NCBI RefSeq assembly: GCF_001909285.1
Contig: NZ_MRSV01000001.1
Span: forward strand, 1,599,680 to 1,663,679
Direction of reading: 5' to 3'
DNA: 64,000 bases
Origin: Exiguobacterium profundum
GTDB taxonomy: Bacteria; Bacillota; Bacilli; Exiguobacteriales; Exiguobacteriaceae
Below the pieces are notes generated by a model. It saw nothing but the letters and a program-made list of their open reading frames with translations. It was not told the DNA's origin and made no database searches. Shown here one piece after another: positions 1 through 64,000 of the stretch; the first letter of the stretch is position 1; every line of letters begins with the position of its first letter. Position numbers and translations under genes: made by a program.

Positions 1-938
1 AGGCACTCACGGATGTGTTGCGTCTCGCAAAAGGAATGACATATAAAAATGCTGCAGCGGGTCTCAACCTTGGGGGCGGGAAGGCCGTCATCATCGGAAA
101 TGCGAAGACAGATAAATCAGAGGCGCTCTTCCGTGCATTCGGACGATATGTTCAATCTCTTAGTGGTCGTTACATCACGGCTGAAGATGTAAATACAACA
201 GTTGCCGACATGGACTTCATTCACATGGAAACGGATTACGTCACGGGCGTCAGTCCTGCATTCGGTTCAAGTGGTAACCCTTCACCGGTCACGGCATATG
301 GTGTGTATCGTGGAATGAAAGCTGCTGCGAAATGGAAATTCGGGACTGAGTCGCTCGCAGGGAAAACCGTCGCTGTTCAAGGTGTTGGAAACGTTGCCTA
401 CAACTTGTGCCGTCACCTCCACGAAGAGGGTGCTCATTTGATTGTGACCGACATTAATGAGGAAGCACTCAAACGTGCAGAAGCAGACTTTGGTGCGACG
501 GTCGTCAAACCAGATGAGATTTATGCGGTCGAATGTGATATTTTTGCACCATGTGCTCTCGGTGCCGTCATCAACGACAAAACGATTCCGCAATTGAAAG
601 CACAAATCGTCGCAGGCGCTGCCAATAACCAATTAGCAGAAGATCGTCACGGAGACGTGCTCGACGAGAACGGAATCCTTTATGCACCAGACTTCGTCAT
701 CAATGCAGGTGGTGTCATCAACGTCGCGGACGAACTTGAAGGCTACAACCGTGAACGGGCAATGAAGAAAGTCGAACTCATTTATGACAACATGATGCGC
801 GTCTTTGAGATCGCAGAACGTGATGGTGTACCAACGCATGTAGCGGCCGATAAGATGGCGGAAGAGCGGATTCACATGATGTCGCGTTCACGCAGCCAGT
901 TCCTTAAAGTTGAAAAAAGCATTCTAGGGAGACGCTAA
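1..938 (+). CDS. bcd: Leucine dehydrogenase, 5' end outside window
   Basis: NAD-dependent oxidative deamination of leucine, valine and isoleucine to 2-oxo acids, the first step feeding the Bkd complex encoded downstream. The reading frame is open from the window edge (codons start at base 3), so about 50-55 N-terminal residues of a roughly 365-aa enzyme are missing. Visible are the glycine-rich substrate/catalytic segment with GGGKAV, and a Rossmann fold with [10 protein letters not shown] for NAD. The GTG at 15 is not the start. It ends one base before buk. B. subtilis has the same order (bcd-buk-lpdV-bkd). Identification is strong; the upstream ptb gene, if present, lies outside. Confidence 0.93.
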
Positions 939-939
939 G

Positions 940-2031
940 ATGACAAAACGGCTAATTCTTGCAATCAACCCAGGGTCGACCTCGACGAAAGTTGGATTGT
1001 TTGATGGGAAGGAAGAAGTGATGACACGTACGGTCCGACATTCAATCGATGTGACGGGTCTCACACTTCCAGAGCAGTTGCCTCATCGTGAGCAAGAAGT
1101 ACGCGCCTTGTTAGAAGAGACGGGCATCGCGGTCAATGATTTGACCGCGATCGTCGGTCGTGGTGGCTTGCTTGCACCGATGACGTCTGGAACGTATACG
1201 GTCAATGAACTCATGCGTGAAGATTTGACGAGCGGACGTTTTGGGATGCATGCATCGAATCTTGGTGGTCTGATCGCTTCGAAAATCGGGGGAGCTGAAG
1301 GGATTCCTAGTTTCATTGTGGATCCGGTCGTCGTCGATGAGATGGGCGAATTGGCCCGAAAGACAGGCATGCCGGAAATCAATCGTCGTAGCATTTTCCA
1401 TGCCCTCAATCAAAAGGCTGTCGCGAAACGATTCGCGGCCGAAAATGGAAGCGATTACAATGAGTTGAATCTTATCGTTGCGCATCTTGGTGGAGGAATC
1501 ACGGTCGGTGCCCATACGGCAGGTCGAGTCATCGACGTGAATAATGGTCTCGACGGAGATGGACCGCTCGCGCCGGAGCGTGCTGGCTCGATTCCTGTTG
1601 GACAGGTAGTAGAACTATGTTATAGTACCAGGTATAAAGAATCGGAAATGAAAAAGAAAATTGTAGGTCAAGGTGGTCTGTTTGCTCATCTCGGTACATT
1701 CGATGCCATTGAAATCGAGCAACGGGTTGAATCAGGTGATGACGAGGCGAGACTGTTGTATGAGACGATGGCTTATCGTGTCGCTCAAGAGATTTCAAAA
1801 CACGGCGCGACATTATGTGGTCGTGTGGATGCCATCTTACTGACGGGCGGAATCGCATATTCCGAGTGGCTGACTGAAAAAATCAAGGAGCGTGTCACTT
1901 ATCTCGCGCCGGTACACGTGTATCCGGGTGAAGATGAGCTTAAAGCGTTGGCTGAAGGTGCACTTCGCGTCATCGAGAACGAAGAGACCGCACGAGTTTA
2001 TGAGGGGGATACACATGGCACGAGAATTTGA
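940..2031 (+). CDS. buk: Butyrate kinase
   Basis: Acetokinase-family enzyme converting butyryl- or branched acyl-phosphate plus ADP to the acid plus ATP, the last step of branched-chain amino acid catabolism. The 363-aa length is typical. The N-terminus carries the phosphate-binding NPGSTSTK, followed by VAHLGGGITVG and LLTGGIAYS, which are ASKHA nucleotide-binding segments. The ATG at 940 lies 8 bp after AGGGAGA. The stop at 2029-2031 overlaps the start of lpdV, indicating coupling within the bkd operon. Confidence 0.95.
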   Translation: MTKRLILAINPGSTSTKVGLFDGKEEVMTRTVRHSIDVTGLTLPEQLPHREQEVRALLEETGIAVNDLTAIVGRGGLLAPMTSGTYTVNELMREDLTSGRFGMHASNLGGLIASKIGGAEGIPSFIVDPVVVDEMGELARKTGMPEINRRSIFHALNQKAVAKRFAAENGSDYNELNLIVAHLGGGITVGAHTAGRVIDVNNGLDGDGPLAPERAGSIPVGQVVELCYSTRYKESEMKKKIVGQGGLFAHLGTFDAIEIEQRVESGDDEARLLYETMAYRVAQEISKHGATLCGRVDAILLTGGIAYSEWLTEKIKERVTYLAPVHVYPGEDELKALAEGALRVIENEETARVYEGDTHGTRI

Positions 2032-3424
2032 TGTTGTCGTCATCGGTGGAGGACCAGGAGGATATGTGGCTGCAATCAAGGCGGCCCAGGCAGGAAAATC
2101 TGTCGCAATCGTCGAGGCGAGAAAGTTAGGTGGCACCTGCTTACATAGAGGATGCATCCCGACGAAGGCGCTTTTAAAAGCTGCACATGTTTATCAAACA
2201 GCGAAGCAAAGTGCGACATATGGCGTTGAGACGGGAGATGTGACGTTCAATATGGAACGCGCTCAAACGTATAAGCGTGATCTTGTGGCTGGACTAGAAA
2301 AGGGAATCGAACATTTGATGAAACAAGGGAAAATCGAAGTGTTCCGCGGAAAGGCCTCTATTCTTGGACCAAGTATCTTCTCACCACAACCAGGGACTGT
2401 ATCCGTTGAGGATGAAAGCGGTGAATCAGAACTGATTTTGCCGAATCAACTGATTATCGCAACAGGGTCGATTCCTCGTGAACTTCCTGGATTGCCGTTC
2501 GATCACAAACGGATTTTGAATTCGGACGACCTCCTCAATTTTGAAACGCTACCTGAATCGATTGCGATTGTCGGTGGAGGGGTCATTGGAGTCGAATGGG
2601 CGTCCATGCTCGTCGACCTTGATGTGAACGTGACATTGATCGAAGTAGGCGATCGATTACTCCCACTCGAGGACAAGGCGGTCTCGCGTGAAGTGGAGCG
2701 TCTTTTGAAAAAGCGCGGAGTCCGCATGAAGAAGAGCGTGACGGTCGACGCTGAACGTACATCGATTCACGACGATGCGGTGGAGCTCGCTGTAGGTGAG
2801 GAGATGTTGAGCGTGGACTGTGTCCTCGTCTCAGTGGGGCGTGTCGCCAATACGGAAGACTTAGGTCTTCAAAACACGTCAATCGTCGTAGAGAACGGTA
2901 TCATTCAAGTCGATAGCCAGTATCGGACGAAGGAACGTCATATCTTCGCAATTGGAGACTGTATCGGGAAGTTGCAACTCGCCCACGTCGCTTCTGCAGA
3001 AGGTGTGAAGGCAGTCGAGACGATTCTCGGTCTTGAGCCGACACCGCTCGATTACGCGCTCATTCCACGCTGTGTATACAGTGTCCCTGAAGTCGCTTCG
3101 GTCGGTTTGACAGAAGAAGCGGCAAAAGAGGCTGGACATGACGTCAAGACAGGAACGTACCGTTTCAATGGGCTCGGAAAAGCAAGAATTGAAGGGCAAG
3201 CCGACGGATTCGTCAAACTCGTCTCAGATCAAGAGACAGATGACCTTCTCGGTGTTCATATCGTCGGACCGAAAGCGACCGAACTCATCACAGAAGGTGG
3301 CCTCGCGCTCGTCTTAAATGCGACGGCTTGGGAGATGGGACAACTTGTACACCCGCATCCTGCACTGAGCGAAGCCTTCCAAGAAGCGGCTCTCGCCGTC
3401 GATGGATTACCGATTCACGCCTAA
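2015..3424 (+). CDS. lpdV: Dihydrolipoyl dehydrogenase, E3 of the branched-chain 2-oxo acid dehydrogenase complex
   Basis: FAD enzyme that reoxidises lipoyl groups on E2 with NAD. The start is the ATG at 2015, preceded by GAGGGGG; an open frame runs upstream to 1892 inside buk but has no ribosome site and does not match the family. The 469-aa protein opens with the FAD motif GGGPGGYVAA, has the redox disulfide in GGTCLHRGCIPTKAL, an NAD motif IVGGGVIGVEWAS, and ends with HPHPALSEAF, which holds the catalytic His-Glu pair. It overlaps buk by 17 bp and precedes bkdAA by 12 bp with AAGGAGGA. Confidence 0.95.
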   Translation: MAREFDVVVIGGGPGGYVAAIKAAQAGKSVAIVEARKLGGTCLHRGCIPTKALLKAAHVYQTAKQSATYGVETGDVTFNMERAQTYKRDLVAGLEKGIEHLMKQGKIEVFRGKASILGPSIFSPQPGTVSVEDESGESELILPNQLIIATGSIPRELPGLPFDHKRILNSDDLLNFETLPESIAIVGGGVIGVEWASMLVDLDVNVTLIEVGDRLLPLEDKAVSREVERLLKKRGVRMKKSVTVDAERTSIHDDAVELAVGEEMLSVDCVLVSVGRVANTEDLGLQNTSIVVENGIIQVDSQYRTKERHIFAIGDCIGKLQLAHVASAEGVKAVETILGLEPTPLDYALIPRCVYSVPEVASVGLTEEAAKEAGHDVKTGTYRFNGLGKARIEGQADGFVKLVSDQETDDLLGVHIVGPKATELITEGGLALVLNATAWEMGQLVHPHPALSEAFQEAALAVDGLPIHA

Positions 3425-3436
3425 GGAGGAACAAGG

Positions 3437-4444
3437 ATGGAACAAATGACTGTAAACTCATATGAAGAGCTTGGTTTAACAAAACAAGATTTATTGGCGA
3501 TGTACGAAACGATGGTTCGTGCACGTAAAATTGATGAACGGATGTGGAAGTTGAACCGCGCCGGGAAAATCCCATTCGTCGTCTCATGTCAAGGACAAGA
3601 AGCGGCGCAAGTTGGTGCGGCATTCGCCCTCGAGAAAGGGATTGATTATGTCCTACCTTACTATCGTGATGTGGCGGTCGTCCTTCACTTCGGTCAAACA
3701 TCAAGAGATTTAATGTTATCGGCATTCGCGAAAGCGGAAGATCCAAACTCAGGTGGTCGTCAGATGCCTGGTCACTTCGGCTCGAAAGAGCATCGTATCG
3801 TAACGGGTTCGTCTCCGGTCACGACACAAGTCCCACATGCAGTCGGAATTGCACTTGCGGCGAAGATGAAAAAGGAAGAGCTCGTTACATTCGTCTCGTT
3901 CGGGGAAGGGTCCTCTAACCAAGGAGATTTTCATGAAGGCGCAAACTTTGCAGGTGTCCATAAGTTGCCGGTCATCTTGTTCTGTGAGAACAACAAGTAT
4001 GCAATCTCGGTTCCACTTACAAAACAGTTGGCATGCGAGCGCGTGTCAGATCGAGCGAAAGGATATGGCATGCCAGGTGTGACAGTCGACGGGACAGACC
4101 CGATTGCTGTCTATGCGGTCGTGAAGGAAGCGCGTGAACGTGCACTTCGCGGAGAAGGACCGACGCTAATCGAAGCAGAAGTTGAACGTCTCGTGCCACA
4201 CTCATCAGATGATGATGACAAAGCATACCGTTCAGCAGAAGAATTGGCAGGGTTAAAAGAGCGGGATGGCATTCAATTGTTCCGTCAACGACTTGTGAAC
4301 GACGGAATCGCAACGGCGGATACACTTGCTGAAATCGATGCACAAATCGATGCTGAAGTGAATGAAGCGACGACATATGCGGACAAAGCACCGTATGCAT
4401 CGCCTGAATCTGCACTGGATTACGTCTATGAGGAGGAAAAATGA
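3437..4444 (+). CDS. bkdAA: Branched-chain 2-oxo acid dehydrogenase E1 alpha
   Basis: Thiamine diphosphate-dependent decarboxylase subunit that, with BkdAB, decarboxylates branched 2-oxo acids and passes the acyl group to BkdB. The 335-aa length is normal. The ThDP motif GEGSSNQGD followed by CENNKYAIS is intact. The ATG at 3437 follows AAGGAGGA. The stop TGA overlaps the bkdAB start (ATGA, 4441-4444), so the two E1 subunits are translationally coupled. Confidence 0.95.
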   Translation: MEQMTVNSYEELGLTKQDLLAMYETMVRARKIDERMWKLNRAGKIPFVVSCQGQEAAQVGAAFALEKGIDYVLPYYRDVAVVLHFGQTSRDLMLSAFAKAEDPNSGGRQMPGHFGSKEHRIVTGSSPVTTQVPHAVGIALAAKMKKEELVTFVSFGEGSSNQGDFHEGANFAGVHKLPVILFCENNKYAISVPLTKQLACERVSDRAKGYGMPGVTVDGTDPIAVYAVVKEARERALRGEGPTLIEAEVERLVPHSSDDDDKAYRSAEELAGLKERDGIQLFRQRLVNDGIATADTLAEIDAQIDAEVNEATTYADKAPYASPESALDYVYEEEK

Positions 4445-5421
4445 TGAAAACGTTTATCGAAGCGATCAATGAAGCGATTCATGAGGAAATGGAGCGCGAC
4501 GAAAACGTCTTCGTCGTCGGGGAAGACGTCGGCGTTCGTGGTGGTGTATTCCGTGCCACACAAGGGTTGATTGAAAAATATGGAGAGGATCGTGTCATCG
4601 ACGCACCGCTCGCTGAGAGTGCGATTGCCGGAGTCGGAGTCGGGGCTGCCATGTACGGCATGCGACCGATCGCAGAAATGCAATTCGCAGACTTTATCAT
4701 GCCAGCAGTGAACCAAATCGTTTCAGAAGCGGCAAAAATTCGATACCGTTCAAACAACGATTGGACATGTCCGATGGTCATCCGTGCTCCTTTCGGTGGG
4801 GGTATTCACGGGGCTCTCTATCACTCGCAATCAGTCGAGGCGATGTTCAGTTCGACGCCAGGTCTTAAAGTCGTCATTCCATCTGACCCTGTCGATGCGA
4901 AGGGATTGTTGAAAGCAGCAATCCGTTCGAACGACCCTGTTCTTTTCTTTGAACATAAGCGTGCCTATCGTCTTTTGAAGGCGGAATTGCCGACGGACGA
5001 ATACACGGTTGAAATCGGTAAGGCCGCTGTCAAACGGGAAGGTGACGATATCACGATCATCACGTACGGTCTTTGCGTGCATATGGCACAAGAGGCTGCG
5101 AAAACGCTCGAAGAAGAAGGAATCAGCACGCACATCCTTGATCTTCGTACCGTCTACCCGCTCGACCAAGAAGCGATCATCGAATCGGTCAAGAAGACTG
5201 GTAAAGTGCTACTCGTGACGGAGGACAACAAAGAAGGAAGCATCATCGGAGAAGTGGCGGCGATTATCGCGGAGAAGGCGCTCTTCGAACTCGATGCGCC
5301 GATTGAGCGTTTGGCTGGCCCCGATGTGCCGGCAATGCCGTATGCACCACCGATGGAAAAATTCTTTATCGTATCCCCAAAAAAAATTGCCGAGCGGGCG
5401 CGTCAGCTCGCGGCGTTTTAA
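4441..5421 (+). CDS. bkdAB: Branched-chain 2-oxo acid dehydrogenase E1 beta
   Basis: Beta subunit of the E1 heterotetramer; its C-terminal transketolase domain helps form the ThDP site and docks on E2. The 326-aa protein shows FVVGEDVGVRGGVFRAT near the N-terminus, then ADFIMPAVNQ, HSQSVEA, and the C-terminal domain with VTEDNKEGS. Starts are ATG-ATG at 4441 or 4444, both behind GAGGAGG inside bkdAA. It is followed by bkdB after 12 bp containing AAGGAGG. Confidence 0.95.
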   Translation: MMKTFIEAINEAIHEEMERDENVFVVGEDVGVRGGVFRATQGLIEKYGEDRVIDAPLAESAIAGVGVGAAMYGMRPIAEMQFADFIMPAVNQIVSEAAKIRYRSNNDWTCPMVIRAPFGGGIHGALYHSQSVEAMFSSTPGLKVVIPSDPVDAKGLLKAAIRSNDPVLFFEHKRAYRLLKAELPTDEYTVEIGKAAVKREGDDITIITYGLCVHMAQEAAKTLEEEGISTHILDLRTVYPLDQEAIIESVKKTGKVLLVTEDNKEGSIIGEVAAIIAEKALFELDAPIERLAGPDVPAMPYAPPMEKFFIVSPKKIAERARQLAAF

Positions 5422-5433
5422 GGAGGCATCTCC

Positions 5434-6753
5434 ATGGAACAAACGATTACTATGCCCCAACTTGGGGAGAGTGTGACAGAAGGAACAATCACGACCTATC
5501 TCGTCAAACCGGGAGACCGTGTGGAAGAATATGAACCACTCGCGGAAGTCATGACGGACAAAGTGACGGCAGAGATTCCTGCGACTAGCGCAGGAGTCGT
5601 CAAAGAGTTTCTCATTCCAGAAGGGGAGACCGTCAGCGTCGGGACACCGGTATTGACGATGGAAGTCGAGAGCGCGGAGGAAGCTGCAGTTGAGACGAAG
5701 ACAGAACCGATTGCAGAAACGGCACCTGCAGAATCCGTCTCTAAGCAAGCTGTCGCCACTGCACCGAAAAAACAAAGTGGAAACGGTCGATACTCTCCTG
5801 CCGTCATCCGACTCGCCAATGAGAACGATATCGATTTGAATGAACTGAGCGGAAGCGGTCTAGGCGGTCGGATCACGCGGAAAGATATTCTTCGTTACTT
5901 ATCAGAAGGACGTCCGACATCGACTTCTGAGAAAGCGACACAAGCGCCTGTCCAAGAGACGATGGTACAGACGAAGTTGGACGTTCCGACTGAGGCACCA
6001 CGTCCTGTCGTTGAACCGTCACAACCGATCGCATCATCCTCGACTTCATCTGGCCGTTATGAATCGATTCCGACAGCCGGGGTACGTCAAGCGATTGCGA
6101 ACAATATGGTCCGCTCGAAGCATGAGGCGCCACACGCATGGCTCATGATTGAAGTGGATGTGACGAACCTCGTCGAAGCCCGTGCAAAGTTGAAAGATGA
6201 GTTCATGAAACGGGAAGGCGTCAAATTGACGTTCATGCCATTCTTCATGAAGGCAGCCATCGAAGCATTGAAGAAGTATCCGATGATGAATTCGGAGTGG
6301 GCAGGAGATCACATCAAAGTTCACCAAGACATCCATCTCTCGGTAGCCGTCGCGGCAAACGACGCCCTATACGTTCCGGTCATTCGCCAAGCGGATGAGA
6401 AGAATATTAAAGGACTAGCCGTTTCCCTTCAAGACGTGGCAACGCGAGCGCGTGAGAACCGCTTGAAGGCTGAAGAGATGCGTGGTGGGACATTCACCAT
6501 CAACAACACGGGTGCGTTTGGTTCGATTCAATCGGCACCAATCTTGAATTACCCACAAGCGGCAATCCTATCGGTCGAGTCGATTGTGAAGCGTCCGGTC
6601 TGGATGAACGGGATGTTCGCGGCACGCGATATGGTCAACCTTTGTATGTCTGTCGACCATCGTGTCCTTGACGGTCTCGTCGCAGGTCAGTTCTTACAAG
6701 CGATCAAGCACTCACTCGAGTCGATTGACCCGAACACATATACCGTATATTGA
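5434..6753 (+). CDS. bkdB: Branched-chain 2-oxo acid dehydrogenase E2, lipoamide acyltransferase
   Basis: Core of the complex; it transfers the branched acyl group from lipoyllysine to CoA. In order: one lipoyl domain (about residues 1-80, lipoylated Lys 43 in MTDKVTAE), an Ala/Pro/Thr/Glu linker, an E3/E1-binding domain (about 118-156, RYSPAVIRLANEN), a second linker, and the catalytic domain with the active-site motif VDHRVLDG near the C-terminus. The 439-aa length fits single-lipoyl BkdB. It is the last gene of the operon, followed at once by a strong hairpin. Confidence 0.95.
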   Translation: MEQTITMPQLGESVTEGTITTYLVKPGDRVEEYEPLAEVMTDKVTAEIPATSAGVVKEFLIPEGETVSVGTPVLTMEVESAEEAAVETKTEPIAETAPAESVSKQAVATAPKKQSGNGRYSPAVIRLANENDIDLNELSGSGLGGRITRKDILRYLSEGRPTSTSEKATQAPVQETMVQTKLDVPTEAPRPVVEPSQPIASSSTSSGRYESIPTAGVRQAIANNMVRSKHEAPHAWLMIEVDVTNLVEARAKLKDEFMKREGVKLTFMPFFMKAAIEALKKYPMMNSEWAGDHIKVHQDIHLSVAVAANDALYVPVIRQADEKNIKGLAVSLQDVATRARENRLKAEEMRGGTFTINNTGAFGSIQSAPILNYPQAAILSVESIVKRPVWMNGMFAARDMVNLCMSVDHRVLDGLVAGQFLQAIKHSLESIDPNTYTVY

Positions 6754-6756
6754 TTA

Positions 6757-6794
6757 AAAAATGGAGGCGCCCCAGTGGGGTGCCTCCATTTCTT
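6757..6794. terminator. Bidirectional terminator between bkdB and a small membrane protein gene
   Basis: GGAGGCGCCCC and GGGGTGCCTCC pair around a 3-base loop, with A-rich sequence before and T-rich sequence after, so it can stop transcription from bkdB and from the convergent gene ending at 6793. Confidence 0.9.
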
Positions 6795-7032
6795 ATGAGT
6801 TATAGCCAAGGAATACCGTGAAGACGAAGCTTACGGCTGAGATCAGTAAGAGAAGGAACGAGAAAGACATGCCCATTGTGACGAGTCCTTTGGAGAGTCG
6901 TGGTTTGGATTTATATAGTGCGAACGCAAACATGAGACTGAATAGGCCGAGCGTCGTGAATAGTGTGAGTGGAATTGCTCGGTCGTAAAGAAATTGAAGT
7001 AGATCCAATGTAGAATCATCCTTTCTAATCAT
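6793..7032 (-). CDS. Small membrane protein, unknown
   Basis: 79 aa, no family recognised. Two hydrophobic segments (about residues 19-40 and 50-75) joined by a short basic loop (KSKPRLSKG) suggest an integral membrane protein with two helices. The ATG overlaps the TGA of the upstream membrane gene (ATGA at 7032-7029), so both are probably made from one message. It ends at the shared bkdB terminator. Confidence 0.6.
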   Translation of the reverse strand: MIRKDDSTLDLLQFLYDRAIPLTLFTTLGLFSLMFAFALYKSKPRLSKGLVTMGMSFSFLLLLISAVSFVFTVFLGYNS

Positions 7033-7403
7033 GCACCTTCGAATCGTCGTTGATGGACACGGTACGTCAATCTGCTGACTACGACGAACACGAGAAGGAA
7101 CATCCAGTATATAAAAATATAGTTTAATGAAAATGCAGAAACCCCATCATGTCTGACCGAAGAAATCCAAAGCAAAAGGAGTGAGGTAGGGAAATGAATC
7201 AATAGTACAAGATAGGGCATGAACTTCATGAATGATAAGGCGTTTGTCGACGGATTGCGCATGAGACACATGGCAATCAAACCAATCAGGACTTCGAGTC
7301 CACCAAGCGTGAAATAGGCGAGTGAATCAGAAAGACTGGTCTCTAGAATCGGTAAGGCAAGCGTTGCAAGACCAAGACTCCCAATCATTATTAAAGCAAA
7401 CAA
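7029..7403 (-). CDS. Membrane protein, unknown; TTG start
   Basis: The start chosen is TTG at 7403, because GGAGGTGA sits 7 bases ahead. The longer frame to 7493 begins inside the spo0M terminator and has no ribosome site. The resulting 124-aa protein has about four hydrophobic segments with a basic C-terminal tail (YRVHQRRFEGA), consistent with a small polytopic membrane protein. I do not recognise a family. It is coupled to the 79-aa membrane gene downstream. Confidence 0.6.
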   Translation of the reverse strand: MFALIMIGSLGLATLALPILETSLSDSLAYFTLGGLEVLIGLIAMCLMRNPSTNALSFMKFMPYLVLLIHFPTSLLLLWISSVRHDGVSAFSLNYIFIYWMFLLVFVVVSRLTYRVHQRRFEGA

Positions 7404-7480
7404 GATGTAGTCACCTCCAGAAAAGGGTTTATTCCATATGTTCATTGTAAAAAAATGGATGATTAAATTCAATACCTCAG

Positions 7481-7511
7481 AAAAACACGCCATTCATAGA
7501 AATGGCGTGTT
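7481..7511 (-). terminator. Terminator of spo0M
   Basis: Perfect 11-bp stem (AACACGCCATT with AATGGCGTGTT), 6-base loop, and five T on the minus strand. It lies just after the spo0M stop at 7522. Confidence 0.88.
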
Positions 7512-7521
7512 GGTGATTTCC

Positions 7522-8295
7522 TTAAATCGATTGTTCAATCATCGATTCGATGTCGCGACGAACTTCAGCTACTGATAAACGTGCGGCGTCATAGCGTACA
7601 CGATGAGTCGACTCGTCCGTTCCCGTCAAGTCAGCAAAGAGACTTCCGAGGTCGTGGACACTGCGGTCGACTTGAATGAGCAATTCGATGGCATCCTCGT
7701 CTTGTAGAATCACAACTTCTACCTCGTCTAACTGGCGACCGAATCGCGAACCGTTCGCTGAATACTCGAGTTCTTGGGCAATCGGAAGACGTCCCGAACG
7801 ATGACGTGCCGGGAGCATCTCCGTGTCGGCTTTCTTCAAACGGAATCCGAGCTCGTCCATCGCATCTAATATGACTTGTTGAACTGCATTCGGTTGTACG
7901 GTGATCGCATCTTCATCTTTTGGATCGACAGCTTGGGCGATATCAAGGCCCGTTTCAATCCATGATTTCGATTGGCTCACAGAGAGTGGCGTATTGAACG
8001 GGACGTTGACTGTGAACGGAATTTCTTTCACTTCTCCGGGACCAATCATAAACGGTGCTTCATTCAATAAGATTTTTTCAATCTTTATCGTCGAGTATGT
8101 CGACTTATCGTTCACCTCATGTTTATACAACGTATTGAAGAAGAGATAGATACTGTCGACGGATTGTTCGACCGAACCACCTTCGATATGGACGACTCCA
8201 GTGAGTTCTCCACCGGGTGAACAGTGGCTCTCATTCAAGCGTGTGTCGACTTTTGCGGCACCGATTCCGATTGATGATAAAATCTTTTTAAACAT
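7522..8295 (-). CDS. spo0M: Spo0M family protein, arrestin-like
   Basis: Sporulation-control protein family with an arrestin-like beta fold, cytoplasmic. In B. subtilis it affects Spo0A-dependent sporulation and cell-envelope or cytoskeletal traits. 257 aa, as usual; the N-terminal MFKKILSSIGIGAAKVDT and the following NESHCSPGGELTG are typical. SD GGAGG precedes the ATG at 8295. Its retention is odd because nearby loci have lost sporulation genes; a role outside sporulation is likely. An ECF-sigma-type promoter lies upstream (8340-8368). Confidence 0.88.
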   Translation of the reverse strand: MFKKILSSIGIGAAKVDTRLNESHCSPGGELTGVVHIEGGSVEQSVDSIYLFFNTLYKHEVNDKSTYSTIKIEKILLNEAPFMIGPGEVKEIPFTVNVPFNTPLSVSQSKSWIETGLDIAQAVDPKDEDAITVQPNAVQQVILDAMDELGFRLKKADTEMLPARHRSGRLPIAQELEYSANGSRFGRQLDEVEVVILQDEDAIELLIQVDRSVHDLGSLFADLTGTDESTHRVRYDAARLSVAEVRRDIESMIEQSI

Positions 8296-8339
8296 ATGTG
8301 TATCCTCCTTTGACGTAACGTCGTCTTCGTGTAATAGTA

Positions 8340-8368
8340 TGTACGGACAGGTGAAACGATATGTTTCA
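8340..8368 (-). promoter_or_regulatory. ECF sigma (SigW-like) promoter of spo0M
   Basis: On the minus strand, TGAAAC, 17 bp, CGTACA. TGAAAC with CGTA at this spacing is the SigW-type signature, and B. subtilis spo0M is reported to be SigW-dependent (recalled). The -35 element is also half of an inverted repeat (TGAAAC, 5 bp, GTTTCA). Confidence 0.6.
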
Positions 8369-8394
8369 AAATTTCTAAAAAAGGATTGAATCCA

Positions 8395-9579
8395 TTGGAA
8401 TATAAAGCGTTACAAGAGCGTCTCGCAGACGTCTTACAATCAAATCATCTCGTGTCGGCGACCATCAGTCAACCCCGTCAAAAATCTAGCGATCTCAGAC
8501 GGGTCAAATTGAAACCGGTCATGTTACGAAATGCGTATCATATCCAGTTCGAGTATCAGTATGAGCGGGTGATGAACCATAAAAACTTGACACCAGATGA
8601 GGCCGTCACAGAAGTGAATGAGCTTCTCGAAACATTCCGACAAGGACAGTTTCAGTTAAAAGATTCCGACCTCCAGTTCCAATTATCGAAAAAGTTCAAA
8701 GTGACATTGAAAGAAAAGCGGACGGCTCAAAAAGAAGTTCAACTGAGCCACAATCGGGAAAAACAGTATGTGCTTCCACTCGACGAGCCAGTTCCGTTTC
8801 TCATTCGACTCGGCATTCAGTCAACGGACGGAAAAGTGAAGCGTCAAAAGTACGACAAGTTCAAACAGATCAATCGTTTCCTCGAGTTCATTGAGGATTC
8901 ACTGAAATACTTGCCGGCAGACCGTACCGTTCGAATCTTGGATTTCGGGTCAGGGAAGTCGTATTTGACGTTCGCGCTCTATCATTTCCTTCATGAGATG
9001 AAAGGATATGACGTCCATATCACAGGGCTCGATTTGAAGAAAGAGGTCATTGAAGAGTGTGCATCGATTGCGAAAGACTTAGGATATGAACGGCTCGAAT
9101 TTTTAGTCGGAGACATTAATGAATATGAAGGGGAAACAGCTGTTGATATGGTCGTGACCCTTCATGCATGTGATGTGGCGACAGACATGGCGTTGGCACG
9201 TGCCGTCCGCTGGGGCGCGAAAGTCATCTTGAGCGTTCCGTGTTGTCAAAAGGAATTGAATCGTCAAATTCAAGCGTCGAATTTAGACGTGATGCTCCAA
9301 CATGGCTTGATCAAAGAACGGTTCGCCTCACTCGCGACCGATTCCATTCGGGCTGAACTGCTTGGACTTGTCGGGTATGATGTCCAGCTGCTCGAATTCA
9401 TCGACCTCGAGCATACGCCGAAAAATATCATGATTCGTGCCTACTTGACGAACCGTCAGGCGAGCGCAGAGACGAAGGCACGTTACCTTGCTTTCAAACA
9501 GATGTTAGGGGCAGACCCGTTCTTAGAACGTGAATTGAGCGATAGACTTGTCCTCGAGGTAGAACAAGACGTAAAATAA
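8395..9579 (+). CDS. SAM-dependent methyltransferase, Methyltransf_32-like
   Basis: Class I methyltransferase, substrate unknown. After an N-terminal region of about 130 residues come FLRLGIQ-like helices, the SAM motif [18 protein letters not shown] (around 180-200), a conserved [11 protein letters not shown], and [10 protein letters not shown] with paired cysteines, typical of the family related to TRMT13 and METTL25 proteins. An RNA substrate is possible but unproven. Two in-frame TTG codons exist: 8386 abuts the SD with no spacer, while 8395 is 9 bp after AAAGGA and is preferred (394 aa). Confidence 0.75.
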
Positions 9580-9614
9580 GGGAGTACAGACGAAATGTCG
9601 AAAGGGGAAACAAC

Positions 9615-10043
9615 ATGGATTTTCAATTATATTTTCAAGATGTAGTCGAACAAGCGCGTAACGAAGTACGTGCTGCAGGATACACAGAGCTCACGACACC
9701 GGAAGAAGTAGACGGAGCACTGAAAAAAGAAGGGAAGACACTCGTCCTCGTCAACTCGGTTTGTGGGTGTGCAGGCGGGATTGCTCGTCCAGCTGCCGCA
9801 TACGTCAACAAGATGGAAGGTGTGAAGCCTGACCATTTCGTGACCGTGTTTGCTGGTCAAGACCGTGAAGCGACAGATCGTGCACGTGAGTATTTTGAAG
9901 GATATGCACCGTCTTCACCGTCAATCGCACTTCTTGAGGATGGCAACATCGTGACGATGGTAGAGCGTAGTGAAATCGAGTCATCGACTGCTGAAGAGCT
10001 CGTCGACCAATTGCAAACATTGTTCGACATCTACTTCGCATAA
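9615..10043 (+). CDS. brxB: Bacilliredoxin BrxB (YphP/YqiW family)
   Basis: Cytoplasmic thiol protein that removes bacillithiol from S-bacillithiolated proteins. 142 aa, with the family hallmark CGC in [15 protein letters not shown] near residue 52; the first Cys is the attacking thiol. In B. subtilis yqiW also lies close to bkd and artPQR, so the context is conserved. The ATG at 9615 follows GAAAGGGG. Followed by its own terminator. Confidence 0.93.
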
Positions 10044-10053
10044 TCAAGCATCG

Positions 10054-10081
10054 GCGCAAAGGCACTGCCTTTGCGCTTTTG
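10054..10081 (+). terminator. Terminator of brxB
   Basis: Perfect 10-bp stem GCGCAAAGGC with GCCTTTGCGC, 3-base loop, then TTTT. Confidence 0.9.
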
Positions 10082-10099
10082 TGAAAAGGGGCAGGGTAT

Positions 10100-10441
10100 A
10101 TGGAACCAGTCATCAAAATCATGACGGAGGCAGAATATATGATTGCCCTGTCACGCGGTGAGATCAATGAACCGTCACTTCAATCTGAAGGGACGATTAA
10201 ATGTTGTACGCCGCAACAGATTGGAAAGGTCGTCAAAAAGTCGTATTCGGGTGAAGCGGTCGTTCTCGTATCGTTACACGTCAACCGACTTGGTCAGCTG
10301 CTACATTATGAGTTGGATGAGGATGGAGAACGTTATCCACATGTGTATAGTGCCATTCCGATGACTTCGGTCAAACAGGTGCAACCGTATGGGTCACGCG
10401 ACAATGGAACGGTCACATATTTCGCTTTCGAGCGAATGTGA
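10100..10441 (+). CDS. DUF952 family protein
   Basis: 113 aa. The pattern is that of DUF952: an N-terminal IKIMTEAEYMIAL strand-helix, then GTIKCCTPQQIGKVV where most members have GFIHxS at the His position, a central VVLVSLHVNRLG, and HVYSAIPMTSVKQV. The usual FIHLS is TIKCC here, so the conserved His is replaced by Lys, which argues against an intact active site if one exists. Biochemical role unknown. The last codons form one arm of its terminator. Confidence 0.65.
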   Translation: MEPVIKIMTEAEYMIALSRGEINEPSLQSEGTIKCCTPQQIGKVVKKSYSGEAVVLVSLHVNRLGQLLHYELDEDGERYPHVYSAIPMTSVKQVQPYGSRDNGTVTYFAFERM

Positions 10442-10456
10442 CCTTCTTTTTTTGTA
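10411..10456 (+). terminator. Terminator embedded in the 3' end of the DUF952 gene
   Basis: GGTCACA pairs with TGTGACC, and TTCGCT with AGCGAA, around a TTCG loop with a 3-base bulge; the stem includes the last codons and the stop. A T-rich tract follows. Confidence 0.75.
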
Positions 10457-10463
10457 TTTTTTT

Positions 10464-10482
10464 CATGAATATACTTTACAAG
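10464..10482 (+). promoter_or_regulatory. Candidate ArgR (ARG) box overlapping the artP -35
   Basis: CATGAATATACTTTACAAG has one good ArgR/AhrC half-site (CATGAATA) and a weak second half. B. subtilis artPQR is reported to be AhrC-controlled. A second partial match (TGATAATTATCATTCAAC) lies at 10588-10605, just before the ribosome site. Confidence 0.35.
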
Positions 10483-10503
10483 TAATAATTATGTGTATAT
10501 AGT
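10475..10503 (+). promoter_or_regulatory. SigA promoter of artPQR
   Basis: TTTACA, 17 bp, TATAGT. The transcript would start near 10510, leaving a leader of about 110 nt that contains a small hairpin (GACACA with TGTGTC, about 10509-10535). Confidence 0.75.
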
Positions 10504-10623
10504 GGTTGAAGACACAAGTCGGACAACTGATGTGTCATAGAACAGTTGAGCTACGTTCACACATATGTCATAATTTTGTTAAAGTTCTGATAATTATCAT
10601 TCAACTATGAAAGGGAGATGAAG

Positions 10624-11415
10624 ATGAAAAAAGGTTTTCTAGCATTATGTTTAGCAGGACTGGCCGCGTTCTCAGTCGCGTGTGGGGCAGACGTGAACGA
10701 AGGAGGATCGACATCGACCGATGGTGAGGATGACAAAGTCATCGTCATGGGTACAAGTGCCGATTACTTCCCATATGAGTTCGTCGATACAGCGAATGGC
10801 GACGAGATTGTCGGATTTGATATCGATATCGCCAAAAAAGTGGCAGAGAACATGGGATATGAATTGAAAATTGAAGATATGGATTTCGGAAGCTTACTTG
10901 GAGCCCTCAATGCAGGTCGAGTCGACTTCGTCATGGCGGGGATGACTCCGACAGAAGAGCGTAAAGAAAATGCCGATTTCTCAGATATTTATTTCACAGC
11001 GGTGAACTTGATCTTGTCAAAAGATGATTCGCTTCAATCACTTGAAGACTTGAAGGGGAAAAAGATCGGAGTCCAGCTCGGTTCGATTCAAGAAGGGATT
11101 GCACAAGATCAAATCACAGATGCTGAGATCGTCTCGTTGAACAAGATTCCTGAGATCATTCAAGAAATCAAGACAGGACGTATTGACGCGATGGTCATCG
11201 AAGATACGGTCGCGAAAAAATACCTCGAGCAAGATAGTGAATTGACGACATTTGAAATTGTGGACGAAGAAGAAGCAGGTTCTGCTGCTGCCTTCCGTAA
11301 AGATGATGAACTCCGCGATCAATTCAACGAAGAGTTGAAGAAGATGATCGACAGTGGAGAAATCGAAGAGTTAGCACAGAAATGGTTTGAAGAAGAGGCT
11401 GCGCCAGCCGAATAA
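10624..11415 (+). CDS. artP: Arginine-type ABC transporter substrate-binding lipoprotein
   Basis: Family-3 amino acid binding protein, lipid-anchored on the outer face of the membrane. The ATG at 10624 is preferred over 10618 because AAGGGAG abuts the first. The signal peptide MKKGFLALCLAGLAAFSVAC ends in a lipobox Cys. The mature protein has SADYFPYEF, GFDIDIAKKVAENMGY and MAGMTPTEERK, and closely resembles B. subtilis ArtP (YqiX), which sits in the same neighbourhood. Arginine specificity is inferred. A terminator after the gene should raise binding-protein levels over the permease and ATPase. Confidence 0.87.
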   Translation: MKKGFLALCLAGLAAFSVACGADVNEGGSTSTDGEDDKVIVMGTSADYFPYEFVDTANGDEIVGFDIDIAKKVAENMGYELKIEDMDFGSLLGALNAGRVDFVMAGMTPTEERKENADFSDIYFTAVNLILSKDDSLQSLEDLKGKKIGVQLGSIQEGIAQDQITDAEIVSLNKIPEIIQEIKTGRIDAMVIEDTVAKKYLEQDSELTTFEIVDEEEAGSAAAFRKDDELRDQFNEELKKMIDSGEIEELAQKWFEEEAAPAE

Positions 11416-11427
11416 TGAATCGTACGA

Positions 11428-11462
11428 GGCTGACTGAAGATGAATCGGTCAGCCCTTTTTTA
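11428..11462 (+). terminator. Intra-operon terminator between artP and artQ
   Basis: GGCTGAC pairs with GTCAGCC across a 13-base loop, followed by a run of seven T. It probably allows partial readthrough to artQR, since no separate promoter is visible before artQ. Confidence 0.8.
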
Positions 11463-11475
11463 GGAGGAACTCACT

Positions 11476-12135
11476 ATGGATTTTAGCCGGATTTATGATT
11501 CGATCCCTTATATACTTGAGGGGATTCCAGTCATGTTCCAAGTGGTGATCGTCTCGGCATTGATTGGGATCTCACTTGGGATTGTTGTCGCTACATTAAA
11601 AATTGTCCCGAATCGTCTGATTAACTTTATCGGACATGCTTATACGGCGGTGTTCCGTGGGACACCACTCATTTTGCAACTCGCCATCATCCACTTCGGA
11701 TTGCCGCAACTGACGGGATATATCACGACACCGTACCAGTCAGCGGTCATCGCCTTCTCGCTCAACTCGGGGGCGTATATTTCAGAGATTATTCGAGCGG
11801 GTATCCAAGCAGTAGATAAAGGACAGTGGGAGGCTTCGGATGCTCTTGGTGTCCCGTATGTCAAACAGTTACGTTCCATCATCTTGCCACAGGCGTTCAA
11901 GAACATCTTGCCTGCTCTTGTGAACGAGATGATCACATTAACGAAAGAGTCTGCCCTCGTCTCGACGGTCGGGGTGCTCGATATCATGCGTCGTGCGCAA
12001 ATCGTCGGTGGGCAGAAGGCAATCTACTTCGAACCGCTTCTATTCGCCGGTGTGATATACTTTACGATAGTGATGATCTTGACGTATCTTGGACAACGTC
12101 AAAAAAAACGGTTAAGAAAGAGTGATGGAAGATGA
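11476..12135 (+). CDS. artQ: Arginine-type ABC transporter permease
   Basis: Integral membrane permease of the HisM/GlnP family. 219 aa with about five helices and the EAA loop ([23 protein letters not shown]) that contacts the ATPase. [13 protein letters not shown] near residue 60 is conserved in polar amino acid permeases. The ATG at 11476 follows AGGAGG by 9 bp. Its TGA overlaps the artR start. Confidence 0.9.
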
Positions 12136-12854
12136 TCGAAGTAAAAGACCTACACAAACAATTTGGTGACTTAGAAGTGTTAAAAGGAATCACGACGACG
12201 ATCGAGCGTGGTGAAGTGGTTGCTGTCATCGGACCGTCCGGGTCTGGTAAATCGACATTTCTACGCTGCTTGAACATGCTTGAGATTCCAACGAGCGGGA
12301 CGGTCAGTGTCGACGGATTCGAGCTCAAAAAAAAAGGGGCGAACGTCGCGAAGGCGCGTCAAAACATCGGGATGGTATTCCAACAGTTCAACTTGTTCCC
12401 TCATATGAGCGTATTGGACAATTTGACGTATGCACCAATCAACGTCTTAAAAGTTAGCAAGGCGGAAGCGCTGGAACGTGCGAAGAAATTACTCGAACGT
12501 GTCGGCCTTTCTGAAAAAATCGATGCCTATCCGAGCCAACTCTCGGGTGGACAAAAACAGCGTGTCGCCATCGCACGTGCCTTGGCGATGGAACCGAACG
12601 TCATGTTGTTTGATGAACCGACATCGGCACTTGACCCTGAGATGGTCAATGAAGTACTCGACGTTATGAAAGGGTTGGCTGAGACTGGGATGACGATGGT
12701 CGTCGTCACACACGAAATGGGCTTCGCCCGTGAAGTGGCAGACCGCGTCCTCTTCCTGGATGAAGGGATTCTCATGGAAGAAGGAAAACCGGCTGACCTG
12801 TTGTTGAATCCGCAAACAGACCGGGCGAAACGTTTCTTGGAGAAAGTGTTGTAA
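12132..12854 (+). CDS. artR: Arginine-type ABC transporter ATPase
   Basis: Cytoplasmic ATPase of the polar amino acid class. 240 aa with Walker [11 protein letters not shown]-loop [11 protein letters not shown], signature [15 protein letters not shown], Walker [15 protein letters not shown] and switch His in VTHEMGFA, all intact. The ATGA overlap (12132-12135) couples it to artQ. No clear terminator separates it from the UPF0173 gene 30 bp on. Confidence 0.92.
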
Positions 12855-12884
12855 TCTGAACTTACGAAGGAAGGATGAATACAC

Positions 12885-13559
12885 GTGAAAATCACCTATT
12901 ATGGACATGCGACTGTAGGATTTGAGATTGATGGCGTAAACGTGTTGATCGATCCATTTTTGACGAGTAACCCTCATACGGAAATAGACCCTTCTACACT
13001 ACGTCCGGACTATTTGTTGCTCACACATGCTCATTTCGATCATATCGAGGATGTCGAATTGATTGCGAAATCGTCGGGTGCGACGATTGTGGCGACACAT
13101 GAACTCGCAACGTATTACGAGAAAAAAGGCTTCTCTGTTCACGGGATGAACATCGGGGGAGGTCATGCTTTTCCGTTCGGACGCGTCACGATGACGCAAG
13201 CGTTCCATAGTTCGAGCTTTGACATGGGGGATACACCGGTCTATATGGGGATGCCTGCCGGATTCATCATCGAGACGAACGAACTGACGCTCTACCACGC
13301 TGGAGACACGAGTCTATTCTCCGATATGAAGATGTACGGTGAACGGTTTGAAATCGATGTCGCGTTCCTTCCAATCGGAGACAACTTCACGATGGGGCCA
13401 ACAGACGCTTTAGATGCGGCGCAGTGGCTTCAAGCGAAACGTGTCGTTCCGATCCACTTTGATACGTTCCCGCCGATTAAACAAGATGCTCAGGCGTTTT
13501 GTGACCAATTGCACCGTCGAGGTCTCTTGATTGAACCGAATACGACGATTGAGATTTAA
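12885..13559 (+). CDS. UPF0173 metal-dependent hydrolase (metallo-beta-lactamase fold)
   Basis: 224 aa, the family's normal size. Metal-binding motif THAHFDHIEDV (about 45-55), AFHSSS, GDTSLFSDM and a final HFDTFPPI give the usual His/Asp ligand set. Substrate unknown; the family is often called YtkL. The GTG start at 12885 follows GAAGGAAGG. The HD-domain gene starts two bases after its stop, so they are cotranscribed. Confidence 0.85.
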   Translation: MKITYYGHATVGFEIDGVNVLIDPFLTSNPHTEIDPSTLRPDYLLLTHAHFDHIEDVELIAKSSGATIVATHELATYYEKKGFSVHGMNIGGGHAFPFGRVTMTQAFHSSSFDMGDTPVYMGMPAGFIIETNELTLYHAGDTSLFSDMKMYGERFEIDVAFLPIGDNFTMGPTDALDAAQWLQAKRVVPIHFDTFPPIKQDAQAFCDQLHRRGLLIEPNTTIEI

Positions 13560-13561
13560 GC

Positions 13562-14137
13562 ATGGACGTGATTCAAGCGACGCGAGAGTTCATCGGAACG
13601 ATTCATGCAGATGACGCGTCGGGTCATGACGTCGCCCACATTACGCGTGTCGTCCGACTAGTGGAACGTTTAATGGAGGATGAACCGGTCAATCGGACGG
13701 TTCTCCTCCTCTCGGCATATTTACACGACGTGGAAGATCATAAGCTCGGTCGTCCGAACGGTCTCGTCAAACAGCATCTGTCCTCAATTGACATCACTGA
13801 AGAGCAAGTGGAATTGGTGATGGCGGTGATTGATGAGGTCTCCTTCTCAAAAGGCAAGACCCCGACGACCCGGGAAAGCGAAATCTTGCAAGACGCCGAC
13901 CGTCTTGATGCGATGGGGGCCATCGGGATTGCGCGAACGTTCCAGTTCGCGGGTTCTCGCAAAACTCCGCTCGATTTGTCGGAAGAGAGTGCCATTCAAC
14001 ATTTTCATGACAAGCTGTTGAAGCTGGCGTCGATGATGCATACCGCAAAAGCAAAACAACTAGCGATGTCACGTCATGCTTTCATGCAGCAGTTCCTAGA
14101 ACAGTTTCATGAAGAATGGGATGGGGTGGACATATAA
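13562..14137 (+). CDS. HD-domain phosphohydrolase, YpgQ-like
   Basis: 191 aa. Metal-binding residues appear as GHDVAHITRV (about 21-30), AYLHDVED (HD pair, about 52-59) and LQDADRLDAMGAIGIAR, a layout matching YpgQ/YedJ-type proteins, some of which act on nucleoside triphosphates. Exact substrate unknown. It follows the UPF0173 gene by two bases and ends at a bidirectional terminator. Confidence 0.8.
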   Translation: MDVIQATREFIGTIHADDASGHDVAHITRVVRLVERLMEDEPVNRTVLLLSAYLHDVEDHKLGRPNGLVKQHLSSIDITEEQVELVMAVIDEVSFSKGKTPTTRESEILQDADRLDAMGAIGIARTFQFAGSRKTPLDLSEESAIQHFHDKLLKLASMMHTAKAKQLAMSRHAFMQQFLEQFHEEWDGVDI

Positions 14138-14170
14138 AAGGACGACCGAGTATATTCGGTCGTCCTTTTG
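14136..14170. terminator. Bidirectional terminator, HD gene and fadH
   Basis: Stem AAAAGGACGACCGA with TCGGTCGTCCTTTT around a short AT loop; A and T arms serve both converging genes. Confidence 0.92.
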
Positions 14171-14171
14171 A

Positions 14172-14936
14172 TTAGAATGGATGCTTGTTCAACCAATGAC
14201 CACCGTCAAGAGAGATGCAATCCCCGTTTAAATAGCGCATCTCGTCTGATGCCATCCAGTAAGCGAGGTCCGCGATCTCTTCCGGTGTCCCAAAACGTCC
14301 AAGTGGGACGTTACGGCGAATACGCTCTACTTCTTTTACGTGGGAGACGAGCTTTTCAGCGCCGCCTGTCCGTTCAATCGGTCCAGGACTGATGGCATTG
14401 ACCCGCGCGCCGAATTGATAGCCCCATTCAACCGCGAGTGTTCGCGTCAAGTTCAAGACCCCTGCTTTCGCTGCCGCACTCGGTGCGACACCAGGTCCTG
14501 CCTGCCACGCATAGGAAGCGACCATGTTGATGATGGAGCCGCCACGGATTTCATCTGCTTCCCAATGTTTCCCGAGAACATGGGTGCAGTTGAATGTCCC
14601 GTTCAAGACGATGTCGATGACACTTGCCCAACCATTAGGAGATAAATCAAGAGTCGGACACACAAAATTTCCGGCAGCATTGTTGACGAGTGCGTGTACA
14701 GGTCCATAAGCGGATACGATGTCAGCCAGTGCTTTCGCGCATCCTTCATAGTCACGAACGTCATGTTGCACACTCATCGCCTGACCTGCATCGATTGAAT
14801 TCAAATCGTTCATCGCTTCTAGTAGTCGTTCCTCGTTTCGACCGCTGATAGCGACGTTCCATCCTTCCTGTTTAAATTTTAATGCCATCGCTTTCCCCAT
14901 GCCGGACGATCCCCCGGTAATCCAAATCGTTTTCAT
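14172..14936 (-). CDS. fadH: 2,4-dienoyl-CoA reductase, FadH (SDR type)
   Basis: NADPH-dependent reductase for unsaturated acyl-CoA intermediates in beta-oxidation. 254 aa. Cofactor motif TGGSSGMGKA at the N-terminus, NNAAGNF, and the catalytic region with S and K in MVASYAWQAGPG...SAAAKAG; here the usual Tyr is not at YxxxK, as is typical of DECR-type SDRs. The C-terminus SLDGGHWLNKHPF matches B. subtilis FadH (YkuF). A palindrome overlapping its promoter suggests control by a TetR-type fatty acid regulator. Confidence 0.85.
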   Translation of the reverse strand: MKTIWITGGSSGMGKAMALKFKQEGWNVAISGRNEERLLEAMNDLNSIDAGQAMSVQHDVRDYEGCAKALADIVSAYGPVHALVNNAAGNFVCPTLDLSPNGWASVIDIVLNGTFNCTHVLGKHWEADEIRGGSIINMVASYAWQAGPGVAPSAAAKAGVLNLTRTLAVEWGYQFGARVNAISPGPIERTGGAEKLVSHVKEVERIRRNVPLGRFGTPEEIADLAYWMASDEMRYLNGDCISLDGGHWLNKHPF

Positions 14937-14954
14937 CTTAATTCCCCCTCAAAA

Positions 14955-14970
14955 ATGAATGGTCGTTCAT
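14955..14970. promoter_or_regulatory. Palindromic operator at the fadH promoter, FadR-like
   Basis: ATGAATGGTCGTTCAT is an inverted repeat with 7-base arms and one mismatch, touching the -10. Half-sites TGAAT/TTCA resemble FadR (TetR family) boxes, but this site is shorter than the B. subtilis consensus as I recall it. Confidence 0.5.
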
Positions 14971-14998
14971 TTATACTATTCGTCTTGTGATGTGAAAA
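14970..14998 (-). promoter_or_regulatory. SigA promoter of fadH
   Basis: Minus strand TTTTCA, 17 bp, TATAAA. The -10 abuts the palindrome at 14955-14970, so a bound repressor would block initiation. Confidence 0.7.
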
Positions 14999-15062
14999 TC
15001 CTTCAATAAGATGTTGATTCATATTGAATCATTCCTTTGTCCTGAAACGTATACAGACGTCA

Positions 15063-15096
15063 AGCAGCCCGACTCGTATGAGCCGGGCTGCTTTTC
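15063..15096. terminator. Hairpin after the glucosaminidase gene
   Basis: AGCAGCCCG and CGGGCTGCT pair, extended by CTC/GAG past an A-C mismatch. The T tract is better on the plus strand than on the minus strand, so termination of the leftward gene may be moderate. Confidence 0.6.
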
Positions 15097-16165
15097 ATTG
15101 AATTTTTTTCAAGTACTTCAAACCGAGTTCACGGTCAATCGTGTACATTGTACCAGCAACTTTCTCGCCCCAGTATGGATCGGATGCATAGAAGATATTG
15201 ATGCCTTCCTGCTTGTTCCCGGGATAATCGCCACGAGCGTACGGCCCTGTGACATATTTAGTCGCAAACAATTCAGCAGCAGCTTGTACGCTGGCGTCAA
15301 TTGTTTTAAAGGATGTCGCATTCCCGCTCGGGTCGTCATCTGTCGCGCGGAACCCAAATAGGTTCCGCTTGTCTCGAGCGATATCGGACGTTCCAAATCG
15401 GGACTCATGCCCGGCAACCGCCAGCAGGAATAAGGCATTGATGTTATACGTATCTTCTGCCCGTTTAAAGGACTTGCCTTCCCCAGCGAGTGGTGAATCG
15501 ATGGATTTTAAATATTGATCAAACTCGTCAGCCGAATATGGGGACGACGTGCGAATCGATGCAAATTGATAAGGAGAATCGAAGACGTCTTGGACACGTT
15601 CTGTGTAAAAACGGTCATCCGAGTTTTTTTCTGTCGGATCTACAAGGAACGTACCGGCGAGATTGGCGTTCGCTTCCACCGTATGGTAGACGTCACCTTC
15701 TCGAATCTCGTAAAATCCACGTCTCTTCACAACTGCTTCAGGAAATAACGCCATTTGATCCGGTTTGACATACACATCCGCCCCGGAGATACGTACTTTA
15801 AGATGATCGTCTCCGCGTTCAATTAGTTGAAGTCTCGTGCCACCAGCGACATAGGATTGTCGTGTTTTAAATGATGCATCTTTATATAAGTTTGTGATAG
15901 CATCACTCGGAGTGACGACGACTCCGGTACCTGTAAAATCGAGTACTTCTCCAGAGGGGGAGAACAATGTCCGGTTCTTACCGGCTGTCATGTATCGTTT
16001 TGCTTCTGCGAGAGATTCGAACGACCTCGTGACACGGTCGCCATTCGTCACCGTTTCGACGGTATAGGTGTCTTCACGGGAAGATTGAATCCATAAAAAG
16101 GCTGCGATGGCGAGACTAAGTGTCGCAATCATCGGCCAAACCTTAAGTCTTTTCTTTCGTTTCAA
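15095..16165 (-). CDS. Exported glucosaminidase-type autolysin
   Basis: 356 aa. A basic start followed by a hydrophobic segment (about 10-26, ending in WIQSS) is a signal anchor. The middle region holds SH3-like or cell-wall-binding sequence of unclear family. The C-terminal 150 residues look like an endo-beta-N-acetylglucosaminidase domain (GH73 class), with INALFLLAVAGHESRFGTS carrying the catalytic Glu, then NLFGFRATDD and YASDPYWGEKVA. It should cut the glycan strands of peptidoglycan outside the membrane. Confidence 0.8.
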   Translation of the reverse strand: MKRKKRLKVWPMIATLSLAIAAFLWIQSSREDTYTVETVTNGDRVTRSFESLAEAKRYMTAGKNRTLFSPSGEVLDFTGTGVVVTPSDAITNLYKDASFKTRQSYVAGGTRLQLIERGDDHLKVRISGADVYVKPDQMALFPEAVVKRRGFYEIREGDVYHTVEANANLAGTFLVDPTEKNSDDRFYTERVQDVFDSPYQFASIRTSSPYSADEFDQYLKSIDSPLAGEGKSFKRAEDTYNINALFLLAVAGHESRFGTSDIARDKRNLFGFRATDDDPSGNATSFKTIDASVQAAAELFATKYVTGPYARGDYPGNKQEGINIFYASDPYWGEKVAGTMYTIDRELGLKYLKKIQ

Positions 16166-16242
16166 TCAAATCACTTCCAAACTTTTGAATTGCCAAACGA
16201 GTTGATTTAGTCAACAATTTGATGGAGAAGGGGGAAATTAGT

Positions 16243-17232
16243 ATGAAAATTGGAACGCGGACGTTAAAGACCGCGGTCGCAGCAGGTATCGCGATGCTCA
16301 TTTCCGAAACAATTCATCTCGATTATTTTGTATTTGCAGCCATTATCGCCATTTTAAGTATTCAAGAGACGCGTAAAAAATCGATTCGCGCCTCCTATGA
16401 ACGAGTCATGGCAAGTCTTCTCGCCATCGGAATGGGTGCGGCGATGTTCACGCTACTCGGCTATTCACCGGTGACGCTCACACTTTATTTTGTCATTTTC
16501 ATTCCACTCGTACAACAATTGAAACTGCAAGACGGGCTCATTACGAGTGTCGTCATCTTGACCCATCTTTACACCGAGGCACAGTTTACACTGGAGTTAT
16601 TTATCAATGAGCTATTGCTCATTGCAATCGGTGTCGGTGTCGGGCTCGTCGTCAACATGTACATGCCGACGCTCGACCGTGAGATTGAACGGATTAAAGA
16701 GAATATCGACCGCTCGCTCGCAGTACTGTTTTATGACGTGGCGGCATGTGTCGAGACGGGAGTCTATAACAACCACTCGATGATGCTCATCAAGACACGG
16801 GACTATCTGAAAGAGGGGAAAGATTTAGCCCTTCGCCGTATGGGAAACTCAATCGGAAAGCGGAATGAAGACATGGACTATCTATACTTCCGGATGCGTG
16901 AACGGCAGTATGATATTCTCAAACGAGTCGCGGATAACGCCAGAGAAATCACGATGGTCGTCAATGAAGCGAAACCGGTCGCGACGTTCTTACGTCGAGT
17001 CGGGGACCATGTGAACGAGCAGGCCGATGCCTCCGTCTTTCTACAGGAGCTTGAAGAGATGATTGAGCATTATCAAAAAAACGTACCTCTCCCCACGACG
17101 CGTGAGGAATTCGAGGTACGCTCATCCTTATTGAATATTTTATCTGATGTAAAAAGTTACTTGATCTTGAAAGAGCGATACATCTTGCTCTTAAAAGAAC
17201 ATGGTCATGCTCGAGAGAAACGTGCTGATTAA
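16243..17232 (+). CDS. Aromatic acid exporter family membrane protein (YqjA/DUF939)
   Basis: 329 aa. Four to six N-terminal helices (about 10-140) followed by a long cytoplasmic helical domain (ArAE_1 and its C-terminal domain), matching B. subtilis YqjA, which lies in the same region. Substrate unknown. The ATG at 16243 is chosen because GAAGGGGG is 8 bp upstream; the frame opens at 16219. Its last 42 bp are overlapped by an antisense miniprotein gene. Confidence 0.82.
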   Translation: MKIGTRTLKTAVAAGIAMLISETIHLDYFVFAAIIAILSIQETRKKSIRASYERVMASLLAIGMGAAMFTLLGYSPVTLTLYFVIFIPLVQQLKLQDGLITSVVILTHLYTEAQFTLELFINELLLIAIGVGVGLVVNMYMPTLDREIERIKENIDRSLAVLFYDVAACVETGVYNNHSMMLIKTRDYLKEGKDLALRRMGNSIGKRNEDMDYLYFRMRERQYDILKRVADNAREITMVVNEAKPVATFLRRVGDHVNEQADASVFLQELEEMIEHYQKNVPLPTTREEFEVRSSLLNILSDVKSYLILKERYILLLKEHGHAREKRAD

Positions 17233-17301
17233 AAAGATTGAGACGATGACGACGACGCCGATTTGAATGATGCGTTGTCGTCTTTTCTGTTTTTTCTTCA
17301 T
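17191..17301 (-). CDS. prli42: Prli42-like stressosome-associated miniprotein, 36 aa
   Basis: Reads MKKKQKRRQRIIQIGVVVIV and then a hydrophobic stretch ending STFLSSMTMFF: a basic N-terminus, one membrane helix and nothing else. This is the architecture of Prli42, the membrane miniprotein that anchors the stressosome in Listeria and is conserved in Bacillota. GGAGG lies 6 bases before the ATG, and a strong promoter (TTGCAC, 17 bp, TACAAT) lies at 17331-17359. Its 3' end runs antisense into the ArAE exporter gene. Family assignment is by appearance only. Confidence 0.7.
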   Translation of the reverse strand: MKKKQKRRQRIIQIGVVVIVSIFLISTFLSSMTMFF

Positions 17302-17330
17302 TTTTTGCCTCCATATACGTGTTTGCCATC

Positions 17331-17359
17331 ATTGTACAGAATGGAAAAGATTCGTGCAA
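17331..17359 (-). promoter_or_regulatory. SigA promoter of the Prli42-like gene
   Basis: Minus strand TTGCAC, 17 bp, TACAAT, about 30 bp before the miniprotein start codon. It is back to back with the peptidase promoter. Confidence 0.75.
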
Positions 17360-17371
17360 TCCAGGGGAGTT

Positions 17372-17380
17372 TGATATAAT
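17372..17380 (+). promoter_or_regulatory. Extended -10 promoter of the peptidase T-like gene
   Basis: TGATATAAT is a perfect extended -10; the -35 is poor. Transcription would start near 17387, which rules out the open-frame starts at 17319 and 17379 and supports the ATG at 17415. Confidence 0.65.
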
Positions 17381-17414
17381 GGTCAAGAAATGTTTGGATG
17401 GAGGGATGTTGTTT

Positions 17415-18542
17415 ATGGTAAACGAGACACGCGTGCTCGACACATTTTTAGGATTGGTCGGCATCGATTCAGAAACGAAGGAAGAAGCGGTCATCTGTGA
17501 ACATTTGAAAGGTGTATTCACAGAGCTTGGCTGCGACGTCTACGAGGACGACGCATCAACGAAGACGGCACACTCTGGTAACAACTTGATCATCACGTTG
17601 CCTGCAACGAAAGAAAATGTTGATCCGATTTACTTTACGGCTCACATGGATACGGTCACTCCAGGTAAAGGAATCAAGACGAGCATCAAAGACGGATATG
17701 TCGTCACGGATGGTACGACGATTCTCGGAGCAGACGACAAGACCGGCCTCACTGCGATGATCGAACTCGTGCGTGTATTGAAAGAAAAACAAATTCCACA
17801 TGGTCAAATCCAGTTCGTGATCACGGTCGGGGAAGAATCAGGTCTCGTCGGTGCGAAAGTATTGGATTTATCGAAAATCGATGCGAAGTTCGGTTTTGCC
17901 CTTGATTCGGATGGACCAGTTGGAGACATCATTGTCGCCGCTCCGACTCAAGCAAAAGTGAACGCGAAGATTTACGGGAAGACGGCTCATGCTGGTGTCG
18001 CACCTGAAAAAGGAATCTCGGCGATTCAAATCGCAGCGAAAGCCATCGCGAAGATGCCGCTCGGTCGTATCGATGAAGAGACGACAGCCAACATCGGACG
18101 TTTCGAAGGGGGTCGCGCGACAAACATCGTGTGTGACTATGTCGAAGTTCTTGCTGAGGCCCGTTCCCTCATCCATGAGAAGATGGAGAAACAGGCGGAA
18201 ACGATGAAACAAGCGTACATCGAGGTCGCTGAGTCGTTCGGTGGTCGTGCCGAAGTGGACATCGACATCATGTATCCTGGATTCAAGTTTGAAGAAGGCG
18301 ACGAAGTCGTTGAAGTTGCGAAACGTGCGGCCCAGACAATCGGACGCCCGACACGAATCCTCCATTCAGGTGGAGGGTCGGATGCCAACGTGATCGCAGG
18401 TGGCGGAATCCCGACAGTCAACTTGGCTGTAGGCTATGAAGAGATTCATACGACGAACGAACGCATGCCACTTGAAGAGTTGTATAAACTCGTCGAATAT
18501 GTCGTGACAATCGTTGAAGAAGTCGCATCACCTAAGCAATAA
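17415..18542 (+). CDS. Peptidase T-like metallopeptidase (M20B)
   Basis: Cytoplasmic di-zinc aminotripeptidase-type enzyme, 375 aa, like B. subtilis YqjE. Motifs: HMDTVTPG (metal His/Asp), GADDKTGLTAM (bridging Asp), VGEESGLVGAK (catalytic Glu pair), GKTAHAGVAPEKG in the lid domain, and HSGGGSDANVIAGGG near the end. The ATG at 17415 sits 9 bp after GGAGGG. Substrate preference is inferred from family. Confidence 0.88.
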   Translation: MVNETRVLDTFLGLVGIDSETKEEAVICEHLKGVFTELGCDVYEDDASTKTAHSGNNLIITLPATKENVDPIYFTAHMDTVTPGKGIKTSIKDGYVVTDGTTILGADDKTGLTAMIELVRVLKEKQIPHGQIQFVITVGEESGLVGAKVLDLSKIDAKFGFALDSDGPVGDIIVAAPTQAKVNAKIYGKTAHAGVAPEKGISAIQIAAKAIAKMPLGRIDEETTANIGRFEGGRATNIVCDYVEVLAEARSLIHEKMEKQAETMKQAYIEVAESFGGRAEVDIDIMYPGFKFEEGDEVVEVAKRAAQTIGRPTRILHSGGGSDANVIAGGGIPTVNLAVGYEEIHTTNERMPLEELYKLVEYVVTIVEEVASPKQ

Positions 18543-18570
18543 AAAAGAGCCGACCATTCGTCGGCTCTTC
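18541..18570. terminator. Bidirectional terminator
   Basis: AAGAGCCGA pairs with TCGGCTCTT across a 7-base loop; A-rich 5' flank. It serves the peptidase gene and the small leftward ORF. Confidence 0.85.
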
Positions 18571-18587
18571 GTATGTGTTCGTACTCG

Positions 18588-18761
18588 TTATGCTGCGAAC
18601 TCCAGTGATTCTAAAATCAACTCGTCTGTGCAATGAAGTTCGATCGCTATGTCGTGAATGCGGATAGAGGTGCCTTGTTCCTGTTGGTGCAAGCGATTCA
18701 TCAAAGCTGCTCGTTCTCGAATCGTCTCATAAATCGATTCGGGTTGTTCTGCCTTGGTCAT
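18588..18761 (-). CDS. Small protein, 57 aa, unknown
   Basis: Starts MTKAEQPESIYETIRERAAL and ends ELILESLEFAA; acidic and helical, with IRIHDIAIELHCTDELILES weakly recalling a helix-turn-helix. No family recognised. A GTG one codon earlier (18764) has better spacing from AAAAGGA. An extended -10 (TGCTATACT, minus strand, 18794-18802) lies upstream and a terminator downstream, so it looks like a real single-gene unit. Confidence 0.6.
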   Translation of the reverse strand: MTKAEQPESIYETIRERAALMNRLHQQEQGTSIRIHDIAIELHCTDELILESLEFAA

Positions 18762-18793
18762 CACAAATCACATCCTTTTCAGCGATTACGTCA

Positions 18794-18802
18794 AGTATAG
18801 CA
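18794..18802 (-). promoter_or_regulatory. Extended -10 promoter of the 57-aa ORF
   Basis: Minus strand TGCTATACT matches TGnTATAAT with one difference; no good -35. Confidence 0.45.
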
Positions 18803-18833
18803 TGGACGGTTTGAAGAAAGGACTTAAATATTT

Positions 18834-19739
18834 ATGAAGTTACAGTTTTTAGGAACTGGGTCGGGGATGCCTTCGAAACAGCGCAACGTATCAGGGCTTG
18901 CACTCGATTTATCGAACGTGACCTGGCTGATTGATTGTGGAGAGGGCACACAACATCAAATGCTCTACACGAAAATCAAACCGAGGAAAGTGACCGCGGT
19001 ATGGGTGACACACCTTCATGGTGACCATGTCTTCGGATTGCCTGGATTCTTGTCGACTCGTTCGGCACTCGATGGGGCCTCGCCCTTGACCGTCTATGGA
19101 CCAAAAGGATTGAAAAAATGGCTAGAAGTTACGTTGCGTGTCACGGGCTCACATTTAGGATATGAGCTGACCGTGATCGAGTACTCCGACGGGGACACAT
19201 TCATACAAGACGACCATCTCGTCACTGTGCGAAAATTAGAGCATCGGTTCCCTTCATTCGGTTTCCGAATCGATGGTCAAAAAAAACCGGGCATGTTACG
19301 CGTCGACCTTGTAAAAGAACTCGGCATTCCAAGTGGACCGATTTATCGAACAATCAAAGAATCAGACCAATTTGAATTTGAAGGAAAATGGTATGACTCT
19401 AAAGAATACGTCACTGAACCGATTCCGGGAAAAATCGTAGCGATTTTAGGAGATACAATCCCGTGTGAGAACGCGCAGAAGTTGGCGGATGGAGCAGACC
19501 TCCTCGTTCACGAGGCGACGTTTATGGAGGCGGAACAAGCGCTCGCTCGGAAGTATGGTCACTCGACGACACGTGAAGCGACCGCGCTAGCGAATGCGTG
19601 CGCCGTCGGCAAGCTGATTGTGACACACATCTCAGCACGCTATGTCGGACGAGAGGAAGAATTTGTTCAAGAAGTTGTGTCGGATTTTCCATCGAGTCTC
19701 GTTGCGACGGACTTTTTAGAATATACAGTGGGGGATTGA
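18834..19739 (+). CDS. rnz: Ribonuclease Z
   Basis: Endonuclease that removes 3' trailers from tRNA precursors. 301 aa, near the usual 307. Metal motif THLHGDHVFGLPGFLSTRS, later HEATFMEAEQALARKYGHST and THISARY supply the zinc ligands. The ATG at 18834 has GAAAGGA upstream. The next gene's GTG starts one base after its stop, so the essential tRNA nuclease heads an operon that continues into the ECF-like cluster. Confidence 0.93.
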   Translation: MKLQFLGTGSGMPSKQRNVSGLALDLSNVTWLIDCGEGTQHQMLYTKIKPRKVTAVWVTHLHGDHVFGLPGFLSTRSALDGASPLTVYGPKGLKKWLEVTLRVTGSHLGYELTVIEYSDGDTFIQDDHLVTVRKLEHRFPSFGFRIDGQKKPGMLRVDLVKELGIPSGPIYRTIKESDQFEFEGKWYDSKEYVTEPIPGKIVAILGDTIPCENAQKLADGADLLVHEATFMEAEQALARKYGHSTTREATALANACAVGKLIVTHISARYVGREEEFVQEVVSDFPSSLVATDFLEYTVGD

Positions 19740-19740
19740 T

Positions 19741-20625
19741 GTGACCATTCAACTCTATGTATGGGCAGCCTTTTTAGTAATCAGCGTTCTATTAGGGATT
19801 CGATTGAATCAATTAAAAGAGCCGGAAGCGAACTTTTTTCCAAAGTTCTTATTTTATTCACTGCTTGGAATCGTGTCTTTCCCCATCGGCGGTTTTCACA
19901 TTCCGATTGGCTTTCTATTGTCTTTTTTGTTCTTTCTGAAACAGAACAGCCGGTATAAATGGTATGGGGCACTGTTAGGGTTCTTCTTTTTTCTTTTTTT
20001 GCTTTTTGTCCCGTTATTCGATCAATCCGGGTTTCGTTCCGAATCGCAACAAATCGGCGCCGTTTCGGTCACGGATGAATCGTTTGATGACATGACTGAA
20101 AAGTTGTTACAACGAATCAATAGTGAATCGATTAAATTAGATCGTGGGAAACTACAGATTGACCGAGAAGGGAACGTTCAATCCATTGAGTACTTACTCA
20201 TGGTGGAACGAGCCGAATCGTTCCAACAGATCCGTGTAACATACGGCTCAGGACAACTTTCGTATGAACAAGTGGATGAATTACGTAAAGAATCTGGACA
20301 GGCCTTCTTTGAAAAGCTAGTCGAATTCGACCACATGCTGTCGACGTTACGAGGTCCTTCGTGGGAGGAGTATACTGACGTCGTTTCTGCCCCAGTGTTA
20401 CAACTTTCCTATGATGGACTGTATGACATGTATACGTTCGAAAACGAATCGATGCTCATGATTAATCGGGACAATGAACTGGTCAAGTTCTGGCTCCAGC
20501 GCGAACCGGTCCTCGCAAACAGCATCCAACTCGTCGGACTGACAAGGGAAGGACGGAGTTCAGGCGAACGTTTTGCGATACTATATAACTATTCGATACA
20601 TCAACGAGAGGATTTGACAGAATGA
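19741..20625 (+). CDS. Membrane protein with extracytoplasmic domain, unknown
   Basis: 294 aa, no family recognised. Three hydrophobic segments lie in the first 95 residues (including a Phe-rich GFFFFLFLLFVPLF), followed by about 200 polar residues likely outside the cell. The GTG start is one base after rnz, and its TGA overlaps the start of the DUF4430 lipoprotein gene (ATGA 20622-20625), so it is coupled to the ECF-like cluster. A role as an accessory subunit of that transporter is possible but not shown. Confidence 0.6.
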   Translation: MTIQLYVWAAFLVISVLLGIRLNQLKEPEANFFPKFLFYSLLGIVSFPIGGFHIPIGFLLSFLFFLKQNSRYKWYGALLGFFFFLFLLFVPLFDQSGFRSESQQIGAVSVTDESFDDMTEKLLQRINSESIKLDRGKLQIDREGNVQSIEYLLMVERAESFQQIRVTYGSGQLSYEQVDELRKESGQAFFEKLVEFDHMLSTLRGPSWEEYTDVVSAPVLQLSYDGLYDMYTFENESMLMINRDNELVKFWLQREPVLANSIQLVGLTREGRSSGERFAILYNYSIHQREDLTE

Positions 20626-21032
20626 TCAAACCGTATTTAAGTATTTCCCTATTAGCGACCGCACTTCTTGTCGGATGTGGCGGAGAAGAAACACAACAAG
20701 AGACCTGCGATGTAACTCCAACCATTTCCGTATACAATGCGGCGACGGAGGAGACGCTCTATCAAGAGAAGAGTGTTTGTCTTGAAGAGGATGCGACCGT
20801 GCTCGACGCATTAAAAGCGACAGGGCTTGATCTAGAAGTGACAGGAAGCGGAGACATGTCGTACGTGACGGCAATCGAAGGCATCGAAGAAAAATCAGAA
20901 GGACAATCGTCAGGCTGGGTATTTGCTTTTAATGGCGCGCCCGGAGATGAAGGGGCCGGTGCTAAAGAAGTAGAATCGACGGATGTCATTCAGTGGCGGT
21001 TTGAAGAAGATGCGATTGCTTTCTTCGAATGA
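20622..21032 (+). CDS. DUF4430 lipoprotein
   Basis: 136 aa. Signal peptide with lipobox LLVGC at about residue 19, then a single DUF4430 (transcobalamin-C-like) domain: VLDALKATGLDLEVT, YVTAIEGIEE, SSGWVFAFNG and VIQWRFEED. DUF4430 proteins often accompany ECF transporters and are suspected of binding cobalamin-like ligands, but the ligand here is unknown. It overlaps the preceding membrane gene by four bases and the EcfT frame downstream. Confidence 0.75.
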   Translation: MIKPYLSISLLATALLVGCGGEETQQETCDVTPTISVYNAATEETLYQEKSVCLEEDATVLDALKATGLDLEVTGSGDMSYVTAIEGIEEKSEGQSSGWVFAFNGAPGDEGAGAKEVESTDVIQWRFEEDAIAFFE

Positions 21033-21669
21033 GGCAGATTGGGAGCGGCGACATCCTGTCACGCTCCTTTTCTTTCTATTTAGTCATCTATTCATTCTGA
21101 CGTATATCCATGATGTCACAGTATTTGTCATCGGCCTTGTTCTTTTGCTCATGCTTGAACGTCGGTTTCCATGGACGATGCTCATCGTATTGATTGCGTT
21201 TGCTCTCGTCTCGGTCTTCCCTGCATTGTTTGGATGGGAGTTATCGCTCACTTACATATGGCGTCAGCTATTGAAGTTGGCTACTTTCTTACTTGGCATG
21301 CTGTGGATTTCTCGGATTGTTCGATTGGAACGATTGCTCCCACTTCTCTATAAATGGCCCCGTTCAACTTCCCTCTTGTACGGGGCGTGGGCACTTATTC
21401 CTTCGATGGAACGAGCGGTACGTCAGTCGCTCAGAAGTCACCCCAAAAAAGCGTGGCAAGAAGCAATCGAGATTGGCATTAATAGCCAAAGGCATGAGCC
21501 ACGATTTGCGGTCGAGCCGATGCGTCGATTCCGATTTGAGGATGTTCTCCAACTCTTTATGATTGGCTTGATTGGCTACGTATCACTCGAGTGGACCATC
21601 ATCCCATGGCTCATCTATCCATACGTCACAAAAGGAGGTGTTCGTGATGCAATGGCTTTCTACCGTTGA
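21010..21669 (+). CDS. ECF transporter transmembrane protein, EcfT-like
   Basis: About 219 aa if ATG 21010 is used; the frame is open from 20983 and no start has a good ribosome site, so translation may depend on coupling to the DUF4430 gene, which it overlaps. Several helices in the first 120 residues, then a coupling region with ERLLPLLYKWPRSTSLL and MERAVRQSLRSHPKKAWQEA, where EcfT proteins carry Ala-Arg-Ser/Gly motifs contacting the ATPases. The C-terminus has one more helix. Confidence 0.68.
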   Translation: MRLLSSNEADWERRHPVTLLFFLFSHLFILTYIHDVTVFVIGLVLLLMLERRFPWTMLIVLIAFALVSVFPALFGWELSLTYIWRQLLKLATFLLGMLWISRIVRLERLLPLLYKWPRSTSLLYGAWALIPSMERAVRQSLRSHPKKAWQEAIEIGINSQRHEPRFAVEPMRRFRFEDVLQLFMIGLIGYVSLEWTIIPWLIYPYVTKGGVRDAMAFYR

Positions 21670-22603
21670 CGGGTCGCTCGAGGCATATATCGAGCGGTAT
21701 CGTCCTCGAGTCATCAGAATGAATCAACCATTCTCAGGAAAAGTTGGTCATTTATTATCCCGTGTTGATTCGCTTCGGGGGGCGGAACTCGCCTCACTCT
21801 TACAAATCGATGCCCTGTATCCAAAAGCGTTTGACGCCTGTTCAAGCGGTGAGCAACAGATTGTACAAGTCGCTTATGCTCTATTAGATCAGCCCGAAGC
21901 AATTGTACTTATCGAACCGTTCCGCCACCTCGATCAATTCCGTAGAGAACATCTAGAGATGCTACTTCGTCGTACTTCCGGTCTCGGTGTTCGGATTGGT
22001 TATACGGAACGGGCGCAAGAATCGTCTGAAGACATGAAAATCACTTTCCGACAATCGGAGACGATACCAAGAATTGAAGCGACCGATGTATCCTATCGTC
22101 ATCCGCTTCAGGCGACTTATGCCATTGAAGAAGTGACGGTCCAAATGAATGAACCTGGCCTCACAGTCTGTATTGGGACGAACGGAAGTGGAAAATCGAC
22201 GTTGCTCGAACTTTTAGCAAGGAGCAGACGCCCTCTTCGTGGACGGGTGAAGCGGGGGGAGCGAGCTGCTTATCTTCCTGCCGAAACGGAATACGGTCCG
22301 TTTCCGAAAGAATCGAACCGGAGGATCGCTCAACTACAAGCCGTCCTGAACGACTCGGCAAGCGTCCTTTTGCTCGATGAACCGACGGTGGATTTAACGA
22401 ATGGGGAACGTACGGCGTTCCTTGAAGCGCTCTTGAAAAAGTCCGAATCAGCACGCGTGCTTTGTGCGACACATGATTTGGCGTTAGTCGACCAAGCGTC
22501 GGACGTGATTTACCTTGCGAGTGGTCGCGTGGTCTTTCAAGGAGAACGGTCACTCTTTCAAGAACGGAGTACGCTATGGTCACATACGTCCTCGCTATTC
22601 TGA
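21647..22603 (+). CDS. Fused, compacted double ABC ATPase (EcfA-like) with complementary degenerate halves
   Basis: 318 aa, against roughly 270 per domain for EcfA pairs. The ATG at 21647 follows AAAGGAGG by 8 bp. N half (1-135): a Q-loop-like RVIRMNQPF, a signature CSSGEQQIVQVAYALL (65-80) and a Walker B-like AIVLIEPFRHLD (85-96), but no Walker A at all. C half (140-318): Walker A GTNGSGKST (177-185), Walker B VLLLDEPTVDL (240-250) and switch His in CATHDLAL (276), but only about 55 residues between Walker A and B, with KES where LSGGQ should be. One composite ATP site could form from C-half Walker A and N-half signature. It overlaps the S component gene. Confidence 0.75.
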   Translation: MQWLSTVDGSLEAYIERYRPRVIRMNQPFSGKVGHLLSRVDSLRGAELASLLQIDALYPKAFDACSSGEQQIVQVAYALLDQPEAIVLIEPFRHLDQFRREHLEMLLRRTSGLGVRIGYTERAQESSEDMKITFRQSETIPRIEATDVSYRHPLQATYAIEEVTVQMNEPGLTVCIGTNGSGKSTLLELLARSRRPLRGRVKRGERAAYLPAETEYGPFPKESNRRIAQLQAVLNDSASVLLLDEPTVDLTNGERTAFLEALLKKSESARVLCATHDLALVDQASDVIYLASGRVVFQGERSLFQERSTLWSHTSSLF

Positions 22604-23121
22604 TTGCCATCCTGGTGCTGTATCGATTTGAGAAATCTGATCTCCCGGTTCAACCGCTCGTGCAGCTTTTGGCACTCGCAGTCATCGGTCGCTGGCTTTT
22701 CATGACGATTCCGAACGTACAACCGACGACAGCCATTTTGATGCTGACGGCACTATGTATTGGATTGAATGCTGCGGCGGTCCTTGCGCTTTTCGTACCC
22801 ATCTTGTCAGGTCTGTTGCTCGGGATCGGACCGTTCGTCTTCTATCAATTTTTAGGCTGGCTCCTTATCGTAACGCTCGTCAGCAGTTTTAGACCGTTAT
22901 GGATGAAGTCGAACATCCTTTTTCTTTTTTTTTGTTTTTTGTCCGGATTTATATATGGATGGACGACCAATCTAGCGTTCTTCGAAGTGATTGGAGCTGA
23001 TTTTTGGAAGCTACTTCTACTCAGCGTCCCGTTTGACTTGGCACATGGGCTATCGAACGTCGTTTTCCTCTTTTTAATCCGTCCCTTGTTCGAGCGCATA
23101 TTCCTTCGTCAACTCGGGTAA
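22576..23121 (+). CDS. ECF transporter S component (substrate-binding membrane protein)
   Basis: 181 aa, five to six predicted helices. GRWLFMTIPNVQPTTAILM near residue 38 and PFVFYQFLGWLLIV near 90 are typical of S components that capture a small vitamin-like ligand, and FDLAHGLSNVVFLFL sits near the C-terminus. The start overlaps the ATPase gene by 28 bp. Ligand unknown; the DUF4430 partner makes a corrinoid or similar compound a reasonable guess. Confidence 0.72.
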   Translation: MVTYVLAILIAILVLYRFEKSDLPVQPLVQLLALAVIGRWLFMTIPNVQPTTAILMLTALCIGLNAAAVLALFVPILSGLLLGIGPFVFYQFLGWLLIVTLVSSFRPLWMKSNILFLFFCFLSGFIYGWTTNLAFFEVIGADFWKLLLLSVPFDLAHGLSNVVFLFLIRPLFERIFLRQLG

Positions 23122-23162
23122 ATATACAATAGTCATATCATTTTGAGTGAGGTGAACGACGG

Positions 23163-23495
23163 ATGGGTGCGTATATCAATCTCACAGAAGTCGGCATGTT
23201 TCTACTCGTAGGACTATTGTTTATCTTATTAAACCTGATTCTATTGGCAAAACGTTACACGAGAGCCCGTTTAGCCATGATCAGCATCCTTGCGGCGAGC
23301 GTGTGGCCAGCACTCATGATTGTGCTTTCCGTGGAACAACTGAGCATCATGGACCAGCTCACGTCAGGAGACCTGACGCTCGATGCCGTCATGGCGTGGG
23401 GAGTCGTCATCGCTACAGCGCTGATGACTATGATTCCGGCAGGTGTATTTCTACACCGGCTTGTGAACGTCTCTCGCTTACACTCTGAACCATAA
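23163..23495 (+). CDS. Small membrane protein, unknown
   Basis: 110 aa with three hydrophobic segments (about 9-28, 38-54, 78-98). No family recognised. The ATG at 23163 follows GTGAGG. It lies 41 bp after the S component with no terminator between, so it probably belongs to the same transcript, and it ends at a strong hairpin. Confidence 0.6.
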   Translation: MGAYINLTEVGMFLLVGLLFILLNLILLAKRYTRARLAMISILAASVWPALMIVLSVEQLSIMDQLTSGDLTLDAVMAWGVVIATALMTMIPAGVFLHRLVNVSRLHSEP

Positions 23496-23526
23496 AAGGA
23501 GCGACCCGATGCGGTCGCTCCTTTTT
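23494..23526. terminator. Bidirectional terminator after the ECF-like cluster
   Basis: AAAAGGAGCGACC pairs with GGTCGCTCCTTTTT around a 6-base loop. Confidence 0.92.
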
Positions 23527-24320
23527 CATGTGGTCGATTCAGCAGGTGTTCCATCAGCCGTTTTTTGGACGCGACTTAATACTTCGAGACTGAGAGCTCG
23601 TGGCATCAATTTGGCGACCCCGACCAATAACTGATTAGAGAGTCCAGGGATGACCACACGCTTGTTATTCATCACCCCTTTGTATCCGAAGAAGGCGACG
23701 AGATGAGATGGCATTTTCGAGAATGACAATTCACTCCCGGCACGATTAAAGAAGTTCGTATCCGTCGGGCCAGGGCATAACACACTCACATGCACGCCAC
23801 TACCTTTCACCTCGGCATGAATCGCTTCAGTGAATGAGAGGACATAGGCTTTCGTCGCGTAATAGACGGCCATATATGGACCAGGTTGGAAGGCAGCGAC
23901 AGATGCAACGTTCAACACATATCCGTGGTCACGTTCGAGCATGCCAGGCAAATAGGCTTTCGTCAATTCGGTCAACGTATTGACGTTCAATCGGACCTCG
24001 TCGGCTTCCGTCTCAGCATCAAGGTCGGCGAACGCGCCGGACGTGCCAAACCCGGCATTGTTAATTAAAAAGTCGACAGTGAGGCCAGCTTCGGCAATCA
24101 TCGCCGTCAATCGGACTGCTGCGCCATGTTTTGCCAAATCTAGAGCAAAGACATGTACGTTGATGCGATAACGTGTCTCAAGTACTTTTTTTAGTTCATG
24201 CAATCGTGGTTCGTTCCGAGATACTAAAATACAGTCGTAGCCGTCGCGAGCGGCGAGTACGGCCAAGTCTAGACCGATGCCCATCGAGGCGCCGGTGATT
24301 AAAGCTGTCTTTGACAACAT
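23526..24320 (-). CDS. Short-chain dehydrogenase/reductase
   Basis: 264 aa from ATG 24320, which follows AAAGGAG by 6 bp; the frame is open to 24368. NAD(P) motif TGASMGIGLDLA, NNAGFGTSG, catalytic Ser in NVASVAAFQPGPYMAVYYATK with YxxxK (YYATK). The sequence resembles the DltE/YqjQ-like classical SDRs; substrate unknown. Monocistronic, between its own terminator and the divergent trhP1. Confidence 0.82.
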   Translation of the reverse strand: MLSKTALITGASMGIGLDLAVLAARDGYDCILVSRNEPRLHELKKVLETRYRINVHVFALDLAKHGAAVRLTAMIAEAGLTVDFLINNAGFGTSGAFADLDAETEADEVRLNVNTLTELTKAYLPGMLERDHGYVLNVASVAAFQPGPYMAVYYATKAYVLSFTEAIHAEVKGSGVHVSVLCPGPTDTNFFNRAGSELSFSKMPSHLVAFFGYKGVMNNKRVVIPGLSNQLLVGVAKLMPRALSLEVLSRVQKTADGTPAESTT

Positions 24321-24465
24321 GATCCACTCCTTTGATGAAAAGTCATACATTGTTACTGAATTCTTCACGAGTTGTTAAAATCCTGCTCCGTTCGCACATT
24401 GAAACATATGCTAAAGTATAGCAAGAAAATGTGATTAGACTCACAAAGTAGGGAGTAGAACAAAT

Positions 24466-25368
24466 ATGATGATTCAGCTCGTCACTACGGCGCAAAGCGT
24501 TGATCAGGCAGAAGCGTTAATCAAAGCCGGCGCGGACCGACTATATATCGGAAATTCAAGGTTTGGGTTGAGACAAAAAGGTGACTGGACAATCGATGCT
24601 GTGAGAGAAGTCACACAACTTGCCCATCGGTATGGGAAAGAAGTGACGGTAGCCGTCAACAACCTGATGCACAATGACCACATTGAAGAGTTAAAAGATT
24701 ATTTGCAAACGCTGAAAACGATAGGAGTCGATGATGTCACCGCTGGAGACCCCGGCGCCATTCGCTTGATTCGACAGGCAAAGATTCCGTATTGGTATGA
24801 TGCCCAAACGCTCGTCACATCCGCCAAACAGATCCAATTTTGGGGGAAACGCGAAGCGATTGGAGCGGTCGTCGCCCGCGAAGTGACAATCGAAGAACTC
24901 GTCTTGATCCAGCAGCAAATCGGACTTCCTGTTGAAGTGCAAGTATATGGTCCGACATGCATCCATCACTCTAAACGCCCACTCGTGACGAATTACTTTA
25001 ATGAACTCGGAAGACCGGTTGAAGAAGCAAAACAACGCGAATTTTATATGAGCGAACCGGCAGATACGACCAGTCGTTATCCCATCTATGAGGACGAGAA
25101 CGGCACCCATATTTTCTCTGAGGATTTGACGCTCATGGGTCAGCTTCCGACGTTAGTCAAAAATGGACTTCACACGTGGAAGCTAGACGGATGGCACGCC
25201 GGGGACCAGTTTGTTGAAATCGTTCAGTTGTTTACTTATGCCCGGACGAATTTGTTGAACGGTCGATTTGATCGTGTAGAGATGGAACATCGTCTTCACG
25301 AGCTTCAACCGGAAACGTTCCGTCTCGGTACGGGACTGTGGTTACGAAAACCAGAAGAGATTAAGTGA
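24466..25368 (+). CDS. trhP1: U32 peptidase-like tRNA hydroxylation protein TrhP1 (YrrN)
   Basis: 300 aa, U32 family. In B. subtilis YrrN and YrrO make prephenate-dependent 5-hydroxyuridine at position 34 of some tRNAs. Shows AGADRLYIGNSRFGLR, VNNLMHNDHIEEL, VAREVTIEELV and VYGPTCIHHSKRPLVTNY. It has fewer cysteines than its partner. Followed after 9 bp by trhP2 with a matching fold. The trmR-like methyltransferase that precedes this pair in B. subtilis (recalled) is absent here. Confidence 0.83.
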   Translation: MMIQLVTTAQSVDQAEALIKAGADRLYIGNSRFGLRQKGDWTIDAVREVTQLAHRYGKEVTVAVNNLMHNDHIEELKDYLQTLKTIGVDDVTAGDPGAIRLIRQAKIPYWYDAQTLVTSAKQIQFWGKREAIGAVVAREVTIEELVLIQQQIGLPVEVQVYGPTCIHHSKRPLVTNYFNELGRPVEEAKQREFYMSEPADTTSRYPIYEDENGTHIFSEDLTLMGQLPTLVKNGLHTWKLDGWHAGDQFVEIVQLFTYARTNLLNGRFDRVEMEHRLHELQPETFRLGTGLWLRKPEEIK

Positions 25369-25377
25369 GGGATCAAG

Positions 25378-26619
25378 ATGAAACGAAGTCCAGAATTATT
25401 AGCGCCAGCAGGAAACTTAGAGAAATTAAAGATGGCCATCCATTATGGTGCCGATGCGGTCTATATCGGCGGACAGCAGTTCGGGTTACGTTCACGTGCC
25501 GGTAATTTCAGTTATGACGAGATGCGTGAAGGGGTAGCCTTCGCACATGCGTACGGCGCGAAAGTATACGTCGCTGCGAACATGGTGACGCATGAAGGCG
25601 ATATCGAGGGGGCAGGTGACTTCTTCCGAACACTTCGAGATATCGGAATCGATGCAGTCATCGTCTCGGATCCAGCGATGATTGAAACTTGTCTTACGGA
25701 AGCAGAAGGGTTGCCCGTCCATTTGTCGACCCAAGCTTCGGCGACAAACTACGAGACCCTTCGTTTCTGGAAGGAAGAAGGACTCGAACGAATCGTCTTG
25801 GCTCGTGAGGTATCGATGGATGAAATCATTAAAATGAAACAGGAAGTCGATGTCGAAATTGAGACGTTCGTCCATGGGGCGATGTGTATCTCGTATTCCG
25901 GTCGATGCACGTTATCAAATCACATGACATTACGAGATGCCAACCGTGGGGGATGTGCCCAATCATGCCGCTGGAAATATGGTTTCTTTGAAGAAGGTGA
26001 TCTTCTAACAGAAGAGATGGAAGCGCGTGACGAAGAGCCGTTCTCGATGAGTTCAGTTGATTTATCGATGGTCCACCACATTCCTGACTTGGTGGAGGCA
26101 GGAGTCGATAGTTTGAAGATAGAGGGACGAATGAAATCGATTCATTACGTCGCGACGGTGTGTAACGTCTATCGTCAAGTGATTGATGCGTACTGTGAAG
26201 ATCCAGAGCATTTCGTCTTCGACCCTGCATGGGAAGAAGAAATTTGGAAAGCGGCCCAACGTGAACTCGCGACCGGGTTCTATTACGGGATCCCGACTGA
26301 AAAAGAGCAATTGTTCGGGAAACCTCGTTCGATTCCGCAATTTGCGTTTGCGGCTCGTGTCATCTCATACGACCCTGTGACGGGTATGGCAACGCTCGAA
26401 CAGCGGAATCACTTTTCAATCGGTGAAGAAGTTGAATTTTTCGGACCCGGATTTGTTCGTTTTTCACAAGTCATTGATACGATGGAGGATGTGGACGGTC
26501 ACCTCCTCGAGTCTGCTAACCAAGCGATGATGACAATTCGTGTAAAAGTGGATCGGCCGGTCGCAACCGATTACATTATGCGTAAGCGAAAAGGTGTGCG
26601 TGCTCGTTCGCTCGTTTGA
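25378..26619 (+). CDS. trhP2: U32 peptidase-like tRNA hydroxylation protein TrhP2 (YrrO)
   Basis: 413 aa, larger U32 member. LAPAGNLEKLKMAIHYGADAVYIGG opens the TIM-like barrel, then LSTQASATN, ILAREVS-type VLAREVSMDEI, and the Cys-rich CISYSGRCTLSNH with GGCAQSCRWKY, expected to hold an iron-sulfur cluster. The C-terminal domain (about 330-413) is beta-rich. Pairs with TrhP1 for 5-hydroxyuridine formation in tRNA wobble positions, by family knowledge. Confidence 0.86.
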   Translation: MKRSPELLAPAGNLEKLKMAIHYGADAVYIGGQQFGLRSRAGNFSYDEMREGVAFAHAYGAKVYVAANMVTHEGDIEGAGDFFRTLRDIGIDAVIVSDPAMIETCLTEAEGLPVHLSTQASATNYETLRFWKEEGLERIVLAREVSMDEIIKMKQEVDVEIETFVHGAMCISYSGRCTLSNHMTLRDANRGGCAQSCRWKYGFFEEGDLLTEEMEARDEEPFSMSSVDLSMVHHIPDLVEAGVDSLKIEGRMKSIHYVATVCNVYRQVIDAYCEDPEHFVFDPAWEEEIWKAAQRELATGFYYGIPTEKEQLFGKPRSIPQFAFAARVISYDPVTGMATLEQRNHFSIGEEVEFFGPGFVRFSQVIDTMEDVDGHLLESANQAMMTIRVKVDRPVATDYIMRKRKGVRARSLV

Positions 26620-26697
26620 CACATCCACCGAGCCAACATAGTCGCCCGTTCCGTTCAATCCTGCTACCCTAAGAAGTAGAGACGGAGGGATGGAAGA

Positions 26698-28095
26698 ATG
26701 AACCAAAATACGGAGCAATTACGGACTGAGCCCATCGGCAGACTCCTCTTCAAGTTATCGCTTCCGGCGATGATTGGGATGCTCGTGACGGCGCTCTACA
26801 ATATCATTGATACGATTTTTGTCGCCCGAGGGATCGGTGCATCGGCAGTCGCTGCCATCGGGATTGCGTTTCCGATTCAGATGATTTTAATGGCCGTGTC
26901 GAGTGCCGTTGGTCTAGGTGGGGCGTCTATCAGTTCGAGGAAGCTTGGACGCGGTGACGATGCCGGTGCAGCCGTTACATTCTTGAACGTACTTGTCCTC
27001 GTCGGTCTGTTTGCGGCACTTGCGGTCAGTTCTGCTTTCTTTATGTTAGATGAAATTTTGAAAGTGTTCGGTGCGACGACCGAAATCATGGATCTCAGCC
27101 GACAGTACTTATCAGTTGTCTTGATCAGTTCACCATTCTTCATGTTCACACTCGCTTCGAGTGCGATGGTTCGTGCTGAAGGACAGGCACCTTATCAAAT
27201 GAAGGTCATGCTGACGACCGTTCTCGTCAACCTCGTGACGACCCCGCTCTTCATTTTCACGTTCGACTGGGGCATGTACGGGGCAGCGACTTCGACGGCA
27301 CTCGCCCAAGTCATCGGTTCCGTATTGATGCTGCGCTTCTTCTTCGCCCGAAAACCAAAAACGGAACTGCGCTTCAAGTGGAGTCAGTTCCGGATTCGAT
27401 TCGATGAGATAAAAGAAATCATGGCAATCGGTTCGTCTTCGTTCATCATGATGGTGTCCCAATCCATTTTATTCGTTGGTGTCAACGTGATGCTCGGTAC
27501 GTACGGTGGGACCGAAGAATTGGCCATTTTCGCCATTATCAACAAGTTCATGGCGCTCGTTGGTATGCCAATCATGGGAATCGTCCAAGGGATGCAACCA
27601 ATCGTTGGATATAACTACGGTGCAGAGCGATTCGACCGAATGCGTGAAACCATTTGGACGGCGATGCGGGCCGGGATTGCGATTGCTGTCATCATTTGGT
27701 TGATTCTGCAGCTATTCCCGCAAACACTCATGGGCTGGTTCTCGACGGATGAGGCGCTCATTGCTGGCGGTGTGACGGCGATTCACATTTTGTTCGCCGT
27801 TTCCTTCCTTCCGAGTGTTCAGATGCTCGTCAATGGAATCTATCAGTCCCTCGGGAAAGCACGCGTCGCTATGTTCTTGTCCCTTTCACGTCAGACGCTC
27901 TACACGATTCCGCTCGTCTTTATTCTCCCGTCGTTCCTCGGAGTGTTCGGCGTATGGTTGGCATTCCCAATCGCTGATGCGATGACATTTTTGACGGCTG
28001 TTGCTTTGGCATTCTGGGACCGTAAATTATTGTTCCGTCCTTCAGAAGAAGATAAAGAAGCACATGATGTAAATCCAAAAGCGACAAACTTATAA
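26698..28095 (+). CDS. MATE family efflux transporter
   Basis: 465 aa, 12 predicted helices. Typical MATE sequence: PIGRLLFKLSLPAMIGMLV, YNIIDTIFVARGIG, SMVRAEGQAPYQMK and GIVQGMQPIVGYNYGA, closest in style to MepA-like members that export cationic compounds using sodium or proton gradients. The ATG at 26698 follows GACGGAGGG. Its stop abuts the convergent EamA gene with no spacer. Confidence 0.9.
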   Translation: MNQNTEQLRTEPIGRLLFKLSLPAMIGMLVTALYNIIDTIFVARGIGASAVAAIGIAFPIQMILMAVSSAVGLGGASISSRKLGRGDDAGAAVTFLNVLVLVGLFAALAVSSAFFMLDEILKVFGATTEIMDLSRQYLSVVLISSPFFMFTLASSAMVRAEGQAPYQMKVMLTTVLVNLVTTPLFIFTFDWGMYGAATSTALAQVIGSVLMLRFFFARKPKTELRFKWSQFRIRFDEIKEIMAIGSSSFIMMVSQSILFVGVNVMLGTYGGTEELAIFAIINKFMALVGMPIMGIVQGMQPIVGYNYGAERFDRMRETIWTAMRAGIAIAVIIWLILQLFPQTLMGWFSTDEALIAGGVTAIHILFAVSFLPSVQMLVNGIYQSLGKARVAMFLSLSRQTLYTIPLVFILPSFLGVFGVWLAFPIADAMTFLTAVALAFWDRKLLFRPSEEDKEAHDVNPKATNL

Positions 28096-28959
28096 TCAAA
28101 CGTCCGCTCGTGTCGAGCGGGCGTCTTCTTTTAGGAACAAGTATATCCCACTGAGGAGGACGACGGCTCCGATCCATTGGAACGGTCCAAGTCGCTCTCC
28201 GAAGAAGGCGTATCCAAACAGCATTCCCCACAACGCCTCTCCAAGAATCGTGATACTGACAACGGTCGCACTGACACGGGCAAGCGCATAGTTGAACAGG
28301 TTGTGCCCGAGGATTGTCGGGAAGAAAGCGAGCGCGAGGAAGTACCACCAGTTGATGGATTCAAAGGCAGTGAATGTCGTGCCGCGAACGAGCAACATGA
28401 AGCAAAGCACGACCGTCGCAACGAGATATACGCTAAAAGAATATGTATTCGTGTTCATCGAAGCTCGTACATGCTGTCCAACGAGCCAATACCCTGCAAT
28501 CAATAGGGCGGCAATCAAGGCGAGTAGGTCTCCGAAGAGGGCTTCACGGCCGAGTTGAATGTCCCCCGCAGCAACGAGCATGCCCCCAAGGACAGCGACG
28601 AGCGCGAAGGCAAGTCCTTTTCGAGTCGGATTCTTTTTAAAGATGAGTGCATTCCCGATCAACACAAAAATTGGACTCGACGTGACAAATAGTGTGGAGC
28701 TGGCAACCGTCGTGTAATCGAGTGACAAAAACCAAAGCCAAAAGTGAAACGCCAGTAACGTTCCGCTAAGGAGTAGAGCGTAGCGAGTCATGAGGCGCGT
28801 GGTGATGAGTGATTTGAAATCGACAAACGGTAACAACATGAGACACGTGAACAGCATACGGTAAAATGCGGCAGTCTCGGCAGGTGCCGACGTCCATTTG
28901 ACGAAGAGGACACTCGTCGATAAGAAAAAGACAGCAGCGAACAAGATGAGATAAGACAT
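28096..28959 (-). CDS. EamA/DMT family transporter
   Basis: 287 aa, ten predicted helices in two EamA repeats (about 1-135 and 150-280); second-repeat marker LGHNLFNYALARVSATVVS followed by ILGEALWGMLFGYAFFGE. Drug/metabolite exporter superfamily; substrate unknown. The terminator hairpin at 28100-28132 lies inside the last codons. Confidence 0.88.
   Translation of the reverse strand: MSYLILFAAVFFLSTSVLFVKWTSAPAETAAFYRMLFTCLMLLPFVDFKSLITTRLMTRYALLLSGTLLAFHFWLWFLSLDYTTVASSTLFVTSSPIFVLIGNALIFKKNPTRKGLAFALVAVLGGMLVAAGDIQLGREALFGDLLALIAALLIAGYWLVGQHVRASMNTNTYSFSVYLVATVVLCFMLLVRGTTFTAFESINWWYFLALAFFPTILGHNLFNYALARVSATVVSITILGEALWGMLFGYAFFGERLGPFQWIGAVVLLSGIYLFLKEDARSTRADV
28100..28132. terminator. 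Terminator hairpin between the MATE and EamA genes
   Basis: ACGTCCGCTCG pairs with CGAGCGGGCGT around TGT, followed by a T-rich run for the plus strand. It overlaps the EamA 3' end. Confidence 0.8.
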
Positions 28960-29158
28960 GGCGACACTCCTTCACAGTTGTACTTCTCTGTTAATAATAT
29001 CGGAAAACAGCCACGAGGCAATACACGATTCAAAAATAGCAAACAAATGCTCCCCTCTCGATGTGTCCATCTTTGACTTGATATAGTAAAATACATAGGA
29101 GAAGCTAGCTAATCATGTACGTCTTGCCATTATGTAGGAGGCAAAGTAAGGAGTTCTT

Positions 29159-31279
29159 ATGAGACTAATCATTGCGGAAAAGCCATCACAAGCTCAAAAG
29201 TTGGCTGCTCCCTACCCATCAAAAAAGCGAAAAGACGAGATTGAAATCTCACCTTGTCCCCGTTTCCCGGAAGGGGCGATTGTTGTATGGGCGGTCGGTC
29301 ACCTTTGTGAACTTCAAGAACCGTCGCACTATCGACCGGAATGGAAGTCGTGGAAGTACGATTCACTTCCGATTGTCCCAGAACGATTTGATTATCGTAT
29401 TTCAAAAGGGAAATCGAAACCGTTCTATGCCATCAAAAAATGGCTCCATGATCGCTCGATTACTGATGTCATCATCGCATCGGATGCCGAAAGGGAAGGG
29501 GAAGCAATCGTTCGTCTGATCCTCCGACTCGCAGGTAACAAAAAACCGCTTGCTCGACTATGGATCTCGAGTTTGACGGAGCAAGCAGTCGATCGTGGAT
29601 TCTCGCAACTGTTGCCAGGTGAACAGACGATTCCATACTACCATGAGGCGATGAGCCGCGCCTGTGCGGACTGGCTCGTTGGGATGAATGCGTCTCGTGC
29701 CTATACGACGTTGTTGAAGACGATTGGGATTGAAGACGTATTCTCGCTCGGTCGTGTGCAAACCCCGACTCTTGCCTTAATCGTCAATCGCGAACGAGAA
29801 ATCAAACAATTCGTGCCAGAACCATACTTCGAAGTCGAGGCGACACTTGCAAAAGGTCGAGGCACGTTCAAAGCGAAGTACACGTTTGGAAAGACAACAA
29901 AGCTCAAAACGCGTGAGGAAGCTGATGCGGTCGTCAAACGCGCATCTGGAACTGCGATTGTGAAGACAATCGACAAAGAAGAAAAAATTGAGCAACCGCC
30001 ATTTTGGTTCAGTCTATCCGGATTACAAGCGGAGGCAGGGAAACGCTTCGGATTCGGAGCGAAAAAGACACTTGATATCGCTCAAAAATTATATACGAAA
30101 GGGTGGATTAGTTACCCTCGGACCGATTCGGGATTTGTCACACCAGATGAGGCAACGCTATTTCCACAGACAAAGGCAAGACTGCTAAAGTCCGAAGCCT
30201 ATGCCGGACTTCGTGACCTTTTGACTGAGGACCCGTCAAAAAATCGACGCTATGTCAATGCCAAGAAAGTCAGTGACCACTACGCAATCATCCCGACGGA
30301 GGCATGTGGTGACATCACTCGACTCGGTGGGGATGATGCGAAACTGTATGATTTGATCAATCGACGCTTCCTTGCGGCCTTTGCACCCGCAGCGATGCTC
30401 GAGAAGACAACGGTTGATTTGATTGATGGAAGCGACTTGTATCGAGCAAAAGGAACCGTCGTTGTGAGTCCTGGCTATCGACAAGTCGTTGAGATGAAAT
30501 CAAAAGATGTCGAGCTTCCTGCGATGATGGTCGGTGAAGAATTAAAAGAGAAGAAAGTTGAAGTGTTGTCGAAACAGACAGAGCCACCGAAGCGATATAC
30601 GGAGGGCGCGCTCATTATGGCGATGAAAGTCGCCGGGAAACAACTCGATGACGAAGAGCTGATTCATATCATGAAAGAAGTAGAGGGTCTTGGGACTGAG
30701 GCTACACGTGCCAACATCATCGATGGATTGAAGAAGCGAGGCTATGTCCAACTTCAAAAAAAAGAGCTTGTTCCAACAGACAAGGGTCGCCTGTTGATTG
30801 ATGTCCTCGGAGATAGTATTTTGGCATCACCCGCAATGACGGCGAAATGGGAGAAGCGACTCCATGAGATCGGTCAAGCATCGGCATCCGCTGCCGAATT
30901 CATTGAACAAGCGAAGAAGATGTCCGTTCATTTGGTCGAAGAAGCGAAATCGCGAGTAGAGGCGGCTAATCCAAAGGGCTATACGATTGAGGCGAAACGT
31001 TATGGCAAGAAAGGAAAGACTCGACCGAAGGCATCATTTGGTGTCTGTCCGAATTGTGGGAAAGGGCTTGTCGAACATCCAAAGTTCATCGGGTGCAGCG
31101 GTTATCGGGAAGGATGTCGCTTCACCGTCTCCAAACAAGTGCTTGGCGTCGGACTCGTCAAAGATGAGTTGAAGCAAATGATCAATGGCGGGCAGTCGAA
31201 CGTCAATACGTTCAAAAAGGGAGACAAGACATTCAATGCCTCATTGTATTTAGAAAAAGGTATACTTAGATTTGAATAA
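29159..31279 (+). CDS. topB: DNA topoisomerase III
   Basis: Type IA topoisomerase that decatenates and relaxes negatively supercoiled DNA by single-strand passage. 706 aa, near the B. subtilis length of 727. TOPRIM domain with the metal triad in ASDAEREGEAI; active-site Tyr in GWISYPRTDSGFV; C-terminal zinc-ribbon-like segment with CPNCGKGLVEHP and GCSGYREGCRF. GTAAGGAG precedes the ATG. The stop runs straight into an A12 tract. Confidence 0.95.
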   Translation: MRLIIAEKPSQAQKLAAPYPSKKRKDEIEISPCPRFPEGAIVVWAVGHLCELQEPSHYRPEWKSWKYDSLPIVPERFDYRISKGKSKPFYAIKKWLHDRSITDVIIASDAEREGEAIVRLILRLAGNKKPLARLWISSLTEQAVDRGFSQLLPGEQTIPYYHEAMSRACADWLVGMNASRAYTTLLKTIGIEDVFSLGRVQTPTLALIVNREREIKQFVPEPYFEVEATLAKGRGTFKAKYTFGKTTKLKTREEADAVVKRASGTAIVKTIDKEEKIEQPPFWFSLSGLQAEAGKRFGFGAKKTLDIAQKLYTKGWISYPRTDSGFVTPDEATLFPQTKARLLKSEAYAGLRDLLTEDPSKNRRYVNAKKVSDHYAIIPTEACGDITRLGGDDAKLYDLINRRFLAAFAPAAMLEKTTVDLIDGSDLYRAKGTVVVSPGYRQVVEMKSKDVELPAMMVGEELKEKKVEVLSKQTEPPKRYTEGALIMAMKVAGKQLDDEELIHIMKEVEGLGTEATRANIIDGLKKRGYVQLQKKELVPTDKGRLLIDVLGDSILASPAMTAKWEKRLHEIGQASASAAEFIEQAKKMSVHLVEEAKSRVEAANPKGYTIEAKRYGKKGKTRPKASFGVCPNCGKGLVEHPKFIGCSGYREGCRFTVSKQVLGVGLVKDELKQMINGGQSNVNTFKKGDKTFNASLYLEKGILRFE

Positions 31280-31313
31280 AAAAAAAAAAGGGTCGCGCAT
31301 TAGAGCGGCCCTT
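31278..31313 (-). terminator. Hairpin plus A12 tract between topB and a small membrane gene
   Basis: AGGGTCGC pairs with GCGGCCCT (one G-T) over an 8-base loop. The A12 run at 31278-31289 gives a long T tail on the minus strand, so it mainly stops the leftward gene. Confidence 0.8.
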
Positions 31314-31491
31314 CTGTCTGGTCAGTCTTTTCTCTCTTCTTGTCATCTTCAATGCGACGATTGATTTCGTCATAGTCGAGCACGATGTCGTCTTTATTGT
31401 CTTTATAGGCGTATCCTTTTTGGATGACGACGATGGATGCGATGAGGACGAGTAAAATAATTAAACCGCTTACGGCGAATATCCAGGCCAT
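31300..31491 (-). CDS. Small single-pass membrane protein, YtzI-like
   Basis: 63 aa: one N-terminal membrane helix (about 3-24), then a charged cytoplasmic tail (YKDNKDDIVLDYDEINRRIEDDKK). The Lys/Tyr-Ala-Tyr pattern after the helix recalls the YtzI group, but this is a weak resemblance. GTGAGGGG precedes the ATG. Function unknown. Confidence 0.6.
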   Translation of the reverse strand: MAWIFAVSGLIILLVLIASIVVIQKGYAYKDNKDDIVLDYDEINRRIEDDKKREKTDQTEGPL

Positions 31492-31635
31492 ATGAACCCC
31501 TCACTTTCTCTCTTCAGTATGCCAAACAGTGGACAGGTTCTTCAACTAGAATGAATAGACGGTTATGTCGTGTGCGAGTGAAAAGATATGGTACAATACG
31601 ATATAGATTACTACGTAGAGAAGGAAGGGATAGTC

Positions 31636-32748
31636 ATGGCGATTTTGATTGTGGATGATGAACCGGTCAATACGCTCGTACTTGAGCAACTGCTTCACCA
31701 GCACGACTATGAGACGGTATCGGTCTCGAGTGGGGAAGAAGCGCTCGATTTACTGATGGCCCCACAAGCCGCATCGCTGTATGATCTCGTCCTGTTGGAT
31801 GTCGAAATGCCTGGAATTTCAGGAATCGAGACGTGCAAACGGATTCGGCAGATGGCTGACTTTGAAGAGTTGCCGGTCATCATGGTTTCCGGACGAACGG
31901 AAGAGAAGCAGATTGCCGAGGGACTCGATGCGGAGGCGTCAGATTACACGACCAAACCAATCAAAATAACAGAATTACTCGCACGAATCCGTTCTGCCCT
32001 CCGTTATAAGGCGGCTGTTGATGAACGGAAAATTTATGAGGCCCGTCTTCAGTATGATTTGGACCTTGCCCAAAAGATTCAACAGAGTGCGCTTACGCCA
32101 CCAATCAGTAATGAAGAGATTGATGTTCGTGCGCTCTATCTGCCTTCTAAAAAACTAGCCGGAGACATGTACGCGTGGTTTCAGGTCGCACCGGACCGAT
32201 ACGGGGTCATCATCTTTGATGTCATGGGACATGGGGTCTCATCGGCGCTCATCACGATGGGAATCCGTTCAATCCTACCGGGGCTTGTCGGGAACGTGCA
32301 ATATCCGGTAGACGTCATGACGGAGTTGAACCGTCAGATGACGTTCCTCTTCTCGGGTGACGATATGCACAGCTACTTCACGGCGGTCTATTGCTACATC
32401 GACACGACAAAACGTCGAATCGAATATGTGAATGCGGGTCATCCGCCTGTCATCGTGACGTCAGAAGAAGGAAACTGTCGTCTTGAGACGACAGGGGTAC
32501 CAGTCGGTATGTTCGAGGAACCGAATTATGAATCCAAAGAGATTGACATCACACCGAATATGACGCTTCATATGTATACGGATGGACTCATGGAGTGTTA
32601 CAGCAAAGATATCGATGATGGGATTCGATGGCTAGAAAAGGACGTTTCCACATATGGTCTTGACTATAGTCGTCACGTCGCTGAACAGCTTGTGCCAAAG
32701 ATTGAAATTGAAGACGACCTATGTCTCGTCACGGTCAAAATCACATGA
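31636..32748 (+). CDS. Response regulator with PP2C (SpoIIE-type) phosphatase output
   Basis: 370 aa from ATG 31636 (AAGGAAGGG upstream; frame open from 31588). Receiver domain 1-125 with IVDDEP, phosphoacceptor Asp 55 in LLDVEMPG and Lys in TTKPIK. After a short helical linker (LDLAQKIQQSALTP) comes a SpoIIE-type PP2C domain: AGDMYAW, IFDVMGHGVSSAL, YVNAGHPP, MYTDGLMEC and a final EDDLCLV. Such proteins usually dephosphorylate an anti-sigma-factor antagonist, as RsbU and RsbP do. No partner-switching genes lie beside it. Confidence 0.87.
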   Translation: MAILIVDDEPVNTLVLEQLLHQHDYETVSVSSGEEALDLLMAPQAASLYDLVLLDVEMPGISGIETCKRIRQMADFEELPVIMVSGRTEEKQIAEGLDAEASDYTTKPIKITELLARIRSALRYKAAVDERKIYEARLQYDLDLAQKIQQSALTPPISNEEIDVRALYLPSKKLAGDMYAWFQVAPDRYGVIIFDVMGHGVSSALITMGIRSILPGLVGNVQYPVDVMTELNRQMTFLFSGDDMHSYFTAVYCYIDTTKRRIEYVNAGHPPVIVTSEEGNCRLETTGVPVGMFEEPNYESKEIDITPNMTLHMYTDGLMECYSKDIDDGIRWLEKDVSTYGLDYSRHVAEQLVPKIEIEDDLCLVTVKIT

Positions 32749-32785
32749 AAAGAGCCTGACGCAATGTGCGTCAGGCTCTTTTTTG
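32748..32785. terminator. Bidirectional terminator
   Basis: AAAGAGCCTGACGCA pairs perfectly with TGCGTCAGGCTCTTT over a 3-base loop, then more T. Confidence 0.93.
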
Positions 32786-33721
32786 CTAGAAATATCGCTT
32801 TCGCCAAAGGATATAGAAGGCGAGACCGGAAAATCCAATCATCATCGTGATGGCCATGATGAATCCGAACGGTTGTCCTTCCCATGGAACTTGAACGTTC
32901 ATCCCAAAAATTCCAGATATCATTGTCGGGATGCTGAGGACAATCGTGATGGATGCCAAGAATTTCATGACGAAGTTAACATTGTTCGAAATGATGGATC
33001 CGAATGCTTCCATCTTGATGCTGATGATGTCGTTATAAATCGATGCCATTTCCATCGCTTGTCGGTGTTCGACAAAAACGTCTTCGAGTAGTTCTTCGTC
33101 CTCTTCATGCTTCTCCAAACTCGGTGTCTTGACGATTCGGTCCAAGACGCTATCATTCGCTTTTAACGAAGTCATGAAGTAGACGAGAGATTTTTGAAGG
33201 TTCATCAACTGGAAAATCTCTTGGTTTCGCATGGAACGCTGCAACTCTTGCTCGAGTTCGTCCATTCTTCGGTCGATTTGACGCAAGAAGCGCAAATACG
33301 TCATGCTCACACGATGTAAAATCTGAAAGACGAAGCGACTACGATAGTTTGTTCGGAACAGTCTTGCCTTCCCGTTAGCGAACAAATTCAACACGTCGAG
33401 ATCTCGCGAGCAGACGGTAATGAAATGTCGTCCGGTCACGATGATACCGAGCGGGATCGTATTATACGTGCGACCTGTATCATCTTCCTCCACATACGGA
33501 ACGTCGATGATCATGAGAAGTCCTTCATCATCTTTTTCAAAACGTGTTTTCTCTTCGATATCAAGTGGGTCATATACAAAGTCTTCTGGAATGCCGGACG
33601 CCTCGATGACTTGATCGGCCTCATCTTTTGTCGGGTTCACGAGTTGGATCCAGCTTCCTTTATCAAAGTCTTCGATTTCATCCACATGGCCTGATGCGTC
33701 AGTACGGTAAATCGTCAGCAT
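32786..33721 (-). CDS. corA: CorA family magnesium transporter
   Basis: 311 aa. Large cytoplasmic N-terminal domain rich in acidic residues, long coiled stalk helix (LEQELQRSMRNQEIFQLMNL), then two C-terminal helices with the signature GMN in SGIFGMNVQVP and a basic tail RKRYF. Homopentameric divalent cation channel in the cytoplasmic membrane; Mg is the likely substrate, though Co or Ni is possible. GGTAGGAGGAAG precedes the ATG. Confidence 0.9.
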   Translation of the reverse strand: MLTIYRTDASGHVDEIEDFDKGSWIQLVNPTKDEADQVIEASGIPEDFVYDPLDIEEKTRFEKDDEGLLMIIDVPYVEEDDTGRTYNTIPLGIIVTGRHFITVCSRDLDVLNLFANGKARLFRTNYRSRFVFQILHRVSMTYLRFLRQIDRRMDELEQELQRSMRNQEIFQLMNLQKSLVYFMTSLKANDSVLDRIVKTPSLEKHEEDEELLEDVFVEHRQAMEMASIYNDIISIKMEAFGSIISNNVNFVMKFLASITIVLSIPTMISGIFGMNVQVPWEGQPFGFIMAITMMIGFSGLAFYILWRKRYF

Positions 33722-33868
33722 GCATCTTCCTCCTACCTTAACTCAATCTTATTATAGGTAGCCAAAATGAAGAGTGCAATCCAAAGCAGGAGTTTTTTTG
33801 TTTTCTTTCGAAAACGTGTTACAGTGAGAGGGAACGATTGGAATATCGTTTATTGAGGAGGGGTTATA

Positions 33869-34240
33869 TTGACTAGAATGCCCGAAGACGCTCTGTTCAA
33901 TGAAGAAAAACTAGCAGAGCTTCACCAAATCGCAAACGGAAACATTGAGTTCTTAAATAAAATTGCAACCACATATATCCAGCAGTTCGAGGCGAAGTAT
34001 CCTGAACTTCAATCGGCAGTCGAGTCGAAAGATTATTCTCGCGTCGAGCAACTCGCCCATTTATTGAAAGGGGCCTCCTATTCAGTTGGTCTAGAACAGA
34101 CGGCGCTTCTTTTCCACGACCTTGAAGTGGCTGGAGAAAATGCACATCTAGATGGAGCGACCGAAACATTGGCAACCATCGAATCGCATAGTAAGCGATT
34201 TTTAACCGAATGGAATACGCATTTTGAACAATTCACATAA
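33869..34240 (+). CDS. Stand-alone histidine phosphotransfer (Hpt) protein
   Basis: 123 aa, a single four-helix Hpt domain. The phosphoacceptor is His 64 in QLAHLLKGASYSVG, matching HxLKGxxxxxG. The TTG start at 33869 is 5 bp after GGAGGGG, better placed than ATG 33878. It has its own terminator and lies between a receiver-PP2C gene 1.1 kb to the left and cheV to the right, both of which contain receiver domains it might serve. Confidence 0.82.
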   Translation: MTRMPEDALFNEEKLAELHQIANGNIEFLNKIATTYIQQFEAKYPELQSAVESKDYSRVEQLAHLLKGASYSVGLEQTALLFHDLEVAGENAHLDGATETLATIESHSKRFLTEWNTHFEQFT

Positions 34241-34275
34241 AAAAGTTTGCGACGGAGAAGTCGCAAACTTTTTTA
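34239..34275. terminator. Bidirectional terminator between the Hpt gene and cheV
   Basis: AAAAAGTTTGCGAC pairs with GTCGCAAACTTTTT over a 6-base loop. Confidence 0.93.
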
Positions 34276-35157
34276 TTATCCTACAAATTCATCGAGCGTC
34301 GCAATCAACATTCCGATTTCTGGTTTCGTGATTTGAGCGTTCGCACCGACGGCTTCCCCTTTATGTTTCAAGTCATCTGAAATGAGTGACGAGAAGATGA
34401 TGATTGGAAGTGTTGCGTATTGGTCCATCTCACGAAGACGCTTCGTCAAATGAAGTCCATCCATCTGTGGCATCTCAATGTCGGTGATGAGGAGGTCACA
34501 CTCGGCACCTTCTTGTTCAAACGCATCGAGTGCCTCTTTCCCGTTATTGAAGACAGTCGTATTGAAGTACCCCGCGTCATCCAACGTGTCGAGAATCAAT
34601 GTGCGGAGCATTTCTGAATCTTCAGCTAGCCAAATGTTTTTGTTCGAGCGCTCACGAGCGCCGAGTCGCTTCACAGATTCGCGAGCCATGATGTCCTTAC
34701 GTGACAACTCGAGCGCGATTCGCTCATAATCGAGCAAGATGATCATCTGGTCACCTGTTTTGACGACACCGTTTGTAATGCCTTGAACACCACGTGCGAG
34801 ATCGGACGGGGTATCAATTTGTTCCCAAGAGATGCGTTTGATCTCGGTTACCTGGTCGACACGAAGAACCGACTTCTCACCGTTGAACTCACAGACAATC
34901 AAACGATCATCACTTCCGACTTCACGCGGATGGCTGATGACCATCGGAAGGTCGATGACGGTCATGACTTCACCGCGCAGCTCGATTAATCCCATGATGG
35001 CTTCAGGCGTACCTGGGAGTGGCGTCAATGGAAGCATCGTGATAATTTCACGTACTTTCATGACATTGATGCCGAACAAGAACGGTCCAGCTTGGAAAAT
35101 GACGATTTCAAGTTCGTTCGTTCCTGCTTCAAGTAAAATATTATGATCAGTGCTCAA
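34276..35157 (-). CDS. cheV: Chemotaxis coupling protein CheV (CheW-receiver)
   Basis: 293 aa. CheW-like domain (about 15-160; FGINVMKVREII, GLIELRGEVMTVIDL, GVQGITNGVV) joined to a receiver domain (about 170-293; AEDSEM, phosphoacceptor Asp in LLITDIEMPQMDG, Lys in QITKPE). It couples chemoreceptors to CheA and tunes adaptation when phosphorylated, so the organism is probably motile. A SigD-like promoter may lie upstream. Confidence 0.92.
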   Translation of the reverse strand: MSTDHNILLEAGTNELEIVIFQAGPFLFGINVMKVREIITMLPLTPLPGTPEAIMGLIELRGEVMTVIDLPMVISHPREVGSDDRLIVCEFNGEKSVLRVDQVTEIKRISWEQIDTPSDLARGVQGITNGVVKTGDQMIILLDYERIALELSRKDIMARESVKRLGARERSNKNIWLAEDSEMLRTLILDTLDDAGYFNTTVFNNGKEALDAFEQEGAECDLLITDIEMPQMDGLHLTKRLREMDQYATLPIIIFSSLISDDLKHKGEAVGANAQITKPEIGMLIATLDEFVG

Positions 35158-35193
35158 TGGTAGTCCCTCCTATTTCACGTACTCTCATCTTTA

Positions 35194-35221
35194 CTATCGG
35201 TATCCAATCGATAAATCTACA
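35194..35221 (-). promoter_or_regulatory. Possible SigD (motility sigma) promoter of cheV
   Basis: Minus strand ACCGATAG resembles the SigD -10 GCCGATAT, with TGTAGATT 12 bp upstream as a weak -35. A TTGACA nearby (35232-35237, minus strand) could instead be a SigA -35 with a poor -10. Confidence 0.3.
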
Positions 35222-35303
35222 GTAAAAATAGTGTCAACTCTCATCAGAATTCACAAAAAGTTTCATAGTAACCGTTTACATCTCATAAACTGAATCGTTA
35301 TAG

Positions 35304-35333
35304 TTGTCCAATGCAAAAAAATCTGCATACAAT
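35304..35333 (+). promoter_or_regulatory. SigA promoter of gapN
   Basis: TTGTCC, 18 bp, TACAAT. A start near 35340 leaves about 40 nt before the ATG at 35380. Confidence 0.55.
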
Positions 35334-35379
35334 GGGGTTGGCAACGAGATATTACAGCTTACTCAGGAGGCAGATAGAG

Positions 35380-36816
35380 ATGATGAGTATGAACACATAT
35401 CCATATTTATTGAATGGTCAATGGCAGGAATCTTCAAGCAACGAAACGATTGAACTCGTTTCACCATATAAAGACGAAGTCGTAGGTCGCGTTCAAGCGA
35501 TGTCACGCGATGAAGTCGATGAAGCCATCCATGGCGCAAAACGTGCACAACAAGAATGGGCGGCGCTTCCGGTCAACAAGCGCGCTGAATTATTGTATGC
35601 ATGGGCAGAAAAACTCGAAGAACGCGTGGATGAGATTGGTCAAATCATCATGCGAGAAGTCGGGAAAAACTTGAACGACGCGAAGAAGGAAGTCGTACGG
35701 ACGGCGGAAATCATTCGTTATACGGCAGAAGAAGGAATTCGCTTCAATGGCGGCTTCATGCAAGGCGATTCATTCCCAGGTGGCTCAAAAAACAAGATGG
35801 CCATTATCAAGAAAGAAGCGCTCGGTGTCATCCTCGCGATTTCACCGTTCAACTACCCGGTAAACTTGGCAGCTGCTAAGATTGCGCCGGCGCTCGTCAC
35901 AGGAAATGCGGTAGTCTTCAAACCAGCGACGCAAGGTGCAATCAGTGGGATCAAGATGGTCGAGGCTCTTCACGATGCCGGTCTTCCAAAAGGTCTGTTG
36001 AACCTCGTGACAGGTCGCGGTTCGGTCATCGGTGACTACTTGACATCACACCCAGGGATTGACATGATCACGTTCACAGGTGGAACGGGTACGGGTCAAC
36101 ATTTGTCACAACAAGCGTCGATGGTACCGGTCGTACTCGAACTCGGCGGGAAAGACCCAGCCCTCGTTTTAGAGGATGCAGACTTGACGTTAGCAGCTGA
36201 CCAAATTGTCAGCGGAGCGTTCTCATATTCAGGTCAACGTTGTACAGCAATCAAGCGCGTCTTCGTCCTTGAAAATCAAGCGGATGAGCTCGTCGATATG
36301 TTGAGAGAACGTGTCGCAAAACTTTCAGTCGGTTCACCGGAAGAGAACAGCTTCATCGTTCCTTTAGTTGATGCGAAGACGACGGATTATGTACAGGGTT
36401 TGATTGACGACGCCGTCAATAAAAAGGCAACGGTCGTTTACGGTAATAAGCGTGAAGGGAACTTGCTTCACCCGACATTGCTTGATCATGTGACGACAGA
36501 TATGCGTGTCGCATGGGAAGAACCGTTCGGACCAGTCCTCCCGGTCATCCGTGTGAAATCACTCGACGAGATGATCGCACTCACGAATGAATCGGAGTTT
36601 GGTCTTCAGGCGAGCGTCTTCACACAAAACGTCAATAGCGCCTTCACGGTCGCTGATAAGTTAGAAGTCGGTACGGTCCAAGTGAACGGACGGACAGAAC
36701 GCGGTCCAGACCACTTCCCATTCATCGGTGTCAAGCAATCGGGACTCGGCGTTCAAGGAATCGGACGTAGCCTTGAGACGATGACACGTGATAAAGTGAC
36801 GGTCATCAACCTATAA
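35380..36816 (+). CDS. gapN: NADP-dependent non-phosphorylating glyceraldehyde-3-phosphate dehydrogenase
   Basis: Aldehyde dehydrogenase family enzyme oxidising glyceraldehyde 3-phosphate to 3-phosphoglycerate with NADP, making NADPH. 478 aa from ATG 35380, 9 bp after AGGAGG; the frame is open from 35311. ISPFNYPVNLAAAKIAP, FTGGTGTGQHLS, VLELGGKDP (catalytic Glu) and SGQRCTAIKR (catalytic Cys) are characteristic of GapN. Confidence 0.9.
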   Translation: MMSMNTYPYLLNGQWQESSSNETIELVSPYKDEVVGRVQAMSRDEVDEAIHGAKRAQQEWAALPVNKRAELLYAWAEKLEERVDEIGQIIMREVGKNLNDAKKEVVRTAEIIRYTAEEGIRFNGGFMQGDSFPGGSKNKMAIIKKEALGVILAISPFNYPVNLAAAKIAPALVTGNAVVFKPATQGAISGIKMVEALHDAGLPKGLLNLVTGRGSVIGDYLTSHPGIDMITFTGGTGTGQHLSQQASMVPVVLELGGKDPALVLEDADLTLAADQIVSGAFSYSGQRCTAIKRVFVLENQADELVDMLRERVAKLSVGSPEENSFIVPLVDAKTTDYVQGLIDDAVNKKATVVYGNKREGNLLHPTLLDHVTTDMRVAWEEPFGPVLPVIRVKSLDEMIALTNESEFGLQASVFTQNVNSAFTVADKLEVGTVQVNGRTERGPDHFPFIGVKQSGLGVQGIGRSLETMTRDKVTVINL

Positions 36817-36830
36817 TATGAATCATTCAT

Positions 36831-36857
36831 GAGGGAGAGACATCTCCCTCTTTTTTG
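36831..36857 (+). terminator. Terminator of gapN
   Basis: GAGGGAGA pairs with TCTCCCTC over a 4-base loop, then TTTTTT. Confidence 0.9.
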
Positions 36858-36863
36858 TTTGTT

Positions 36864-36892
36864 TTTAAACGCATCTTTCAGACGGGTATAAT
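36864..36892 (+). promoter_or_regulatory. SigA promoter of the yqjP-to-oxidoreductase operon
   Basis: TTTAAA, 17 bp, TATAAT. This is the only clear promoter before eight overlapping genes ending at 43674. Confidence 0.7.
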
Positions 36893-36924
36893 GGAGAAAG
36901 ACAGGAAGAAGGGGTGGTGATGAC

Positions 36925-37899
36925 ATGGCGGACTGGATTTCTAGCCAACTGGCAAGACTCGATATCCCGACACCGTTCGAAGTCGGGAACGTGAACGTAT
37001 ATATCGTTGAACATATGAACCGCTTCTTCATGGTCGATTGTGGACCAGACACAGAAGAGGCGTGGACCTCGTTGAACCGTCAACTTGAAGAGCTTGAACT
37101 CTCGTTGGCGGATATCGACTTTTTATTTTTGACACATCATCATGCTGATCATGCCGGACAAGCATGGCGTCTTCGCGACGCATCCATCCCCGTGTACGGG
37201 CATGAAAAGCTCGTTCGATACTTAGAGCAAACCCCAAACTTTTTGAAGCGTGGCAATCACTTTTTACATGAATTGGCCATCTCTTTCGGGGCCCCGGCTC
37301 CCCTCGTGGAAAAATTACCAGACTATCGCGAAGCGCTTCGCTGGATTGGTCCGACGACTGTCACGATGACGTTCGGGGACGGGCAAGCATTGACCTCGGA
37401 TGGGGCGTGGCAGACAATCCATTTACCTGGACACGCCAGTGACCAGCTCGGGTTGATTGGTCCCGGAGGAGTCTTGATTGCCGGAGATCATCTCATCGAC
37501 AAGGTCGAACCAAATCCGCTCATCGAACAGCCGTATGATGACGAAGGATTTGCATCCCCCGTCATTCTCTATATCGATTCGCTTAAAAAATTACGTGGGA
37601 TTGATTTAAAGCTCGTCGTCAGTGGACACGGTGAACCGATTCACCATCCGAATGATTTAATCGAGAGTCGAATTCGCCAACGGTATGAGCGCAGTGAACA
37701 ATTGCTTGCCGAATGGGAAGATGGACTTAGCGTTTTTGATTGGTCAATGAAGTTATATGGACGAAAGATGCGACGTGGGATGCCGCTCGTCTTCAGTGAA
37801 GTGTTTGCACGACTCAGTTTACTCGAGGAACGTGGCGACATCGAGAGGCGTCGAAAAGATCAAAAATGGATTTATACGAAGAAAGAAGTGATGTCGTGA
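36925..37899 (+). CDS. yqjP: Metallo-beta-lactamase fold hydrolase, YqjP-like
   Basis: 324 aa. Zinc motif FLTHHHADHAGQ (about 68-79), LPGHASDQ, AGDHLIDK and VSGHGEPI supply metal ligands; the C-terminal third is a helical, DNA-binding-like region (LSLLEERGDIERRRKD). Substrate unknown. In B. subtilis yqjP is also followed by yqjQ. The GTGA overlap at 37896-37899 couples it to yqjQ. Confidence 0.82.
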   Translation: MADWISSQLARLDIPTPFEVGNVNVYIVEHMNRFFMVDCGPDTEEAWTSLNRQLEELELSLADIDFLFLTHHHADHAGQAWRLRDASIPVYGHEKLVRYLEQTPNFLKRGNHFLHELAISFGAPAPLVEKLPDYREALRWIGPTTVTMTFGDGQALTSDGAWQTIHLPGHASDQLGLIGPGGVLIAGDHLIDKVEPNPLIEQPYDDEGFASPVILYIDSLKKLRGIDLKLVVSGHGEPIHHPNDLIESRIRQRYERSEQLLAEWEDGLSVFDWSMKLYGRKMRRGMPLVFSEVFARLSLLEERGDIERRRKDQKWIYTKKEVMS

Positions 37900-38654
37900 A
37901 AAGAGTAGTCATTACTGGTGCGTCAAGCGGGCTCGGTGCCGCATTGGCGCATTCTTTTTATGAATATGGATACAACGTATTGTTGATTGGAAGAAATGAA
38001 GAACGGTTAAAAAAGATTGCCGCAACATGTGAAGGGGATTGGATGTGCGCGGATGTCGCAAAGTCAACCGCTCTCGTTCATGATGTGAGCGAACGGTTCG
38101 GGAAATTTGACGTATGGGTCAACAATGCAGGCATGGCCGAATTTGATTTTGTGACCGATCAGTCGACGGATGTGATAGAAGAAACGATGCGTGTGAACGC
38201 TCTCGCACCGATGCTGTTATCGCGAGATGTCGCCCGCGTGATGGAGCGAGAGGGTATCATTGTCAACATCTGTTCACAGGCTGCGAAAGTACCGACACCT
38301 AAGTCAGCCGTCTACGCAGGGTCAAAGGCGGCACTTTTACAGTTTTCGAACGCGCTCAGGCTAGAGTTGAAGCCCCGTGGCATTCACGTCATGACGGTCA
38401 ATCCAGGACCGATTGCAACGCCGTTCTTTAATCGAGCTGATAAAAGTGGTACATATGCTGAAAGTGTTCAAAGGATCATGCTTGACCCGAAACAATTGGC
38501 TGATGCGATTGTCAGAGGAAGTCGTAAGCGAAAACGTGAAATCAATGCGCCGTGGTGGATGAACGTAGGGGCGAATGTGTATGCAATCTGTCCAACCATG
38601 TTCGAAATGCTCGCAAAACGGGGATTTGAAAAAAAAAAAAAAGGGGGATTATGA
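37896..38654 (+). CDS. yqjQ: Short-chain dehydrogenase/reductase, YqjQ-like
   Basis: 252 aa from the GTG overlapping yqjP; an ATG at 37866 in frame is an alternative. TGASSGLGAAL cofactor motif, NNAGMAEF, catalytic SQAAKVPTPKSAVYAGSKAAL with Tyr and Lys in place, and NPGPIATPFF. Near the end an A14 run (38629-38642) encodes four Lys, FEKKKKGGL. Its TGA overlaps the start of the broken binding-protein gene. Confidence 0.85.
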   Translation: MKRVVITGASSGLGAALAHSFYEYGYNVLLIGRNEERLKKIAATCEGDWMCADVAKSTALVHDVSERFGKFDVWVNNAGMAEFDFVTDQSTDVIEETMRVNALAPMLLSRDVARVMEREGIIVNICSQAAKVPTPKSAVYAGSKAALLQFSNALRLELKPRGIHVMTVNPGPIATPFFNRADKSGTYAESVQRIMLDPKQLADAIVRGSRKRKREINAPWWMNVGANVYAICPTMFEMLAKRGFEKKKKGGL

Positions 38655-39829
38655 TGAGGAAATGGAGAGTACTGCTCGCAACTGTCATGCTAACATTCGT
38701 GGCAGCGTGTGGGAGTGAACAGGCAGTTGAGTTTTCGGACTAGTATAAAAAAGCAGCGACGACGGCAGAAGGGTCGACCGTCAACCTATATATGTGGGGT
38801 GGGGACGAGGGCATCAACAGCTACATCGATGACTACGTGGCACCTCGCCTCGAGGAATCTTACAATGTCGAATTGAACCGTGTCGCAATGGATACGGCAG
38901 AATTCATTCGACAATTATCACTCGATAAAAAAGCGGACAGACAAGTCGGGACGATTGATGCCGTCTGGATCAATGGCGATAATTTCCGAAATGCGAAAGA
39001 GGCTGGTCTTCTTCGAGACGGACTGATGGAACGTGTCCCGAACGCCGAGTTATTAAACGAAACGGCCCAGCAATCAGATGCCGGCACCCCGACAGAGGAC
39101 TTGGAGCTCGCATGGGGGAATGTACAATTCATCATGCATTACGATGCTTCGAAAGTGGACAATCCTCCGCAATCGTTTGAAGAATTACGTCGCTGGACTG
39201 AAGACAATCCAGGTCGATTCACGTATCCTGAAGTCACAGATTTCACCGGGAATGCCTTCGTCCGCCATCTATTGTATGAACGATACGGTGACGAGTTGGA
39301 CCAAAAAGCGACCATTGAGGATTCGTTCTGGGATGACTTGAAAGCGTGGTCTCCGAATTTGTGGAAAGACGGACAAACGTATCCAAAGACGCTCGAACAA
39401 CTCGATCAGCTCTATGCATCGGGAGAAGTTTGGATGACGATGGGATTCAACGAACGTCGAGCCGAGGCGGAGGTGACGGAAGGGATTTTCCCGAGAGAGA
39501 CACGCGCGCTCGTCCTCGATCACTCCATTGCCTCGACACACTTTTTAGCAGTCCCATTCAATGCCCCGAATCCAGATGGGGCGTTAGTCCTTCTTCAAGA
39601 ACTGTTGTCTCCTGAAGCACAGCTTGTCAAACAAGGACCAGAATATTGGGGAGACGGCACATCACTCGACTTAACGAAGCTTGATGTGAATGACCAACGA
39701 GCGTTTGAAGAATTAGGGGAGGGTGTCACGTACCCAGACTCGGAGCAGTTGCTCGAACGTTCGATTCCGGATTATGGACCGAACGTGATTGACACCGTCC
39801 GCGAGGAGTGGCCACGTGTTGCGAAGTAG
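38651..39829 (+). pseudogene. YnjB-like ABC transporter substrate-binding lipoprotein interrupted by in-frame TAG
   Basis: Would be about 390 aa. The start ATG-ATG follows AAGGGGG. Signal peptide with lipobox FVAAC (Cys 20), then codon 31 is TAG (38741-38743), after which the same frame continues without a break to 39829. The downstream part is a complete-looking YnjB-type binding protein: NLYMWGGDEGINSYIDDY, TIDAVWINGDNFRNAKEAG and WGNVQFIMHYD. TGG to TAG is one transition. The internal ATG at 38792 would give a cytoplasmic protein without a signal. Either a recent nonsense mutation, suppression or readthrough, or a sequencing error. Confidence 0.78.
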
Positions 39830-40589
39830 TGTCGCAGTGACGATCATGGTGTCGCTTCTTCCTCTCACTGCTCTCGTCTTTCTCGCCATAGAGTCAATGG
39901 GAATGGATTGGGGCTCGCTTTTAACAAATGAGACGTGGCGCGATAGTTTCGTCACGACGATTTATGTCGTCAGCGTATCGACCGGTCTATCGCTTGTAAT
40001 CGGGACGTGGCTTGCAAGAACGGTCGTCCAAAAAGGTTGGCGTTTCCTATCATCTGTACTCCGACTTCCGATGTTTGTCCCTCACATTGCCGCTGCATAC
40101 CTGTTTTGGTTATTGTTCACCGGAATGAACGGCATCGGATGGATTGAGGCGAACGAACGAAACTATGTCACGGTCATCCTGACCTATATATGGAAGGAGA
40201 CACCGTTCGTCTTTTTAATGATGCTCGGGACATATGAGCAATTGAATCGGGGTTACGTCGAGATGGCGAAGACGCTCCAACTCTCTCCGTTTGACCAATT
40301 CAAACATGGGGAGTTGCCGTTTCTGATGAAACCATTACTCGATTCGGCATGGATTTTAATCGCCTTTATCTCGTTCGCATACGAGATCCCGGCATTGCTC
40401 GGCGTGACTTACCCGAAACTCATCGGTGTCCTCGCGTATGAACGACTGTCGACTGGACTCTATTTAGAGGCGACAGAGCCTTATGCGGTCGCCCTCGTCT
40501 GGACATGTCTTGTCGGAATCGGCGTATTCCTATCTTACGTATTGACCGCATCCATACGACGACGAATTGAACGTGGGGTGAGACGATGA
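39816..40589 (+). CDS. ABC transporter permease, YnjC-like first half
   Basis: 257 aa from GTG 39816, 7 bp after GAGGAG; overlaps the binding-protein frame by 14 bp. About six helices, and an EAA-like loop ...YVEMAKTLQLSPFDQFKHGELPFLM. Binding-protein-dependent permease of the type that in E. coli YnjC is one long fused protein, as I recall; here the two halves are separate genes. The TGA overlaps the second permease (ATGA 40586-40589). Confidence 0.78.
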   Translation: MLRSSVAVTIMVSLLPLTALVFLAIESMGMDWGSLLTNETWRDSFVTTIYVVSVSTGLSLVIGTWLARTVVQKGWRFLSSVLRLPMFVPHIAAAYLFWLLFTGMNGIGWIEANERNYVTVILTYIWKETPFVFLMMLGTYEQLNRGYVEMAKTLQLSPFDQFKHGELPFLMKPLLDSAWILIAFISFAYEIPALLGVTYPKLIGVLAYERLSTGLYLEATEPYAVALVWTCLVGIGVFLSYVLTASIRRRIERGVRR

Positions 40590-41293
40590 TTCGACAAGGG
40601 CTTCTCATCTGTTTGACGTTCATACCGTTTATCAGCCTCTTTTTCGTAGTCCCGTCATTTGAAATCGAGAACAACATGGCAATCGTTCATACGATAGGAT
40701 TGATTGTGATTTTATCTGGGATCAATGTGTGGCTCTCGATGATGTGTGCCTGGTGGCTATTGTGGACAGATTCTAGATGGAAACATGTCATCGAATGGCT
40801 CGTCTTTTTACCATTGTTCATTCCGATGCTGGCCACATTGTTTGGCCTCTATCTGATCTTGGCGGAAGCCGGTCTGATTGGGACGTATGTCGGCGTCACC
40901 CTTGCTCTGCTCGTCGTGACGATTCCCTATTCAATCCGCCTCGCCTACAACGGAATGGCGGTCATCGGTCGACCACTTTTGGAACAAGCTCGGATTCTGC
41001 CATCGAGACGGCGAGTCATGTACGTGCTGTATCCGCTCTTTTCTAGATTGATGCGGACCATCGCGTTGTTCACGACCGTCATTTTGCTCAGTCAATTTGC
41101 GCTGATCCAGTTGATTGGTGCGGGATTGATTCCGACCGTGACGACAGAATTGTATCAATCTTATGCGGGAAACAATCGTGGTCTAGCTCTCTCGAACACA
41201 TGGATGCTCATCCTATTCCCCGTTCTCCTCTATTTCCTGCTCTCAGGATGGGATCGGTATATGGTGCGTATGCTGAAAGGACGTCTTCAATGA
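40586..41293 (+). CDS. ABC transporter permease, YnjC-like second half
   Basis: 235 aa, six helices. The EAA-like loop is GRPLLEQARILPSRRRVMYVLYPLF, and the preceding SIRLAYNGMAV is typical of these permeases. Coupled on both sides: four-base overlap with the first permease, and its TGA overlaps the ATPase start. Confidence 0.76.
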   Translation: MIRQGLLICLTFIPFISLFFVVPSFEIENNMAIVHTIGLIVILSGINVWLSMMCAWWLLWTDSRWKHVIEWLVFLPLFIPMLATLFGLYLILAEAGLIGTYVGVTLALLVVTIPYSIRLAYNGMAVIGRPLLEQARILPSRRRVMYVLYPLFSRLMRTIALFTTVILLSQFALIQLIGAGLIPTVTTELYQSYAGNNRGLALSNTWMLILFPVLLYFLLSGWDRYMVRMLKGRLQ

Positions 41294-42168
41294 GTTTGAA
41301 TGTACAAAATCTATATAAACAATTTGGAACGAAACAAATACTAAATGGTGTCGACTTCGAGGTTAAACCTCACGACATTCACGCAATCGTCGGTGTGAGT
41401 GGTTCAGGGAAATCGACGATTCTACGAATCATCGCAGGTCTTGAGTCGACTGACAGCGGCGACGTGAAATGGAATCACCGTTCTTTAATCCCTATCCCTG
41501 CGCATAAACGGCGCGTGACGATGCTATCGCAAACGGCTTTATTGTTCCCACATTTGACAGTCGGAGAGAATGTCACGCTCGTGACTCGAGAGCGTTCTCG
41601 TAAGCAAGCCGAACATTGGCTACGAGTCGTTCAACTCGGTGACCGATATGATGCCGAGATACACGAACTGTCTGGTGGCGAACAACAACGGGTCAGTCTT
41701 GCCCGAGCTTTAGCTGCTGAACCAGAACTACTGTTATTAGATGAACCCTTTACAAACCTTGATCCCAAACTCAAGCTCGACTTGCAGCGTTTTATCCGGG
41801 ACTTAGTGAAAGAACTCAACTTGACGGCGGTATTGGTCACTCATGATCGGGAAGAAGCGATGCTCATGGCAGACCAGGTGACGCTGATTGATGAAGGCAA
41901 GGTGACACGTACGGGGACGGTTGCGGAGTTATACGATACGGCCCCTGGATTCGGTGACTTTGTCATGCTCGATGGAGAACTGCGACCGTTGTCTGAAGTG
42001 GAGGTATCCGAAGCGACTGGTGTGTCGGTTCAGTTGATGAAGAAAATTTATCGATTCGGTCAATGTTTCGGGGAATATCAGTTCAAGGATGGACGATCCG
42101 TCATGTTACCGACGTGTGAAACGTACCAAACTGGAATGATTTATCGAATTAAACGAAAGGAGGAATAG
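41290..42168 (+). CDS. ABC transporter ATPase, YnjD-like
   Basis: 292 aa from ATG 41290, which overlaps the permease stop (ATGA); the frame is open to 41200 but that is inside the permease gene. Walker A GVSGSGKST, signature LSGGEQQRVSLARALA, Walker B LLLLDEPFTNLDPK and VTHDREEA are intact. A C-terminal extension of about 75 residues has a regulatory or TOBE-like look (GDFVMLDGELRPLSEVEV). All parts of this transporter except the binding protein appear functional. Confidence 0.82.
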   Translation: MSLNVQNLYKQFGTKQILNGVDFEVKPHDIHAIVGVSGSGKSTILRIIAGLESTDSGDVKWNHRSLIPIPAHKRRVTMLSQTALLFPHLTVGENVTLVTRERSRKQAEHWLRVVQLGDRYDAEIHELSGGEQQRVSLARALAAEPELLLLDEPFTNLDPKLKLDLQRFIRDLVKELNLTAVLVTHDREEAMLMADQVTLIDEGKVTRTGTVAELYDTAPGFGDFVMLDGELRPLSEVEVSEATGVSVQLMKKIYRFGQCFGEYQFKDGRSVMLPTCETYQTGMIYRIKRKEE

Positions 42169-42169
42169 T

Positions 42170-42751
42170 ATGCTCGATACATACGGAAGTCGTTACGTTC
42201 AACCGGTCATCGAGCGTGGAGCGAATCGGTTGCTCAAATGGAATTTCACGCCGAACGAAGTGACAGTACTTGGAGGAATCATCGGAATCTCGACCGGAAT
42301 CTTTATCTATAATGATATGCACTGGACTGCCGTCATCTTACTGTGGCTATCTGGCTTGTTTGATGTTTTAGATGGGACGATGGCTCGAAAGTCGAAAACG
42401 AGTGGGTTTGGAACGGTGCTTGACCTCGTCTTGGACCGATTCGTCGAATTGTCGGTCGTGATTGCCCTTGCCCTTCGTTACCCGGAATATATGCCTATTT
42501 TTCTCATTCTGATTGCTTCATTTGTGATCGCCATGACACTGTTCCTAGCTGTCGGTGCGAGTAGTTCAAAGCGCTCAGAGAAGACGTTTTACTATCAGCC
42601 AGGAATTATCGAGCGAACAGAGTGCTTCATTTTGTTCACGTTGATGATTCTCTTCCCGAACTGGGTCGGCGGGATTGCTCTTATCTTTTTATTGCTTGAA
42701 GTCATGACAATCACACAACGATTCATTGAGGCGCGGAGGATTTTGCGATGA
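42170..42751 (+). CDS. CDP-alcohol phosphatidyltransferase family protein, YnjF-like
   Basis: 193 aa, about six helices. The family signature is complete: DVLDGTMARKSKTSGFGTVL followed by DLVLD, giving the four metal-binding Asp residues. Such enzymes transfer a phosphoalcohol from a CDP donor. E. coli ynjBCD is likewise followed closely by a family member (ynjF), so this linkage to the transporter is conserved. Acceptor alcohol unknown; the transporter may bring it in. Confidence 0.82.
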   Translation: MLDTYGSRYVQPVIERGANRLLKWNFTPNEVTVLGGIIGISTGIFIYNDMHWTAVILLWLSGLFDVLDGTMARKSKTSGFGTVLDLVLDRFVELSVVIALALRYPEYMPIFLILIASFVIAMTLFLAVGASSSKRSEKTFYYQPGIIERTECFILFTLMILFPNWVGGIALIFLLLEVMTITQRFIEARRILR

Positions 42752-43674
42752 AACCGAAGTTGGTGTTGGCCGGACTTGGACACGGACAGCTAGAAATTCT
42801 CGATCGTATTGAGGAGATATGCAAACATTATGATGTTCGCTTCATCGGAGACTGCCAGACGATTTATACAGGTGCGTTTCCACAAGTGATTGCCGGGCTC
42901 ATGGATTCAGCTACGGTCCGATCACCTCAACTAGAGCCGGTCGCAAAGCGGGTGCTCTCGATTGACCCGATTCAGCAGACGGTTCAAACAGAAAACGGAA
43001 TGTTTGAATACGATCAACTCGTTTTAGCGACCGGTGCGAAAAGTCGGGGAATCGGCACGCCACTTAAACCGATGTCACAAGCTTTACTCGACCAAATCGA
43101 ATCGAGTTCACAAGTGACCATCGTCGGAGGCGGGAAGGCCGGCGTAGAATTGGCGTTCACGTGTGCTCGCACAAAAGATGTGACACTGTATGCAAAAGAG
43201 ATATTACCAGACGTCTCGGTCCATACTAGAAAGCACATCGAGCGATTGTTGGTCAGAACAGGGGTCATGGTCGTCAAACAGGCGTTTCATGCAGACACAT
43301 CGGAAGGGCTTTTATTGGATGCGACGGGGGTTGTTCCCGTGGAATGGTGGACTGAATCAGGGCTTGCAAAACCTGAGAGTTTTATAGAGGTAGACAAATA
43401 TTTACGTCATCATCATTTTACAAATATATATGTAACAGGAGATATGGCATCCTCCTTAAATGGAGGCGTCGATGCTGTTAGGTCAGGGCGCTATGTCGGC
43501 AAACGGTTACTAGAGGAAACAAGTCGACCATTTCGGAGACGTCAATCGATGAATATATTACTGACGACACCAGGGCGCGCCTTGCTAACATATGGAAAGT
43601 TTACATGGCATGGTCGGACTCCATATTATATGAAGCGGTGGATTGACTCGCGGTATGTTCGGCATTACAAGTAG
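42748..43674 (+). CDS. FAD-dependent pyridine nucleotide-disulfide oxidoreductase
   Basis: 308 aa. N-terminal LAGLGHGQLEILDRI is the FAD motif variant seen in oxidoreductases related to NDH-2 and to the N-terminal domain fused to some SelD proteins; then LVLATGAKSRGIG, an NAD motif VTIVGGGKAGVELAF, and NIYVTGDMASS for FAD. No CxxC redox pair. ATGA overlap with the phosphotransferase gene (42748-42751). Last gene of the overlapping operon; no terminator is visible before the convergent gene 13 bp on. Confidence 0.75.
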   Translation: MKPKLVLAGLGHGQLEILDRIEEICKHYDVRFIGDCQTIYTGAFPQVIAGLMDSATVRSPQLEPVAKRVLSIDPIQQTVQTENGMFEYDQLVLATGAKSRGIGTPLKPMSQALLDQIESSSQVTIVGGGKAGVELAFTCARTKDVTLYAKEILPDVSVHTRKHIERLLVRTGVMVVKQAFHADTSEGLLLDATGVVPVEWWTESGLAKPESFIEVDKYLRHHHFTNIYVTGDMASSLNGGVDAVRSGRYVGKRLLEETSRPFRRRQSMNILLTTPGRALLTYGKFTWHGRTPYYMKRWIDSRYVRHYK

Positions 43675-43687
43675 TCGGAGGTTCACG

Positions 43688-44041
43688 TTATTCGCTTAAA
43701 AGATGACCAATCACGTCGTTCGATTCCGATTCAACGAGTACTTGTGGAATCTCGACCGTACGCTGTGGATCAGGGGGGAACGTGACGAGCCAGGCACGTG
43801 TTCCTTCAAACCGATCATCGACTAAGTCATAACGATCATCGACTGTAATGGATTGAATCGTAGCCTGTTTCCCGTTTTCATCGGTTGGTAGCCAATTCTT
43901 ATTTTGTAGATAGGTAACAGCACTTTTTATAATAGCCGTCTCGTCATCAGACGGCATGGATGGTGACGTGGATGGTTGTATGCAGCCGACCAACATCAAC
44001 ATGGTAAAACAGAGTGGAGTGAAAAGGCGTGTAAACGTCAT
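43688..44041 (-). CDS. Small lipoprotein, unknown
   Basis: 117 aa. Signal peptide with lipobox LMLVGC (Cys 20), then a Ser/Pro-rich spacer and one small domain (AIIKSAVTYLQNKNWLPTDE, DPQRTVEIPQVLVE). No family recognised; length and layout resemble peptidase-propeptide-like or YpmB-like small domains, but this is a guess. Extracytoplasmic, membrane-anchored. Confidence 0.6.
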   Translation of the reverse strand: MTFTRLFTPLCFTMLMLVGCIQPSTSPSMPSDDETAIIKSAVTYLQNKNWLPTDENGKQATIQSITVDDRYDLVDDRFEGTRAWLVTFPPDPQRTVEIPQVLVESESNDVIGHLLSE

Positions 44042-44103
44042 GATTGTTTCCCTTTCTCATTTGGTTATTTCTTACAGTATAATCGAGGATGACAGAGGTG
44101 TGT

Positions 44104-44140
44104 ACAAAAAAATCCTGCAGTCGAATGGGCTGCAGGAATC
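44104..44140 (-). terminator. Terminator of the thioredoxin-like gene
   Basis: TCCTGCAG pairs with CTGCAGGA over a 9-base loop; seven T follow on the minus strand. Confidence 0.87.
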
Positions 44141-44143
44141 AGG

Positions 44144-44458
44144 TCATGCTTGGATCGTATCGAGGAAAGAACGGATTTGCATCTCCGTCTTGGCGTTCGC
44201 CGAGTGGAGGTGTTCTTGTTTTACCCCGTCTTTATAGTAAAGAAGTGAAGGGATGCCGCGAACTTCTTGTGCATCAGATAGCTCTGGGAGTTCGTCGCGG
44301 TCGACGACGTGCCAGTTAAATTGTGGATAGTCTTTGACAAGCTCATCGACATACATGTCCAGACGTTTACAGTCCGGGCACCATGATGTAGTGAAGACCA
44401 CCATTCCATGATCTTTTGTGGCTTCGTCAAATTGTTGTGATGAATGAATCGGTTGCAT
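44144..44458 (-). CDS. Thioredoxin family protein
   Basis: 104 aa from ATG 44458, 8 bp after AAAGGAG (a TTG two codons earlier abuts the SD). Thioredoxin fold with active site SWCPDCK instead of WCGPC, cis-Pro in RGIPSLLYY. Likely a cytoplasmic thiol-disulfide reductase of the YdbP-like kind. Monocistronic. Confidence 0.85.
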   Translation of the reverse strand: MQPIHSSQQFDEATKDHGMVVFTTSWCPDCKRLDMYVDELVKDYPQFNWHVVDRDELPELSDAQEVRGIPSLLYYKDGVKQEHLHSANAKTEMQIRSFLDTIQA

Positions 44459-44519
44459 AGACAACTCTCCTTTCTTCTATCTATTTTGTCGGGTTTTTAA
44501 CGGGTCGTCAACAGATTGG

Positions 44520-44543
44520 CATTCTCGAAACCATTTGAGAATG
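44520..44543. promoter_or_regulatory. Inverted repeat at the padR-family gene promoter
   Basis: CATTCTC, 10 bp, GAGAATG: perfect 7-bp arms directly upstream of an extended -10 (TGATACACT, 44544-44552). Good candidate for autorepression by the PadR-family protein that follows. Confidence 0.5.
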
Positions 44544-44587
44544 TGATACACTAATAAAAATAGCATGAGAAGGAAAAGGTGATGGAT

Positions 44588-45130
44588 ATGGCGTTACGTC
44601 ACGCATTGCTCGGGTTATTGACCCATCAGCCTGCGACCGGGTACGCCTTGAACGCGACGTTCAAGGCGCAGATGATTCATTTTTGGAACGCCCATCATAC
44701 ACAGATTTATCGGGAACTGTTAAAGATGGAAGAAGAGGCACTCGTTTCGGCGGAACATGTCTCTCAACAAGAGTTGCCAGACAAAAAAATATACTCCATC
44801 ACGGATCGAGGACGAGAAGAGTTAATCAATTGGTTACGTCAACCAACGTCGTTCCAACCGAAAATGAAGGATGAAAACCTCCTGCGTGTCAGTCTGCTCC
44901 AATTGTTGCCGGTTGAAGAAGCGGTCCGATATATCGAAGAGACAAAGGCACACCATGAGCAGGTCGCACAACAGATTCGTATGTTTCAAGAAGAACATCA
45001 ATCGGACGAGGATACACTTGGCTATTTGCTGACGAGCGAGTATGCGATCCGAATGATGGAGAACTATGCCGGATGGGCGGATTGGGCGATCGAACAGATT
45101 CAAGCACGCAACGAAAAACACGTGACCTGA
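44588..45130 (+). CDS. PadR family transcriptional regulator
   Basis: 180 aa from ATG 44588; GTG 44579 and ATG 44582 are earlier in-frame choices with worse spacing. N-terminal winged helix (ALLGLLTHQPATGYALNATF, YRELLKMEEEALVS, YSITDRGREELINWL), then a C-terminal dimerising coiled region typical of the vinylphenol/AphA-like PadR subgroup. Likely a ligand-responsive repressor; target unknown, possibly itself. Confidence 0.85.
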   Translation: MALRHALLGLLTHQPATGYALNATFKAQMIHFWNAHHTQIYRELLKMEEEALVSAEHVSQQELPDKKIYSITDRGREELINWLRQPTSFQPKMKDENLLRVSLLQLLPVEEAVRYIEETKAHHEQVAQQIRMFQEEHQSDEDTLGYLLTSEYAIRMMENYAGWADWAIEQIQARNEKHVT

Positions 45131-45152
45131 GCGGATCAGGTCACGTGTTTTG
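45118..45152. terminator. Bidirectional terminator
   Basis: ACACGTGACCTGA pairs with TCAGGTCACGTGT over a 5-base loop; T-rich flank. It overlaps both gene ends. Confidence 0.88.
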
Positions 45153-45966
45153 TGTATGGGTGAACCGGTAAACGAGCGAGTAAGCGATCAAGCACTTCAT
45201 CATCGGTTTTGGTCTCAAATGAACGAATCGTTTCGTTCAATTGCTTGACTGAAGAGGCGCCTGGTAAGACGACGTCACAGAACCGTTTTGCAGCTTCGAG
45301 TGCATAGGCTTGAATCGGTGTCGGCATCATCGCCAATTCACTTGCGAGTTCCTCTTTTCGCCACGTCTCAAATCCCTTATCTCCGAGACGAGTCTCCCAT
45401 TCATCCGTTAATAGGCCTTTGGCAAGAACCCCTCGACCGACGATGGGGATTGAAATGTTGAGCGTCTCTGCCCGGCGGTCGAGTAGGGAATACGGTGTCA
45501 TGAGAACATCGAGGGCACCGGATTTGACCCAATGGTTGATGACGTTCGGACGAATCGACGAGAGTCCGATTTGTCGGATTAGACCATCTCGTTTTTGTTT
45601 TTGTGTCCATTCAATCGTTGCTTCGAGGTCATCCTCGAGCGTGCCGCCATGTATATAATATAAATCCAGATAATCGGTTTTCAATCGCTCGAGCGATCCG
45701 TGCAATGCTTCCTCTAAATAGGACGGATCAGGATTCCAACGCATGCCCTCCTCAGTCAATTCGTTGCCACCTTTACTCGCCAAAAATAAGTGTTGTCGCT
45801 CTTGACCCAACGTTTCCCCAATCACACGCTCGACAGCTTGTCGTTTATAGACGTCTGCCGTATCGATATGGCGAATCCCCGATTGAATGGCCGTTTCCAG
45901 GATATTCTTTGCCTCTTTCTCCCCATGTTTCAAAATCGTCATCGTTCCGAGTCCGAGTTCACTCAT
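45136..45966 (-). CDS. Aldo/keto reductase
   Basis: 276 aa from ATG 45966, 7 bp after AAGGAGG; the long open frame to 46155 is not used. TIM barrel with catalytic HIDTADVY, ASKGG, LDLYYIHGG (catalytic His) and VLPGASSVKQLNE for NADPH. Substrate unknown. Divergent from nudF across a 72-bp gap. Confidence 0.87.
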   Translation of the reverse strand: MSELGLGTMTILKHGEKEAKNILETAIQSGIRHIDTADVYKRQAVERVIGETLGQERQHLFLASKGGNELTEEGMRWNPDPSYLEEALHGSLERLKTDYLDLYYIHGGTLEDDLEATIEWTQKQKRDGLIRQIGLSSIRPNVINHWVKSGALDVLMTPYSLLDRRAETLNISIPIVGRGVLAKGLLTDEWETRLGDKGFETWRKEELASELAMMPTPIQAYALEAAKRFCDVVLPGASSVKQLNETIRSFETKTDDEVLDRLLARLPVHPYTKHVT

Positions 45967-46038
45967 TTGGATTCCTCCTTGTTCGAAATGTAGGTTTGAC
46001 TCATAATCAGAGTATATCGAAAAGTGAGGAGTAATCAT

Positions 46039-46569
46039 ATGGAAGAAAAAACGATTGAGCGGGAAGTCATTTATCAAGGCAAAATCTTCGATGTGGAAAA
46101 GCATGTCGTTTCCCTTCCGAACGGAAACACGTCTGTACGTGAACTCGTCTATCATAACGGAGCCGTCGCTGTACTCGTCATTGATGAATCGGACAACATC
46201 GTCATGGTGGAGCAGTACCGAAAAGCGTTTGAATCGATGTCGCTTGAGATTCCAGCCGGTAAGTTGGAAAAAGGGGAAGAGCCGATGGCGAGTGCCGAGC
46301 GCGAGCTCGAAGAGGAGACGGGCTACACGGCGGAATCGCTTGAAAAGATTTTTTCTTTTTTTGTGGCACCTGGGTTCTGCAGTGAGCGGGTCGATGTATA
46401 TGTCGCAAAAGGGTTATCTGCCGGTGAGATGAATTTAGACGAAGATGAATTTTTAAATGTGAAACGATACTCATTTGATGAAGCCGTCGATTTACTGGAA
46501 CGAGGCATCATTACCGACGCCAAGACAATTATGGCAATCCAATGGTGGCAATTGTCTAGATTGAAATAA
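46039..46569 (+). CDS. nudF: ADP-ribose pyrophosphatase, Nudix family
   Basis: 176 aa from ATG 46039, after GTGAGGAG. Full Nudix box, GKLEKGEEPMASAERELEEE followed by TGY, and the N-terminal VYHNGAVAVLVID strand of the NudF group. It cleaves ADP-ribose to AMP and ribose 5-phosphate. B. subtilis nudF (yqkG) lies just before fur, as here. Confidence 0.9.
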   Translation: MEEKTIEREVIYQGKIFDVEKHVVSLPNGNTSVRELVYHNGAVAVLVIDESDNIVMVEQYRKAFESMSLEIPAGKLEKGEEPMASAERELEEETGYTAESLEKIFSFFVAPGFCSERVDVYVAKGLSAGEMNLDEDEFLNVKRYSFDEAVDLLERGIITDAKTIMAIQWWQLSRLK

Positions 46570-46618
46570 TTCTAATCTAAGTACTTATATGATAAACTTA
46601 CATAGTAATGATTTTAAA

Positions 46619-46647
46619 TTGAAAATTGAGTAAAACTTCGGTATGCT
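46619..46647 (+). promoter_or_regulatory. SigA promoter of fur
   Basis: TTGAAA, 17 bp, TATGCT, about 30 bp before the fur ATG. No clear Fur box in the AT-rich leader. Confidence 0.65.
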
Positions 46648-46681
46648 TTCAGTAGTGAACTATGTAAAGAGGGGGCGCCTT

Positions 46682-47161
46682 ATGGAAACGCGAATTGAAC
46701 GAATTAAACAGCAATTGAGCGCCAAAGGATATAAATTAACACCACAACGTGAATCGACGGTACGTATCTTACTTGAGAATGAGAGTGACCATTTAAGTGC
46801 GGAGAACGTCTTCATGCTCGTGAAAAGCATCGCACCAGAAATTGGACTCGCAACGGTTTATCGCACATTAGAATTATTGACAGAGCTCGGCGTGGTCGAT
46901 AAAGTCAACTTCGGTGACGGAGTTGCACGCTTTGACTTACGTCCAGAAGGGGCGAACCATTCGCACCACCATCTCGTCTGTGTCGAATGCGGCTCGGTCG
47001 AGGAAATCATGGAAGACTTGCTCGTCGATGTTGAGAAAAAAGTCGAGAGTAAATACGAATTTTTGATTAAAGACCATCGCTTGACGTTTCACGGTATCTG
47101 TAAAGTATGCCAAGCAAAAGGCGTCACACTCGAAGGTCATAAAGCAGTCATCAACGGTTAA
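46682..47161 (+). CDS. fur: Ferric uptake regulator Fur
   Basis: 159 aa from ATG 46682 (AGAGGGGG upstream; frame open from 46643). Winged helix TPQRESTVRIL and GLATVYRTLELL, metal site SHHHLVCVECG, second zinc Cys pair in CKVCQ. Could be a paralogue such as PerR or Zur, but position next to nudF and near xerD matches B. subtilis Fur (YqkL). Represses iron uptake genes with Fe(II). Confidence 0.88.
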   Translation: METRIERIKQQLSAKGYKLTPQRESTVRILLENESDHLSAENVFMLVKSIAPEIGLATVYRTLELLTELGVVDKVNFGDGVARFDLRPEGANHSHHHLVCVECGSVEEIMEDLLVDVEKKVESKYEFLIKDHRLTFHGICKVCQAKGVTLEGHKAVING

Positions 47162-47166
47162 TGCAG

Positions 47167-47206
47167 AAAGGACAGACGACCCCAACAGGTCATCTGTCCT
47201 TTTTCA
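47167..47206. terminator. Bidirectional terminator after fur
   Basis: AAAGGACAGACGACC pairs with GGTCATCTGTCCTTT (one mismatch or C-A) over a 6-base loop, then more T. Confidence 0.88.
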
Positions 47207-48040
47207 ATGTGTGATATATCGCTCAAGAATCTTCGAGATCCCATCGTCGTTGTTTGATGTCGTGACCTCACTCGCAATGTCGATCAATGCATCGACGGCA
47301 TTTCCCATGGCAATCCCAATTCCTGCGTATTCAATGATTGAACGGTCGTTATGACCATCTCCGAAAGCGATGACGTGGTCACGATTGATACACAAGTCCT
47401 CGAAGACGTGACGCAGCGCCTTCGCCTTATCAATGCCGAAATCGGTGAATTCATAATACATCGCCGCTGTGAACATACTCGTGACCCGACCTGTGAAAGG
47501 ACCAGCTAATGCAGTTGCATTCTCTCGTAAGTATGAAGGCTCGCCAGCAACGAGAATCTTATGGACGGGGAAGTCGATAATCTCGATTAAGTTCGGTTCT
47601 TCTCGCAATTGGAACTGACCGCCTCTCGATTCATATTCGATGATGTTAATCAATTTTCCATTCACTTCAAGTTGTCCCTCGAAAACGTCGCGCACATACA
47701 TATACGTATCATCGTTAATCATTGGGATGACCTCGTAGTGCTCTAAGTGCTTTAAGATTGAGCGAACATCCTCGATTTGCATTGCTTGTTCAAAAAGCGT
47801 GTCGCCTGTAGAAGCGTCCGTGACACATGCTCCATTAGAAGAGACAATCAACCCGCCGAACTCGTTCAATTTCAACTCTTGTGCATAGCGAATCATCCCT
47901 CGCTTTGGACGTCCTGACGCAAGCACCACTTTGACACCTTGCTCTTGCAATGCAAGTAGCGTGCGCTTCGTCTGTTCCGTGATGATTTTCTCGTCATTTA
48001 ACAGCGTTCCGTCTAAATCAAGTAAAATTGCCTGGATCAT
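47204..48040 (-). CDS. HAD superfamily Cof-type phosphatase
   Basis: 278 aa. HAD motif I LLDLDGTLLND with the nucleophile Asp, motif II VLASGRPKRG, motif IV AFGDGHNDRSIIEYAGIGIAMGNA, and a C2-type cap; Cof/YkrA-like sugar phosphatase. Natural substrate uncertain. Last gene of a leftward operon with VOC, MFS and ROK genes, consistent with sugar-phosphate handling. Confidence 0.88.
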   Translation of the reverse strand: MIQAILLDLDGTLLNDEKIITEQTKRTLLALQEQGVKVVLASGRPKRGMIRYAQELKLNEFGGLIVSSNGACVTDASTGDTLFEQAMQIEDVRSILKHLEHYEVIPMINDDTYMYVRDVFEGQLEVNGKLINIIEYESRGGQFQLREEPNLIEIIDFPVHKILVAGEPSYLRENATALAGPFTGRVTSMFTAAMYYEFTDFGIDKAKALRHVFEDLCINRDHVIAFGDGHNDRSIIEYAGIGIAMGNAVDALIDIASEVTTSNNDDGISKILERYITH

Positions 48041-48059
48041 GTGTGTTGTCTCCTTCTGT

Positions 48060-48440
48060 TTAGATTGTCAATTCGATGATGTTGCCTTCCGGATCAAGGA
48101 TGACGCTTTCGTAATAACCATCACCGGTCGTCCGTGGACCGTCAACGTGTGTGTATCCATCAAGTTGAAAGCGTTCCGTCAAGGCATCTACCGCGTGTTT
48201 ACTCCCTAGTGAAAAGGCGAGATGTGCATACCCGGCCGATTCTTTCGGATGTTCTTTAAGGTGAGGTCGTCTCATCAGTTCGAGTCGGCAACGTGAACCT
48301 CGAAACGTTAAAAAGTACGATTCAAACTGTTTCTTCTCGTTTTCATATTTATCATTTGACTGTGCATCAAAATAGACTTCGTAAAACCTGCGCATGTTTT
48401 CGATGTCGTTTACCCAAAGGGCGACATGTTCAATTCTCAT
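48060..48440 (-). CDS. VOC family (glyoxalase/dioxygenase fold) protein
   Basis: 126 aa, two beta-alpha-beta-beta-beta modules: RIEHVALWVNDIENMRRFYE, LELMRRP, AGYAHLAFSLGS and SVILDPEGNIIEL. His and Glu positions for metal are present (IEHVAL, AHLAF, IIEL). Possibly a lyase for a sugar-derived aldehyde. The ATG overlaps the MFS stop (ATGA at 48440-48437). Confidence 0.83.
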   Translation of the reverse strand: MRIEHVALWVNDIENMRRFYEVYFDAQSNDKYENEKKQFESYFLTFRGSRCRLELMRRPHLKEHPKESAGYAHLAFSLGSKHAVDALTERFQLDGYTHVDGPRTTGDGYYESVILDPEGNIIELTI

Positions 48441-49606
48441 ATAGAATCCTCCTCTGATGTTCGTCTAATCATTTGATTCAACCGTTCTGTATTGAAGAGC
48501 ATCCCGGTCATGATTAGAATGATCACAAACGGTAAAAAACGGAGTGAAGTCATAGACACGATTAATCCGAATAACGGGGGGAGAAACGTACTCCCTGAGT
48601 AGGCGAATGCCATTTGAAACCCCATCAAACGTTTCGATTGTGCCGAGCCAAACCGATTCGGCGTATCGTGAAGCATACTTGGATAAATCGGAGCCAATCC
48701 GAAGCCAATCAGCATCAAGCCGACGAGCATCGTCGCGGAGATTGGGATGAAGAAGAGGATGCTTCCGACAAGGGCGAGTATTTGTCCCATCCGAATCATC
48801 TGTTTGTTCGTGAAACGGAACGAGAGGAATCCGCTCACAAACCGTCCAATTGTGATACTACCGTAGTAGATGGACACCCATGCCGCAGCCGTCGCAATGG
48901 AAAACTGTTTCATCTGCACAAGATAACTGCTCGTCCATAACCCAATCAACGCTTCGACCCCGCAGTAAAGTAGAAATGTGGCCAATGCATAGGACACTCC
49001 GGTCGGTAGCTTGCGATCGAGTGTCGTGACGGCTGTTTCTTGAGGATGTGCAGTGGAATCCTCTTTCTGTTTCCAAAGTGGGAAAGACAACCACAATACG
49101 AGAGCTAAACTGAACTGAACGGCGGCGATAATCAAATAGCCGTCACGCCATCCATCCTCTGTTAATACACCCGCCATGACGAGTGGTCCCCCGGTCGCGC
49201 CGATTCCCCAAAAGCAGTGTAGCCAGTTCATATGATGTGCTTCGTAATGTTCGGCAACGTAATGATTCAGAGCGGCATCGACGGCACCGGCGCCTAGACC
49301 GAGCGGGATGGCGAATACGAATAGCCAACCGATTGAAGGAGCATAGTAGAATCCGAACAGACAGAGCGCTGTGAGTAATGTCGAACCGAACGTGACTTGT
49401 TTCGTATCAAAATGTTTCAATAGTTTACCGCTCAGTAGACTCGAAAGAATCGTTCCACCAGCAATCGTCATAAAAATCCATCCGACCATCGATACGGGTG
49501 CGGAGAATTCTTGATGCATAAGTGGCCACCCGACACCGATGAGGGCATCCGGAAGACCAAGGCTGATAAATGCGAGATAGATCACGGCCAACAAAACAAT
49601 CGTCAT
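48437..49606 (-). CDS. MFS transporter, FucP-like sugar type
   Basis: 389 aa, 12 predicted helices. LAVIYLAFISLGLPDALIGVGWPLM at the N-terminus and DAALNHYVAEHYEAHHMNWLH resemble the FucP/YfkF-like group of sugar or unknown-substrate permeases. Overlaps the ROK gene upstream (49603-49606) and the VOC gene downstream by four bases each. Sugar import is inferred from its ROK regulator and the candidate cre site. Confidence 0.85.
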   Translation of the reverse strand: MTIVLLAVIYLAFISLGLPDALIGVGWPLMHQEFSAPVSMVGWIFMTIAGGTILSSLLSGKLLKHFDTKQVTFGSTLLTALCLFGFYYAPSIGWLFVFAIPLGLGAGAVDAALNHYVAEHYEAHHMNWLHCFWGIGATGGPLVMAGVLTEDGWRDGYLIIAAVQFSLALVLWLSFPLWKQKEDSTAHPQETAVTTLDRKLPTGVSYALATFLLYCGVEALIGLWTSSYLVQMKQFSIATAAAWVSIYYGSITIGRFVSGFLSFRFTNKQMIRMGQILALVGSILFFIPISATMLVGLMLIGFGLAPIYPSMLHDTPNRFGSAQSKRLMGFQMAFAYSGSTFLPPLFGLIVSMTSLRFLPFVIILIMTGMLFNTERLNQMIRRTSEEDSI

Positions 49607-50616
49607 ACGTCACCTCGCGGAATCGTTTCGAGCATCAATTCAATGCCGAGGCGAGCCAGTCCGGAAAAGTAATCCTCTTCCCATTCCCCAATCCGTAGAC
49701 GAGGAAGGTGACGAGAGGGAAGATATCGTTCGCATGCGCGGTCGATGTGAGACAGATCGTCAGGAATGAGGTCGACGTCTGAAAAGATGAATGTGTGTGG
49801 GTTTAGTGTCGCAGCAAATGTAGCGACGAGCCTTCCTAATGCATCGATTTCTTCTTTTTTCAGAACATGTGGTCCATAAGGCTTGTTTTTTATGCGGTCA
49901 AAGAAAGTTGCATCATCATAAAGCGGAAGAAATGAAACTTCACCACTAAACCCGGATTGTCCGCGAGCGACATGTCCATCGAGCAAGATACCAGCACCTG
50001 GACCATTCTTTCCGAGGCCGAGATAGACGATGGACTGATGTGTTGTGGTCTCATCTCGTATGGAAAATCCATAGACGGCGGCATTCATATCATTTTCAAT
50101 GACGACCGGAAGTCCAGTTCGTTCCATCAACCAGTTCTTCAAATCTAAATGCGCCAGTGATGGATATTCTGGGGCGAAAACAATTCGACCCGTATCGACT
50201 GCAGCGGCGACGCCGACAGAGATGGCACCGATTTTTATTGTGTGCTCATCGAATGTATCGACGAGTTTGCCTAACGTCTCTAAATGCGTGCCTGAGACTA
50301 AAGTTACACCTTCTTCAACATTCTGAGTTTGACAGTCAATCAAGCGATAGTGAATCTCGCTCGCTTCGATATATAGGGTCAGGCAACATCGGAATGTTGG
50401 ATTGTATTTATAACTTTTTGCGGGTTTTTCTCCTCTTGGGGCAAGTTGACCGTGTTCGATGACTTCACCGTGTTCAATCATGTCATCAATCATCTTCTTA
50501 ACGGTAGGGAATGAAACGTGTGTGGCCTTACTCAACTCGGAAATTGTCGAAACGTTGTGTAGGGCAATTTGCTTTCGGATGTCGACTAGTAATTCATGTT
50601 GCGGATCTTTCATCAC
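49603..50616 (-). CDS. ROK family transcriptional regulator
   Basis: 337 aa, GTG at 50616 (7 bp after GGAG) or the ATG next to it. N-terminal winged helix (TISELSKATHVSFPTVKKMI), then a ROK sugar-kinase-like domain: VGVAAAVDTGRIV, ENDMNAAVYGF, YLGLGKNGPGAGILLDG. The zinc motif CxCGxxGC is absent, so this is a regulator rather than a kinase. First gene of the operon with the MFS transporter; probably its sugar-responsive repressor. Confidence 0.87.
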   Translation of the reverse strand: MMKDPQHELLVDIRKQIALHNVSTISELSKATHVSFPTVKKMIDDMIEHGEVIEHGQLAPRGEKPAKSYKYNPTFRCCLTLYIEASEIHYRLIDCQTQNVEEGVTLVSGTHLETLGKLVDTFDEHTIKIGAISVGVAAAVDTGRIVFAPEYPSLAHLDLKNWLMERTGLPVVIENDMNAAVYGFSIRDETTTHQSIVYLGLGKNGPGAGILLDGHVARGQSGFSGEVSFLPLYDDATFFDRIKNKPYGPHVLKKEEIDALGRLVATFAATLNPHTFIFSDVDLIPDDLSHIDRACERYLPSRHLPRLRIGEWEEDYFSGLARLGIELMLETIPRGDV

Positions 50617-50663
50617 GATTCAACTCCTATCCACTTTTTAAAATATTTTAATAAGTTATTTGT

Positions 50664-50693
50664 AGTATAACGTTTCTCATTTGAAGATGCCAG
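50664..50693 (-). promoter_or_regulatory. Weak SigA promoter of the ROK-MFS-VOC-HAD operon
   Basis: Minus strand CTGGCA, 18 bp, TATACT; good -10, modest -35. Confidence 0.4.
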
Positions 50694-50725
50694 AAAAATA
50701 AGAATTCTGAGATGTATTTTTATCA

Positions 50726-50739
50726 CGTAAACGTTCACA
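50726..50739. promoter_or_regulatory. Candidate CcpA cre site
   Basis: CGTAAACGTTCACA matches the cre consensus TGWAANCGNTNWCA at 13 of 14 positions, differing at the first base. It lies between the divergent ROK operon and xerD promoters. Confidence 0.55.
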
Positions 50740-50770
50740 AAAAAGTGAAAAAAAAATGAGGTCAGACATC

Positions 50771-50799
50771 TTCACAACAGTTTACATAAGTGATATGCT
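50771..50799 (+). promoter_or_regulatory. SigA promoter of xerD-deoB-punA-pdp
   Basis: TTCACA, 17 bp, TATGCT, about 38 bp before xerD. Confidence 0.6.
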
Positions 50800-50836
50800 G
50801 TAAGCGTATTCAGGTGAAACAAGGAAGGAGGAGGGT

Positions 50837-51724
50837 ATGATGCGTTCGCATATCGAGTCATTTCTTCAATACATGACAGTTGAAAAGCGGATGTCCGCGA
50901 ATACGAGACAGGCGTATGCGAGCGATTTGACGCAGTACGCATCGACCTTGACCCAACTTGGGGTAGAAGAGTGGAATGAAGTGACACGTTCGCATATCGT
51001 CAAACATATCGAAGAACTGTCACAGGCGGGGCGTGCCTCGTCCTCATTAAGACGAGCTGTCAGTTCGATCCGGATGTTTCATCATCATCTCAAAATGACC
51101 GGAGTCACGACGACCGATCCGTCTCTTTACCTAGAATCTCCAAAAGCAGAAAAGCAACTTCCGGATACATGGTCACAAGCGGAAGTTGAACGTCTGTTGG
51201 ACAGCGTCCCGACGTCGGACCCGCTCTCGTTACGAGACCGAGCCATGCTTGAATTGCTTTACGGGACAGGGATGCGGGTCAGTGAACTTTTAGGTTTGGA
51301 TTTGGATGATTTGCAGTTCGAATTGGGGTATCTACAATGTGAAGGGAAAGGCGAGCGCGCACGAATCATTCCGGTATCCTCGGTTGCCCAAAGTTTTGTC
51401 GAGCGTTACATCCAACAAGCTCGTAACGGACTTGGCGGCAGAGAGACCGAAGCGCTCTTTTTAAACGGCAGAGGAGGACGGCTCAGTCGCCAAGGATTTT
51501 GGAAGATGATCAAACGACGAGCCAAACTTGCTGGAATTGACAAAGAAATCACACCGCACGTACTCCGTCATTCTTTTGCGACACACCTTCTCGAGAACGG
51601 TGCGGATTTACGCGCCATTCAACAGATGCTCGGTCATGCGGATTTAGCGACGACGCAAGTGTATACACACGTCAACAAATCACGATTGCATGATGTGTAT
51701 CGTAAGCATCACCCTCGTGCCTAG
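50837..51724 (+). CDS. xerD: Tyrosine recombinase XerD
   Basis: 295 aa. With its partner XerC/CodV it resolves chromosome dimers at dif. N-terminal SAM-like domain, then the catalytic residues: Arg in [13 protein letters not shown], Lys in the beta-hairpin [10 protein letters not shown]-like segment, [12 protein letters not shown] (His, Arg), [13 protein letters not shown] (His, Tyr nucleophile). Starts ATG-ATG at 50837/50840 after GGAGGAGGG. Same order as B. subtilis (ripX-drm-punA). Confidence 0.92.
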
Positions 51725-51747
51725 ACACCGAAAAGGAGGAATTTTTT

Positions 51748-52914
51748 GTGAAGAATTTTAAACGTATTTTCTTAGTCGTCATGGACTCGGTCGGTATCGG
51801 TGAAGCACCAGATGCTGAACAGTTCGGTGACAAAGGGGCCGACACGCTCGGGCATATCGCGCGTGAACATAACGGATTGAACATGCCGAACATGGGTAAA
51901 CTTGGACTTTCGAACATCAAGCCGATTCAAGGCATCGATGCATCGGATGCACCGAGTGCGTATGGTCGCATGGAAGAAATCTCAGCTGGTAAGGATACGA
52001 TGACAGGACATTGGGAAATCATGGGTCTTCATATCGATACACCATTCCGTGTATTCGAGGAGTTCCCTGATGACTTGATTCACCGCCTCGAAGAGTTCAG
52101 CGGACGTAAAATCATCGGAAACAAACCGGCGTCAGGAACAGAAATTTTGGACGAACTCGGTGAAGAGCATGTCGAGACTGGCGCTCTGATTGTCTATACA
52201 TCAGCCGACTCAGTCCTTCAAATCGCAGCACACGAGGACATCGTGCCGGTTGATGAGTTGTACCGAATCTGCGAATACGCTCGTGAAATCACACGTGAAG
52301 ATCCATACATGCTCGGACGAATCATCGCTCGCCCGTTCATCGGGACACCAGGAGCATGGGTCCGTACGGCAAACCGTCACGATTACGCCTTGAAACCATT
52401 CGGCAAGACCGTCATGAACACGCTCGAGGAAGCTGGGAAAGACGTCATCGCATTAGGGAAAATCAGCGATATTTACGATGGTGAAGGTGTGACAAAAGCG
52501 GTCCGCACGAAATCGAACATGGATGGCATGGACAAATTGGTCGAGTCGCTCGAGGAAGACTTCGAAGGGCTCTGCTTCTTGAATTTAGTTGACTTCGACG
52601 CATTATTCGGTCATCGTCGTGACCCGGAAGGCTATGCGGTCGCGCTTGAAGAGTATGACGCTCGCTTACCGGAAGTGATGGAGCGCCTTCGTGAAGATGA
52701 CTTGCTCATCATCACGGCTGACCACGGAAATGACCCTGTTCATGCCGGTACAGATCACACGCGTGAATACGTTCCGCTCATCGTTCATCACAACGGAGCG
52801 AAAGCGGTTGATTTAGGCATTCGTGGTACGTTCGCAGATATCGGTGCGACCGTCGCTGACAACTTTAACGTTGCGGCACCATCAAACGGAAAGAGTTTCT
52901 TAAACGAAATTTGA
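51748..52914 (+). CDS. deoB: Phosphopentomutase
   Basis: Interconverts (deoxy)ribose 1- and 5-phosphate in nucleoside salvage. 388 aa, alkaline-phosphatase fold: [20 protein letters not shown] with metal Asp, [11 protein letters not shown] (Thr phosphoacceptor), and ITADHGNDP with THTREY-like [11 protein letters not shown] start 51748 after AAAGGAGG. Works with the two phosphorylases downstream. Confidence 0.95.
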
Positions 52915-52927
52915 GGAGGCAATATTC

Positions 52928-53737
52928 ATGGTAAATTGGAACGAAACAAAAGCGTTTTTGCAGGTTTTTATGGGCAGTACACCAGAAATCGGACTCATTC
53001 TAGGGTCGGGACTTGGAGTCCTCGCGGACGAGATTGAGAACCCGGTAGCGATTCCTTATGAGGAGATTCCACACTTCCCGGTATCGACTGTCGAAGGACA
53101 TGCGGGTCAACTCGTGTTCGGTGAACTTGAAGGAAAACGAGTCGTCGCCATGCAAGGACGGTTCCACTTCTATGAAGGATACTCGATGGAACAAGTGACG
53201 TTCCCGGTTCGTGTCCTCAAATTGATCGGTGTCGAGACTCTTATCGTCACAAACGCGGCAGGAGCATGTAACGAGTCATTCAACCCAGGCGACTTGATGA
53301 TCATCACAGATCATATCAACTTCTTTGGTACGAGCCCGCTCATCGGGAAGAATGCGAGTGAATTCGGGACTCGTTTCCCTGACATGTCAGAAGCGTACGA
53401 TAAAGAGCTCGTGAAATTGACAGAACGTGTCGCTTCAGACCTTGGACTTTCTGTACAAAAAGGGGTTTACTTCGGTAACACAGGTCCTACGTACGAAACA
53501 CCAGCTGAAGTCAAAATGGCCCGTCTTCTCGGTGGCGACGTCGTCGGTATGTCAACCGTTCCAGAAGTCATTGTCGCGCGTCATTCGGATATGCGTGTCC
53601 TCGGGATCTCGTGTGTCTCGAACATGGCAGCAGGCATCTTAGATCAACCACTCAACCATGAAGAAGTCATCGAAACGACAGAGCGCGTTCGTCAAGACTT
53701 CCTCTCTCTCGTACGTGGCACGATTAAAAGCATGTAA
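52928..53737 (+). CDS. punA: Purine nucleoside phosphorylase
   Basis: Trimeric-type PNP cleaving inosine and guanosine to base and ribose 1-phosphate. 269 aa with LILGSGLGVLADE (phosphate), VEGHAGQLV, MQGRFHFYEGY, VTNAAGACN and GMSTVPEVIVARH. ATG 52928 follows GAGGAGGC; the gap to deoB is 13 bp. Confidence 0.94.
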   Translation: MVNWNETKAFLQVFMGSTPEIGLILGSGLGVLADEIENPVAIPYEEIPHFPVSTVEGHAGQLVFGELEGKRVVAMQGRFHFYEGYSMEQVTFPVRVLKLIGVETLIVTNAAGACNESFNPGDLMIITDHINFFGTSPLIGKNASEFGTRFPDMSEAYDKELVKLTERVASDLGLSVQKGVYFGNTGPTYETPAEVKMARLLGGDVVGMSTVPEVIVARHSDMRVLGISCVSNMAAGILDQPLNHEEVIETTERVRQDFLSLVRGTIKSM

Positions 53738-53765
53738 GTAACTTAATTTTAGGAGGACGACAGTT

Positions 53766-55067
53766 ATGCGTATGGTCGATTTGATTTTAAAGAAACGTAA
53801 CGGTGGAGAATTGAACGAAGAGGAGATTCGCTTCGTTGTCGAAGGTTTCACGAACGAATCAATCCCTGACTATCAGATGTCAGCCTTATCGATGGCCATC
53901 TACTTCAATGGGATGACTGAAAACGAGACGGCTGCATTGACGATGGAAATGGTGAAGTCTGGTGATACGATTGACCTTTCCAACATCGAAGGGAAAAAAG
54001 TTGATAAGCACTCGACGGGCGGCGTCGGGGACAAAATCAGCTTGATCGTGGCACCACTCGTTGCTTCAATCGGCATCCCCGTTGCGAAGATGAGCGGTCG
54101 TGGTCTCGGTCACACGGGTGGTACGATTGATAAGCTCGAATCATTCCCGGGGTTCAACGTTGAATTGACGGAAGAACAATTCACGAAACAAGTAAATGAT
54201 ATCAAAATGTCGATCATCGGTCAGACAGGAAACTTGACGCCTGCCGATAAGCGCTTGTATGCGCTCCGCGACGTTACGGCTACGGTCGAATCGATCCCGC
54301 TCATCGCAAGTTCAATCATGTCGAAGAAGATTGCAGCAGGCGCGGACAGTATCGTTCTTGACGTCAAGACAGGTTCTGGTGCGTTCATGAAATCATTTGA
54401 TGATGCGAAAGCCCTCGCGGAAGAAATGGTCGCAATCGGGAAAAACGTCGGACGTAAGACGGTCGCGGTCATCACAGACATGGACCAACCGCTCGGCTTT
54501 GAAATCGGGAACGCGAACGAAGTGAAAGAAGCGATTGAAGTCCTCTCAGGTAAAGAAGTCGAAGATTTGAAAACAATCGCGCTCACAATCGCTGGACATA
54601 TGGCTGTCCTCGGTGAATTCTATCCAACGTTTGAAGAAGCATATGCCGACCTTGAGAAGCGCATTGCAGATGGACACGCCCTCGAGGTGTTCCGCAAGTT
54701 CGTCGAAGCACAAGGTGGCGACGCATCACTCGTCGATGATGTGACGAAATTACCACAAGCTTCATATGAGACGACATTCGTCGCAAAAGAAGCAGGTTAT
54801 GTCGAGTCGATCATCGCAGACGAAGTAGGTGTTGCGGCGATGCTTCTCGGTGCAGGACGCGCGACAAAAGAAGACAAAATCGACTTTGCGGCAGGCATCA
54901 CGCTTGAGAAAAAAGTCGGCGACCGTGTCGAGGTAGGCGATGTGATCGCGGTACTCCGTTCGAACATCGAAGACATGTCTTCAGCCATCGAGCGTTTAGA
55001 CCATGCGTATACGATCGGTGCAACGAAACCAGAGGCCCGTCCACTCGTTCACGCGGTGATTCAATAA
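53766..55067 (+). CDS. pdp: Pyrimidine-nucleoside phosphorylase
   Basis: Cleaves uridine, thymidine and deoxyuridine; family 433 aa as expected. KHSTGGVGDKISL binds phosphate, GRGLGHTGGTIDKLES and DVKTGSGAFM are conserved. Completes a nucleoside-salvage operon with deoB and punA. Its placement here replaces the dacF-spoIIA region seen in B. subtilis. ATG 53766 follows AGGAGGA. Confidence 0.95.
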   Translation: MRMVDLILKKRNGGELNEEEIRFVVEGFTNESIPDYQMSALSMAIYFNGMTENETAALTMEMVKSGDTIDLSNIEGKKVDKHSTGGVGDKISLIVAPLVASIGIPVAKMSGRGLGHTGGTIDKLESFPGFNVELTEEQFTKQVNDIKMSIIGQTGNLTPADKRLYALRDVTATVESIPLIASSIMSKKIAAGADSIVLDVKTGSGAFMKSFDDAKALAEEMVAIGKNVGRKTVAVITDMDQPLGFEIGNANEVKEAIEVLSGKEVEDLKTIALTIAGHMAVLGEFYPTFEEAYADLEKRIADGHALEVFRKFVEAQGGDASLVDDVTKLPQASYETTFVAKEAGYVESIIADEVGVAAMLLGAGRATKEDKIDFAAGITLEKKVGDRVEVGDVIAVLRSNIEDMSSAIERLDHAYTIGATKPEARPLVHAVIQ

Positions 55068-55073
55068 GGCAGA

Positions 55074-55116
55074 ACGTCTGTTTCCACAAAAAAGTGGAGA
55101 CAGACGTGTTTTTTTG
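55074..55116 (+). terminator. Terminator of the nucleoside salvage operon
   Basis: ACGTCTGTTTCCAC pairs with GTGGAGACAGACGT over a 6-A loop, then TTTTTTT. Confidence 0.92.
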
Positions 55117-55181
55117 ATAAGTTTGGTAATGTGAGTGTCAAACAGCAGGATACATATTATGAAAAAGGGGTTGCTTGAAAC

Positions 55182-55622
55182 ATGAAAAAAGGTTCTATGA
55201 AACTTGAAAATGGAGAAATGATTGAATTTGATTTATTCCACGGTGAAGCACCAATCACGGTCGAAAACTTCGAAAAACTTGCGAACAGCGGGTTTTACAA
55301 CGGATTGACGTTCCACCGTGTCATCCCTGGTTTCGTCAGCCAAGGTGGTTGCCCACAAGGAACTGGAATGGGTGGCGCAGGCTATACGATTCCTTGTGAG
55401 ACATCGACATCGTTCCCACACAAACACGAAGCGGGTTCACTCTCAATGGCCCACGCAGGTCGTGACACAGGGTCTTCACAGTTCTTCATCGTCCATGAGC
55501 CACAACCGCATTTGGATGGTGTCCATACGGTATTCGGTAAAGTGACATCTGGTCTTGAGCATGCCGTCAAACTTCGTCAAGGTACGAAGATGGCAGAAGT
55601 GAAGGTGTGGGACGAGAATTGA
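55182..55622 (+). CDS. ppiB: Peptidyl-prolyl cis-trans isomerase, cyclophilin
   Basis: 146 aa, cytoplasmic cyclophilin without signal peptide. [20 protein letters not shown] (catalytic Arg), [20 protein letters not shown] and [11 protein letters not shown] are complete. GGGGTTGCTTG upstream is a weak ribosome site. In B. subtilis ppiB lies just before the ribDEAHT operon; here only ribT follows. Confidence 0.93.
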
Positions 55623-55711
55623 TTTTTGCCTGAAGGTTATGGCACAATGAACCATGTCTCTCACGTGTTCACGTCGTGAAACTTGAATGACAAAAGGTGG
55701 TGAACCCAGCA

Positions 55712-56068
55712 ATGCTGGTCAAATATAAACGTTCTTATGAAAAGACGGCGATGGGTCTACTCGCATTCTCATGCAGTGACAAATCTCCGCTAAGCTTGCT
55801 TGAACTCGTCCGATCGTATGACGAGGAGGAGTCGAAGTTCCTCTATTTGTGGAAAGTCGGTGAAGACTTCGTTGGTATCATTGGTATGGAGCAACAAGAA
55901 ACGACAATGGTCATCGACCATATCGCCTTGTCGCCATCATTCCGCGGCGAGAAACGTTCTTACGAGCTTCTAGACGAGGTAAGAAACGTCCTTCCACTTG
56001 ATTTGACGCTAACCGGTACAGGCAAGACGGGCGATTTATTGGATAAATGGAATCAATTAGTCGTCTGA
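55712..56068 (+). CDS. ribT: RibT, GNAT-type protein of riboflavin operons
   Basis: 118 aa from ATG 55712 (GTG 55697/55700 possible; AAAAGGTGG upstream). The opening MLVKYKRSYEKTAMGLLAF, LWKVGEDFVGIIG and HIALSPSFRGEKRSYELLDE follow B. subtilis RibT, an acetyltransferase-fold protein of unknown job at the end of ribDEAHT. The usual GNAT acetyl-CoA loop (QxxGxG/A) is degraded to FRGEKRS here. No rib biosynthetic gene and no FMN riboswitch lie nearby. Confidence 0.8.
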   Translation: MLVKYKRSYEKTAMGLLAFSCSDKSPLSLLELVRSYDEEESKFLYLWKVGEDFVGIIGMEQQETTMVIDHIALSPSFRGEKRSYELLDEVRNVLPLDLTLTGTGKTGDLLDKWNQLVV

Positions 56069-56072
56069 CGAT

Positions 56073-56114
56073 AAAAACCCCTGCAATCACGACCCTGTGA
56101 CTGCGGGGGTTTTG
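56073..56114. terminator. Terminator of ribT, probably bidirectional
   Basis: AACCCCTGCAATCAC pairs with GTGACTGCGGGGGTT (G-T and C-A positions inside) over a 6-base loop, T and A flanks. Confidence 0.85.
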
Positions 56115-56122
56115 CATGTGGT

Positions 56123-56605
56123 TCAGGAATGGCTAGCGGAATTCCTCGCTCGTTGACGTTCGAGAAGGGCAGATTTCCGTTCCATAATCACTTCGCTCCG
56201 GTCACGGTGTAGATGTTTATGAACGAGTTCCTCGAACGCCAGGTCCGTCGATGGAAACGTCGATTTTAGGGATTCGACCGTCACACGGACATCTGATTGC
56301 AATGGAAGCGTCGCGCGAAGCGGCCATTCCTCGAGTTGTGCGATGAAGGAGTCGACATCTAGACCGAGTTCATTCAAATAGGGAGAAGCAATGTCAATCT
56401 TTCGACGTAAGAGTCGCAAGCTCTTTTTTGCGCCGACTTAATTGTCGCGCCGGAGGTGATAGTGGATGACAGCATATTGGATGAGCGCTGCATAGCCGTG
56501 GTGACGGCGTCCGTCTGCCTGCCACGCCTCTTCTAATACCTCATGACATTCGAAATAATCGGCATGACATTCAAAAAGCAACGTATAATGAATAAAAGGG
56601 GTCAT
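56123..56605 (-). pseudogene. DUF309 (YpuF-like) gene interrupted by in-frame TAA
   Basis: The ATG at 56605, 11 bp after AAAGGAG, begins MTPFIHYTLLFECHADYFEC and HEVLEEAWQADG, the DUF309 helix-His-Glu signature, then AALIQYAVIHYHLRRDN. Codon 56 is TAA (56438-56440), after which the same frame continues VGAKKSLRLLRRKIDIASPY and on to 56123. Intact length would be about 160 aa, close to the B. subtilis YpuF as I remember it. AAA to TAA is one change. A TTG at 56419 could restart the C-terminal 98 residues, but these lack the conserved His/Glu region. Confidence 0.8.
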
Positions 56606-56635
56606 GAATCAATTTTCTCCTTTCGTGTCCACGGT

Positions 56636-56664
56636 GTTATAAAACATGTTATACTAAAGCGCAA
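56636..56664 (-). promoter_or_regulatory. SigA promoter of the DUF309 gene, overlapping the scpA promoter
   Basis: Minus strand TTGCGC, 17 bp, TATAAC. The plus-strand TATACT at 56650-56655, likely the scpA -10, sits within it, so the two divergent promoters compete. Confidence 0.55.
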
Positions 56665-56688
56665 AAATGTAAAATGGCAGGTGTCTCT

Positions 56689-57456
56689 ATGGAAGCCTAT
56701 AACGTTAAAATTGATACGTTCGAAGGTCCACTCGACCTGTTGCTCCATTTGATTGGAAAAATGGAGATTGATATCGTCGACATTTCCGTGGCAGAAGTCA
56801 CTGACCAGTATGTCGGCTATATTCGCACGATGCAAAAATTTGAACTCGATGTGGCCAGTGAATACTTGGTCATGGCGGCGACGTTGCTCCAATTGAAGAG
56901 CAAACAATTGTTACCGCCAGTTTCGGTCGAGGATGAAGAGGTTCCAGACTTCAGTGAGGAACCGACGCGTGAAGGTCTCATTCGTCAATTGATTGAATAC
57001 AAAGCATATAAAGAAGCGGTCGTCTTCATGCGTGAACAAGAAGAACACCGGCTTGAATTGTATACGCGACCGGGTGAAGATTTGACGACTTATATGTCTG
57101 AAGAGGTGTCTAAGTATGACGGACCACTCAACTTCTCGGATCTTCTCCACGCCTATTCGAAGATGATTGAACGGAAACGTTGGAAAGAACGACGCAAAAA
57201 GACGATCAAGCGGGAAGAGCGTACGCTTGAAGAGCAGATGACGCGTCTTCATGAACACGTATCGTCGACGAGACAAACGTCGTTTTTCGCCTTTTTTGTT
57301 GAGCAATCGAACGTCTCGGATCTCGTGGTAACGTTTATGGCACTTCTTGAGCTGATCAAGCTACGGGTCGTCGTAACAAAACAACTCGACCAAGATATTC
57401 AAATCTCATTCATTGAACCATCAAAGAAAGGGGATGAAGCGGTTGCTGTCTTATGA
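56689..57456 (+). CDS. scpA: Segregation and condensation protein A
   Basis: Kleisin subunit linking the two SMC heads with ScpB. 255 aa from ATG 56689 (ATG 56674 also in frame). N-terminal [23 protein letters not shown] and [18 protein letters not shown] are typical; the C-terminal winged helix ends around [11 protein letters not shown]. It overlaps scpB by 14 bp or more. Confidence 0.93.
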
Positions 57457-58027
57457 GACGATTATTGAAGGATTGCTGTTCGTCGTCGGTGATGAAGGGA
57501 TGGAAGTACGCGCGCTCGCCGAGACGCTCGATATCTCAGAAGCTGCGGCACGAGAACAGCTCAGTAAGCTAGAGACATCGTTCAAATCATCGAATCGGCC
57601 GTTTCAGCTCATGGAATCGGCAGGTGTCTACAAGCTCGTGACCGTGCCGGACGTCTCTCCGTACATTCAAAAATATGTCGGGACGATGGCTGAGCAGGCG
57701 CTCTCACGTGCAGCGATGGAGACGCTTGTTATCATCGCCTACAAACAGCCGGTCACACGAGCGGATATCGAAGAGATTCGCGGGGTCAAAGTCGAACGGG
57801 TCATCCATACGTTGTTATCGAAAGGATTGATCGAATCGGCTGGTCGTGCGAAGACGATTGGTCGTGCCAAGCTGTATCGTACGACAGAGCACTTCCTCGA
57901 CCATTTCGGGTTCAACTCGCTCGAAGAATTGCCACCATTAACATTTGAGGATGAACTGACAGACGAAGGCGATTTGTTCTTCGGTCAGGAATCACCGAAG
58001 CAAGAAGAGAGATTGGAGAAGGATTAA
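57443..58027 (+). CDS. scpB: Segregation and condensation protein B
   Basis: 194 aa from TTG 57443, 9 bp after AAAGGGG; ATG 57434 abuts the SD and is less likely. Two winged helices: [20 protein letters not shown] and [20 protein letters not shown] with [19 protein letters not shown]. Partner of ScpA in the SMC complex. rluB follows after 4 bp; B. subtilis has ypuI-dacB-spmA-spmB between these genes. Confidence 0.92.
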
Positions 58028-58031
58028 TCAT

Positions 58032-58790
58032 ATGGAACGTTTGCAAAAAGTAATCGCACAAGCGGGGGTCGCCTCGCGTCGGAAAGCGGAAGAAATGATT
58101 TTGGATGGTCGCGTCCGCGTGAACGGAAAAGTCGTCCGTGAACTCGGGACGAAAGTTGGACCGAAGTCAGAGATTGAAGTCGATGGCGTCAAAATCGAAC
58201 AAGAAGAACATGTCTACTATTTGCTTTATAAACCGAGTGGCTACGTATCGACGGTCGATGACGACAAAGGACGTAAAGTCATCACAGACCTCGTCCCACC
58301 AGGAGCACGTGTATTCCCGGTCGGTCGTCTTGACTACAACACGACGGGTCTCATCATCTTGACGAACGATGGCGAGTTCTCGAACATGATGACACACCCG
58401 AAATATAAAATTCAAAAGCGTTATGTGGCAAAAGTGAAGAACATCCCATCTTACTTGGCCATCAAACAGCTTGAGTCTGGTGTCGAACTCGATGACGGAT
58501 TCAAAACGGGAAGTGCGAAAGTGAAGATGAAGTCTGTAGACCAGAAGAAGAACACAGCCATCCTCGAAATCGTCATCTCGGAAGGTCACAATCGTCAAAT
58601 CCGTCGGATGGTGGAAGCCATTGGTTCAGAGGTCATCAAACTGAAGCGTGAACAGTTCGGTTTCTTGACGCTCGACGGTCTGAACACGGGCGACTGGCGT
58701 GAACTTTCACACAAAGAAATCAGTAAGCTTCGGGAACTTGCGAACCCTACCGTTCCACCGAAACCACGAGGAAAAAAAAAAAAAAAATAA
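58032..58790 (+). CDS. rluB: 23S rRNA pseudouridine synthase RluB
   Basis: 252 aa: S4 domain (about 1-60, ASRRKAEEMILDGRVRVNGK), then the RsuA-type catalytic domain with Asp in VGRLDYNTTGLIILTNDG and EGHNRQIRRMVEAIG. Expected to modify U2605 of 23S rRNA. The tail ends in five Lys encoded by an A16 run (58772-58787), directly before the stop. Confidence 0.93.
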   Translation: MERLQKVIAQAGVASRRKAEEMILDGRVRVNGKVVRELGTKVGPKSEIEVDGVKIEQEEHVYYLLYKPSGYVSTVDDDKGRKVITDLVPPGARVFPVGRLDYNTTGLIILTNDGEFSNMMTHPKYKIQKRYVAKVKNIPSYLAIKQLESGVELDDGFKTGSAKVKMKSVDQKKNTAILEIVISEGHNRQIRRMVEAIGSEVIKLKREQFGFLTLDGLNTGDWRELSHKEISKLRELANPTVPPKPRGKKKKK

Positions 58791-58794
58791 CAAC

Positions 58795-58827
58795 AAAAAA
58801 TCGTCCTGAAATAGGATGATTTTTTTG
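58795..58827 (+). terminator. Terminator of rluB
   Basis: AAAATCGTCCT pairs with AGGATGATTTT (one G-T) over a 5-base loop, then T. Confidence 0.85.
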
Positions 58828-58846
58828 ATTGTGTAGATTGTGTGAC

Positions 58847-58900
58847 AAAAAAAAAAAAAAAGTCTGTTAATGTGCGTTTTTAATGTTTTTTCAGTACAAT
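58847..58900 (+). promoter_or_regulatory. resA promoter with A15 upstream tract
   Basis: A run of 15 A (58847-58861) ends about 10 bp before a weak -35 (GTGCGT, 58872-58877); 17 bp on is TACAAT (58895-58900). The tract is placed like an UP element. Confidence 0.5.
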
Positions 58901-58917
58901 AGCAACTGAAGGATGGT

Positions 58918-59508
58918 GTGAAAACGATGACAAAAGATCAACAAAAAGACGACCGGATGGAACAAGCGGTCGCAAAAAAGAAAAAGAGGTCATTTTGGCG
59001 GATGATGATCATGACGGTCGTTCTCTTCGCGGGAGCGGTTACGATTATGCAAACATTCGACCAAGCGGGTAACGATGGACGCATCGAGGCGGGCGACGAG
59101 GCACCGAACTTCAAGCTCGTCACACTCGACGGTTCGACCTTGTATGAGCGAGATAACTACGAAGGGAAAGGGATGCTCTTGAACTTCTGGGGTACTTTCT
59201 GTGAACCGTGTAAGAAAGAGATGCCGGTCGTACAAGAAAACTATGCGACACTTCAAGACATGGGTGTCGATTTTTGGGCCGTGTTCGTCGGAGAGACACC
59301 GCTTCGTGTCGATAATTTCATCAACGACCTTGGTGTCGGGCTCGACTATCCGATTTTGATGGATACCCAGAGCGAAGTCGAAGGAGCGTATGGCATTTAT
59401 AACCTACCCGTCACATTCGTCATCGATGGTGAAGGGAACGTAATTGAAAAGTATGAAGGTGAACTCACGAAAGAGAAATTGATGGAGCTAGCCGAGAAGT
59501 CATTGTAA
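58918..59508 (+). CDS. resA: ResA, membrane-tethered thiol-disulfide oxidoreductase for cytochrome c maturation
   Basis: 196 aa; GTG 58918 or ATG 58927 (SD GAAGGA). Charged N-terminus, one membrane anchor (about 24-43), then an external thioredoxin fold with CEPC in GTFCEPCKKEMP and the acidic Glu found in ResA. It reduces the haem-binding cysteines of apocytochrome c. First gene of resABCDE. Confidence 0.93.
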   Translation: MKTMTKDQQKDDRMEQAVAKKKKRSFWRMMIMTVVLFAGAVTIMQTFDQAGNDGRIEAGDEAPNFKLVTLDGSTLYERDNYEGKGMLLNFWGTFCEPCKKEMPVVQENYATLQDMGVDFWAVFVGETPLRVDNFINDLGVGLDYPILMDTQSEVEGAYGIYNLPVTFVIDGEGNVIEKYEGELTKEKLMELAEKSL

Positions 59509-59527
59509 GCGAACGGGGGACGCACAG

Positions 59528-61072
59528 ATGCTAGATATGAAATACGAAGGCGCTGATTTACGGTCGAAGCGTCGTCCGAAATCGATCATTGACCGTGTGT
59601 GGAACTTCTTTGCATCGGTCAAAGTGGGGTTGTGGTTAATTGCATTGATTATTGTCGGTTCGGCAATCGGAACAATCTTTCCTCAAGAGATGTACATCCC
59701 ACAACAATTACCGCCTGAACAATATTATATGGAGGAGTATGGAACACCGGGTTCTATTTATTACGCCCTCGGATTCCATAACCTATACACTTCGTGGTGG
59801 TACATCGGTCTGATTGTCATGTTGACGCTCTCACTCGTCGTCGTGTCGATTGACCGTGGGGTTCCGCTCTATAAGGCGCTTAAAAAACAACCGGTCAGAC
59901 GGACAGAACGTTTTATGAAGGGGCAACGTCTCTTCGGACAAGGTGATGGGACGGAGGCTCAAATTGATGAGATCTCAGTCGCACTTAAAAAGAAACGATA
60001 TACCGTCAAACGGGACGGCGATGCTCTGTTAGCAGAGAAACACCGGTTTGGTCGTTGGGGTCCGTACGTCAACCACCTCGGACTTGTCATCTTCTTCCTA
60101 GGGGCGATGCTGCGAGTGTTCCCTGCATTCCATACGGATACGCTCGAATGGGTGCGTGAAGGCGACACGGTGTCGCTAGAGGCGACTGACGGCGAGTACT
60201 ACTTACGGAACGACCAGTTCATTCTTGAAATGTACGACCCTGAGAACAATGAAGAGGACGCGAAGTTCGCGGCCGCCATTGAAAAAGCAGGAGCCGTTCC
60301 TAAAAATTATGAGACAGAGTTGACGTTATTCAAAAAGACGGGAACGAACGAGGACGGATCGCCGCAACTCGAGCAAGTCGATGTCGGTTCGACGAAAGTC
60401 AACCACCCGTTTAAGTTCGATAAATTTGAAGTGTATCAGGAACAATATTCAAGTCGTCCAGAGTTCTTATCGATGTCGTTCATGTTGGCCGATAAAGAAA
60501 CCGGCGACGAATATGGTCCGTTCAAAGTTGATTTGGAGAATCCGGAAAAGTCTTATGAGCTCGATGGGGTCACCGTCACGTTGAAAGATTTGTATCCAGA
60601 CTTTGAAGTGAAAGATGGACAACCGAATACGAAATCACCACGTGCACTGAATCCTGCCTTCTTCTTCAACGTTGAATCACCTGAAGGAGAAACGGAGTCG
60701 AATTTAATCGGCATTCGTCTGAATGTCGCTGATGAAGAGAACCGCTACGATGTCCAGTTTGCAGGTACAGAGATGGCGAGCACGAGTGGTTTACGTGTGA
60801 AGAGTGACTCCACCTATCCGATTTTGATCGTCGGTGCCACGATCTTTATGATCGGTATTGCGATGGGCATGTACTGGCCACACCGTCGCGTTTGGATCCG
60901 TCGTCATGAAGAGGGCGTGCTTGTCGCCGGTTTTACGAATAAAAACCCGTCCTCGCTCCGTCGTGAAGTGTCGCCGCTATTAGAACAAACTGGCTTACCG
61001 ATGTGGGAAGACCAGGCGAGATTCACAGAGAAGTCGGAGAACGAGTCAACAGATGAAAGAGGGGAATCTTGA
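59528..61072 (+). CDS. resB: ResB, cytochrome c biogenesis protein
   Basis: 514 aa. Membrane segments near residues 30-50, 95-115, 175-195 and 440-460, with a large external domain in between, as in ResB/Ccs1. With ResC it moves haem outward and attaches it to apocytochrome c. ATG 59528 follows GGGGGA. The stop overlaps the resC start by one base. Confidence 0.92.
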   Translation: MLDMKYEGADLRSKRRPKSIIDRVWNFFASVKVGLWLIALIIVGSAIGTIFPQEMYIPQQLPPEQYYMEEYGTPGSIYYALGFHNLYTSWWYIGLIVMLTLSLVVVSIDRGVPLYKALKKQPVRRTERFMKGQRLFGQGDGTEAQIDEISVALKKKRYTVKRDGDALLAEKHRFGRWGPYVNHLGLVIFFLGAMLRVFPAFHTDTLEWVREGDTVSLEATDGEYYLRNDQFILEMYDPENNEEDAKFAAAIEKAGAVPKNYETELTLFKKTGTNEDGSPQLEQVDVGSTKVNHPFKFDKFEVYQEQYSSRPEFLSMSFMLADKETGDEYGPFKVDLENPEKSYELDGVTVTLKDLYPDFEVKDGQPNTKSPRALNPAFFFNVESPEGETESNLIGIRLNVADEENRYDVQFAGTEMASTSGLRVKSDSTYPILIVGATIFMIGIAMGMYWPHRRVWIRRHEEGVLVAGFTNKNPSSLRREVSPLLEQTGLPMWEDQARFTEKSENESTDERGES

Positions 61073-62256
61073 TGGAATGGATTGAATGGAGCAGCCGAAT
61101 GCTGTTTATCGCGTTCTTCCTGTACGCAATCTCGACGGTTCTCTTTACGATTGCCGTCAGTGGTATGCGTAAAGATCGAAACGTCAACCGTGTTGCCTAT
61201 GGGAAATACGCCTTTATCTTGGCAATCATCGGCTTTGTCGCTCAAATGACATATTTCTTTATGCGCTGGGCAGGTGTCGGCTATGCGCCGGTATCAAACT
61301 TGTACGAATATACGACGTTCTTCGGTATGATGATGGTACTTGGGTTCCTCGTCGTATATGGAATTTATAAAAATGATGTACTCGGCTTGTTCGCGATGCC
61401 TGTGGCGTTACTCGTCATCGCCTTCGCTTCAATGTTCTCGAGTGAGGTCGCACCGCTCATCCCGGCACTCAACAGTGTATGGCTGAAAATTCACGTTACG
61501 ACGGCTGCGCTCGGACAAGGGATTTTGGCCATTAGTTTTGCATCGGGCCTCATTTTCTTATTGAACGAAACATCGATGAAAGAACAGTCTAAGTCACGGA
61601 CGTGGCTCGAAGTGACGATGTTTGTCCTCATGTGCACGCTCGGCTTCATCATCGTCTCGATGTTATTCAAGGGGATTGGTGCCGGAGGTGTCGTCGAGTT
61701 CACGAACGACCGCGGTCAAGCGGAGACGTATGAATATTTCATGCCGATCTTGTTCGTCCCAGAAGGGGCACAACTCGTGTCTGGCGCGAGTGGCTTGTCA
61801 CTCGAGCTCCCGAACTGGATCAATACACTCAAGTTGAACACGCTCATCTGGTCGGTCATCGGCGGAATTGTAATCTATGTGTTGCTCCGCTTTGTCATCT
61901 TGCGTAAACGCGTCGCTGAAGCGCTCCAACCCCTTGCGAAAAAAGTCGATCTCGACCTTGCTGATGAAATCAGCTATCGCTCGGTCGCGATTGGATTACC
62001 GGTCTTTATCCTTGGTGGTCTGATCTTTGCGATGATTTGGGCACAGATTGCCTGGAACCGTTTCTGGGGATGGGACCCGAAAGAAGTTTGGGCCCTCATC
62101 ACGATGCTGATCTATATTTACTACTTGCATATGCGCATTCAGCGTGGCTGGACAGGAACGAAAGCGGCCTGGTTATGTGTCGGTGGATTTGCCATCATCA
62201 TGTTCAACCTCGTCTTCGTCAACCTGGTCATTGCCGGTCTGCATTCGTATGCCTGA
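61072..62256 (+). CDS. resC: ResC (CcsA-like), haem export and ligation protein
   Basis: 394 aa from ATG 61072, 7 bp after AGAGGGG. Eight or more helices and the tryptophan-rich WWD-type motif WGWDPKEVWALI near the C-terminus, with conserved His residues before and after it (KIHVTTAALGQ, YYLHMRI). Partner of ResB in the system II pathway. Ends at a perfect hairpin, separating resABC from resDE. Confidence 0.93.
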   Translation: MEWIEWSSRMLFIAFFLYAISTVLFTIAVSGMRKDRNVNRVAYGKYAFILAIIGFVAQMTYFFMRWAGVGYAPVSNLYEYTTFFGMMMVLGFLVVYGIYKNDVLGLFAMPVALLVIAFASMFSSEVAPLIPALNSVWLKIHVTTAALGQGILAISFASGLIFLLNETSMKEQSKSRTWLEVTMFVLMCTLGFIIVSMLFKGIGAGGVVEFTNDRGQAETYEYFMPILFVPEGAQLVSGASGLSLELPNWINTLKLNTLIWSVIGGIVIYVLLRFVILRKRVAEALQPLAKKVDLDLADEISYRSVAIGLPVFILGGLIFAMIWAQIAWNRFWGWDPKEVWALITMLIYIYYLHMRIQRGWTGTKAAWLCVGGFAIIMFNLVFVNLVIAGLHSYA

Positions 62257-62258
62257 CA

Positions 62259-62289
62259 TAAAAGAAGTCACAATTGTGACTTCTTTTTC
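62259..62289 (+). terminator. Terminator between resC and resD
   Basis: AAAAGAAGTCAC pairs perfectly with GTGACTTCTTTT over AATT, then T. resDE therefore probably have their own promoter in 62290-62416. Confidence 0.92.
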
Positions 62290-62416
62290 ATTTGGTCCAT
62301 CAAATCATCGTTGTGAAGCGAAATAATAGAGTGGTATAGTTATGGCAGAGAGTGGAATGTTCACAATTGTGCAACATTCGCTACAACTCGTAATGGGTCT
62401 TAGGAGGGTTTCAGGT

Positions 62417-63133
62417 ATGGCTGATAAAACGAAGATTTTAGTAGTCGACGACGAGGAGAGAATTCGCCGACTTTTGAAAATGTACTTAGAACGTGAACAG
62501 TATGTGATTGAAGAAGCGGTCAATGGCGAAGAAGCGCTCGCGCTTGCCCTTGATAACGAATACGACGTGATCTTGCTTGATTTGATGATGCCAAAGATGG
62601 ATGGGGTTGAAGTATGTACAGAACTCCGGAAGACGAAAGCGACTCCGGTCATCATGCTCACGGCGAAAGGTGAAGAAATCGACCGTGTCCAAGGATTCGA
62701 AGTCGGGGCGGATGATTATATCGTCAAGCCGTTCAGTCCGCGTGAAGTCGTGCTCCGCGTCAAAGCATTGCTTCGCCGCTCTGGTTCGACGAAGTTCATG
62801 CACACGAGTGAGAAGTCGAAGGATTTGATCGTCTTCCCACATCTGACAATCGATAATGATGCACACCGCGTCACGGTGGACGGCGAGGAAATCGCCCTCA
62901 CACCAAAAGAATATGAGTTATTGTTCTTCCTCGCAAAACAGGTGGATAAAGTCTTTTCACGAGAGCAGTTGTTAAAAGAAGTATGGAACTACGAATTTTT
63001 CGGAGACCTTCGGACCGTCGATACGCATGTGAAACGTCTTCGTGAGAAATTGAATCGTGTCTCACCGGACGCGGCGCATATGATCACGACCGTATGGGGT
63101 GTCGGGTACAAGTTCGAAGCTGCCAGTGAATGA
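62417..63133 (+). CDS. resD: ResD, response regulator of aerobic/anaerobic respiration
   Basis: 238 aa from ATG 62417, 10 bp after AGGAGG; the frame is open from 62342. Receiver domain (VVDDEERIRRLL, phosphoacceptor Asp in LLDLMMPKMDG, Lys in VKPFSPRE) and an OmpR-type winged helix (LTPKEYELLFFLAKQ, TVDTHVKRLREKLN, TVWGVGYKFE). Controls respiratory genes, often including resA, with ResE. Confidence 0.92.
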   Translation: MADKTKILVVDDEERIRRLLKMYLEREQYVIEEAVNGEEALALALDNEYDVILLDLMMPKMDGVEVCTELRKTKATPVIMLTAKGEEIDRVQGFEVGADDYIVKPFSPREVVLRVKALLRRSGSTKFMHTSEKSKDLIVFPHLTIDNDAHRVTVDGEEIALTPKEYELLFFLAKQVDKVFSREQLLKEVWNYEFFGDLRTVDTHVKRLREKLNRVSPDAAHMITTVWGVGYKFEAASE

Positions 63134-64000
63134 TGATTCGTCGAAACAGCATCGTCACGAAACTGTGGCTGACGATTCTCGTTTTGGTCAGTGTCATCTT
63201 ATTCATCGTCTCGGTGTTGATGCTTGAATTTTTTAATTCCTTTCATATCGACCAGGAACGAGGCCATCTTGCCAAGCTCGGTGGACAGGTCCAATCGGTT
63301 TTGTTGAATGAAGGTGACACGTCCCAGACGATTGATCAAATCATCGAAGTGTACGGGGCTAACTATATCTTAGAGAACGGGACGACCCGATCGAATTTTG
63401 GAAATCAAGTGGATGGTTTGATGGTGGAACTTGAACGACAGGATTGGGAAACCTATCAGGCGGTCGGTGAGACGGCCATCGGGAATTTCTCATCTTTTGA
63501 CGACCAGGCCGCACTAGCGTATCGGACGACCTTCTCCTTATCGACAGGACAGTATACGCTCTACCTGCTCGAACCGCTCGATGCGATCTCGAGTGCGAAC
63601 GCGGGAGCACGGACCATCATTCTTTGGACCGTCGCTTCGGCCATCATCGTCACGACCGTCTTCGCTTTCTTCTTGTCGACACGAATCACGGCACCGCTCC
63701 GAGCGATGCGGGATGCAGTCAATAAGACGGGAGAGGGGCAATTTGATTTGCGTTTGGAGACGAAGACACGGGATGAGATTGGAGAACTCGCTGCTTCTTT
63801 CAACGCAATGAGCAGTCAGCTTTCGAAGTATGTGAATGCCCTTGACCGGGAACGGCTGCAACTTGCGTCGATTCTTCGTTCGATGGCAGACGGTGTCATT
63901 ACACTCGATCGTCATGCGAACGTGATTGTCACGAACCCGCAAGCGAGTCCATTACTTCAAGATGGGCAACCACATGAAGTCGTATTGTCTCTTTATGAGG
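63130..64000 (+). CDS. resE: ResE sensor histidine kinase, 3' end outside window
   Basis: Begins ATG-ATG at 63130/63133, overlapping the resD stop; open to the window edge (290 codons seen). First helix about 12-32, external sensor domain about 33-160, second helix about 163-183, HAMP segment with TAPLRAMRDAVNKTGEGQFD and RDEIGELAASFNAMS, then the start of a PAS domain (ILRSMADGVITLDRHANVIV). The kinase core lies beyond 64000. Confidence 0.88.
   Translation, partial: MMIRRNSIVTKLWLTILVLVSVILFIVSVLMLEFFNSFHIDQERGHLAKLGGQVQSVLLNEGDTSQTIDQIIEVYGANYILENGTTRSNFGNQVDGLMVELERQDWETYQAVGETAIGNFSSFDDQAALAYRTTFSLSTGQYTLYLLEPLDAISSANAGARTIILWTVASAIIVTTVFAFFLSTRITAPLRAMRDAVNKTGEGQFDLRLETKTRDEIGELAASFNAMSSQLSKYVNALDRERLQLASILRSMADGVITLDRHANVIVTNPQASPLLQDGQPHEVVLSLYE

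Follow-up and report, generated by a model that had tools for sequence, protein, structure and literature searches.

A reduced double EcfA of Exiguobacterium profundum and its possible role as a one-site, one-arm ECF motor

Group II energy-coupling factor (ECF) modules, as known from the FolT2 and CbrT complexes of L. delbrueckii, combine EcfA, EcfA′ and EcfT with an S component. The cycle reported for the canonical module begins with closure of the ATPase pair by ATP, followed by movement of the coupling helices and expulsion of the S component, and hydrolysis then resets the module (PMC10368641). In the solved ECF module, EcfA receives CH2 in its groove and EcfA′ receives CH3; under turnover conditions ADP is found in EcfA′ and ATP in EcfA (PMC10368641). 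Both ATPases of the L. delbrueckii module are complete and both catalytic glutamates are required for growth on cobalamin uptake: each single Glu-to-Gln mutant is severely impaired in growth, and ATPase activity did not rise above background in those mutant motors that were assayed (PMC10368641). Since the single-Glu mutants are so severely defective, one site is insufficient in the group II module. The same source states the order of binding and hydrolysis at the two ATP sites as open (PMC10368641), and the X-R-X anchors are called essential for assembly and ATPase activity in a second report (PMC6828968). The site order is not resolved by point mutation of the canonical module, because each single catalytic mutant is already severely growth-defective.

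In the degenerate-site ABC transporters CFTR and MRP1, the one consensus site is built from the Walker motifs of NBD2 and the signature of NBD1. Both NBDs are full-size in CFTR, MRP1, TM287/288 and BmrCD, and their degenerate site still binds ATP. The reduced double EcfA described here resembles these transporters in having one consensus site, its Q-loop Gln excepted, and one impaired site, with the parts contributed by opposite halves, but differs from them in that its second site is without a P-loop and without a signature. It also departs from the canonical EcfA/EcfA′ pair with its two complete NBDs, as each of its halves lacks part of the motif set in 38 of 38 sequences, while an EcfT-like fold and an S component are shared with the group II module.

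The gene lies in a stretch of 64,000 nucleotides (the window) from a 2.9 Mb genome, and all features of the window given below are on the forward strand. The reduced EcfA is encoded at 21647–22603 (318 aa plus stop), starts with the ATG at 21647, 3′ of a AAAGGAGGT ribosome-binding site, and matches the ABC ATPase family in two stretches (Pfam PF00005, E=3.2e-13). The N half (residues 1–138; 21647–22060) is a remnant of NBD1, which keeps the signature motif CSSGEQQ (residues 65–71; 21839–21859) and the D-loop RHLD (residues 93–96; 21923–21934) and is without P-loop and H-loop His; in its Walker B-like segment IVLIEPF (residues 86–92) the Glu is retained and the Asp is gone. The C half (residues 139–318; 22061–22600) is a remnant of NBD2 without helical subdomain and signature. 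It contains the Walker A motif GTNGSGKST (residues 177–185; 22175–22201), the Walker B motif VLLLDEP with the catalytic Glu245 (residues 240–246; 22364–22384) and the H-loop His276 (in ATHD, residues 274–277; the His codon at 22472–22474), with 54 residues between Walker A and Walker B and with KES (residues 221–223) occupying the signature position. At residue 212 (22280–22282), where the Q-loop Gln of the NBD2 relatives aligns, an Ala is found. A first-pass annotation, made from the letters of the window, had given the frame, coordinates, length and start of this gene correctly, and had noted the missing Walker A of the N half and the KES of the C half.

The reduced EcfA occurs in each of the 37 family genomes of a first sample and in 38 of 38 in a sample of the class, which together cover two genera, the protein of the second genus being 31–34% identical to that of the window. 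The kept site is made up of residues that are invariant in all 38 sequences, namely G177, N179, G180, S181, G182, K183, T185 (seven of the nine Walker A residues), D244, E245, P246 and H276 from the C half, and S66, G68, E69, Q71, L95 and D96 from the N half. The positions of the lost site vary among the same sequences: a P-loop pattern occurs in none of the 38 N halves and in all 38 C halves, a signature-like pattern in none of the C halves (0/38), and no N half has a His at the aligned H-loop position 122 (0/38), while the Walker B Asp position of the N half is occupied by I, S, A, H, F or E. The split is imperfect in three respects. The C half has lost its Q-loop Gln (of the 38 sequences, 35 have Ala and three Pro), Glu90 of the N-half Walker B is retained in 36 of 38, and the D-loop Asp of the C half survives in 7 of 38. 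The proposal that the two halves are degenerate in complementary ways therefore holds as a conserved pattern, though it had overlooked the loss of the Q-loop Gln and of the D-loop Asp and the retention of Glu90. Position 152, the presumed A-loop, is a His in 19 sequences and a Tyr in the other 19. Furthermore, Glu47 is invariant in the 30 sequences aligned for structure prediction and, like Glu90, lies outside the kept ATP site; both glutamates may contact EcfT or the other half.

Outside the family, the reduced form was found in none of 360 other Bacilli and in none of 397 other genomes of a phylum sample (E<=1e-20, five candidates scored per genome; some genomes are common to the two samples). 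A profile scan of contigs gave no close relative among the matches listed for the best 80 of 155 relatives; the best of these had E 6e-11, and they were partial ABC matches with 22–61% identity. In the literature, a search of titles and abstract starts found no description of a reduced EcfA among the matches listed, and nothing was found on an energy-coupling factor in Exiguobacterium.

The AlphaFold2 monomer of the reduced EcfA, built on the 30-sequence alignment (pLDDT 89.3, pTM 0.84), predicts one folded unit. When the model is compared with solved structures by VIA, all 50 matches listed align 298–309 of the 318 residues (Z 21.8–24.2, rmsd 3.4–4.4), with aligned ranges that take in the two NBDs of tandem or full ABC proteins, and the model superposes on the NBD pairs of MRP1 and CFTR. 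Among the 50 titles, 24 name a bound nucleotide or vanadate, two turnover conditions and one (8avy) an apo state, and the others give no state. As the model superposes on NBD pairs, the signature of the N half likely faces the Walker A of the C half, and nothing in the model suggests that the two motifs cannot meet, an outcome that the first-pass annotation had named as fatal to its reading.

The origin of the reduced form can be traced through its S component, the profile of which matches 132 of 398 Bacilli genomes, 94 of them outside the family. Forty of these 94 S loci, hand-picked for spread over families, were sampled, and 22 of the 40 contain a full fused double EcfA. The fused gene is directly beside the S gene in 21 of the 22 loci, the T gene intervening in L076, and a DUF4430 match is present in 20 of the 22. 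The full proteins are 535–775 aa long by mechanical ORF calling, which may have placed some starts upstream of the true ones. Each of the 22 has two NBDs with an unimpaired Walker A, Walker B Asp-Glu and D-loop Asp; the signature is intact in NBD1 of 22 and in NBD2 of 21 (L100 has S-Y-G-E), and the H-loop His of NBD1 in 21 of 22. One full relative, that of L062, scores 305.5 bits to TIGR04520, for which the cut-off is 315, and passes the cut-off of TIGR01166 (cbiO). The orthologous operons of these Bacilli have their content, the S family and the order of the halves in common with the window operon, but differ in having two complete NBDs and an EcfT with both coupling helices.

Both halves of the reduced EcfA match the NBDs of the fused EcfA by profile, which establishes homology to EcfA ATPases. 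By profile score, the N half is nearer NBD1 in 27 of 30 sequences, nearer NBD2 in two and tied in one, although the margins are small, and the C half is nearer NBD2 in 30 of 30. In the hhalign alignment of the N half with NBD1 (E=8.4e-22), residue 44 onward aligns with residue 121 onward of the NBD1 fragment, while the C half aligns with NBD2 (E=2.7e-37) with a gap of 43 residues after the Q-loop, so that the approximately 43 deleted residues include the helical subdomain and the signature. The distance from Walker A to Walker B is 67–71 residues in the reduced EcfA (38/38) compared to 124–130 in NBD1 and 108–127 in NBD2 of the full forms. A half-by-half profile comparison had been proposed by the first-pass annotation, which had not foreseen that a full-length relative would be found. 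A circularly permuted origin, with the N half derived from NBD2, was considered because the SSGEQQ signature resembles that of NBD2, but is not favoured given the 27 of 30 N halves that are nearer NBD1, if by small margins. When the NBDs of L062 are compared with PDB sequences, NBD1 has EcfA2 as its top match and EcfA1 as the next four, and for NBD2 chains of ABC-F and ABCE proteins come first; NBD1 is tentatively taken to correspond to EcfA and NBD2 to EcfA′.

The partner of the reduced EcfA is an EcfT-like protein of 219 aa (21010–21669), the gene of which overlaps the end of the DUF4430 gene and the start of the EcfA gene. The window protein has no match above cut-off in Pfam, CbiQ included, or in NCBIfam. 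Its AlphaFold2 model (pLDDT 81.5, pTM 0.71) is best matched in VIA by ECF or Cbi transporter chains, which fill eight of the nine best rows (Z 5.8–8.0, 177–190 residues) and were called EcfT/CbiQ by chain letter and length, and the remaining rows among the 50 listed cover at most 123 residues. Foldseek returned no match at E<=0.001, its best hit being an unrelated chain with E 0.34. The predicted fold is thus that of EcfT/CbiQ, albeit by a match of low absolute strength (VIA Z no higher than 8.0). By profile, the reduced EcfT aligns with the full EcfT with E=1.1e-5 and a probability of 82 (hhalign).

The reduced EcfT is 219–246 aa long in the family, compared to 286–330 aa in the fused-EcfA operons, and the difference includes the second coupling helix, of which the terminal RG[Y/F]G motif is found in 17 of 17 full EcfT and in 0 of 37 reduced EcfT. 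The remaining coupling helix (residues 117–144; 21358–21441) ends in an invariant Ser143-His144 in place of an X-R-X anchor, with Ser-His in 37 of 37 reduced EcfT, whereas many full forms have x-R-G; neither X-R-X anchor is therefore left. The 17 full EcfT were chosen from the 22 full-EcfA loci by position and length alone; that of L069 was excluded because it had been found with the help of the motif, and L080, L092, L095 and L100 gave none. The 37 reduced EcfT leave out that of genome G030 (L024/L199), on account of an in-frame stop. This gene (L199:1213–1902) carries a two-codon insertion with the stop, and the neighbouring A and S genes are open. As far as the alignments go, EcfT has thus been reduced too, by the loss of its second coupling helix, which is new relative to the first-pass annotation. 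If NBD1 corresponds to EcfA and NBD2 to EcfA′, the lost helix is the partner of the lost helical subdomain, and A and T would have been trimmed together on matching sides. Among the new observations, such a concerted loss of helix and subdomain speaks most strongly for a slimmed module that still works.

The cluster opens with a DUF4430 lipoprotein-like protein of 136 aa (20622–21032; PF14478, E=6.5e-15) and closes with an ECF S component of 181 aa (22576–23121) that starts inside the EcfA gene. This order, D-T-A-S, is found in 38 of 38 family genomes, and in the window the start of each gene overlaps the end of the preceding one. The S component of the window has no Pfam or NCBIfam match above cut-off, and is assigned to its fold family through a profile link to proteins of PF12822 and PF07155, the cut-offs of which are passed by four of five relatives tested. 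Together with the EcfT-like fold, this S component family bears out the ECF-like setting in which the gene had been placed by the first-pass annotation. The cluster is flanked by genes at 19741–20625 and 23163–23495, neither with a Pfam match above cut-off, and ORFs resembling both occur at the same places in six family loci, that of the window included. The other 18 of the 40 sampled S loci (among L061–L100) are without a full double EcfA, and 16 of these 18 have a DUF4430 match; S loci without a double EcfA of their own are presumably served by a shared ECF module.

The cargo is probably cobalamin or another corrinoid. No known riboswitch is present in the window operon. Thirteen of the 40 sampled loci outside the family were scanned for riboswitches, and a cobalamin riboswitch precedes the cluster in five of these (L061, L062, L066, L077 and L083); only L062 is among the six scanned loci with a full double EcfA. 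In addition, each of the 38 family genomes encodes one protein with a B12-binding domain, which suggests a corrinoid need in the family. In the genome of the window, this protein (L203:674–1537) appears by eye to be a MerR-type regulator joined to that domain, presumably of the CarH kind.

With a probability of roughly 0.6, the reduced EcfA is the motor of a miniaturised and dedicated (group I-like) ECF importer, probably for a corrinoid, that has one site and one arm. A fused double EcfA would have lost the ATP-holding part of NBD1, plus the helical subdomain and signature of NBD2, and the two remnants would fold back on one another as a pseudo-dimer with a single catalytic site, for which the C half would supply Walker A, Walker B, the Glu and the H-loop and the N half the signature and D-loop. 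EcfT would have dropped its second coupling helix, the one that binds to the second ATPase in full ECF modules; it is from this loss that we infer a module that is one-armed as well as one-site. ATP binding would close the pseudo-dimer and push the single coupling helix, this helix would expel or topple the S component, and hydrolysis would reset the module. If NBD2 corresponds to EcfA′, the kept site would, tentatively and by analogy, be the counterpart of the EcfA′ site. The invariance of the catalytic residues argues that the protein still hydrolyses ATP. As the canonical module needs both catalytic glutamates, a one-site module must close and open differently, and the missing Q-loop Gln and the loss of both X-R-X anchors speak against it. 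Further points against this reading are the other EcfA/EcfT modules of the genome, the small margins by which the N half is assigned to NBD1, the in-frame stop in the EcfT gene of G030, the weak EcfT fold match and, for the cargo, the lack of a riboswitch in the window operon. The one hybrid ATP site postulated by the first-pass annotation is accordingly strengthened by the complementary degeneracy, its conservation in 38 of 38 sequences and the selection described below, and weakened by the absent Q-loop Gln, while its minimal ECF-like motor has gained an ECF-type operon and a second reduction, in EcfT, that was not foreseen. That a natural ECF importer works with just one composite ATP site and one coupling helix is, in our judgement, about as likely as not. 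If it does, two-site hydrolysis and crossed coupling helices are not universal requirements for toppling of the S component, and an EcfA′-like site with an EcfA-like signature would suffice. As a pair of ABC ATPases, the reduced EcfA would, moreover, be unusually small. A lineage from which, by sequence, one site and one arm have been deleted would allow a single nucleotide, arm and S component to be studied in a naturally simplified system.

The large deletions relative to the full fused EcfA could also be those of a decaying, frameshifted or deleted pseudogene. This is contradicted by a single uninterrupted frame of 310–321 aa in every one of the 38 genomes, which represent two genera, and by median dN/dS values of 0.09, 0.11 and 0.09 in three sets of close genomes (NG86; one of 51 EcfA pairs was unusable, and the set medians of dS are 0.6 to 1.6). 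In the same sets, the medians are 0.085–0.10 for the S component and 0.13–0.135 for EcfT. A dN/dS of about 0.1 indicates a functional protein, and both a pseudogene, which the first-pass annotation had named as a possible refutation, and a sequencing artefact are ruled out for practical purposes. In the search of the class sample, one or two stop codons were present in the matched stretch of 17 of the 38 genomes, which are taken as terminal because that stretch extends beyond the end of the frame. The genome encodes a complete EcfA1-EcfA2-EcfT set (G000:C1:563685–566052) and a second fused EcfA/EcfT pair (1779778–1781735), so that the S component of the window could borrow a motor. The first-pass annotation had held that its reading would fail if a separate full EcfA were required for the same S component; a full EcfA is indeed present in the genome. 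In such an arrangement, the canonical EcfA1A2T would drive the S component, and the reduced A and T would together serve in docking, sensing or regulation, with ATP still being bound or slowly hydrolysed. The 18 of 40 S loci of other Bacilli that are without a full double EcfA fit this reading, as do the missing Q-loop Gln and X-R-X anchors. On the other hand, Glu245, His276, the signature and the D-loop are invariant in 38 of 38 sequences, which is beyond the needs of nucleotide binding alone, and synteny with T and S is kept in 38 of 38. We regard a canonical motor as unlikely, though it is the foremost of the alternatives.

The motifs alone do not separate pairing within one molecule from pairing between two, and approximately 22 residues join the last strand of the N half (116–120) to the first strand of the C half (143–150). 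Two copies of the reduced EcfA could accordingly pair head to tail, each N half completing the site of the other copy's C half, and four half-domains would then make up a motor with two sites. In the monomer model, however, the two halves are already paired (pTM 0.84) and superpose on solved NBD pairs, and the single remaining coupling helix of EcfT suits one pseudo-dimer better, which makes the head-to-tail arrangement less likely still than a canonical motor. Pairing of the reduced EcfA with a canonical EcfA subunit would draw on the EcfA1 and EcfA2 that the genome encodes, but the protein has a complementary half of its own, and with such a partner the N half would have no function left, despite its invariant signature and D-loop; we consider this decidedly improbable, and only the pseudogene more so. 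The one-site, one-arm motor remains our preferred reading.

The second ECF cluster of the genome (G000:C1:1779000–1782500) encodes, besides the fused double EcfA, a CbiQ-type EcfT that has LRG and ARG as its two xRG motifs and a membrane protein that looks by eye like an S component, and thus provides an intact comparison within the same genome.
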